Shown one piece after another: positions 1 to 32,044 of a stretch of DNA of 32,044 bases; position 1 is the first letter of the stretch, and every line of letters begins with the position of its first letter. The notes under the pieces are model-generated. The model had not been told where the DNA came from. It was given only the letters and a program-made list of their open reading frames with translations, and did not search any database. Made by a program: the position numbers and the translations under genes. The DNA comes from Oscillospiraceae bacterium. GTDB lineage: Bacteria > Bacillota > Clostridia > Oscillospirales > Oscillospiraceae. Location of the stretch: NCBI GenBank assembly GCA_017397835.1, contig JAFQHV010000023.1, positions 1-32,044 of the forward strand. Direction: 5' to 3'.

Positions 1-1329
1 GCTGCTCCCGCCCCCGCGGCCGCTCCCGCTCCTGCCGCCGCCCCCGCTGCTCCCACCGGCCCCGTTGCCGCCGCGGTCATCATGCCCAAGGCCGGCATCA
101 GCGTGGAGAGCTGCATCATCGGCTCCTGGCAGAAGAAAGTCGGCGACCAGATCAAGATCGGCGACATCCTCTTTACTTATGAAACCGACAAGGCCAACTT
201 CGAGTGCGAGTCCACTGCCGAGGGTGAGCTGCTGGAGATCTTCTTCGGTGACGGCGAAGAGGTGACCTGTCTGGAGAACGTCTGCGCCATTGGTAACAAG
301 GGCGACGACACCGCCAGCCTGCGTCCCGGCGCTGCCGCTGCCGCCCCCGTGGCTGTGGAGGCTGCTCCCGCCGCTGCCGCCGCTCCCGTGGCCGCTGCCG
401 CTCCTGTGGCTGCTGCCGTGGTCGGCGCCCCCGTTTCCCCCCGCGCCAAGAAGCTGGCCGAGCGCGCCGGCGTTGACGCCGCTCTGGCTTCCGGCACCGG
501 CCCCAACGGCCGCATCATCGAGCGCGATGTCCGCCGCCTGATGGAGGAGGGCGTTCCCGCCACCGCCGCTGTGGAGGCCGCTCCCGCTGCCGCCGCCGCT
601 CCTGTGGCTGCCGCCGCTGCCGCTGCTGCTCCCGAGGTGGAGTACGAGGACGTGAAGTTCTCCGGCATCCGCCGCGCCATCAGCAAGTCCATGAAGGAGT
701 CCCTGTCCGGCATGGCTCAGCTGACCCACAACTTCTCCTTCGATGCTTCCGCCATCATGGCCTACCGCAAGCTGCTCAAGGCCGCCGGCGACGACTATGC
801 TGGCATCACTCTGGGCGACATCATTCTGTACGCCGTGTCCCGCACCGTGCTGTCCTGCCCCGATCTGAACGCTCACATGCTGGATGACAACAACATCCGC
901 CTGTTCAAGCACGTTCACCTGGGCGTGGCCGTGGACACCCCCCGCGGCCTGATGGTCCCCACCATCTTCAACGCCGACCAGAAGAGCCTGCTGGAGATCT
1001 CCAAGGAGGTCAAGGAGCTGGCCGGTGCCTGCCGTACCGGCGCCATCAGCCCCGACAAGCTGACCGGTGCTTCCTTCACCGTGTCCAACCTGGGCGGCTT
1101 CGGCGTTGAGTCCTTTACCCCCGTTATCAATCCTCCCCAGACCGGCATCATCGGCGTGTGCACCACCGTGCAGCGTCCCCGCATGGGCGCCAACGGCATC
1201 GAGCTGTACCCCGCCATGGCTCTGTCCCTCACTTACGATCACCGCGCCGTGGACGGCGCTCCCGCTTCCCGCCTGATGATGGAGCTGTGCAAGAACCTGG
1301 AAAACTTCACCACCCTGCTGGCTAAGTAA
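1..1329 (+). CDS. 2-oxoacid dehydrogenase complex E2, dihydrolipoamide acyltransferase (5' partial)
   Basis: Core acyltransferase of a pyruvate/acetoin/branched-chain-type dehydrogenase complex; it moves the acyl group from lipoyl-lysine to CoA in the cytoplasm. The frame is open from base 1, so the ATG at 82 is internal. The first 25 or so codons are an Ala/Pro linker, which implies at least one more domain upstream, probably a second lipoyl domain. Then come a lipoyl domain with the ETDKA motif (lysine codon 190-192), Ala/Pro linkers, a peripheral subunit-binding domain (about 436-546), another linker, and the catalytic domain ending in DHRAVDG (catalytic His codon 1240-1242). It is followed 18 nt later by E3. 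The family is certain. The substrate is not: pyruvate, acetoin or branched-chain oxoacids are all possible. Confidence 0.93.
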   Translation, partial: AAPAPAAAPAPAAAPAAPTGPVAAAVIMPKAGISVESCIIGSWQKKVGDQIKIGDILFTYETDKANFECESTAEGELLEIFFGDGEEVTCLENVCAIGNKGDDTASLRPGAAAAAPVAVEAAPAAAAAPVAAAAPVAAAVVGAPVSPRAKKLAERAGVDAALASGTGPNGRIIERDVRRLMEEGVPATAAVEAAPAAAAAPVAAAAAAAAPEVEYEDVKFSGIRRAISKSMKESLSGMAQLTHNFSFDASAIMAYRKLLKAAGDDYAGITLGDIILYAVSRTVLSCPDLNAHMLDDNNIRLFKHVHLGVAVDTPRGLMVPTIFNADQKSLLEISKEVKELAGACRTGAISPDKLTGASFTVSNLGGFGVESFTPVINPPQTGIIGVCTTVQRPRMGANGIELYPAMALSLTYDHRAVDGAPASRLMMELCKNLENFTTLLAK

Positions 1330-1347
1330 CAAAGGAGGATTTGAAAC

Positions 1348-2715
1348 ATGGAACTGTTTGATCTGTTGGTCCTCGGCGGCGGCCCCGGCGGCTACCTGTG
1401 TGCCGAGCGTGCCGCTCAGGGCGGCATGAAGGTGTGCCTCTTTGAGAAGAAGGCTCTGGGCGGCACCTGCCTGAACGAGGGCTGCATTCCCACCAAGACC
1501 CTGCTGAACTCCGCCAAGATGTACCGCCACGCCACCGAGAGCGCCGACTTCGGCGTTACCGCCGAGAACGTCAAGTTCGATCACGCCAAGGTCGTGGCCC
1601 GCAAGAACAAGGTCGTCAAGACTCTGGTGGGCGGCGTCGGCGCCACCATGAAGGCGAACAAGGTCACCGTCATCACCGGTGACGCCGTCATCGCCGGCCG
1701 CGACGGCGAGGGCTTCGCCGTTGAGTGCAATGGCCAGCGCTACGTCGGCAAGAAGCTGACCATCGCCTCCGGCTCCGAGACCGTGGTGCCTCCCGTACCC
1801 GGCCTGAAGGAGGGTATCGCCTCCGGCTTCGTCACCACCAACCGCGAGGTGCTGGATCTGACCGAGCTGCCCAAGCAGATGGTCGCCATCGGCGGCGGCG
1901 TTATCGGCCTAGAGATGGCCTACTACTTCGCCAGCGTTGGCGTGCCCGTCACCGTCATCGAGATGATGCCCAAGATCGCCGGCGCCACCGACCCCGAGAT
2001 CTGCGCCCTGCTGCAGGAAGCCTGCGAGAAGCGCGGCATGGTCTTCAAGCTGTCCTGCAAGGTGCTGGAGATCAAGTCCGGCTCCGTGGTCTATGAGGAG
2101 AACGGCGAGAAGAAAGAGATCGCCTGCGACAAGGTGCTGCTGGCCGCCGGCCGCAAGCCCGCCACCGCCGGCATCGGCCTGGAGACTCTGGGCATCGAGA
2201 TGGACCGCGCCGCCATCATCACCGACCGCCATATGTGCACCAACGTCTCCGGCGTGTACGCCGTGGGCGACTGCAATGCCAAGATCATGCTGGCTCACAC
2301 CGCCTACCGCGAGGCTGAGGTGGCTGTCAACCACATGCTGGGCAAGAAGGACGAGATGCGTTACGACGTCATCCCCTCCGTTATCTACACCGATCCCGAG
2401 GTTGCCAGTGTCGGTCTGTCCCTGGACGCCGCCAAGGCCCGCGGCATGAACGCCAAGGAAGTCAAGCTGCCCATGATGTACGCCGGCCGCTACGTGGCCG
2501 AGGCCGAGAATCCCAACGGCTTCATCAAGCTGGTCGTAGATCAGGACCGCAACCGTCTGGTGGGCTGCCACATGGTCGGCAGCTATGCCTCCGAGATCAT
2601 CATGACCGCCACCATGATGGTGGATACCGAGCTGACCCCCACCCGTCTGCAGAAGCTGGTCTTCCCCCATCCCACCGTGGCCGAAATCATCCGTGAAGCT
2701 ATTTTCCACATTTAA
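1348..2715 (+). CDS. lpdA: Dihydrolipoyl dehydrogenase (E3)
   Basis: FAD enzyme that reoxidises the dihydrolipoyl arm of E2 and reduces NAD+. The 455-aa protein has the usual family length. It has an N-terminal FAD-binding glycine motif (GGGPGG, residues 10-15), the redox-active disulfide CLNEGC (Cys41 and Cys46), a second nucleotide-binding glycine cluster (AIGGGVIGLEMA, around residue 180), and the C-terminal HPTVAE motif (His441, Glu446) that completes the neighbouring subunit's active site in the dimer. The start follows AAAGGAGG. The gene lies 18 nt after E2 and 18 nt before E1, so the three are co-transcribed. No lipoyl domain is fused to this E3, unlike in some Gram-positive complexes. 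Confidence 0.96.
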   Translation: MELFDLLVLGGGPGGYLCAERAAQGGMKVCLFEKKALGGTCLNEGCIPTKTLLNSAKMYRHATESADFGVTAENVKFDHAKVVARKNKVVKTLVGGVGATMKANKVTVITGDAVIAGRDGEGFAVECNGQRYVGKKLTIASGSETVVPPVPGLKEGIASGFVTTNREVLDLTELPKQMVAIGGGVIGLEMAYYFASVGVPVTVIEMMPKIAGATDPEICALLQEACEKRGMVFKLSCKVLEIKSGSVVYEENGEKKEIACDKVLLAAGRKPATAGIGLETLGIEMDRAAIITDRHMCTNVSGVYAVGDCNAKIMLAHTAYREAEVAVNHMLGKKDEMRYDVIPSVIYTDPEVASVGLSLDAAKARGMNAKEVKLPMMYAGRYVAEAENPNGFIKLVVDQDRNRLVGCHMVGSYASEIIMTATMMVDTELTPTRLQKLVFPHPTVAEIIREAIFHI

Positions 2716-2733
2716 TTAAGGAGGAGAATTACA

Positions 2734-5208
2734 ATGCCTAACAGTCTGTATGTCGATCCCGTAAAGGTGCGCGCCGCCGGCGAAGTCACCTTTGAGAGCA
2801 TCCCCGTCAACCAGTACAACAAGTCCATCAAGGACGAGCTGAAGGAGAAGAACTTCACCAAGGCCGACCTGATCCGCATCTTCCGCGACATGACCGTCCT
2901 GCGTGAGTTCGAGACCATGCTGAACCTGATCAAGACTCAGGGCGCTTACAACGGCGTGGAGCATACCTATCCCGGCCCTGCCCACCTGTCCATCGGCCAG
3001 GAGGCCGCCTGCGTGGGTCAGTCCTACCTGCTGGACGAGAACGACTTTGCCTTCGGCTCTCACCGCTCTCACTCCGAGATCCTGGCCAAGGCCCTGTCCA
3101 CCATCCAGAAGATGAGCGACGAGGACCTGATGAACGTCATGGAGAACTTCCTGGACGGCAAGTGCCTGCGCGCCACCCAGAAGCTGGGCGAGACCAAGGA
3201 CGTCAAGGAGCTGGCCATCCGCTTCATCCTGTACGGTACCCTGAGCGAGATCTTCGCCCGTGAGACCGGCTTCCACATGGGCATGGGCGGCTCCATGCAC
3301 GCCTTCTTCCTGCCCTTCGGCATCTACCCCAACAACGCCATCGTGGGCGGCTCCGCCACCATCTCCACCGGTTCCGCTCTGTACAAGAAGCTGAACAACA
3401 AGAAGGGTATCTGCGTTTGCAACATCGGTGACGCTTCCATGGCCCGCGGCCCTGTGTGGGAGGCTATGAACTTCGCCGCCATGGATCAGTACAAGACCAT
3501 TTGGGAGTCCCACAACGACGGCATGCCCATCCTGTTCAACACCTTCAACAACTCCTACGGCATGGGCGACCAGACCCGCGGCGAAACCATGGGTCAGGGC
3601 TGCATGAGCCGTATCGGTTCCGGTATCAGCCCCACTCAGTTCCATGCTGAGACTGTGGACGGCTTCAATCCTCTGGCTGTGATCGACGCCATGCGCCGCA
3701 AGCTGGAGCTGCTGCGCAACGGCCAGGGCCCCGTCGCTCTGGAGACTCTGACCTACCGCTTCTGCGGCCACTCCGTCTCCGACCAGAACGCCTACCGCAC
3801 CAAGGAAGAGATGGACGACTGGAAGAACTACGATCCTCTGACCACCTATCCCGCCGCCCTGATCGAGGCCGGCGTGTGCAAGCAGGCCGACATCGACGCC
3901 ATCCTGGAGGAGACCCGCGAGCGCATGACCCTGATCTGCAAGTACGCTGCCGATCCCGAGTTCAGCCCCTACTGCGACTTCAACAAGGATCCCGCCGTTG
4001 TGGAGCGCCTGATGTTCTCCAACCAGAAGGTTGAGAAGATGGACGACCGCGAGCCCGAGTTCCTGGTTCCCAAGGAGGAGGCCGAGGGCTACAAGAAGAT
4101 CAAGAGCAAGAGCCGCAGCCCCATCGGTCCCGACGGCAAGCCCGTTTCCAAGATGAAGCTGTACAACCTGCGTGACGGTCTGTCCGAGGTCATCTGGGAC
4201 CGCTTCTACGAGGATCCCACCCTGGTCGCCTACGGCGAGGACTGCCGTGACTGGGGCGGCGCCTTCGCTGTCTACCGCGGCATGATGGACGCTCTGCCCC
4301 ACAGCCGTCTGTTCAACTCCCCCCTGGCCGAGGCTTCCATCGTCGGTACCGCCGTGGGTTACGCCCTGTCCGGCGGCCGCGCTCTGGTGGAGCTGATGTA
4401 CGCTGACTTCATCGGCTGCGCCGGTGACGAGATCTTCAACCAGATGTCCAAGTGGCAGTCCATGTCCGCCGGCATCCTGAAGATGCCCATGGTCCTGCGC
4501 GTGTCCGTCGGTTCCAAGTACGGCGCCCAGCACAGCCAGGACTGGACCGCTCTGTGCGCTCACATCCCCGGTCTGAAGGTCTGCTTCCCCGCCACCCCCT
4601 GGGAGGCCAAGGGTCTGATGGAGTCCGCCCTGAAGGGCACCGACCCCGTCGTCTTCTTCGAGAGCCAGCGCATCTACGACGTGGGCGAGCAGTTCCACGA
4701 GGGCGGCGTGCCTGCCGAGCGCTATGAGATCGAGTTCGGCGACACCAACAAGGTCCGCGACGGTAAGGACATCACCATCCTGACCATCGGCGCCACCCTG
4801 TACCGCGCCATGGACGCTGCCAAGGAGCTGAGCGAGAAGTACGGCATGGAGGCCGACGTCATCAACATCCACTCCCTGGTGCCCCTGGACTACACCAAGA
4901 TCGTGGAGTCCGTCCGCAAGACCGGCCGTGTGGTTCTGGCTTCCGACGCCTGCGCCCGTGGCTCCTTCCTGAACGATGTCGCCGCCAAGATCACCGATCT
5001 GTGCTTCGACGATCTGGACGCTCCTCCCGTGGTTGTGGGCGCCCGCAACTGGATCACTCCTCCCTACGAGTTCGACGAGTTCTTCTTCCCCCAGGCCAGC
5101 TGGATCCTGGACGCTATCCACGAGAAGATCGTTCCCCTGGCCGGCTACACCCTCAAGAACGGTGTGTCCGAGGCCGAGGCTATCCGTCGCTCCAAGGCCG
5201 GCGTGTAA
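2734..5208 (+). CDS. Thiamine-diphosphate dehydrogenase E1, alpha and beta subunits fused
   Basis: E1 decarboxylates the 2-oxoacid (or cleaves acetoin) with thiamine diphosphate and acylates the E2 lipoyl group. In most alpha/beta-type complexes E1 is two proteins; here one 824-aa chain holds both. Residues about 40-450 are alpha-like, with the cofactor motif starting GDA at 232-234 and ending NN at 272-273; this gap is about 10 residues longer than in the usual motif. Residues about 470-824 are beta-like (AYGEDC, LPHSRLFNSPLAEASIVG, and a C-terminal transketolase-type domain). AAGGAGGAG precedes the ATG. It is the last gene of the operon, whereas E1 is commonly first. Substrate is unknown; a pyruvate or acetoin dehydrogenase is the simplest reading. 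Confidence 0.92.
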   Translation: MPNSLYVDPVKVRAAGEVTFESIPVNQYNKSIKDELKEKNFTKADLIRIFRDMTVLREFETMLNLIKTQGAYNGVEHTYPGPAHLSIGQEAACVGQSYLLDENDFAFGSHRSHSEILAKALSTIQKMSDEDLMNVMENFLDGKCLRATQKLGETKDVKELAIRFILYGTLSEIFARETGFHMGMGGSMHAFFLPFGIYPNNAIVGGSATISTGSALYKKLNNKKGICVCNIGDASMARGPVWEAMNFAAMDQYKTIWESHNDGMPILFNTFNNSYGMGDQTRGETMGQGCMSRIGSGISPTQFHAETVDGFNPLAVIDAMRRKLELLRNGQGPVALETLTYRFCGHSVSDQNAYRTKEEMDDWKNYDPLTTYPAALIEAGVCKQADIDAILEETRERMTLICKYAADPEFSPYCDFNKDPAVVERLMFSNQKVEKMDDREPEFLVPKEEAEGYKKIKSKSRSPIGPDGKPVSKMKLYNLRDGLSEVIWDRFYEDPTLVAYGEDCRDWGGAFAVYRGMMDALPHSRLFNSPLAEASIVGTAVGYALSGGRALVELMYADFIGCAGDEIFNQMSKWQSMSAGILKMPMVLRVSVGSKYGAQHSQDWTALCAHIPGLKVCFPATPWEAKGLMESALKGTDPVVFFESQRIYDVGEQFHEGGVPAERYEIEFGDTNKVRDGKDITILTIGATLYRAMDAAKELSEKYGMEADVINIHSLVPLDYTKIVESVRKTGRVVLASDACARGSFLNDVAAKITDLCFDDLDAPPVVVGARNWITPPYEFDEFFFPQASWILDAIHEKIVPLAGYTLKNGVSEAEAIRRSKAGV

Positions 5209-5229
5209 TTCAGCCTCTTAAAACCGCAT

Positions 5230-5266
5230 AAAAACCGGCGGGAGGAATTCCTCCCGCCGGTTTTTT
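5230..5266 (+). terminator. Rho-independent terminator after E1
   Basis: A perfect inverted repeat: the 13-nt arm 5235-5247 pairs with 5248-5260, flanked by five A on the left and six T on the right. It ends the dehydrogenase-complex operon 22 nt after the E1 stop codon. Confidence 0.95.
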
Positions 5267-5274
5267 CTTCTGCA

Positions 5275-5316
5275 GTGCAAGAAGTGCTTTTCTTTTGCAC
5301 TCGTTTGCGGTATAAT
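5275..5316 (+). promoter_or_regulatory. Promoter of the Ldh2-family gene, with inverted repeat
   Basis: A perfect -10 box TATAAT lies at 5311-5316, 37 nt before the start codon. No good -35 box lies 16-18 bp upstream. Instead a GTGCAA (5275-5280) / TTGCAC (5295-5300) inverted repeat covers that zone. This suggests a regulator site, perhaps an activator; that part is inference. Confidence 0.6.
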
Positions 5317-5352
5317 AACTGCGTTAATCTCCTACAGAGAGGATGTATCCTT

Positions 5353-6483
5353 ATGGCAACCCAGTACTGGAGCTATGAAACGCTGGACCGTCTTTGTATG
5401 GACGCGTTCACCAACCCTAAATTCGGTTTTACCCGGGAGCAGGCCCGCATCATCACCGACGTGCTGCTGCTGAGCGACCTGTACGGCATTGAAAGCCACG
5501 GCATGCAGCGTATGGCCCGCTACCACAAGAGCATCGAGCGGGGCATGATCAAGCTGGGCGTGGAGTCTGAAGTGGTCTTTGAGACCCCCGTTTCCGCCGT
5601 TATCGACGGTCACGACGGCATGGGCCAGCTGATCGGTCACAAGGCCATGACCATGGCCATTGAAAAGGCTAAAAAAGCAGGCATCGGCATCGTCACCGCC
5701 CGCAACTCCAACCACTACGGCATCGCCGGCTACTATGCCAAGATGGCCTGCGATCAGGGCCTGATCGGCATGTCCTGCACCAACACCACCGCCATCATGG
5801 TCCCCACCTACGGCCGCATGGCCATGATCGGCACCAACCCCATCGCGGTCGCCATGCCCGCCGAGCCTTACAACTTCTTCTTCGACGCCTCCACCACCGT
5901 GGTCACCCGGGGCAAGCTGGAGATGTACAACAAGCTGGGCAAGCCCCTGCCCGAGGGCTGGGCTTTGGACAAGGACGGCAAACCCTCCTCCGATGCTGAC
6001 GACGTGCTGAAGAACATCACCACCAAGAACGGCGGCGGTATCATGCCTCTGGGCGGCGATACCGAGGATTTCGGCGGCCACAAGGGTTACGGTTTCGGCA
6101 TGCTGTGCGAGATCTTCTCCTCCATCCTGTCGCTGGGCACCCCCTCCCACCTGACTACCATGAACAACCGGGGCCTCGTGTGCCACGGTTTCGTGGCCAT
6201 CGACCCCAATATCTTCGGCGATGCCGCCGCCATCCGCGAGCATCTGTCCAACTACCTGCAGGAGCTGCGCAATTCCCCCAAGGCCGAGGGTGCCGAGCGC
6301 ATCTACACCCACGGCGAGAAGGAAGTGGAGGCCTACGCCGACCGCATGAAAAACGGTATTCCCGTTCTGGACAACACCATGGTGGAGGTTCAGGACCTGT
6401 GCGAGTATCTGGGTTTGGACTTCGCCGGCTACTTCGGCGACTACCAGCCTCCCAAGAGCGATTTCAAGGGCAACACCTTCTGA
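5353..6483 (+). CDS. Ldh2-family malate/L-lactate-type NAD(P)-dependent dehydrogenase
   Basis: A 376-aa member of the Ldh2/MDH2 oxidoreductase family, which reduces or oxidises 2-hydroxy/2-oxo acids and related compounds with NAD(P); it is unrelated to the classical Rossmann LDH. Family features seen are the N-terminal GIESHGMQR segment, the NSNHYGIAGYYA active-site stretch, the GTNPIAVAMPA segment, and the C-terminal GGHKGYGFGMLCEI region. I chose the ATG at 5353 because a TATAAT box sits inside the longer in-frame extension that begins at 5275, and GAGAGG precedes 5353. It is a single-gene unit between two terminators. Members act on malate, lactate, ureidoglycolate, sulfolactate or sugar acids, and the sequence alone does not settle which. 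Confidence 0.88.
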   Translation: MATQYWSYETLDRLCMDAFTNPKFGFTREQARIITDVLLLSDLYGIESHGMQRMARYHKSIERGMIKLGVESEVVFETPVSAVIDGHDGMGQLIGHKAMTMAIEKAKKAGIGIVTARNSNHYGIAGYYAKMACDQGLIGMSCTNTTAIMVPTYGRMAMIGTNPIAVAMPAEPYNFFFDASTTVVTRGKLEMYNKLGKPLPEGWALDKDGKPSSDADDVLKNITTKNGGGIMPLGGDTEDFGGHKGYGFGMLCEIFSSILSLGTPSHLTTMNNRGLVCHGFVAIDPNIFGDAAAIREHLSNYLQELRNSPKAEGAERIYTHGEKEVEAYADRMKNGIPVLDNTMVEVQDLCEYLGLDFAGYFGDYQPPKSDFKGNTF

Positions 6484-6527
6484 CCTCACAGTACGGCAAG
6501 CCGGTCCGCGTTCAAACGTTGTTATAC

Positions 6528-6562
6528 AAAAAGGCCCGAGAGCATTTGCTCTCGGGCCTTTC
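6528..6562. terminator. Bidirectional terminator between convergent genes
   Basis: A 13-bp stem (6531-6543 with 6548-6560) and a 4-nt loop, with A residues on the left and T residues on the right. It serves the Ldh2-family gene on the plus strand and the ABC ATPase gene on the minus strand. Confidence 0.9.
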
Positions 6563-6572
6563 GTTATGCGGA

Positions 6573-7703
<1,131 letters not shown>

Positions 7704-7904
7704 GAATTTTGCCTCCGCAAAATCCCCTCGTGAACGGGGAGCGGCCCCGTACACATTACGACAGGTCTCCACACTGCCGCACCGCCGGTCAAGCGGATCT
7801 TCCTCCTTCAATTCAGCACCGCGGCCCTATGGTAATGGAGTAGAACCGAAGCACCGTGATATGAGGTGCCCGGGCGGGCATACCGCCACAGACTAACCGT
7901 AAAA
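7704..7904 (-). promoter_or_regulatory. Long structured 5' leader of the sugar ABC ATPase gene
   Basis: About 195 nt lie between the predicted transcription start (near 7898) and the TTG start. Read on the minus strand, the leader begins with a GGCGG/CCGCC hairpin (with an alternative TGCCCG/CGGGCA one). Near the gene, a four-C block at 7736-7739 (plus-strand GGGG) can pair either with the block at 7745-7748 or with the one at 7724-7727, but not both. The last hairpin (7706-7712 with 7717-7723) puts most of the GGAGG ribosome site in its loop. A second AAGGAGG at 7801-7807 has a TTG 8 nt downstream that would encode a 33-aa leader peptide ending 2 nt before the ATG at 7688. I recognise no known riboswitch class. 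Confidence 0.45.
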
Positions 7905-7933
7905 ATTTTAGTACATCCCGACCCCCTTGTCAA
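7905..7933 (-). promoter_or_regulatory. Sigma-A promoter of the sugar ABC ATPase gene
   Basis: A perfect -35 TTGACA (7928-7933) and a -10 TAAAAT (7905-7910), 17 bp apart, read on the minus strand. One arm of a 10-bp inverted repeat (7918-7927, partner 7981-7990) lies within the spacer. Confidence 0.85.
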
Positions 7934-7978
7934 GGAAAACAGGGGTGTCGAGATGTATTTTTGACCTATTGCACAATT

Positions 7979-8539
7979 TTAGGGGGTCGGTTCTGTGACA
8001 AGCAACCGAGCAAAGGCTTCCGCCCGGTCAGACCGGGTCACATTCCGCCGAACCACCAAATACAGCTCCGGCAGTTCATACCCCTCAAAGCTGCGGACAA
8101 GTGTCGTCTGCCCCATGGGATAGACGCCGAGATTTTCCTCCCCGTCCTGGACCTGCAGATACTCCAGCATAACGGCATCACTCACGACCACGTCCAGTTG
8201 GTCGGCGGCCAAATAGCAGGACAACTGGGTCATGGCATCGGTGCCGTATTCGCCCTCCAGGCTCATCAGTTCCAAATAGTTCAGCGGCTCACCCGCCTGC
8301 TCGCCCAGCAGCTCCATCTGAGGTTGCACCAGCTCGGCATAGGGGGCAACCACGCCCACGTGCAGCCAATTGCTGCGGATGGCGTTGTCGCGCATGGTCA
8401 GGCCGATGCTCACCACCGCCGCCACCGCCAGCACCACACCCAGAATGTGAGGCCAGTAGTAGGTGGCAATATGTCTGATTTTTTCCTTTTTGCTCATGGC
8501 GGCAAACAGCTGTTTCGCTCGCAGTTTATCTTTTTCCAT
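7979..8539 (-). CDS. Hypothetical single-pass membrane protein
   Basis: A 186-aa protein I do not recognise. Residues 1-25 are charged (many Lys/Arg) and cytoplasmic by the positive-inside rule. Residues about 30-49 form one membrane helix (HILGVVLAVAAVVSIGL). The remaining 135 or so residues would be outside and are acidic and soluble. The stretch around QLSCYLAADQLDVVVSDAVMLEYL resembles the way extracellular solute-binding proteins read, but the protein is too short for one. AAGGAG precedes the ATG. It has its own promoter, is divergent from the DUF624 gene, and lies upstream of the sugar ATPase gene on the same strand. A role linked to sugar uptake is only a guess from the neighbours. Confidence 0.7.
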   Translation of the reverse strand: MEKDKLRAKQLFAAMSKKEKIRHIATYYWPHILGVVLAVAAVVSIGLTMRDNAIRSNWLHVGVVAPYAELVQPQMELLGEQAGEPLNYLELMSLEGEYGTDAMTQLSCYLAADQLDVVVSDAVMLEYLQVQDGEENLGVYPMGQTTLVRSFEGYELPELYLVVRRNVTRSDRAEAFARLLVTEPTP

Positions 8540-8567
8540 GGGGAAACGCTCCTTATCTTTTTACATG

Positions 8568-8596
8568 AGTATATCCCTCCCGGCAGCAAAAGGCAA
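8568..8596 (-). promoter_or_regulatory. Promoter of the small membrane protein gene
   Basis: On the minus strand, -35 TTGCCT (8591-8596), a 17-bp spacer and -10 TATACT (8568-8573), 29 nt before the start codon. Confidence 0.75.
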
Positions 8597-8626
8597 GTAA
8601 ACAATCTGTAAATTGGCCGTTTTCCG

Positions 8627-8655
8627 TTGCAAAACCCGCGCGCAGGCTGTATAAT
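8627..8655 (+). promoter_or_regulatory. Promoter of the DUF624 gene
   Basis: -35 TTGCAA (8627-8632), a 17-bp spacer and a perfect -10 TATAAT (8650-8655), 32 nt before the ATG at 8688. Confidence 0.85.
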
Positions 8656-8687
8656 GTAGAAAATTCGATTGAAACGAGGATGTGTTT

Positions 8688-9353
8688 ATGGGAGGCATTT
8701 TCTCTTACGACTCCAAGCTGATGCAGATGCTGGACACTCTGGGCAACACCATCATGCTCACCGCTCTGTTCATTTTGTGCTGCATCCCCATCATCACCAT
8801 CGGCGCGGCCTTTACCGCCCTGTTCGCCGCCTGCCGGGCCCAGACCCGGGGCAAGGGCTGCTTCCGGGCTTACTTCAAGGCATTTAAGGACAATTTCCTG
8901 CGGGCCACCCTGCTGTGGGTCCTGTTTGCCGCCTTGATTTATCTGTGCATCGGTGCCGCCATCAACCTCTACCAAATGGACGGCAGTCTGGCCGTGTTCA
9001 TCATGGCCGTGGTGGGCGGCAGCCTGCTGCTGACCCTGCTGACCATGTGCCTGCTGTTCTACTCCCGGTTCGAATGCACCTTCCGCCAGCTGATCAAAAA
9101 CGGTGTGGTCATGGTCCTGTCCTTTCCCGTCCGCAGCCTGCTCATCGCCCTGCTGTCCTGGCTGCCGGTGCTGGGCTTTTTCGCCTATCCCGACTACGTT
9201 GCCGCCCTTGGTATCGTGTGGGTGACGCTGTACCACGGCACCGCCGGGGCCGTCTGCGTGTGGTTTATGAAGCGCCCCTTCGCCCGTTTGGCAGAAAAGC
9301 TGCTGGGCGTGGTGGAGAGCGACGTCATCGACGAGCCGGCCCACGGCCACTGA
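8688..9353 (+). CDS. DUF624 / YesL-family membrane protein
   Basis: A 221-aa integral membrane protein of the DUF624 (YesL) family, whose genes are typically found beside carbohydrate ABC transporters and glycan-degradation genes; the molecular role is not established. Five hydrophobic segments are visible (about 21-48, 73-95, 101-125, 139-165, 170-195). The N-terminus carries the family-like pattern of a short amphipathic stretch, then the helix ending IPIITIGAAFTALFAACR, and a basic loop with a GCFRAYFKAFK segment. The ATG at 8688 has GAGG 8 nt upstream; an in-frame GTG at 8682 is less likely. It has its own promoter and a strong terminator, and lies back-to-back with the unknown membrane protein gene. 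Confidence 0.85.
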   Translation: MGGIFSYDSKLMQMLDTLGNTIMLTALFILCCIPIITIGAAFTALFAACRAQTRGKGCFRAYFKAFKDNFLRATLLWVLFAALIYLCIGAAINLYQMDGSLAVFIMAVVGGSLLLTLLTMCLLFYSRFECTFRQLIKNGVVMVLSFPVRSLLIALLSWLPVLGFFAYPDYVAALGIVWVTLYHGTAGAVCVWFMKRPFARLAEKLLGVVESDVIDEPAHGH

Positions 9354-9364
9354 TCCCTACATAC

Positions 9365-9399
9365 AAAAACGCCTGCACCCAACGGGGTGCAGGCGTTTT
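9365..9399. terminator. Bidirectional terminator
   Basis: A GC-rich stem (left arm 9365-9380, right arm 9385-9399, loop AACG) with A residues on the left and T residues on the right. It separates the DUF624 gene from the convergent M24 gene and ends both units. Confidence 0.92.
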
Positions 9400-9404
9400 C
9401 CTTT

Positions 9405-10577
9405 TTAGCAGTCGATCTCGAACAGCTTACGGGGATAGTTGGTCAGGTTCTCCGCGCCGCCCTTCTTCACGCACACCACGTCCTCAATGCGCAGGCCGGT
9501 CTCGGTCTTGGCAGAGCCAAGGAAGATGTCCGCGCAGAACGTCATGTTCTCCTCCAGCACAAAATCGGCGCTGGTCTCGATCCAGGGAGCCTCGCCCTCC
9601 ATGGTGCCGTTGCCGTGGAAGGGCCCGTATAGCAGCCAGTCTCCGTAACCCATGGCGGTCACGTTGTCGATGTGGGCCTGCGCCACGTCACAGGCACGGG
9701 CACCCACCTGCAGGGATGCGATGGCATCTTCCTGCGCCTTGTAGCCCACCTCGATGAGCTCACGCTGCTCGGGGGTGGCCTTACCGAAGACCACGGGGCG
9801 GCCGATGCTGGAGGCGTAGCCATCCACGCGGGCACCGATCTGCAGGAAGGTCATATCGCCCTTCTCGATCTGCTTGTTCCGGGGGCGGCTGATGGCTTGA
9901 TTGGAACCCTTGCCGGTCAGCACCCACAGGGGGTAGGACTCCCGTTCGGCGCCCAGCTCGTGCATCTTACCCAGGGCCAGGCCCACCACCTGCTGCTCCG
10001 TCATGCCGACCTTGATGTTGGCCAGCACGTAGTCGAAGGTCTCGCGGGTGATTTTGGCGGCGGCACGCATACAGGCCAGCTCGTTCTCCGTCTTGCGCAT
10101 ACGCAGAGCGTTGACGATGTCGTCGGCTTTCTCCACCTTCACGTCCAGCGATCCGCTCAGCGCCTCGTACACGCCGATGGTCATCAGGGGCAGGCCGGCC
10201 ACGCCGAAGCGGCAGATGGGCTTATCGCCCCATACCTCGGCAAACACGGAGGGAAAGGTGTCCAGTTTCTTGCCGGGATACTCCGGCTCGGAGGACTCAC
10301 GAAAGGCCTTCAGCAGACGGATGTCGGGGATCTTGGAACGGTCGGCGGCGTAGGTGTAGCTCTCCGGGCCGATGAGCAGCAGCGGCTTACCCTCCCGGGG
10401 GATCAGCACACCGGCCGTCTCAAAAGAGGGCCAGTAGTTGGAAAAATAGCGCACGTACTGGGGCTCGGCCTCGTTGCCGTAGGCCAGCAGCAGGTCGTAG
10501 CCCTGTTCGGCCATGGCGGCCTGAACGTTTTTCACTCTCAGGTCAAATTCTTCCTGAGGAATAAAAGGCAAATTCAT
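9405..10577 (-). CDS. M24-family (pita-bread fold) protein, creatinase-like, metal ligands lost
   Basis: A 390-aa cytoplasmic protein with the two-domain build of creatinase, prolidase and aminopeptidase P: an N-terminal domain (about 1-155) and a C-terminal pita-bread domain (about 160-390). The two aspartates that normally bind metal in M24 peptidases are replaced: the first position is Gln246 (LQIGAR) and the second Ser257 (YASSIGR). His321 (FHGNG) and Glu365 (GLRIED) remain, and the next acidic ligand is Asp350 instead of Glu. Creatinase, a metal-free hydrolase, has the same kind of loss. So this is more likely a C-N hydrolase or lyase-like enzyme than a dipeptidase. It starts 3 nt after the phosphotriesterase-like gene and is the last gene of the operon. 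Confidence 0.87.
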   Translation of the reverse strand: MNLPFIPQEEFDLRVKNVQAAMAEQGYDLLLAYGNEAEPQYVRYFSNYWPSFETAGVLIPREGKPLLLIGPESYTYAADRSKIPDIRLLKAFRESSEPEYPGKKLDTFPSVFAEVWGDKPICRFGVAGLPLMTIGVYEALSGSLDVKVEKADDIVNALRMRKTENELACMRAAAKITRETFDYVLANIKVGMTEQQVVGLALGKMHELGAERESYPLWVLTGKGSNQAISRPRNKQIEKGDMTFLQIGARVDGYASSIGRPVVFGKATPEQRELIEVGYKAQEDAIASLQVGARACDVAQAHIDNVTAMGYGDWLLYGPFHGNGTMEGEAPWIETSADFVLEENMTFCADIFLGSAKTETGLRIEDVVCVKKGGAENLTNYPRKLFEIDC

Positions 10578-10580
10578 AAC

Positions 10581-11618
10581 TTACTCCTTTCCGCACAGCC
10601 ACCGGGCGGGGTTTTCCACCAGCAGCATATGGATCTGTTCGTCGGTAATCCCATATTCCTCCATCATGGGGACGATGTTGGTCAGTACGTGGTCATAGCC
10701 CCAGCCGCCGTAGGTGTGCAGCAGGTTCTTCAGGCACACATCGCAGGACAGCAGGATCTGCTCGCCGTACCCGGCGTCCAGCAGCTTTTTCAGCAGGCTC
10801 ACCCGGTCGGTGTCGTGGACGAACAGGCCGTAGCCGGAGTTGCGCACCTCCCGGCGAGTGTAGTACTCCTTGCCGAAGTTGTCAAACTCCACGTACACGC
10901 CCTTTGCAAGCAGGGCGTAGATGTACTCCTCCCGGTTCTCCACGTCGATGTGGCTGATGCAGATTTTTTCGGGAGCTACACCCGCCTTCAGCAGAATATC
11001 GGAGGCCTCCAGACCGTTGGTAGTCCAGGGGTTGATGTGCACGTTGATGGCCGCTCCGGTGTCCATGCTGGCCAAGGCGGCGGCACGCAGCACCCGCCGT
11101 TCCTTATCGTCAAAGATCTCGCTGATGCCGATCTCGCCGATATAGCCGGCACGCACACCGTCCACACCTTCCTCCAGTTCCTTCACCATCAAGTCCGCGA
11201 TCTGCCGCTCGGTCATGGCGGCCAGCTCCTTGGGGTGGGTGGAACCCACGTAGAAACCGGTGCCCATGATGATGTTCAGGCCGGTCTCCTCGGAAATGCG
11301 CTTGAGGGCGGCGGGGTCACGGCCGATGCCGTCCAGCGAGGCATCCACCACCGTGTTGCCTCCGGCCTTTTTGAAGTAGCCCAGCTCCTTGACAGCCAGC
11401 GCTTCGCTGTCCAGCAGGAGGTTGTCCTTCAGAGCGTAGCAGTCCCGGCTAAGGATGCCGAGGTTCCACATCTCCACCTTTTGGGTGGCGGGGTCATCCA
11501 CACCGTCCACGGGCAGCGCCTGGTAAAAGGCGGTCAGGTCCAGCAGCACGTGCTCGTGGCTGGTAACGACGCCCAGTTCCTCCCGGCCGATGGGGCCGGT
11601 CACAGCAGTCGCATTCAT
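10581..11618 (-). CDS. Phosphotriesterase-family amidohydrolase (lactonase-like)
   Basis: A 345-aa TIM-barrel metal hydrolase of the phosphotriesterase family; bacterial members are mostly lactonases or esterases of unknown natural substrate. The metal site is complete: HEH (His21, His23), the bridging position Glu162 (GEIG, Glu in place of the carboxylated Lys of true phosphotriesterases), His194 (NVHINPW), His223 (SHIDV) and Asp293 (SCDVC). AAGGAGG precedes the ATG. It lies 12 nt after the 268-aa unknown gene and 3 nt before the M24 gene, so all three are made together. A ring-opening step (lactone or cyclic amide) followed by C-N cleavage by the M24 protein would fit the pair, but this is inference. 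Confidence 0.9.
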   Translation of the reverse strand: MNATAVTGPIGREELGVVTSHEHVLLDLTAFYQALPVDGVDDPATQKVEMWNLGILSRDCYALKDNLLLDSEALAVKELGYFKKAGGNTVVDASLDGIGRDPAALKRISEETGLNIIMGTGFYVGSTHPKELAAMTERQIADLMVKELEEGVDGVRAGYIGEIGISEIFDDKERRVLRAAALASMDTGAAINVHINPWTTNGLEASDILLKAGVAPEKICISHIDVENREEYIYALLAKGVYVEFDNFGKEYYTRREVRNSGYGLFVHDTDRVSLLKKLLDAGYGEQILLSCDVCLKNLLHTYGGWGYDHVLTNIVPMMEEYGITDEQIHMLLVENPARWLCGKE

Positions 11619-11630
11619 GTCGCTTCCTCC

Positions 11631-12437
11631 TTACAGGGGCAGATCGCCGTTTTCCTGCATCCAGCGAACGGCCACGTCATAGGCTTCGTAGTCCAGGTCG
11701 GCCATGGTATTGGTGTGCAGCACCACGCCGTCGATCTCACCGGCAAGCAGCTTCTCCTTGGCCCAGTTCAGCTGCCACTCCACCGCCTCGCCGGTGGCCT
11801 GCTTCTGTTCGCCGAAGTTCCACAGGTACACGCCCACCATGCGCCGGGTGTTGGGAGTCATCTTTTTGAAGATCTCGAACTTCTCGGGGATGAGAGGCAC
11901 GTCCTTCTCACACCAGGTCCACATGATGATGCCGTCAAAGGCATCCATATAGGGCTGGAACGCCTCGTCCTCCTCCCGGTCCTTGCCGAACTGGAAGGTG
12001 TACAGCACCATCCATGTGTCCATGGGGCGCACACCGTTTTCGTGGAACTTCTCCCGCATCTTCAGCAGGTTTTCCAGCGGCACGTTCTTATAGCGGTCGC
12101 CGGACTTAAAGTCGTCAAACACCGCGCAGCCGATATTGGGGAAGTCCTTGGCATCCTCCAGAAAAACGTCGATGGCACCGGTATCTCCGGCAGCGGCGAT
12201 GCTGGGGTTGCCAAACTCCCAGCCCACTTTATTCAGGGTGGTGAAGGACTTGTTGTACTGTCTGCGGTTGACCCCTTCGTGCCTATGCTCACCGTCGGGC
12301 ACCATAAATACGTTCCGCACACCCAGATAGAGGCAACCCTCCATAGGGGTCATGCGGGAGATGCCGTCGTTGCCGTACATATTGTTGTAGTATCCTTCGG
12401 GATGGCCCCACAGCCAGAATTTATCACGCAAAACCAT
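11631..12437 (-). CDS. Unrecognised 268-aa protein, first gene of the hydrolase operon
   Basis: I do not recognise this family with certainty. It has no signal peptide or membrane helix and is rich in Trp, Tyr, Phe and Asp. Short hydrophobic strands end in acidic or polar residues (AVFDDFKSGD, GIIMWTWCEKD, VGVYLWNFG, DGVVLHTNT), a pattern typical of a (beta/alpha)8 barrel of the glycoside-hydrolase kind. I chose the ATG at 12437 because AAGGAGG sits 7 nt upstream; the ATG at 12443 is too close to that site, and starts further up lie in the control region. It leads an operon with the phosphotriesterase-like and M24 genes, opposite an AraC regulator, so a catabolic or binding role for the same substrate is likely. 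Confidence 0.8.
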   Translation of the reverse strand: MVLRDKFWLWGHPEGYYNNMYGNDGISRMTPMEGCLYLGVRNVFMVPDGEHRHEGVNRRQYNKSFTTLNKVGWEFGNPSIAAAGDTGAIDVFLEDAKDFPNIGCAVFDDFKSGDRYKNVPLENLLKMREKFHENGVRPMDTWMVLYTFQFGKDREEDEAFQPYMDAFDGIIMWTWCEKDVPLIPEKFEIFKKMTPNTRRMVGVYLWNFGEQKQATGEAVEWQLNWAKEKLLAGEIDGVVLHTNTMADLDYEAYDVAVRWMQENGDLPL

Positions 12438-12481
12438 ATCCATTCCTCCTTGCATTTTACGAAACACCATGGTACTATGCA

Positions 12482-12522
12482 CTTATGCATCATAAGTTTA
12501 TCATATCTATCGGTTACAACAA
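12482..12522 (-). promoter_or_regulatory. Control region of the hydrolase operon: promoter and inverted repeat
   Basis: On the minus strand a possible promoter has -35 TTGTTG (12517-12522), a 16-bp spacer and -10 TAAACT (12495-12500). Just downstream, CTTATG (12482-12487) and CATAAG (12491-12496) form a 6-bp inverted repeat around 3 nt at the expected transcription start. The weak boxes fit a promoter that needs the divergent AraC regulator. The promoter call is tentative; the inverted repeat is seen directly. Confidence 0.45.
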
Positions 12523-12556
12523 GCGATAAATGGGTATCAAATATGGAGGTTTGCGT

Positions 12557-13354
12557 ATGTCTGTGGACAATCAATCTCTTTGCGAATTGGCAAATCACCT
12601 GCATCTGACCATACTGACCTACCGCCGGGCGGCGGTGGACACCTCTTGGTGCGGCGAGGTTTGCGGCGCCCCATTCTCTTATCTCTACTACATCGTGGAC
12701 GGCACCGCCGAGATCGAAACCGACGAGGGTGTCTTGACCCTGACCGCCGGCAACTGGTATCTGCTGCCCTCAGGCTGTTCGTTCCGCTACCGGTGCGACA
12801 AGCAAATGGATCACGTCTACTTCCACCTGACGCTCAGCGGTGTGGAGCAGCTGGACCTGTTGGGGCAGTGCGAACGGCCGCTGCGCCTCAGCTTCGAGGG
12901 CGTACCGGAGCTGGTATTCGACTGTTTGAGCGGAAAGGGAGATGTGTTCAGTGCCCTTTCCGTCAAAAATTTTGTCAGCCGGGTGCTGCTTTCCGCCCTG
13001 AGCGAGCACCAAATCACCCTGTATCCCCACAAGCTGTCCCCCGTCATTTTAGCCGCCGTCGAGTTCATCAACAACAACCTGTCCGCCCGGCTGAAAACCA
13101 CCGAGGTGGCCGAGTATTGTTTCGTGTCCAAAAGCACCTTGACCAAGCATTTCCAAAAAGAGCTTTCCGTGTCCGTGCAGCAGTATCTCTACGACATCCT
13201 GCTGTCGGAAGCAAGCCGTATCCTGCTGAAGGAAAATCTGTCCGTGCTGGAGGTCAGCGAGCGGCTGGGGTTCTCCGACCAGTTTTACTTCGCTCGGCGC
13301 TTTAAGGCCAAGTACGGCGTACCGCCCAGCAAATACAAAAAAATCTTTTCCTGA
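12557..13354 (+). CDS. AraC-family transcriptional regulator
   Basis: A 265-aa regulator with a cupin-like N-terminal sensing domain (about 30-110, including GTAEIETDEGVLTLTAGNW) and a C-terminal double helix-turn-helix domain (about 165-265). The latter shows TTEVAEYCFVSKSTLTKHF for the first helix-turn-helix and LSVLEVSERLGFSDQFYFARRFK for the second, then the family ending GVPPSKYKK. The ATG at 12557 has GGAGG 7 nt upstream; the in-frame ATG at 12530 would place that site inside the gene. It is divergent from the hydrolase operon with a 119-bp shared control region, so it most likely controls that operon in response to its substrate. Confidence 0.92.
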   Translation: MSVDNQSLCELANHLHLTILTYRRAAVDTSWCGEVCGAPFSYLYYIVDGTAEIETDEGVLTLTAGNWYLLPSGCSFRYRCDKQMDHVYFHLTLSGVEQLDLLGQCERPLRLSFEGVPELVFDCLSGKGDVFSALSVKNFVSRVLLSALSEHQITLYPHKLSPVILAAVEFINNNLSARLKTTEVAEYCFVSKSTLTKHFQKELSVSVQQYLYDILLSEASRILLKENLSVLEVSERLGFSDQFYFARRFKAKYGVPPSKYKKIFS

Positions 13355-13357
13355 ACG

Positions 13358-13389
13358 ACACCGCCAAACCAATCGTTTGGCGGTGTTTT
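13358..13389 (+). terminator. Terminator of the AraC regulator gene
   Basis: A perfect 12-bp stem (13358-13369 with 13375-13386), a 5-nt loop and a run of four T, starting 3 nt after the stop codon. Confidence 0.9.
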
Positions 13390-13438
13390 CGTATATCCCG
13401 CCCCATGGCCGCATACCCTGTGGAGGGGTGAATGAATT

Positions 13439-13909
13439 ATGAAACATTGGAAAACCTATGCCCGCTGGATCGCGTTGAGCGAGGCCGTGGGCGCCTTATC
13501 CGGCTGGCTGACCCGTGACGGCGTAAAACTCTATACGCAGACCGTAGTCAAGCCTCCCCTATCCCCGCCGCCCTGGGCGTTTCCTGTGGTTTGGGGTATC
13601 CTGTTTGCCCTGATGGGGGTTGGCGCGGCCCGCGTGGACCTGTCCCCCGCCGGGCGGGACCGCACCCGGGGGCTGGCCCTGTTTGGGGTCCAGCTGGCCG
13701 TCAACTTCTTCTGGAGCATCATCTTTTTCAATCTGCAGGCATTCGGCTTCGCGCTGGCGTGGCTGATTTTGCTGTGGGTGCTGATCGTCTGGATGCTGCT
13801 CACCTTCCGCCGGGTAGATCCCCTGGCCGGCTGGCTGCAGCTGCCCTATGTCCTGTGGGTCAGCTTTGCCGCCTACCTGACCGCAGGAGTTTGGCTCCTC
13901 AACCGCTGA
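13439..13909 (+). CDS. tspO: TspO/MBR-family membrane protein
   Basis: A 156-aa protein of the TspO (peripheral benzodiazepine receptor) family, small five-helix membrane proteins that bind porphyrins and related ligands. Family signatures are present: PPLSPPPWAFPVVWGILF before helix 2, a WSIIFFN segment in helix 3, and LPYVLWVSFAAYLTAGVW in helix 5. Helices are at about 8-24, 46-66, 79-99, 103-123 and 130-152. GGAGG lies 12 nt before the ATG, a little far. No clear promoter is visible in the 49 nt after the preceding terminator. No haem-synthesis gene is nearby, so the ligand cannot be guessed from context. Confidence 0.9.
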   Translation: MKHWKTYARWIALSEAVGALSGWLTRDGVKLYTQTVVKPPLSPPPWAFPVVWGILFALMGVGAARVDLSPAGRDRTRGLALFGVQLAVNFFWSIIFFNLQAFGFALAWLILLWVLIVWMLLTFRRVDPLAGWLQLPYVLWVSFAAYLTAGVWLLNR

Positions 13910-13913
13910 CCCC

Positions 13914-13942
13914 TTGCCCCTGCCCGGCAAAGGTGGTATAAT
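13914..13942 (+). promoter_or_regulatory. Promoter of the SGNH hydrolase gene
   Basis: -35 TTGCCC (13914-13919), a 17-bp spacer and a perfect -10 TATAAT (13937-13942). The -10 box lies within the left arm of the tspO terminator, so transcription would start near 13949, in the hairpin loop. Confidence 0.8.
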
Positions 13943-13972
13943 GACTGTAAGCAGTCGTTATACCACCTTTTT
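13929..13972 (+). terminator. Terminator of tspO overlapping the next promoter
   Basis: The left arm 13929-13947 pairs with 13952-13970: 19 bp with one U-G pair, a TAAG loop, then a T run ending at 13972. It begins 20 nt after the tspO stop codon. Confidence 0.85.
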
Positions 13973-13988
13973 GTACGTAGGAGCGCTT

Positions 13989-14621
13989 ATGAAACTCTAT
14001 TGCTTGGGGGACAGCCTGACCTTTGGCTTTGGCGTGTCCCGGAATATGCGCTGGACCATGCTGGTCCAGCAGGAAAGCGGCTGGCAGCTCATCAACCGCG
14101 GCATCAACGGCGACACCACCGGCGGGATGCTCTCGCGCCTCGGCCCGGAGGTGCTGGACCCCATCTGTGCCGACCCCGCCGGCCGACTGGACAGCCGGGT
14201 GCTCTTGATGGGCGGCAGCAACGACGTGTTCTTCGGCGGCACCGACGCCGCTGCCCGGGCCAACATGGCCGCCATGTGCCAGCGGCTTATGGGCGAGGGT
14301 CTTGCCCCCTACGTGGGCATCAGCCTGCCGGTGGATTGGCCCAACGCCCCCCGCCAGTGGGCAGAGGTGGTGGACTTTCAAAAGTCCGCCCGCCTTATGC
14401 AGGACTACTGCGCGTGGCTGCGGCAGTTCTGTGCCGCGTTCCGCCTTCCCATAGTGGACTTTGCCCGGGACTTCACCAACCCGGACGGCAGCGCCGTCAG
14501 TGCCCTGTTCCACGACGGTCTCCACCCCGATGCCCGGGGCCACCGCCTGATGGCCAACCGGCTGCTTGCCACTCTGAACGCCACCCCGGTGGGCGGCGTT
14601 TCCCGACGGGACGTACCGTAA
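13989..14621 (+). CDS. SGNH/GDSL-family hydrolase
   Basis: A 210-aa cytoplasmic esterase/lipase-type hydrolase with all SGNH blocks: GDSLT with nucleophile Ser9, a block II glycine in NRGINGD (about 38), GGSNDVF with Asn78, and DGLHP with Asp176 and His179 completing the catalytic triad. No signal peptide is present, so it acts inside the cell. The best-known relatives are acyl-CoA thioesterase/lysophospholipase TesA-like and acetyl-esterase proteins, but the substrate is open. AGGAG lies 5 nt before the ATG at 13989; an extension upstream would run through the promoter. The next gene begins 30 nt later with no terminator between, so the two are probably co-transcribed. Confidence 0.9.
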   Translation: MKLYCLGDSLTFGFGVSRNMRWTMLVQQESGWQLINRGINGDTTGGMLSRLGPEVLDPICADPAGRLDSRVLLMGGSNDVFFGGTDAAARANMAAMCQRLMGEGLAPYVGISLPVDWPNAPRQWAEVVDFQKSARLMQDYCAWLRQFCAAFRLPIVDFARDFTNPDGSAVSALFHDGLHPDARGHRLMANRLLATLNATPVGGVSRRDVP

Positions 14622-14651
14622 CATACACTTGAAGATATGGGGGTTTTGTAC

Positions 14652-15737
14652 ATGTTGAAGCGTCACGTTCTTCCCTGCGCCCTTGCCCTGCTGCTGGGTC
14701 TGCTGTGTGCCTGCGGCGCACCGGCAGCCTCCTCCGGTCCGGACGAGTCCGCCGTGTCCACGCTGGCCCCGGCAGACGTCTCCCTGCCGCCCGAGCCGGT
14801 GGTCCTGTACGCCAATCCCCTGACCGGCGAAGCCACCGAGCAGGACATCTCCCAAAACCGCCCGATCGCCATTATGCTCAACAACCTGAAAAAGGCCCTG
14901 CCCCAACACGGCGTGGCCGATGCCGACCTGATCTACGAGGTGTGCGCCGAGGGCGGCATCACCCGCATGATGGCTGTGTTCCAGTCGGTGGACGGGGTAG
15001 GCGATCTGGGTTCAGTCCGTTCCTCCCGTCCCTACTACGTAGAACTGGCTGCGGGCCTTGATGCCATCTATATCCACGCCGGCGGCAGCGACGGGGCCTA
15101 TTCCTCCATCAAGCAGCTGGGCGTGTTCAACATCGACGGAGTCAACGGCCCCTACGGCGGCACCATGTTCTGGCGGGATGCCCAGCGCAGAAAGACCGCC
15201 GGTTTTGAGCACAGTCTGTTCACCGGCGACACCCGCATTGCCGAGCACCTCGGCGGCAAGCTGGCCTCCAAGCGGCAGGTACATAACGAGGGCTACTCCC
15301 TCCCCCTGACCTTTGCCGCCGACGGCACCCCCGCCGCAGGTCAGGCCGCCGGTACCGTCCGCGTGAAGTTCTCCAACAACAAGACCGGCGTGTTCACTTA
15401 TGACGCCGAGCGAAACGCCTATCTGGTCAGCCAGCACGGCGCCCCCTACGTGGACGGCAACACCAACGAGCAGGTGGCCGTGACCAACGTGCTGGTCATC
15501 CAAACCCACATCAACGTGATCCCCGGCGACAAAGAGGGCCGGCTGAATGTGGACCTTGTGGGCAGCGGCAGCGGCTGGTTCGCCTGCGGCGGCAAGGCCG
15601 TCCCCATCACATGGGCCAAGGACTCCGCCTCCGCCCCCCTGACCTACTTCACAGCCGATGGCCAACCCCTGACCCTGGGTGTCGGAAGCAGCTACATCAA
15701 CATCATCGACACGGACAACCCCGTTACCTTTGGCTAA
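14652..15737 (+). CDS. DUF3048-family lipoprotein (YerB-like)
   Basis: A 361-aa exported lipoprotein. The N-terminus is a lipoprotein signal: a basic start, a hydrophobic stretch and LLCAC with the lipidated Cys near residue 21, followed by a Ser/Pro/Ala-rich linker. The remainder is the two-part DUF3048 domain seen in Bacillus YerB, with characteristic segments RPIAIMLNN, ADLIYEVCAEGGITRMMAVFQ, GSVRSSRPYYVELA and, near the end, GSGWFACGGKAVPITWAKDS. The biochemical role is unknown. The ATG at 14652 has a G-rich site 8 nt upstream; an in-frame ATG at 14637 is also possible and would add 5 residues. It follows the SGNH gene and ends at a strong terminator. Confidence 0.88.
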   Translation: MLKRHVLPCALALLLGLLCACGAPAASSGPDESAVSTLAPADVSLPPEPVVLYANPLTGEATEQDISQNRPIAIMLNNLKKALPQHGVADADLIYEVCAEGGITRMMAVFQSVDGVGDLGSVRSSRPYYVELAAGLDAIYIHAGGSDGAYSSIKQLGVFNIDGVNGPYGGTMFWRDAQRRKTAGFEHSLFTGDTRIAEHLGGKLASKRQVHNEGYSLPLTFAADGTPAAGQAAGTVRVKFSNNKTGVFTYDAERNAYLVSQHGAPYVDGNTNEQVAVTNVLVIQTHINVIPGDKEGRLNVDLVGSGSGWFACGGKAVPITWAKDSASAPLTYFTADGQPLTLGVGSSYINIIDTDNPVTFG

Positions 15738-15740
15738 TGA

Positions 15741-15786
15741 AATAAAAACACACCCCCTGCCGCATGGCAGGGGGTGTGTTTTTATT
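15741..15786. terminator. Bidirectional terminator
   Basis: A perfect 21-bp stem (15741-15761 with 15766-15786) and a GCAT loop, with A-rich and T-rich flanks. It ends both the DUF3048 gene and the convergent nicotinate phosphoribosyltransferase gene, whose stop codon lies in its right arm. Confidence 0.95.
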
Positions 15787-17236
15787 TTTTCTTTCCGTTC
15801 GGATCGTTCAGCAGGCTGTGCTTGATATCCCACAGCTTCTGGGACAGGTCCACGTAGTAGTTGTGGGGGTTTTCAAACCGCTTGACCTCGTCCCACAGAG
15901 CGTCCACCTGCCGCTGGCAGTGGGCGCGGCTGGTCTGCAGGTCGGGGACGTCGTACACCAGCTCGCCGTCCCGGAACACCTGCACCAGCAGGGGGCGGGC
16001 CTCAAAGTCGGTAAAGGTCTTGCGTTTCCAGGTGGCATCGGGATCAAACAGCTCCAGGGGCCGGCTTTCGTCGATAAACTCGTCGTGCAGGCAGATCAGA
16101 TCCGCTTCCGCCTTGCCGGTGGCCTTGGAGAAAATGCGGTACACACTTTTGAAGTGGGGTGTCGTGATCTTGGCGGCGTTCTCGCTGATCTTGATCTTGG
16201 GGATGATGTTGCCGTCCTTGTCCTCCACCGCCGCCAGCTTGTACACGCCGCCGAACACCGGCTCGGACCGGGAGGTAATGAGCCGCTCGCCCACACCGAA
16301 GGTGTCAATGCGGGCACCCTGACGGATCAGGTCGCGGATGATGTACTCGTCCAGCGCGTTGGATGCCACGATCTTGCATTCGGTCAGGCCGGCCTCGTCC
16401 AGCATTTGACGGGCCTTTTGGGACAGATAGGTCAGGTCACCGCTGTCCAGTCGGATACCGCACTTGGTAATCCCCTTGGGCAGCAGCACTTCCTTAAAGG
16501 CCCGGATGGCGTTGGGCACGCCGGACTTGAGCACGTTATAGGTGTCCACCAGCAGGGTCGCGTTGTTGGGGTACAGCTCGCAATACGTCCTGAAAGCGGT
16601 GTACTCATCGGGGAACATCTGCACCCAGGAGTGGGCCATGGTGCCCGTGGCAGGTGAGCCGTAGCGCTGGTCGGCCATGGTGCAGGCGGTGGCGGCGCAG
16701 CCTGCGATGTAGCTGGCCCGGGCGCCCAGCAGAGCGCCGTCAGCACCCTGCGCCCGGCGGGAGCCGAACTCCGCCACCGGCCGCCCCTCCGCCGCGCGGA
16801 CGATGCGGTTGGACTTGGTGGCGATCAGGCACTGGTGGTTCATGGTCAGCAGAATGAACGTTTCAATAAACTGCGCCTGAATGGCCGGGGCGCGGACCGT
16901 CAGGATCGGCTCACCGGGGAAGATGGGCGTGCCCTCCGGCACGGCCCAGATGTCGCCGGTGAAGCGGAAGTTGCGCAGGTAGTCCAAAAAAGCCTCGTCA
17001 AAGCAGCCCTTGGTCCGCAGGTACTCAATGTCCTCTTCGTCAAAGCACAGGTTCTGGATGTAGTCCACCACCTGGGCAAGGCCGGCCGCGATGGCAAATC
17101 CGCCCTTGTCCGGCACATTGCGGTAGAACATATCGAAATAGCAGATCTGGTCCGCCATATCCGCCCGGAAATAGCCGTTGGACATGGTCAGCTGGTAGAA
17201 ATCGCACAGCATGGTAAAGTTGGTTCTTGCTTTCAT
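15782..17236 (-). CDS. pncB: Nicotinate phosphoribosyltransferase
   Basis: It makes nicotinate mononucleotide from nicotinate and PRPP, the first step of niacin salvage to NAD (Preiss-Handler route). The 484-aa protein has the expected length for the Gram-positive form. Landmarks are the N-terminal CDFYQLTMSNGYF segment, the FGSRRAQG substrate loop, the GTMAHSWVQMF segment, LVDTYNVLKSG, IRLDSGDL, and the PRPP-binding region near GVGERLITS. The ATG at 17236 has GGAGG 10 nt upstream; the longer frame from 17272 would cover the ribosome site. Its promoter overlaps the sulfatase terminator, and a site at the transcription start is shared with the EIIC-type transporter gene. Confidence 0.95.
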   Translation of the reverse strand: MKARTNFTMLCDFYQLTMSNGYFRADMADQICYFDMFYRNVPDKGGFAIAAGLAQVVDYIQNLCFDEEDIEYLRTKGCFDEAFLDYLRNFRFTGDIWAVPEGTPIFPGEPILTVRAPAIQAQFIETFILLTMNHQCLIATKSNRIVRAAEGRPVAEFGSRRAQGADGALLGARASYIAGCAATACTMADQRYGSPATGTMAHSWVQMFPDEYTAFRTYCELYPNNATLLVDTYNVLKSGVPNAIRAFKEVLLPKGITKCGIRLDSGDLTYLSQKARQMLDEAGLTECKIVASNALDEYIIRDLIRQGARIDTFGVGERLITSRSEPVFGGVYKLAAVEDKDGNIIPKIKISENAAKITTPHFKSVYRIFSKATGKAEADLICLHDEFIDESRPLELFDPDATWKRKTFTDFEARPLLVQVFRDGELVYDVPDLQTSRAHCQRQVDALWDEVKRFENPHNYYVDLSQKLWDIKHSLLNDPNGKKK

Positions 17237-17270
17237 TTGAATGGTGCCTCCTTGTAAGCGGCTGTGCCGC

Positions 17271-17290
17271 AAAGGTGTCTTGTCACCACA
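17271..17290 (-). promoter_or_regulatory. Putative operator shared with the EIIC-type transporter gene
   Basis: A 20-bp stretch overlapping the transcription start of the nicotinate phosphoribosyltransferase gene. It matches 29101-29120 at 16 of 20 positions, including an unbroken GGTGTCTTG. Within it GGTG and CACC form an imperfect 14-bp palindrome (17274-17287). Which protein binds it is not shown by the sequence. Confidence 0.5.
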
Positions 17291-17318
17291 TTATAACTCA
17301 TGTTTACCGAAAAATCAA
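17290..17318 (-). promoter_or_regulatory. Promoter of the nicotinate phosphoribosyltransferase gene
   Basis: On the minus strand, -35 TTGATT (17313-17318), a 17-bp spacer and a perfect -10 TATAAT (17290-17295). The -35 box lies within the 3' arm of the sulfatase gene's terminator. Confidence 0.8.
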
Positions 17319-17347
17319 GGCGCACCCGCAGGTGCGCCCTGATTTTT
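17310..17347 (-). terminator. Terminator of the sulfatase gene
   Basis: 17-nt arms (17310-17326 and 17331-17347) pair with one mismatch around a 4-nt loop and end in a T run on the minus strand. The 5' arm overlaps the sulfatase stop codon; the 3' arm contains the -35 box of the next gene. Confidence 0.85.
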
Positions 17348-18917
17348 ACTTCTGCTCAAAATACACGCCGTAGTGGGCCATGATGGGTCGGGTCTTGCAG
17401 AACTCGTTAAAGTCCCATTCCAGTCCCGCCTGCTTCAGCCGCTCGATCTGCGCCATGGAGCCGATGGGATAGGCGATATCGAAGTTGTCCAGGAAGTTCG
17501 GGTCTTTTTTGACAATGCCCGCCTGAATGTCGTTGGTCAGGTCGTGGGCCTCGATGCGTATGCCCTTGGCCAGCACCATGAAGTCCACCACGTCCATCAG
17601 GAACTTGCGCTCCACCGCAGCGTATTCCGGCTTGCCGCCCAGGTCGTTCATCATCAGAGGGTCGGCGATGCGGTCATAGAGGCAGCACTTACCGGTGAAG
17701 GGGTAGTAAGTAAAGGTGTACTGCTTATCCACCAGAGTCTTGCAGCTGTCGCAGAACTCACTCATGTTCACCTCGCGCTCCGGGACAGACCCCTCAGCCA
17801 GACCGATGAGGGAGCGGGACACACCGAAGCGGCGGTCATCCCCCGCCGCATCCAGCACGGTTGCACCGATGTCCAGATTGCCGCACAGGGCATCACAGTG
17901 GGTGCCGGCAGGCAGCCGAGGGTGGTTGGCCACAATCAGGGGGACAAACAGCTGGCTGGTGTAGGGCCAGGGGCCCTTGGTGGCCAGATTGTAGTCGTTG
18001 TCGCAGCTGCCGTGGTCGGAGGTAAAGATGATAGTGGTGTTCTCGTACACGCCGTTGCGCTTCAGGGCGTCCACCAATCGGCCCACCAGACGGTCCACCT
18101 CTACAATGACCTCGGCGTAGGCCTGCCGCTCCCGCATACGCTCAGCATCCAGGCAGTCCAGATTCTTCAGCACCTCCGGGGGATTGAGGAAGGCGCAGCG
18201 CACCGCCTCCACAGAGGGGGTGTTCTCGCTCAGGGGCTTGTGGATGATGGGGGGAATCTTGTCCGGGTCTACGGTGCCGGACACCTCCTTGGGAGGCAGA
18301 TGGGGGGAGTGGGGGGACCAGAAGCCACAGTACAGGAAGAAGGGCGCACCCTCCTTGTCCGGGGCAGCACCATTGGGCGCCTTGCCGGTGGCGACGTAGC
18401 TGTCCAAAAACTCCTCGGCCCGGTCGGTGGTCCAACGGTCAAAATACTCCTCCTCGGTGTACTTGAACTGCTTTCCGTCACGGCACCAGCCCCAGCCGTT
18501 GGTCACTTCCGGGTGCTTTTCCCGCATCCACAGGATGTACTCGTTGTCCTTTTCCTCGCTGAACCGGCGGACATACTTCATGTGCATGTCGTTGTCGGGG
18601 TAAAGCTCGATGCTGCCCATGCCGGCGGTCATATAGCCCTGCTCGTGGAGCCGGTCGGTAAACAGAGGCAGGTCCTTGCCCTCCACCTCGTTGGTCCAGT
18701 AGCCGTGGCCGGACACAAACTCGCCTGTGGCGATGGCGGCTCGGGCAGGGGCACACACGGTGGAGGCGGTGATGGCGTTATCAAAGACAACACCGTGTTC
18801 CGCCAAAGCGTCAATGTTGGGGGTGGGGACAAAGTCGGCGCCGTAGGCGCCAAGGAAATCGGGGCGCAGCTCGTCACACAGGATCATCAGCACGTTGCGC
18901 TGGTTTTGGTTGCTCAT
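17346..18917 (-). CDS. Cytoplasmic type I sulfatase-family protein, with own maturase
   Basis: A 523-aa alkaline-phosphatase-superfamily enzyme with the sulfatase signature CAPAR (Cys55, Pro57, Arg59); the Cys is converted to formylglycine to become the nucleophile. Metal-site residues seen include Asp15 in LCDELRPD and Asp301-His302 in TSDHG, and SPHSPH (201-206) fits the PHxP-type motif. The usual GKWHLG motif is not recognisable: the equivalent place reads AGMGSIELYP (98-107), so key Lys/His contacts may be lost or moved. There is no signal peptide, so it acts in the cytoplasm. It overlaps the upstream maturase gene by 4 nt (ATGA), meaning coupled translation. Substrate is unknown; a sulfate ester or a phosphonate/phosphate ester are possible. 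Confidence 0.88.
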   Translation of the reverse strand: MSNQNQRNVLMILCDELRPDFLGAYGADFVPTPNIDALAEHGVVFDNAITASTVCAPARAAIATGEFVSGHGYWTNEVEGKDLPLFTDRLHEQGYMTAGMGSIELYPDNDMHMKYVRRFSEEKDNEYILWMREKHPEVTNGWGWCRDGKQFKYTEEEYFDRWTTDRAEEFLDSYVATGKAPNGAAPDKEGAPFFLYCGFWSPHSPHLPPKEVSGTVDPDKIPPIIHKPLSENTPSVEAVRCAFLNPPEVLKNLDCLDAERMRERQAYAEVIVEVDRLVGRLVDALKRNGVYENTTIIFTSDHGSCDNDYNLATKGPWPYTSQLFVPLIVANHPRLPAGTHCDALCGNLDIGATVLDAAGDDRRFGVSRSLIGLAEGSVPEREVNMSEFCDSCKTLVDKQYTFTYYPFTGKCCLYDRIADPLMMNDLGGKPEYAAVERKFLMDVVDFMVLAKGIRIEAHDLTNDIQAGIVKKDPNFLDNFDIAYPIGSMAQIERLKQAGLEWDFNEFCKTRPIMAHYGVYFEQK

Positions 18918-20059
18918 TTCTTGGTTCCTCCTTCGGTTTGCGCGGCCCCTTTCAGCCGCTGGCTGTATTTACGGGCCAGCTCGGCTAACCCTTCGCCGCA
19001 CCGGTCCAGAAAATCACGATACCCGCAGTACACGCTGTTGTCTGCCGCGTAGCAGATCTCCCGCCGCATCCGGGGGCAGTTGCCGGCACAGAACGTATCG
19101 TAAGGGCACGCCTCGCAGAAGGCGGAGCGGTCCTGGGGCCGGTCAATAAACTCCTGCACGCCGGGCGCGGACAGCACTTCAGAAACCGTCTCCTCGGTCA
19201 GATTGCCCAATCGGTATTGGTCGGTGCAGTAGAAATCGCAGGGGTAGGCGCTGCCGTCCGCCTCCACCACCAGCTGGGGGCGGCACACGCCGTCCATGCC
19301 GCAGCCGGTAGGTCGGCCCAGCACCAGAAGATTGACCACGTCGTCAAAGAACTTCACGCTGCGCCACTTGCCCCGGCTCATCTCCTCCCGCCACAGATCA
19401 AACAGGGTGGTATAGAAATCCGCAAACCGCTTGGGGGTCAGCGCAAAGGGGCTTGTCTCCCCCTCCATCTCACCCAGACAGGGGGTGAACTGCACAAAGC
19501 GCACATCCAGCTTCTGCAGCTGCTGCCAAACCTGCCGGGGATGGCGAGCCACTGCATTGGTCAGGGTACACAGCACGTTGTACTCCACAGCGTGCTTATC
19601 CAGCAGCTCGATCGCGCGGGTCACCTGCTTCCACGTTCCGCGGCCCTGCCGGTCCTGCCGCACGTCGTCGTGGCAGTCCCGCAGCAGGTCAAGGGACACA
19701 CCCACAAGGAAGTTGTGTTCCTTCAGGAATTTGCACCAATCCTCGTCCAGCAGCGTTCCGTTGGTCTGCAGGGCGTAAGTCACCTGCACATCCTGCCACC
19801 CGTCGGCGATGGACACAAAGGTGCGGTAGAAATCCAGTCCCGCCAGCGTGGGTTCCCCGCCCTGAAAGACGAAGTGGACCTTGTCCCCCGGCTGCAGCTC
19901 CGCTGCTGCGTTGGCAAGGATCGCTCCCATGGTCTCCGGCTTCATCATGCCGAAGCACGGTGTGGCACGGTTTTGCGCCACGTCGGTATAAAAACAGTAT
20001 TTACAGCGCAGATTGCACAGAGAAGATGCCGGTTTCAGCATGATACTGACCTGTTTCAT
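18914..20059 (-). CDS. Anaerobic sulfatase-maturating radical SAM enzyme
   Basis: It oxidises the sulfatase active-site cysteine (or serine) to formylglycine without oxygen. The 381-aa protein has the radical SAM cluster CNLRCKYC (Cys15, Cys19, Cys22), the FQGGEPTLAGLDFY segment of the SAM site, and a C-terminal SPASM domain with many cysteines (GCGMDGVCRPQ, CDFYC, CEACPYDTFCAGNCP) for two further iron-sulfur clusters. Its substrate is clearly the sulfatase encoded just downstream with a 4-nt overlap. One oddity is that the segment usually read as SLDGP then HD is SLDLLRDCHDDVR here. AAGGGGGG precedes the ATG. It also fits the anaerobic life style of the host. Confidence 0.92.
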   Translation of the reverse strand: MKQVSIMLKPASSLCNLRCKYCFYTDVAQNRATPCFGMMKPETMGAILANAAAELQPGDKVHFVFQGGEPTLAGLDFYRTFVSIADGWQDVQVTYALQTNGTLLDEDWCKFLKEHNFLVGVSLDLLRDCHDDVRQDRQGRGTWKQVTRAIELLDKHAVEYNVLCTLTNAVARHPRQVWQQLQKLDVRFVQFTPCLGEMEGETSPFALTPKRFADFYTTLFDLWREEMSRGKWRSVKFFDDVVNLLVLGRPTGCGMDGVCRPQLVVEADGSAYPCDFYCTDQYRLGNLTEETVSEVLSAPGVQEFIDRPQDRSAFCEACPYDTFCAGNCPRMRREICYAADNSVYCGYRDFLDRCGEGLAELARKYSQRLKGAAQTEGGTKK

Positions 20060-20091
20060 CCCACTGCCCCCCTTCTTCCGGTCTTTTTCTC

Positions 20092-20120
20092 ATTGTAGTC
20101 TTGGCCCTGAGGGAAGTCAA
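20092..20120 (-). promoter_or_regulatory. Promoter of the maturase-sulfatase operon
   Basis: On the minus strand, -35 TTGACT (20115-20120), a 17-bp spacer and -10 TACAAT (20092-20097), 32 nt before the maturase start codon. Confidence 0.85.
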
Positions 20121-20165
20121 TGTACTTTCGCCCCCACTTTATGGACTTTTCAGCCCTTTTCCCGA

Positions 20166-20194
20166 TTAAACCGCGCCGCAGACGGTTATAGTAT
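20166..20194 (+). promoter_or_regulatory. Probable promoter of the rubrerythrin gene
   Basis: -35 TTAAAC (20166-20171), a 17-bp spacer and -10 TAGTAT (20189-20194). An overlapping TATAGT at 20187-20192 would give a 15-bp spacer. Both are weaker than the other promoters in the window. Confidence 0.5.
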
Positions 20195-20222
20195 AGCTAC
20201 CAAACTTACAAGGAGGGCGCTT

Positions 20223-20813
20223 ATGTCCACAGATCTTGCCAGAAGCCAAACCTGCCTGAACCTGATGCGTGCCTTTGCCGGAGAGAGTCAGGCCCGTAAC
20301 CGCTACACCATGGCCGCCTCCGCCGCGAAGAGCCAGGGTTTTCACGTGCTGGAGCGGCTGTTCCTCTTCACCGCCGAACAGGAGCTGGCCCACGCCAAGC
20401 TCTTTTACCGTCACCTGACCGAGCTTTCCGGCCGCGCCCTGACGGTGGACGGCACGTACCCGGTCGACCTGCCCAACGACAGTCTGTCCCTGCTGCGGGC
20501 CGCCCAGCACAACGAACTGCAGGAGTGGGAACACGACTATCCCGCCTTCGCCCGGGTAGCCCGGCAGGAGGGTTTTGACCTCATCGGCAAGCACTTTGAG
20601 ACCATCGCCGACATTGAGCACACCCACGCCCAACGCTTCGGCCGCTTTGCCGACCTGCTGGAAAACGGGGAGTTGTTCTTTTCTCCGGACAAAACTCGCT
20701 GGGTGTGCCTGAAGTGCGGCCACGTCGTCGAGGCCACCCTCGCCCCGGCCCACTGCGACGTATGCCACCACGTGCAGGGATACTTTCTGCGGGAAGATAT
20801 CCGGCTGCTGTAA
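20223..20813 (+). CDS. Rubrerythrin
   Basis: A 196-aa non-haem iron protein that reduces hydrogen peroxide in anaerobes, protecting the cytoplasm during oxygen exposure. A ferritin-like four-helix domain (about 1-145) carries the di-iron glutamates in AGESQARNRY, EQELAHAKLF, EWEHDYPAFARVA and ETIADIEHTHAQRF. The C-terminal rubredoxin-like domain has paired cysteines CLKC and CDVC for the one-iron site that feeds electrons in. This is the standard domain order. AAGGAGG precedes the ATG. It is a single-gene unit, divergent from the maturase-sulfatase operon, with its own terminator. Confidence 0.96.
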   Translation: MSTDLARSQTCLNLMRAFAGESQARNRYTMAASAAKSQGFHVLERLFLFTAEQELAHAKLFYRHLTELSGRALTVDGTYPVDLPNDSLSLLRAAQHNELQEWEHDYPAFARVARQEGFDLIGKHFETIADIEHTHAQRFGRFADLLENGELFFSPDKTRWVCLKCGHVVEATLAPAHCDVCHHVQGYFLREDIRLL

Positions 20814-20814
20814 C

Positions 20815-20857
20815 AAAAGGAACCGCGCCCTGCCGTTTGCAGGGCGCGGTTCCTTTT
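20815..20857. terminator. Bidirectional terminator
   Basis: A perfect 19-bp stem (20815-20833 with 20839-20857) and a CGTTT loop with A-rich and T-rich ends. It separates rubrerythrin from the convergent signal peptidase gene and serves both. Confidence 0.94.
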
Positions 20858-20861
20858 TCAC

Positions 20862-21425
20862 TTATAAAAGTCCCATGTCGGAAAAGGGGAACAAAATACA
20901 TACCGCTTTGCCCATGACGTACCCTTCGTCAACCGTGCCGATGGCACGCCCGTCCGTAGAGGCGTTGCGGTTGTCGCCCATGACGAATACGTGGCCTTCC
21001 GGCACTTCGTAGGTCCGGATGCCGGAGCCATTCATGTTCCGCTCCCGAATATAGGGTTCTTCCAACCGCTCTCCGTCTACATAGACCTCGTCGGTGGCGT
21101 AGTTGATCTCAACCGTCTGCCCCCCGGTAGCAATGACCCGCTTGACGATCGCCTCACCGCCCAGCAGGGCCGTCGTCGCGTCATCGGTCTTGTTCAGCAC
21201 CACCACGTCCCCCGCCTTGGGTGTGTAGCCCAGGGACCACAGCAGCAACAGGTCGCCGTCGTGGAGGGTATCCAGCATGGAGCCGCCCTCCACCCGGGTG
21301 ATGCGGCAGACAAAGCCAAACAGCAGCACGATGGTCACCACCGCCACCACGAGGGTCTGCAGCCAGTAATATATGTTGTGAGCCGTGGTTTCGCCGGGCT
21401 GAACGGCCTGCTGATTTTCTTCCAT
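20862..21425 (-). CDS. lepB: Signal peptidase I
   Basis: Membrane-bound serine protease that removes signal peptides from exported proteins. The 187-aa protein has a short cytoplasmic N-terminus, one membrane helix (about 19-40) and an outer catalytic domain with the Ser/Lys dyad: Ser49 in EGGSML and Lys95 in IVKRVIA. The late conserved box FVMGDNRNASTDGR is intact. The proline that usually follows the SM motif is Asp52. GGAGGGAG precedes the ATG. A promoter of its own lies at the end of the upstream ATPase gene, though read-through from that operon is possible since no terminator intervenes. Confidence 0.95.
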   Translation of the reverse strand: MEENQQAVQPGETTAHNIYYWLQTLVVAVVTIVLLFGFVCRITRVEGGSMLDTLHDGDLLLLWSLGYTPKAGDVVVLNKTDDATTALLGGEAIVKRVIATGGQTVEINYATDEVYVDGERLEEPYIRERNMNGSGIRTYEVPEGHVFVMGDNRNASTDGRAIGTVDEGYVMGKAVCILFPFSDMGLL

Positions 21426-21459
21426 AGGATCTCCCTCCGCAAACAGGATAGCCGTAAGT

Positions 21460-21488
21460 ATTATATGCGTTTTCTGTCAGGATTGCAA
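21460..21488 (-). promoter_or_regulatory. Promoter of the signal peptidase gene
   Basis: On the minus strand, -35 TTGCAA (21483-21488), a 17-bp spacer and a perfect -10 TATAAT (21460-21465). The -35 box lies within the last codons of the upstream ATPase gene. Confidence 0.8.
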
Positions 21489-23696
21489 GCTGAGAACACT
21501 TCCAATTCCCGTCTGCGCCTCCCGCCGCTGGCAGGAGAACAGCAGCACTTGCCGGTCCAAGCGGGCCAGCACCTCCAGCGCCGCAGTCATGCGCGCATCG
21601 TCAAAGGTCAGCAGGGCATCGTCCAGCACCACCGGCCCCGCATCCTCGTTCGGCAGGCACAGCCTGCACACCGCAAGGCGCACCGCCAGATAGATCTGGT
21701 CCGCCGTGCCCCGGGACAGGGCCAGCGTGGACCGGGGCAACAGGCCGTCGGCGCTGCGGGCGGCGGCCTCAAATTCCCGATTCAGCGCCACACCTTCGTA
21801 CCGTCCGCCGGTCAACTGACCAAGGATCTCGCCCGCCAGCTGATTGAGCTGCGGCGCAAAGCGCTGCTGCAGGGCATTGTTGGCCTCATCCAGTGCGGCG
21901 ATGGCTCCCTCGATGGCGGCGTATTCCGTGCGGCGGCGGTCCAATCGGATGCACAACGCCTCGCGCCGGGCCTCCAGTTCCGCCCGGTCGCCCACCGAAA
22001 GCATCTCTCCCTGCGCCAGTGCCAAAGCAGAGCGGGCCGCAGTCAGATTCCCTTCCACCCGGGCCAATTCATGCTGTGTCTGTTCCAGGGTGTTGACCGG
22101 TTCATAGAGCTGTTCAAGGGTGTCGATCTCCTGTGCGCCCTGAGCCTTCAGGTCGTCGCAGCGGCGCTGCGCCTGCTCCAGCTCGCCCTTCAGCCTTTGG
22201 GCCGCACTGCGCAGGGCAAGGCCTCGGTCGATAGCGCGCTCACACCCCTCCCGCCCGGCGGTCTCCGGGGCAAAGGCACGGACGAAGTTATTGAGCGTTT
22301 CTTCCTCCGCACTTAACCGCTGCCGGGCCTGTTCGTACTCCTGCCCGTTCTGCCGCAGGCGGTTCTCCGCCTGTTCCAAACGGCTGCGCATTCCCTGCCG
22401 CTCCTGCCACAGGGCGGCCAGGGCAGCGGCGGAAGAGGCTTCGTATTGCGCCAAAACCTCCTGCGCCCGACGGCGGTAACCTCCGGCAGCCACACTCATG
22501 GGGATAAACGCTCCCACCGCGGTCAGCACCGCCACGCCTGCCCCTATGGCAGGCCCAACGGCACCGTGCAGCACGGGCAGGGGCAGCATACTCACCCCAA
22601 CGCCCAAACATAGGGCCACGGCGAGGCACACAAAGCGCAAGCGGGAAAGCGTGCGGCTCTTGCTCTGCATCTGCTGCACCAGCTGGCACAAATCGTCCAT
22701 TTGGCCACGGGTCAGTTGGAGCAGCGGGTGATCGGGACAATCCCGGGCCGCCTGCTCGCACTCAGTGGCGGCGGCGGAATGCAGCGCACGCTGACGCAGT
22801 TCCTCTTCCCGCAGGGCATCCAACCGGCCAAGGCCCTGACGGGCATCCAGCAGTTCCCGTTCCGTCGGAACGGCGGCCAACTCTCGCTCCGCCCGGGCCA
22901 GTTCATCCGCCAGATTTTGCCGTTGCCGCTCCGCCTCGGCGTAGCGGGCGTTCAGCTTGCGGACGGCAAGGCGCTTATGGACGTGCAGTTCCCCCTCCAG
23001 CCGGCGCTGCTCCCCTTCCAGACGCGAAATGTCCAGTTGAGCCCGGGCAAAGCGGTCGTGCGTATCCTCCAGTTTGGTCAAAGCGGCATCCAGTCCGGCC
23101 AATTCTTCCTCCATTTGAGGAATCAAGCCGCTTTTGTTGTGCCTGCGGCGGCGCAGCCACTTGCCCAAGGTTTCCCTCGTGTCACTGTAGGAAACGTCCT
23201 CCTGCCCGGAGGAGAACAGGGCGGCGATGCGCCGTTCCAGTTCCGGTGTGCCGTCAATGGCCAGGGTGGGAGCCTGTCCCACGAAAGCAGAACGTTCCCA
23301 AACACCCCGACCCACACCCAGCAGAGTCTGCCCGCAGGTTTCTCCGGTCAATCCGGGGACAGGCTGCTGCGTGTCGGAGTAAACGGCGGAAAAACCGCCG
23401 AACGGGGTATTGCCCTTGGCAAAGCGGCGCAGGGTGACGTCCCGGCCCTGCCATTCCAGCTCCACCTCACCCTCCATAGGCGCACCGGACCACGGGGCAT
23501 AGCGGTTTTTCTCCGCCAAAAAGCCTTTTTTGTCCCGCTGACTGGTCTCCACACCGTAGAACATGGCCCGCAGGAAGCCGCACCAAGTGGATTTGCCCGC
23601 CTCGTTGGGCGCGTATATGACGTTCAATCCGTCTGTCAGGGTCAGCTCCGCCCGCTCCAGTTTGCCGAAGGTGGCGGTCATTCGTTTGATCCTCAT
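21477..23696 (-). CDS. SbcC/YhaN-like ATPase with membrane segments in the coiled coil
   Basis: A 739-aa ABC-type ATPase of the SMC/Rad50/SbcC kind that would work with the nuclease encoded just upstream. It has Walker A (APNEAGKST, 29-37), long coiled coils on both sides of the centre (rich in Arg, Glu, Gln), the signature LSRGTADQIYLAVRLA, and a C-terminal Walker B region with LDDALLTFDD. Two hydrophobic segments (about 349-397) sit in the middle where SbcC has its zinc hook, as in Bacillus YhaN; no hook cysteines are present. It is shorter than I expect for YhaN. The ATG at 23696 overlaps the nuclease stop codon (ATGA), which excludes the longer frame from 23843. Confidence 0.88.
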   Translation of the reverse strand: MRIKRMTATFGKLERAELTLTDGLNVIYAPNEAGKSTWCGFLRAMFYGVETSQRDKKGFLAEKNRYAPWSGAPMEGEVELEWQGRDVTLRRFAKGNTPFGGFSAVYSDTQQPVPGLTGETCGQTLLGVGRGVWERSAFVGQAPTLAIDGTPELERRIAALFSSGQEDVSYSDTRETLGKWLRRRRHNKSGLIPQMEEELAGLDAALTKLEDTHDRFARAQLDISRLEGEQRRLEGELHVHKRLAVRKLNARYAEAERQRQNLADELARAERELAAVPTERELLDARQGLGRLDALREEELRQRALHSAAATECEQAARDCPDHPLLQLTRGQMDDLCQLVQQMQSKSRTLSRLRFVCLAVALCLGVGVSMLPLPVLHGAVGPAIGAGVAVLTAVGAFIPMSVAAGGYRRRAQEVLAQYEASSAAALAALWQERQGMRSRLEQAENRLRQNGQEYEQARQRLSAEEETLNNFVRAFAPETAGREGCERAIDRGLALRSAAQRLKGELEQAQRRCDDLKAQGAQEIDTLEQLYEPVNTLEQTQHELARVEGNLTAARSALALAQGEMLSVGDRAELEARREALCIRLDRRRTEYAAIEGAIAALDEANNALQQRFAPQLNQLAGEILGQLTGGRYEGVALNREFEAAARSADGLLPRSTLALSRGTADQIYLAVRLAVCRLCLPNEDAGPVVLDDALLTFDDARMTAALEVLARLDRQVLLFSCQRREAQTGIGSVLSLQS

Positions 23697-24781
23697 GGCG
23701 CCACATCCTCTCCGTGCTCCAGGGCGGCAAGGCCGAAGCGTACCGCCAGCAGCAGCTGTTCGTTCTCCGGCTCCCGCTCGCACAGGGGGGCCATAGCCTG
23801 CAGAAACAGACCGGTCAGATTGTCCTCTCCCGCCCGGGACCACAGGTCCTGCGGCGGTCGGGTGCGATCCTGCACCTGCGCCGCCCAGGCCCGTTCGCTC
23901 ACCGCCTGCTCCAGCATGGACAGGGTTGCGGCATCCATGGCGTACCGCCCGGTCAGCCGAACCCGGCAGACATGGCGGTGGGCATCGGCCGGCAGTGCCG
24001 CCAGCACAGCAGACACGGGATCCTGCACATCGGTCAGGTCCACGTCGATGATCTCATAGCGGCGCTGACACAGGGATACAAAATCCGCCTGTACGGCGCC
24101 CCGATCCACCCGGACCATCAGCACGCCCTTGTCCCCCAACTCATCAAAGCCGCGCCCCTCCGGGCAGCCGGGGTAGGCCCAGCAGGTGTCCCCGCTGCGC
24201 TGCAGGCCGCCGGTACGGTGGATATGCCCCAAAGCCAAATAATCCAGTCCGCTGTCTGCGATCTGAGCCGGGGTGATGGGGGCATACCCCACTCCCTCGG
24301 TATTGGCATGCAGGGTCATCAGGTGGATGCGTCCATCCTCCGGAGCGTGAAATCCGGTCAGCGGCGATTCCTCCTGCCGCTCGGACAAAAAGGCCGCGCC
24401 GTAAACCACGCAGTTCAGCTCCGGCAGTTCCACCGCCTGCACGACTTCAGAGGAAAAAATATGCACGTTGTCCGGCCAAATGGGCAGGGCGTAGGGCGAT
24501 GCCCCGTCAAAGGGATCGTGGTTGCCCGGGGCGATGAACACCCGTGCCCTGATCCGTCCCAGCTCCTCTGCCAGCTCCCGGGCGGTGTCCCGGTAGATCC
24601 GTCCGCTGTCAAACAGGTCACCTGCCAGCAGCACCAGATCAACCTTTTCCTGCACCGCCAGATCCGCCATGGCCTGCACCAGCCGGCGCTGTTCGACCCG
24701 GCGCTGTGCCGCCTGCTCCGGGGACAGACCGGCAAAGGGGCTGTCCAAATGCAGGTCGGCAACATGTAAAATCTTCAGCAC
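23693..24781 (-). CDS. SbcD/YhaO-like metallophosphoesterase (DNA repair nuclease)
   Basis: A 362-aa calcineurin-like phosphoesterase resembling Mre11/SbcD and Bacillus YhaO. The metal-binding motifs are complete and in order: DLHLD (Asp9, His11), GDLFD (Asp55), GNHD (Asn87, His88), a His in TLHAN and GHIH (about 185-188). A C-terminal region (about 260-362) would contact the partner ATPase. The start is GTG, with a G-rich ribosome site 9 nt upstream. It lies 18 nt after ymdB and overlaps the ATPase gene by 4 nt, so the three form one unit. Known relatives process DNA ends; a role for this membrane-linked version is less clear. Confidence 0.9.
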   Translation of the reverse strand: MLKILHVADLHLDSPFAGLSPEQAAQRRVEQRRLVQAMADLAVQEKVDLVLLAGDLFDSGRIYRDTARELAEELGRIRARVFIAPGNHDPFDGASPYALPIWPDNVHIFSSEVVQAVELPELNCVVYGAAFLSERQEESPLTGFHAPEDGRIHLMTLHANTEGVGYAPITPAQIADSGLDYLALGHIHRTGGLQRSGDTCWAYPGCPEGRGFDELGDKGVLMVRVDRGAVQADFVSLCQRRYEIIDVDLTDVQDPVSAVLAALPADAHRHVCRVRLTGRYAMDAATLSMLEQAVSERAWAAQVQDRTRPPQDLWSRAGEDNLTGLFLQAMAPLCEREPENEQLLLAVRFGLAALEHGEDVAP

Positions 24782-24799
24782 GGGGACACGCCCCCTTTC

Positions 24800-25582
24800 T
24801 TAATTCTCCTGCACATCGACCCGGCGCACCGCCACACACTGCTTGGCAGCGGTGTCGATGGCAAACAGGCACGCATCCAATCGGCAGGGGCCTGCGGCCT
24901 GCTCAAACCGACGGGGGATGCCGCCCAAAAACAGATTGATGGAGTCCTCCGGCCGCACACCCAGCACGGACCGGGCCGGGCCGGTCATGCCCAGGTCAGT
25001 AACGAAGCCCAAACCCTTGGGCAAAATCTGCGTGTCGGCGGTGGGCACGTGAGTATGCGTGCCCCACAGGGCCTGTACCCGCCCGTCCAGATACCACGCC
25101 ATGGCGCCCTTTTCGCTGGTGATCTCCCCGTGGAAGTCGCACACAACGATGTCGGCGTCGCAGCTGCCCAACAGGCGGTCCGCCTCGGCAAAGGGACTGT
25201 CCAAATTGCTGTTCAGATGCAGGCGTCCCATCAGGTTCATAACGGCGATCCGCAGGCCGTGCGGGCCATCGTAGACACCAAGGCCCCGTCCCGGCAGCTT
25301 GCCGGGGAAATTGGCAGGCCGCAACAGGTATGGGTCAGAGTCCAGCCGGTCGGCGATCTGCATTTTATTCCACGTATGGTTGCCAAGGGTGACCACGTCT
25401 GCCCCGGCGGAATACATATCCTCCACCTGACGGGGCAGCACCCCCACTCCGGCGGCGTTTTCGCCGTTGACCACCGCAAAATGCACGTCGTATTCCTTTT
25501 TCAGACCGCGCAGACGGCGGCACAAAAAGTCCAAGCCGGACTCACCCACCACGTCCCCCACAGCCAGCAGATTCAGCAGCAT
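24800..25582 (-). CDS. ymdB: YmdB-family metallophosphoesterase
   Basis: A 260-aa enzyme of the family of Bacillus subtilis YmdB, a 2',3'-cyclic-nucleotide phosphodiesterase that affects biofilm and motility gene expression. The metal-site motifs are intact: GD (Asp10), NGEN (Asn39, Glu41, Asn42), GNHTWN (Asn68, His69), a His in VCDFHGE, and GTHTHVPTAD. The length is typical. GGGAGGC precedes the ATG. It lies downstream of the RNase Y gene on the same strand, the same pairing as in Bacillus, but here a terminator and a new promoter separate them, and ymdB leads into the YhaO/YhaN-like genes. Confidence 0.93.
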   Translation of the reverse strand: MLLNLLAVGDVVGESGLDFLCRRLRGLKKEYDVHFAVVNGENAAGVGVLPRQVEDMYSAGADVVTLGNHTWNKMQIADRLDSDPYLLRPANFPGKLPGRGLGVYDGPHGLRIAVMNLMGRLHLNSNLDSPFAEADRLLGSCDADIVVCDFHGEITSEKGAMAWYLDGRVQALWGTHTHVPTADTQILPKGLGFVTDLGMTGPARSVLGVRPEDSINLFLGGIPRRFEQAAGPCRLDACLFAIDTAAKQCVAVRRVDVQEN

Positions 25583-25600
25583 TTCACAGCCTCCCTTTCG

Positions 25601-25641
25601 TTTGTCACATACTATAAATCATTATATTGTATTGTGACAAA
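25601..25641 (-). promoter_or_regulatory. Promoter and operator-like inverted repeat of the ymdB unit
   Basis: On the minus strand, -35 TTGTCA (25635-25640), an 18-bp spacer and -10 TATAGT (25611-25616). An inverted repeat with arms 25601-25612 and 25629-25641 (12 paired bases, one extra base) overlaps the -35 box on one side and the end of the -10 box on the other. It is well placed for a repressor; no regulator is recognised. Confidence 0.65.
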
Positions 25642-25713
25642 AAAGACAACGGAAACTTCGTTTTGCCATATCAGTTTACTTTGCGGACTGTCCCAAAAAG
25701 CGGACAAAGAAAC

Positions 25714-25741
25714 CCGCCCCGCAGAATACTCTGCAGGGCGG
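25714..25741 (-). terminator. Terminator of the RNase Y gene
   Basis: An 11-bp stem on the minus strand (25731-25741 with 25714-25724, one G-U pair), followed by a T-rich stretch. It lies 15 nt after the RNase Y stop codon. Confidence 0.8.
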
Positions 25742-25755
25742 TTGGATGTACGGAT

Positions 25756-27312
25756 TTACTTGGCGTATTCCACAGCCTTGGTCTCCCGGATGAGGTTGAC
25801 CTTGATCTGACCGGGGTACTCCATCTCTTCCTCGATCTTCTTGGCGATGTCCCGGGCCAGCAGGACCATCTGATCCTCGTTGACCAGCTCCGGCTTGATC
25901 ATGATGCGCACCTCGCGGCCGGCCTGAATGGCGTAGGACTTCTCCACGCCGTGGAAGGAGGAGGTGATCTCCTCCAGCTGCTCCAGTCGCTTGATGTAAT
26001 TCTCCAGATTCTCGCGCCGGGCACCGGGACGGGCGGCGGAGATGGCATCGGCCGCCTGGACCAGGCAGGCCACGATGGTCTTGGCCTCCACGTCATTGTG
26101 GTGGGCCTGAATGGCGTGGATAACCTGCTCGTTCTCGCGGTACTTGCGGGCCAGCTCCACACCGATCTGGACGTGGGAGCCCTCCACCTCATGGTCAATG
26201 GACTTGCCCAGATCGTGCAGCAGACCGGCACGCTTGGCCTGGGCCACGTCGGCACCGATCTCGGCGGCCAGCAGGCCGGCCACGTGGGAGACCTCGATGG
26301 AGTGGTTGAGCACGTTCTGACCGTAGCTGGTGCGGTAGCGCATACGGCCCAGCAGCTTGACCAGTTCGGGGTGCAGGCCGTGGACGTTGGTCTCGAAAAT
26401 GGCACGCTCACCCTCGGCCTTGATGGTGGCGTCCACCTCGCGCTTGGCCTTCTCCACCATTTCCTCAATACGGGCGGGGTGGATGCGGCCGTCCAGAATC
26501 AGCTTCTCCAGCGCCAGACGGGCGATCTCCCGGCGGACGGGATCGAAGCAGGAGACGGTGATGGCCTCGGGGGTGTCGTCGATGATGAGGTCAACGCCGG
26601 TCATGGTTTCCAGTGTACGGATGTTGCGGCCCTCGCGGCCGATGATGCGGCCCTTCATCTCGTCGTTGGGCAGGGGGACAACGGAGACGGTAGCCTCGGC
26701 CACGTGGTCGGCGGCACAGCGCTGGATGGCCAAAGAGATGATCTCCCGGGCGCGGGTGTCGGCCTCTTCCTTGAAGCGGGCCTCGATCTCCTTGACCTTC
26801 ATGGCGGACTCGTGGGTGACCTCGGCCTCCAGCTGAGTGATGAGGTAGCTCTTGGCCTCTTCCGCGGTGTAACCGGAGATGCGCTCCAGCATTTCCAGCT
26901 GGCTGCGCTTGATCTGCTCGGTTTCGGCCTGAACGGCGTCCAGCTTGGCCATCTTTTCGGTCAGCTGCTCTTCCTTTTTCTCGATGTTATCGGTCTTGCG
27001 GTCCAGCGTTTCCTCTTTCTGCTGCAGGCGGCGCTCCTGCTTCTGCAGGTCGGCGCGGCGCTCTTTCTCTTCCCGCTCGTACTCGTTGCGGGCCTTGTGG
27101 ATCTCTTCCTTTGCTTCCAGCAGGGCTTCGCGCTTTTTGCTTTCAGCGCTTTTGTACGCATCGTTGACAATGCGCTTGGCCTCGTCCTCGGCAGAGCCGA
27201 TCTCACGTTCAGCCGCGGACTTGCGGCGGTTCCAACCGGCGACGATACCAATCACGCCGAATACGACACCGCCAACGACGGCGCCGATAATGTAGGGCAA
27301 AAATGCATTCAT
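25756..27312 (-). CDS. rny: Ribonuclease Y
   Basis: Membrane-anchored endoribonuclease that starts mRNA decay in many Firmicutes. The 518-aa protein has the standard parts in order: an N-terminal membrane helix (about 5-26), a long charged coiled coil (about 30-190), a KH RNA-binding domain with its GxxG loop in [14 protein letters not shown] (222-235), and an HD phosphohydrolase domain with the HD pair at 366-367 (LLHDLGKS). The ATG at 27312 has AGGAGG about 11 nt upstream. It is transcribed from its own promoter through a ~100-nt leader that contains a terminator-like hairpin. Confidence 0.97.
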
Positions 27313-27354
27313 TGTATGTTAACACCTCCTATATTCAGACAATGAAAATAAAGC

Positions 27355-27373
27355 CGCAGGGAACTGCCCTGCG
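27355..27373 (-). promoter_or_regulatory. Hairpin in the RNase Y leader
   Basis: A perfect 7-bp GC-rich stem (27355-27361 with 27367-27373) and a 5-nt loop, followed on the minus strand by a U-rich stretch. It lies between the rny promoter and its ribosome site. It could act as a partial terminator or as a site for cleavage and autoregulation; that is inference. Confidence 0.5.
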
Positions 27374-27420
27374 ACAAGTGAAAAACAAGCCCTTCGCGTT
27401 TTTCATAATTGTCCACTTAT

Positions 27421-27449
27421 ATTCTAATCGTACATCGCCCGTATGTCAA
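27421..27449 (-). promoter_or_regulatory. Promoter of the RNase Y gene
   Basis: On the minus strand, a perfect -35 TTGACA (27444-27449), a 17-bp spacer and -10 TAGAAT (27421-27426). Predicted start is near 27414. Confidence 0.85.
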
Positions 27450-27480
27450 GGATTATTACAGTAATGTGCAAAAGTAAAAC

Positions 27481-27515
27481 CACCCCTTGCAAAGGGGTGC
27501 GCAGGCAGGTATAAT
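27481..27515 (+). promoter_or_regulatory. Promoter of the VOC gene with overlapping palindrome
   Basis: -35 TTGCAA (27487-27492), a 17-bp spacer and a perfect -10 TATAAT (27510-27515). CACCCCTT (27481-27488) and AAGGGGTG (27492-27499) form an 8-bp inverted repeat around 3 nt, centred on the -35 box, so a repressor could bind here. Confidence 0.75.
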
Positions 27516-27550
27516 GTAGGGGAAATCTAACAGAAAAGGAGTGCTGCCCC

Positions 27551-27949
27551 ATGAACGCTGTTGCCGCTCACGTGACCGGTTTCCAGCACATCGGCCTGCC
27601 TACCAACGATCTGGAAAAAACCATCGAGTTCTACAAGTCCCTCGGTTTTGAGGTTGCCTTCGCCACCGAGATCCCCTCTGACAAGGTCGCCTTCCTGAAG
27701 CTGCAGAACGTCTGCATCGAGAGCTACCAGTCCACCGGCGAACCCTGCGCTGTGGGCAAGGCGGGCGCCATCGCCCACATCGCTTTGGACGTGGACGATA
27801 TCGAGGCCGCCTGGGCCGCCGTCAAGGCTGCCGGCCACACCCCCCTGGAGGACGAGATCCAGTTCCTGCCTTTCTGGGCCAAGGGCGTAAAGTTCTTCAA
27901 TATTGAAGGCCCCAACGCCGAGATCGTGGAGTTCAGCCAGGTGCTGTGA
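27551..27949 (+). CDS. VOC/glyoxalase-fold protein
   Basis: A 132-aa protein of the vicinal-oxygen-chelate fold (glyoxalase I, methylmalonyl-CoA epimerase, dioxygenase and fosfomycin-resistance relatives). Two beta-alpha-beta-beta-beta modules are visible, and the four usual metal-ligand positions are filled: His13 (FQHIGLP), Glu57 (CIESYQ), His76 (IAHIALD) and Glu127 (EIVEF). So it can bind a divalent metal and is probably an enzyme. The substrate cannot be told; a glyoxalase I-like or epimerase role is possible. AAAGGAG lies about 12 nt before the ATG. It is a single-gene unit with its own promoter and terminator, divergent from rny. Confidence 0.88.
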   Translation: MNAVAAHVTGFQHIGLPTNDLEKTIEFYKSLGFEVAFATEIPSDKVAFLKLQNVCIESYQSTGEPCAVGKAGAIAHIALDVDDIEAAWAAVKAAGHTPLEDEIQFLPFWAKGVKFFNIEGPNAEIVEFSQVL

Positions 27950-27963
27950 TCCCCCGTACACAC

Positions 27964-27999
27964 AAAAACACCCGACAGCGATGGCTGTCGGGTGTTTTT
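27964..27999. terminator. Bidirectional terminator
   Basis: A perfect 16-bp stem (27964-27979 with 27984-27999) and a GATG loop, with A and T runs at its ends. It serves the VOC gene and the convergent EIIC-type transporter gene. Confidence 0.94.
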
Positions 28000-28006
28000 A
28001 CATTTC

Positions 28007-29074
28007 TTACTGCGCCAAAGCCAGATCGCCGTCGCGGATCCAGCCGATCTTGCGCATGACCCAGCCGAACAGGCCGCACAGCACCGCGGGCAGCACGATG
28101 CACACCAGCACCAAACCGATCCAGTCCATAGCCGTAGGAACAATGGCTGCGGCGCCCTTGGCCGCCGCCTCCGCGCCGGGGGTCAGCCAGCCGGTCCACA
28201 CGCCGATGGGGCCGCACAGGCCGCAAGTGCCCATGCCGGAGTTGATGGCCGCGCCGTTCATCTGCAGTTTGAACACACAGCTGGCGATGGGGCCGGTAAT
28301 GGCGGAGGTCAAAACGGGGGGCAGCCAGCACACGGGATGGCGCACTAGATTGGGCATCTGCAGCATGGAAGTGCCCAACCCCTGACTGACCAGACCTCCC
28401 CAGCGGTTTTCCTTGAAGGACATGACCGCAAAACCCACCATGTGGGCGCAGCAGCCCGCCACGGCAGCACCGCCGGCAATGCCGGTCAGTCCCAAAACGG
28501 AGCAGATAGCTGCCGAGGAAATGGGCAGGGTCAGGGCGATACCGACCAGCACGGACACCGCGATGCCCATCCAGAAGGGCTGGAGGGTGGTGGCCCGGTC
28601 GATCATCGTGCCAAAGGCGGAGGCCGCCGTACCGATGGGGGGTGCAATCAGCTTGGCCAGTGCCACACCGATCAGAATGGTCACACCGGGGGTGACCAGG
28701 ATATCCACCTTGGTTTCCTTGGACACGGCCTTGCCGAACTCAGCGGCGACGATGGCAATGACCAGAACCGCCAGCGGGCCGCCCGCTCCCCCCTCGGCAT
28801 TGGCCGCCCAACCCACGGCCGCCAGAGAGAACAGCACCATGGGGTCCGCCTTCAGGGCGTAGCCGATGGCCACCGCCATGGCCGGGCCGGACACCGCCAT
28901 GGCATAGGTGCCGATGTCGATCAGGTACTGTACGCTCAGCTGCTGGCCCAGCGTCTTGATGATCGTGCCGATCAGCAGGGAGCAGAACAGGCCCTGTGCC
29001 ATGGCGCCCAATGCGTCGATGCCGTAGCGCTTGAGGGATATCTCAATGTTCTTGCGTTTGAGAAATGCTTTCAT
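28007..29074 (-). CDS. EIIC_2-type (PTS-like) membrane transporter
   Basis: A 355-aa polytopic membrane protein resembling the EIIC_2 group of phosphotransferase-type permeases. About eight to ten hydrophobic segments are visible, many rich in Gly/Ala, with conserved-looking loops such as DIGTYAMAVSGPAMAVAIGYALKA (split here by the membrane) and a Gly-rich segment near residues 285-300 with Asn and Cys. No EIIA, EIIB or HPr gene is nearby, so whether it phosphorylates its substrate is doubtful. The ATG at 29074 follows AAGGTGAGAG; the longer frame from 29116 covers the ribosome site. Its promoter shares a start-site element with the nicotinate phosphoribosyltransferase gene, which raises the possibility that it moves a niacin-related compound. 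That is inference only. Confidence 0.78.
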   Translation of the reverse strand: MKAFLKRKNIEISLKRYGIDALGAMAQGLFCSLLIGTIIKTLGQQLSVQYLIDIGTYAMAVSGPAMAVAIGYALKADPMVLFSLAAVGWAANAEGGAGGPLAVLVIAIVAAEFGKAVSKETKVDILVTPGVTILIGVALAKLIAPPIGTAASAFGTMIDRATTLQPFWMGIAVSVLVGIALTLPISSAAICSVLGLTGIAGGAAVAGCCAHMVGFAVMSFKENRWGGLVSQGLGTSMLQMPNLVRHPVCWLPPVLTSAITGPIASCVFKLQMNGAAINSGMGTCGLCGPIGVWTGWLTPGAEAAAKGAAAIVPTAMDWIGLVLVCIVLPAVLCGLFGWVMRKIGWIRDGDLALAQ

Positions 29075-29100
29075 ACTCTCACCTTTCTTCTGTCGTTTAT

Positions 29101-29120
29101 ATAGGTGTCTTGACATCTCA
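29101..29120 (-). promoter_or_regulatory. Putative operator shared with the nicotinate phosphoribosyltransferase gene
   Basis: A 20-bp stretch just downstream of the -10 box of the EIIC-type gene, identical at 16 of 20 positions to 17271-17290, with a common GGTGTCTTG core. Both sites lie at or just after the predicted transcription start, in the same orientation. Confidence 0.5.
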
Positions 29121-29125
29121 TGGGT

Positions 29126-29153
29126 ATTGTATCACCCTTCTCCCATTTGTCAA
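29126..29153 (-). promoter_or_regulatory. Promoter of the EIIC-type transporter gene
   Basis: On the minus strand, a perfect -35 TTGACA (29148-29153), a 16-bp spacer and -10 TACAAT (29126-29131). Confidence 0.82.
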
Positions 29154-29167
29154 GAAGAAATCAACAG

Positions 29168-29204
29168 AAAAGCCTCCGCATCCTTAATGGATGCGGAGGC
29201 TTTT
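29168..29204 (-). terminator. Terminator of the zinc-ribbon membrane protein operon
   Basis: A perfect 16-bp stem (29168-29183 with 29189-29204) and a 5-nt loop, ending in a T run on the minus strand. It lies 22 nt after the TM2-domain gene. Confidence 0.93.
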
Positions 29205-29226
29205 GGCACGTAAAACGGAGTTGGGA

Positions 29227-29631
29227 TCAGAATTCCTTCTTCAGCTCCACGCCGTTGGCGTCCTTGTCCAAAGAACCGGTCAGCAGACGGATGAAGTCGA
29301 TCAGGGCCCAAATGCCGCCGCCCACACCGGTGCAGACGGTCAGCACGATCTTGATGATGCCGTACTTGGTGTAGCCAAGATAGAAGTCGTGAATGCCGAT
29401 GGAGCCCAGGAAGAAGGCCAGCAGCACGGCCACCAGCTTGGACTTCTGCTCGCCGCCCGCAGCGGCCTTGGCGGTAACCGCCGCGCCGCAGTTGGTGCAG
29501 ATGGCGGCGCCGGGGTTGACCTCCTTGCCGCAGTTGGCGCAGAACTTGCTGCCGTCGCCCTTGGCAAAGCCGCAGCTCATGCAGGCCACCGCGTTCTCGT
29601 TGAGTTCGTTGCCACAATTCTTGCAATACAT
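29227..29631 (-). CDS. Double zinc-ribbon TM2-domain membrane protein
   Basis: A 134-aa protein with two zinc ribbons at its N-terminus (CKNCG with CMSCG, residues 3-21; CANCG with CTNCG, about 31-49), an Ala/Gly linker, and a C-terminal TM2 domain: two membrane helices (about 65-80 and 95-117) joined by a loop with GSIGIHDFYLGYTKYG, the TM2 signature. The zinc ribbons would face the cytoplasm. The function of bacterial TM2 proteins is not known. AGGAGG precedes the ATG. It is the last gene of a three-gene unit with the DUF2752 and DUF4234 genes, whose first member also starts with a zinc ribbon. Confidence 0.9.
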   Translation of the reverse strand: MYCKNCGNELNENAVACMSCGFAKGDGSKFCANCGKEVNPGAAICTNCGAAVTAKAAAGGEQKSKLVAVLLAFFLGSIGIHDFYLGYTKYGIIKIVLTVCTGVGGGIWALIDFIRLLTGSLDKDANGVELKKEF

Positions 29632-29643
29632 ACCTTTTTCCTC

Positions 29644-29979
29644 CTAAACAGACAATAATTTTATGATCCAATTTATAATTGCTATGCCAGCAATTACTTT
29701 CAATAGTACGGTGTGTGCCTTGTGTCTGAAATCAAACAGCACGTATGCCGCGACGTACGGCATGAAGAAAATCATCACGTTGTACCGCGCCGCCTGCAGG
29801 AAGTCCAGCCGGACAAGCGCCCGGAACGCCCGGGTCATCCCACAGCCGGGGCACGGAATTCCAAACAGTTCCAGAAATACACAGGTAATACCGAAATAAC
29901 TCAGCAGGCTGTATGCCGCGGCAAAGTACGCCGCGATCAGCACCAAGCCGAGCAATCTGCGCCGTTTGCTGCGTGCCAT
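29644..29979 (-). CDS. DUF2752-family membrane protein
   Basis: A 111-aa membrane protein of the DUF2752 family, recognised by FGIPCPGCGMTRAFRAL, with the conserved Cys-Pro-x-Cys-Gly and Thr-Arg. A basic N-terminus (MARSKRRR) is followed by three hydrophobic segments. Function is unknown; the CPxCG motif could bind metal or take part in thiol chemistry. The start is uncertain: the ATG at 29979 lacks a good ribosome site but lies 10 nt after the previous stop codon and gives the expected N-terminus; an in-frame GTG at 30015 would overlap the previous gene by 26 nt. It sits between the two zinc-ribbon genes in one operon. Confidence 0.82.
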   Translation of the reverse strand: MARSKRRRLLGLVLIAAYFAAAYSLLSYFGITCVFLELFGIPCPGCGMTRAFRALVRLDFLQAARYNVMIFFMPYVAAYVLFDFRHKAHTVLLKVIAGIAIINWIIKLLSV

Positions 29980-29989
29980 AGGGAGAAAA

Positions 29990-30481
29990 TTATCCCTTCT
30001 GATTATAGTCGGCACACATCAGGTTGGCCGCCTTGAACAGCTTGTGGATGTAGATGAACGGGCCGACAATGATGAGGCTGCCGATCACATTCCACAGCCA
30101 AAAGTCCGCTGCAGACAGATTATATGCGATACCTCTGCGGTTCAGTTCCCTGCCAATGCGGTTGGAAATCTTGTGGAACCAAACCACAGCGCCGATACCA
30201 AGGGTAATGGGCGCAACGATAAAGTACAGCAGGCAGTAGTGCATGGTCCGCTTGCCGTCATAACGGCTGGCCACGATGTTGATGTCATTGCTCAGGGACG
30301 ACATCACGACCAGTCCGTAAATTCCGAAGGTGAGCATGGACAGAAGAATAAACTTGACAAGGCCCTTGTTCGTCTTGCGCGGTGCGACCGGTGCGTTTGC
30401 GGCCTGGACCGCACAACCGCACTTTACACATACGGCTGCGCCTTCGTTGATCTCCGCTCCGCAGTTGCTGCAATACTTCAT
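29990..30481 (-). CDS. Zinc-ribbon DUF4234-family membrane protein
   Basis: A 163-aa protein. The N-terminus is one zinc ribbon (CSNCG with CVKCG, residues 4-23) with the same layout as the ribbons of the TM2-domain protein two genes on. After a linker comes a DUF4234-like region with three or four membrane helices (about 45-65, 88-108, 135-155), including the motif FILLSMLTFGIYGL and the SLSNDIN segment. Function is unknown. The ATG at 30481 has AGGAGG upstream; the longer frame from 30565 runs through the promoter. It is the first gene of the three-gene unit. Confidence 0.87.
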   Translation of the reverse strand: MKYCSNCGAEINEGAAVCVKCGCAVQAANAPVAPRKTNKGLVKFILLSMLTFGIYGLVVMSSLSNDINIVASRYDGKRTMHYCLLYFIVAPITLGIGAVVWFHKISNRIGRELNRRGIAYNLSAADFWLWNVIGSLIIVGPFIYIHKLFKAANLMCADYNQKG

Positions 30482-30523
30482 AGGACACCCCTCCTTGAAA
30501 ATTTGTAAAAAAATTACAATTTG

Positions 30524-30552
30524 ATTGTATCTTTTCCCTCCGCCGCTGTCAA
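30524..30552 (-). promoter_or_regulatory. Promoter of the zinc-ribbon membrane protein operon
   Basis: On the minus strand, a perfect -35 TTGACA (30547-30552), a 17-bp spacer and -10 TACAAT (30524-30529). An AT-rich imperfect inverted repeat follows at about 30499-30522, before the ribosome site. Confidence 0.85.
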
Positions 30553-30584
30553 TACGCGCCCGCACATTTTGTCGAAATAACCAT

Positions 30585-30617
30585 AAAAACGACCTGTCAC
30601 AGGGACAGGTCGTTTTT
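30585..30617 (-). terminator. Terminator of the NiaR-like gene
   Basis: A perfect 14-bp stem (30585-30598 with 30604-30617) and a 5-nt loop, ending in a T run on the minus strand just after the stop codon. Confidence 0.92.
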
Positions 30618-30622
30618 ATCGA

Positions 30623-31135
30623 TCATTCCTCCGGCAGCATACCAAGCTGCTTCAGCGATTCTTTCACCCGGTCAAAGGCAGCCTCGTCAGGGCAGAGAAT
30701 GGTGTGCAGGTGGATTCCGTCGGTCAGGGCGGACAGCGGGGTCGCCCCCTGCTCGGCCACCAACCGCACGAACTGCGCCACGTCGTAGCGGCTGGTCAGC
30801 TGCAGCGGCCCGGTGATCTGACCGTAGACGGGATGCTCCACGATGACGTCCACCACGGTGCAGCCCTGATCCACGATGGCGTTGAGCTCCCGCTCCATCT
30901 GCGCGGCGGTATGGCGGCAGGCAATGGTATACTTCATTCCGGCGGCGGGGGCGGGCAGCACGTATCCTCTGGGGGTGGCCGAGATCTCCATGCCGCCGGC
31001 CCGCAGCAGAGCTACGTCGCCCACGATGATCTGTCGGCTGACGGAAAACTTCTTTGCCAGTACGGTGGCGCTGACCGGTCCCTGCGTCTGCTCCAGACAT
31101 TTTGCCACGCCGCGTCTTCTTTCTTGCGCGTCCAT
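30623..31135 (-). CDS. niaR: NiaR-like niacin-responsive transcriptional repressor
   Basis: A 170-aa regulator with an N-terminal winged helix-turn-helix of the HTH_11 type (about 5-60, with VSATVLAKKFSVSRQIIVGDV) and a C-terminal 3H domain named for its three conserved histidines: His75 (CRHT), His101 (EHPVYG) and His142/His144 (GIHLHT). This is the layout of NiaR/YrxA, which binds nicotinate and metal and represses NAD-synthesis and niacin-uptake genes. The ATG at 31135 has AAGG 7 nt upstream. The window also encodes nicotinate phosphoribosyltransferase, a likely target. It is divergent from proS. Confidence 0.9.
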   Translation of the reverse strand: MDAQERRRGVAKCLEQTQGPVSATVLAKKFSVSRQIIVGDVALLRAGGMEISATPRGYVLPAPAAGMKYTIACRHTAAQMERELNAIVDQGCTVVDVIVEHPVYGQITGPLQLTSRYDVAQFVRLVAEQGATPLSALTDGIHLHTILCPDEAAFDRVKESLKQLGMLPEE

Positions 31136-31172
31136 AAACAGCCTTCTTTCTATACGAAATATCGTTAAATAT

Positions 31173-31201
31173 ACTATATCACGGATAAAAACCCGTTGCA
31201 A
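31173..31201 (-). promoter_or_regulatory. Promoter of the NiaR-like gene
   Basis: On the minus strand, -35 TTGCAA (31196-31201), a 17-bp spacer and -10 TATAGT (31173-31178). A short palindrome ACGA-AATA-TCGT (31154-31165) follows the start site and may be for autoregulation. Confidence 0.78.
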
Positions 31202-31233
31202 GCGCGATATTTTCGCGAATATGGCAGGAAACC

Positions 31234-31262
31234 TTGACTTTTCCCGCTACTGTTTATAAAAT
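31234..31262 (+). promoter_or_regulatory. Promoter of proS
   Basis: -35 TTGACT (31234-31239), a 17-bp spacer and -10 TAAAAT (31257-31262), leaving a leader of only about 38 nt, too short for a T-box. Confidence 0.8.
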
Positions 31263-31306
31263 AAGGATTACTGCAAATATACTTTTCTATAAAGGACTGA
31301 ATAACT

Positions 31307-32044
31307 ATGGCTAAGGACAACAAAAAGCAGGTGGAACAGATCACCGATATGGAGGTAGACTTCACCCAGTGGTACACCGACGTGTGCAAGAAGGCGGAGC
31401 TCATCGACTACTCCTCCATCAAGGGCATGTTCATCTACCGTCCCTATGGCTACGCCATTTGGGAGAACATCCAGCGCACGCTGGACGATATGTTCAAAAA
31501 GACCGGACATCAGAACGTGTCCATGCCCATGCTGATCCCCGAGTCTCTGCTGCAGAAGGAGAAGGACCACGTGGAGGGCTTTGCCCCCGAGTGCGCCTGG
31601 GTCACCTACGGCGGCAGCGAGAAGCTGGAAGAGCGCTACTGCATCCGCCCCACTTCCGAGACCCTGTTCTGCGAGCATTTTAAGAACATCATCCACTCCC
31701 ACCGCGACCTGCCCAAGAAATACAACCAGTGGTGCAGCGTGCTGCGCTGGGAGAAGACCTCCCGCCCCTTCCTGCGTCACCGCGAGTTCCTCTGGCAGGA
31801 AGGCCACACCATGCACGCCACTGAGGACGAGGCCCGTGCCGAGACCATGCAGATGCTCAATGTTTACGCCGACTTCATGGAGAACTATCTGGCCATGCCC
31901 GTCATCCGCGGCCGCAAGACCGAGAAGGAGAAGTTCAACGGCGCTGAGGAGACCTACACTGTGGAGTGCATGATGCATGACGGTAAGGCGCTGCAGTCCG
32001 GTACCAGCCATTACTTTGGCGATGGTTTTGCGAAGGCATTTGAC
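31307..32044 (+). CDS. proS: Prolyl-tRNA synthetase (3' partial)
   Basis: Charges tRNA-Pro with proline. The frame is open to the window edge: 246 codons are seen of an expected 470-500. The sequence is of the short, archaeal/eukaryal-like ProRS type without the bacterial editing insert: it begins with a short charged stretch, then [20 protein letters not shown], the class II motif 1 region ([16 protein letters not shown]), the ATP-site RPTSET, and motif 2 in [19 protein letters not shown] followed by QEGHT. The ATG at 31307 follows AAAGGA. It has its own promoter and is divergent from the NiaR-like gene. Confidence 0.95.

Follow-up and report, generated by a model that had tools for sequence, protein, structure and literature searches.

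Three adjacent genes in a 32,044-nucleotide contig of an Oscillospiraceae bacterium (GenBank GCA_017397835.1, contig JAFQHV010000023.1; the whole contig is hereafter called the window) form a conserved unit which encodes a phosphotriesterase (PTE)-family hydrolase with a full six-residue dinuclear-metal site, an M24/creatinase-fold protein with an incomplete metal site, and a 268-residue protein of a family present in neither Pfam, NCBIfam nor the PDB, as searched; carbohydrate genes are found at part of the homologous loci. The trio is tentatively explained as an AraC-controlled, inducible accessory catabolic operon of gut Clostridia that acts on a carbohydrate-derived compound, such as a sugar-derived lactone or N-acyl compound. 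To our knowledge, none of the three proteins has an established activity. Two well-known enzyme families with altered active sites are found in a conserved partnership, which provides a concrete handle on a new substrate, while the third family falls outside the searched libraries despite recurring across Clostridia metagenome-assembled genomes (MAGs), partly beside glycan-degrading genes. Knowledge of the substrate would annotate these loci and could give the M24 fold a non-peptide, metal-free role.

Organization and conservation of the locus

The three genes are located on the minus strand, where the gene for the 268-residue protein (positions 11631 to 12437), whose ATG start is preceded by AAGGAGG, is followed after 12 nt by that for the PTE-like protein (345 aa, 10581 to 11618; PF02126, E 5.6e-70) and after a further 3 nt by that for the M24-like protein (390 aa, 9405 to 10577; PF00557, E 1.2e-37, and PF01321, E 5.4e-9). 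Divergent from this unit, on the plus strand, is a gene for a 265-residue AraC-family regulator (12557 to 13354), the C-terminal helix-turn-helix of which matches HTH_18 (E 2.4e-18) with 66.7 bits against a cut-off of 33.6, consistent with AraC/XylS membership; its start is likelier to be 12557 than the upstream ATG at 12530, which would yield 274 residues. A tentative operator-like element, TATGCACTTATGC (plus strand, 12476 to 12488), recurs with changes in loci L004, L014 and L015 and is mostly deleted in L005, in a comparison of six sequences only.

An intrinsic-terminator-like hairpin of 15 pairs (9366 to 9399) lies between the M24 gene and a DUF624 gene (8688 to 9353), and was the sole terminator-like site found. 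As shuffled sequences yield on average 3.7 sites of any strength, the site count is uninformative, and the evidence for termination consists of stem length and position. These open reading frames, gaps and closing hairpin agree with the original prediction of a single three-gene unit opposite an AraC regulator and, as was also predicted, the unit contains no transporter, the DUF624 gene lying next door and a MalK-type ATPase gene (6573 to 7703) 1.7 kb away. All four genes are under purifying selection (dN/dS 0.04 to 0.21, window versus L004 and L005). The products are predicted to be cytoplasmic, as judged solely from their N-termini by eye.

A close PTE homologue (54 to 80% identity) was identified in seven other genomes, in each of which a trio-type M24 gene is located within 1 kb, while the 268-residue family is also present in four of the seven, with varying gene order. 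The trio is therefore not confined to one strain, being spread among uncultured gut bacteria as represented by Clostridia MAGs. Across 391 genomes of the class, the 268-residue family occurs in 16, the PTE in 20 and both in 13, with the window's own genome counted and kinship ignored. Furthermore, among the 14 loci that had all three genes, of which L021 (identical to L022) was dropped, the distances of PTE and M24 correlate at 0.94 and those of the 268-residue family with either at 0.72 to 0.73 (13 loci). The partnership is an old one. Three PTE-M24 loci (L110 to L112) were found without a gene for the 268-residue protein. A PTE search of 299 genomes from the phylum returned three matches at E<=1e-40 beyond the window's own, with 36 to 38% identity over ~270 residues. 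PTE relatives (~39%) on Rhizobium plasmids are located in sugar-ABC/ribokinase loci; no M24 gene is annotated in two such regions, the gene table of which is incomplete, and the plasmid records contain no relative of the 268-residue protein at E<=1.

The three protein families

The PTE-like protein belongs to PF02126, with 236.6 bits against a cut-off of 22.4 and coverage of profile positions 4 to 297 of 298. The dinuclear-metal site of PTE comprises an HxH motif, a bridging Glu/Lys, two His residues and an Asp, and all six ligands are present as H21, H23, E162, H194, H223 and D293. The last four are conserved in all 32 PTE loci, and H21 and H23 in 31, the exception (L117) being a gap from the start call.

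The M24-like protein belongs to PF00557 (130 bits against 23). M24 metallopeptidases possess a five-ligand site (D, D, H, E, E), whose positions are occupied here by Q246, S257, H321, D350 and E365. The same pattern, with Ser (16) or Thr (2) at the second position, was found in all 18 trio-type sequences, in which two of the five ligands are consequently lost and a third changed from Glu to Asp, in agreement with the metal-free character originally predicted for this protein. Both Asp ligands are also missing in the three clade-B M24 sequences, and all five ligands are present in the two conventional paralogues; H321, E365 and Arg231 are retained in all 21 metal-poor sequences. No characterised orthologue was found for the trio genes, as had been anticipated, and every NCBIfam equivalog match falls well short of its cut-off: for the PHP and phospho-furanose lactonase equivalogs (NF007373 and NF045706), the PTE-like protein scores 162 against 486 and 91 against 630 bits, respectively, and the M24-like protein 63.1 against 613 bits for the ectoine hydrolase DoeA model TIGR02993.

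That the family of the 268-residue protein could not be named is upheld by database searches, since no Pfam or NCBIfam match was obtained at E<=1 and nothing credible was found in the PDB, whether with the protein itself (best E 1.1), with its L064 copy or family profile A1 (no match), or with A3, a broader profile (a short match, best E 0.031). It is a real family, with 28 loci in 27 MAGs and two to four tandem copies in some loci. Eight strand-helix-like segments were discerned by eye, and D108 and D109 are conserved in 27 and 26 of 29 diverse members, respectively. Neither PTE nor trio-type M24 is present in 18 of the 28 loci, several of which ended by contig edges; therefore, the protein also functions outside the trio. 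Its non-sugar neighbours include Dus and redox genes (L011/L027), an amino-acid kinase (L024), and M20 and PHP proteins (L013).

The strand motifs of GH84/GH85 (clan GH-K), which we take to resemble those of the 268-residue protein, made this identity a candidate, yet it is unsupported and treated as unproven. In hhalign comparisons with 29 GH84, 5 GH85 and 6 GH20 domains, probabilities ranged from 0.0 to 3.5%, no better than for unrelated controls, and for a distant subset of the family those for GH85, M24, amidohydrolase c15 and GH84 were 3.5, 2.5, 2.3 and 1.4%. The best HMMER match of the profile to the 29 GH84 domains, with all filters off, has an E of 0.014 (5.6 bits). Pfam GH85 matched one of 29 members (L064 7537-8319, residues 142 to 216; E 6.1e-4, 19.8 bits against a cut-off of 22.2), and the GH85/GH84 models retrieved no gene of this family from 17 genomes, with a first-look filter that may lose weak matches. 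It is quite improbable that the 268-residue proteins are a new cytoplasmic glycoside-hydrolase family, folded as a small (beta/alpha)8 barrel in which D108 and D109 would be paired at strand 4 as in O-GlcNAcase-type enzymes. The trio would then be a novel pathway acting on a decorated amino-sugar or uronate, with a glycosidase, a PTE-type deacylase/lactonase that depends on metal and an M24 hydrolase that does not.

Genomic context and candidate substrates

Neighbouring genes were predicted with a composition-based gene caller; cluster labels derive mostly from Pfam on one representative each, and the labels NagZ, NagA, MFS and UxaB are provisional, in part assigned by eye. Within three genes of PTE, raw counts for the 32 PTE loci are seven for ASRT, which is argued to bind sugars, three each for GH3 and a GH20b-domain protein, and one for an isomerase-like protein (c30). 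Six of the 18 closest PTE loci (>400 bits), i.e., L007, L008, L014, L015 (99% alike to L014), L070 and L110, have, no more than five genes away, ASRT, GH3, GH20b, c30, a CBM/SLH cluster or RhaA, none of which occurs within that range of PTE in the window. RhaA and a class II aldolase adjoin the trio in L014/L015, a CBM/SLH protein does so in L070, and a ROK kinase is found in L117. Some genome context points to carbohydrate over creatinine- or hydantoin-type substrates.

Under the tentative carbohydrate explanation, a ligand would induce the operon via AraC, and the PTE-like enzyme would act on a sugar-derived intermediate, hydrolysing its lactone or an N-acyl group. Like creatinase and ectoine hydrolase on other substrates, the M24-like enzyme may perform a metal-free hydrolytic cut, for which the conserved Arg231 might supply an anion contact. 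The 268-residue protein may act in the cytoplasm on a glycan or a sugar intermediate, as a glycosidase-like, isomerase-like or binding protein. A thin literature search found no described pathway with this trio, as expected from the original prediction. Against a carbohydrate substrate stand the 12 of the 18 closest PTE loci without counted sugar genes, the non-sugar neighbours of several genes for the 268-residue protein, the three PTE-M24 loci lacking such a gene, and the 18 of 28 loci that possess it without PTE or trio-type M24.

The same 12 loci, without a counted sugar gene within five genes, would suit a nitrogen-compound pathway like those that degrade ectoine or creatine, with ring opening of a lactone or cyclic amide by PTE, C-N bond cleavage by the creatinase-like M24 protein and sugar neighbours that are incidental. 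Creatinase (1chm) matches the M24-like protein (E 4.6e-6), M24 proteins with substrates of this sort are known, as ectoine hydrolase DoeA/EutD is described to open the ectoine ring (PMC5924519), and PTER, the protein that gives the closest solved PTE relative its name, is reported as an N-acyl hydrolase (PMC11374699). However, ASRT, GH3, GH20b, isomerase or RhaA neighbours at other loci and the DoeA model score of 63 against 613 make this pathway unlikely.

A narrower carbohydrate reading, the salvage of amino-sugar or muropeptide-like fragments, in which the PTE-like protein would remove an N-acyl group or open an amino-sugar lactone and the M24-like protein would trim an amide, is rather unlikely. 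All eight GH3-cluster proteins contain KH(F/Y/W)P and, after it, (D/N)(S/A/G)H, an arrangement that we take to be NagZ-like, a GH20b domain adjoins PTE in L104, L123 and L124 (Pfam run on L124), L117 contains a ROK kinase and a NagA-like C-terminus (the latter by eye), and an M14_N domain is close to a gene for the 268-residue protein in L073; yet only three of 32 loci have GH3 at most three genes from PTE, L014/L015 adjoin rhamnose genes and a uronate-type dehydrogenase (by eye) is near L112. It is more doubtful still that one or two members of the trio are non-enzymes, the M24-like and/or 268-residue protein binding a metabolite or scaffolding the PTE-like enzyme. The loss of M24 metal ligands, the existence of non-peptidase M24 members (PMC3888471), and the adjacency to PTE in some loci of ASRT, which is argued to bind sugars and proposed as a standalone sugar sensor (PMC2739507), favour this view, but the retention of H321, E365 and Arg231 and the low dN/dS of the M24-like and 268-residue genes, neither being proof of catalysis, speak against it.

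Comparison with known systems

In the ASRT-linked sugar operons of De Souza et al. (2009), the main text of which contains neither the word phosphotriesterase nor creatinase, ASRT adjoins sugar isomerase/aldolase-type genes, and here seven of 32 PTE loci have it no more than three genes from PTE; unlike those operons, the window unit is without ASRT.

The PTE-like protein is similar over its full length to PTER/COG1735-type hydrolases (PDB 9efa, 3k2g, 3rhg), with 118 of 334 aligned residues identical to 9efa (E 1.7e-55), and shares with PTER the same six metal-ligand positions. In contrast, the PTER substrate residues R204, R233 and H300 (mouse numbering; PMC11374699) correspond to P197, V226 and C295, mouse numbering having been transferred to 9efa with a uniform shift of 7, which agrees for E169, R204, R233 and H300. 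PTER-like taurine chemistry (N-acetyltaurine hydrolase) was ruled out for the PTE-like protein, as the taurine-binding residues are not retained.

M24B prolidase/aminopeptidase P (1pv9, 2zsg) belongs to the same family as the M24-like protein, with which its catalytic domain aligns (E 6.1e-26), but keeps the Asp, Asp and Glu ligands in place of which the latter has Q246, S257 and Asp. Creatinase (1chm), which is metal-free, and ectoine hydrolase DoeA/EutD (6twk) are, by overall sequence match, distant from the window protein (E 4.6e-6 and 5e-7, respectively), yet they are likewise M24 family members and act on non-peptides.

Operon layout and surroundings

The window belongs to an assembly of 1.84 Mb (G000:C19), and its trio operon comprises the genes for an M24-like protein (9405-10577), a phosphotriesterase (PTE)-like protein (10581-11618) and a 268-residue protein (11631-12437), all on the reverse strand, opposite a divergent AraC regulator gene that ends at 13354. 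The four open reading frames (9405-13354) and the intergenic gaps of 12 and 3 nt within the operon are as the original prediction had placed them. A hairpin of 15 pairs with a T-rich tail (9366-9399) lies between the M24-like gene and a convergent DUF624 gene. All four genes are real coding genes, since their dN/dS values against the homologous loci L004 and L005 are 0.04-0.21; the trio unit is real and conserved. An alignment of the AraC-operon intergenic region from six loci, in which the element CATAAGT-x-CATA is kept in the window, L004, L014 and L015, mostly lost in L005 and variant in L018, argues weakly for this element as a plausible, putative operator.

A MalK/MsmK-type ABC ATPase gene (6573-7703, reverse) and the DUF624 gene (8688-9353, forward) lie near the operon, and both are of types that we take to be typical of sugar ABC importers. 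At 17346-20059 (reverse), 4 kb from the trio, a Radical-SAM/SPASM gene, resembling by eye an anaerobic sulfatase-maturating enzyme, overlaps by 4 nt the sulfatase gene (PF00884, E 3.6e-38) that comes after it, a pair for which a sulfated-glycan link is possible. At 82-5208 (forward), E2-like and lipoamide-dehydrogenase-like genes (by eye) precede a fused E1 dehydrogenase of 824 residues with E1_dh and transketolase domains.

Distribution and linkage of the three genes

When genomes, one for each species, were scanned by short peptide patterns, a method that gives a lower bound, the 268-residue family was located at no fewer than 28 loci in 27 metagenome-assembled genomes (MAGs), at 46-94% identity. 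Twenty-six of these are named as members of class Clostridia and one as ‘uncultured bacterium’ (L030), and the animal sources given in their titles are goat, sheep and roe-deer hindgut. The family is patchily held: it occurs in 2/150 genomes of the window's own family (own genome counted), is absent from two genomes of the same genus, and is found in 16 of 391 class genomes, some with multiple matches (six in G287, five in G406).

PTE and M24 genes adjoin the 268-residue gene in nine of these 28 loci (L004, L005, L008, L009, L014, L015, L020, L021 and L022), showing that the trio is not confined to this strain; L007 has the PTE gene and no M24 gene before its contig end. As L021 and L022 are identical and from the same MAG, while L020/L022 (97-99.7%) and L014/L015 (98-99%) are near copies, the nine represent about six independent cases.

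Counting from PTE provides a fairer test of linkage than counting from the 268-residue protein. PTE relatives at E<=1e-30 are present in 20 of the 391 class genomes, seven of which, G000 excepted, carry a PTE 54-80% identical to that of the window. All seven possess a trio-type M24 gene (68-82%) within 1 kb, directly adjoining PTE in five and with the 268-residue gene intervening in two (G321, G251). The 268-residue family is part of the cluster in four (G195, G321, G251 and G287) and not in the other three (G201, G181 and G278), and gene order varies between loci. Among 32 PTE loci, 18 score above 400 bits, and M24 lies within three genes in 17 of them (the exception being L007); the 268-residue family is present in 15, a count that is biased because the 268-residue protein, or a profile built on it, served to fetch 13 of the 15, and the window itself is another. 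A remoter pair (PTE 42-45%, M24 29-31%) occurs in L117, L118 and L121. Protein distances across 13 loci, from which L021 is left out because it is a copy, correlate at 0.94 between PTE and M24, and at 0.72-0.73 between the 268-residue family and either partner. The 268-residue family and PTE are found together in 13 of the class genomes, versus 0.8 expected by chance (16 and 20 of 391; hypergeometric 6e-17, uncorrected for relatedness and with the own genome included).

Active sites and the 268-residue family

The PTE-like protein retains all six metal ligands, and its nearest solved relative is 9efa, a ‘phosphotriesterase-related protein’. In mouse PTER, an N-acetyltaurine hydrolase, R204, R233 and H300 have been modelled at N-acetyltaurine (PMC11374699), whereas the window's protein has P197, V226 and C295. 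K297 and E251 are kept in 32/32 PTE loci and K250 in 31/32. Judged by family, this enzyme may hydrolyze a lactone or an N-acyl substrate.

The ligand positions of the M24-like protein are occupied by Q246, S257, H321, D350 and E365, a set common to 18 trio-type sequences (except for T at 257 in two), whereas two conventional paralogues retain D, D, H, E and E; on account of these altered positions, the protein is, with fair likelihood, metal-free. Arg231 is present in 21/21 metal-poor M24 sequences and in 0/2 conventional ones, and metal-free hydrolysis would be the activity predicted from the family.

Pfam and NCBIfam assigned three of the four proteins, the exception being the 268-residue protein, which had no match in either at E<=1. 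Searches of the PDB returned chance-level matches for the single sequence (best E 1.1), none at E<=10 for alignment profile A1, and short, chance-like matches for the broader profile A3 (best E 0.031, over 75 residues of a 96-residue chain). The original prediction could not name this family, which is undescribed in the databases searched. Eight strand-helix-like segments, discerned by eye in the alignment, suggest that it may be a barrel. An alignment of 29 diverse members shows no variation at D168, G202 and G237, conservation reaching 90% at W8, E33, N42, D108, W142, Y146, W173 and N243, and D109 in 26 members. Tandem diverged copies, four in L069 (2270-5005, reverse) and three in L007 (1791-4199, forward), suggest paralogues of different specificity or a hetero-oligomer. 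The contig halves of L072 (2288-14419) mirror each other, with the 268-residue gene, c298 and c8 (neighbour protein clusters) in inverted order and the two 268-residue proteins identical; either the inverted repeat is genuine and large, or it is an artefact of assembly.

Carbohydrate context and comparison with known systems

A carbohydrate-linked catabolic role is our best reading of the trio, held tentatively at somewhat under even odds. Within three genes of PTE, ASRT is encoded in 7/32 loci (PTE loci only; identified by a PF07100 match on L008), GH3 and a GH20b-domain protein in three each, an amidohydrolase-like protein (c14) in four and an isomerase-like protein (c30) in one. De Souza et al. 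2009 (PMC2739507) argue that ASRT binds sugars and place it in the company of genes for sugar isomerases, aldolases and kinases. GH4 adjoins PTE in L114, the trio of L015 (and that of L014, which is nearly a copy of it) has L-rhamnose isomerase and class II aldolase genes as divergent neighbours, a ROK kinase is present in L117, a CBM/SLH protein adjoins the trio in L070, and PTS and WbsX-type proteins occur near trio-free 268-residue genes (L006, L019). Counted against a carbohydrate role are that ASRT, GH3, GH20b, c30, CBM/SLH or RhaA lie within five genes in only 6/18 of the closest PTE loci, the window having none of them within that distance, and that the 268-residue gene also has non-sugar neighbours, namely Dus and redox genes (L011/L027), an amino-acid kinase (L024), and M20 and PHP proteins (L013).

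In L115, L119, L120 and L122, PTE relatives are followed by two amidohydrolase-like genes (c14 and c15, by eye), L115 and L122 also having an SGNH-type esterase (c83) and c30; these loci constitute a second PTE cluster, of unnamed kind.

As originally proposed, no described pathway with this trio was found in the literature searched, which took in work on ASRT, PTER, M24 proteins, lactonases and ectoine and lacked most subscription papers. The novelty might be greater should the 268-residue protein turn out to represent a new family of glycosidases. The PTE and M24 enzyme families are known, as is the catabolic operon as a kind; no description was found of their conserved partnership, which is joined here by an undescribed family.
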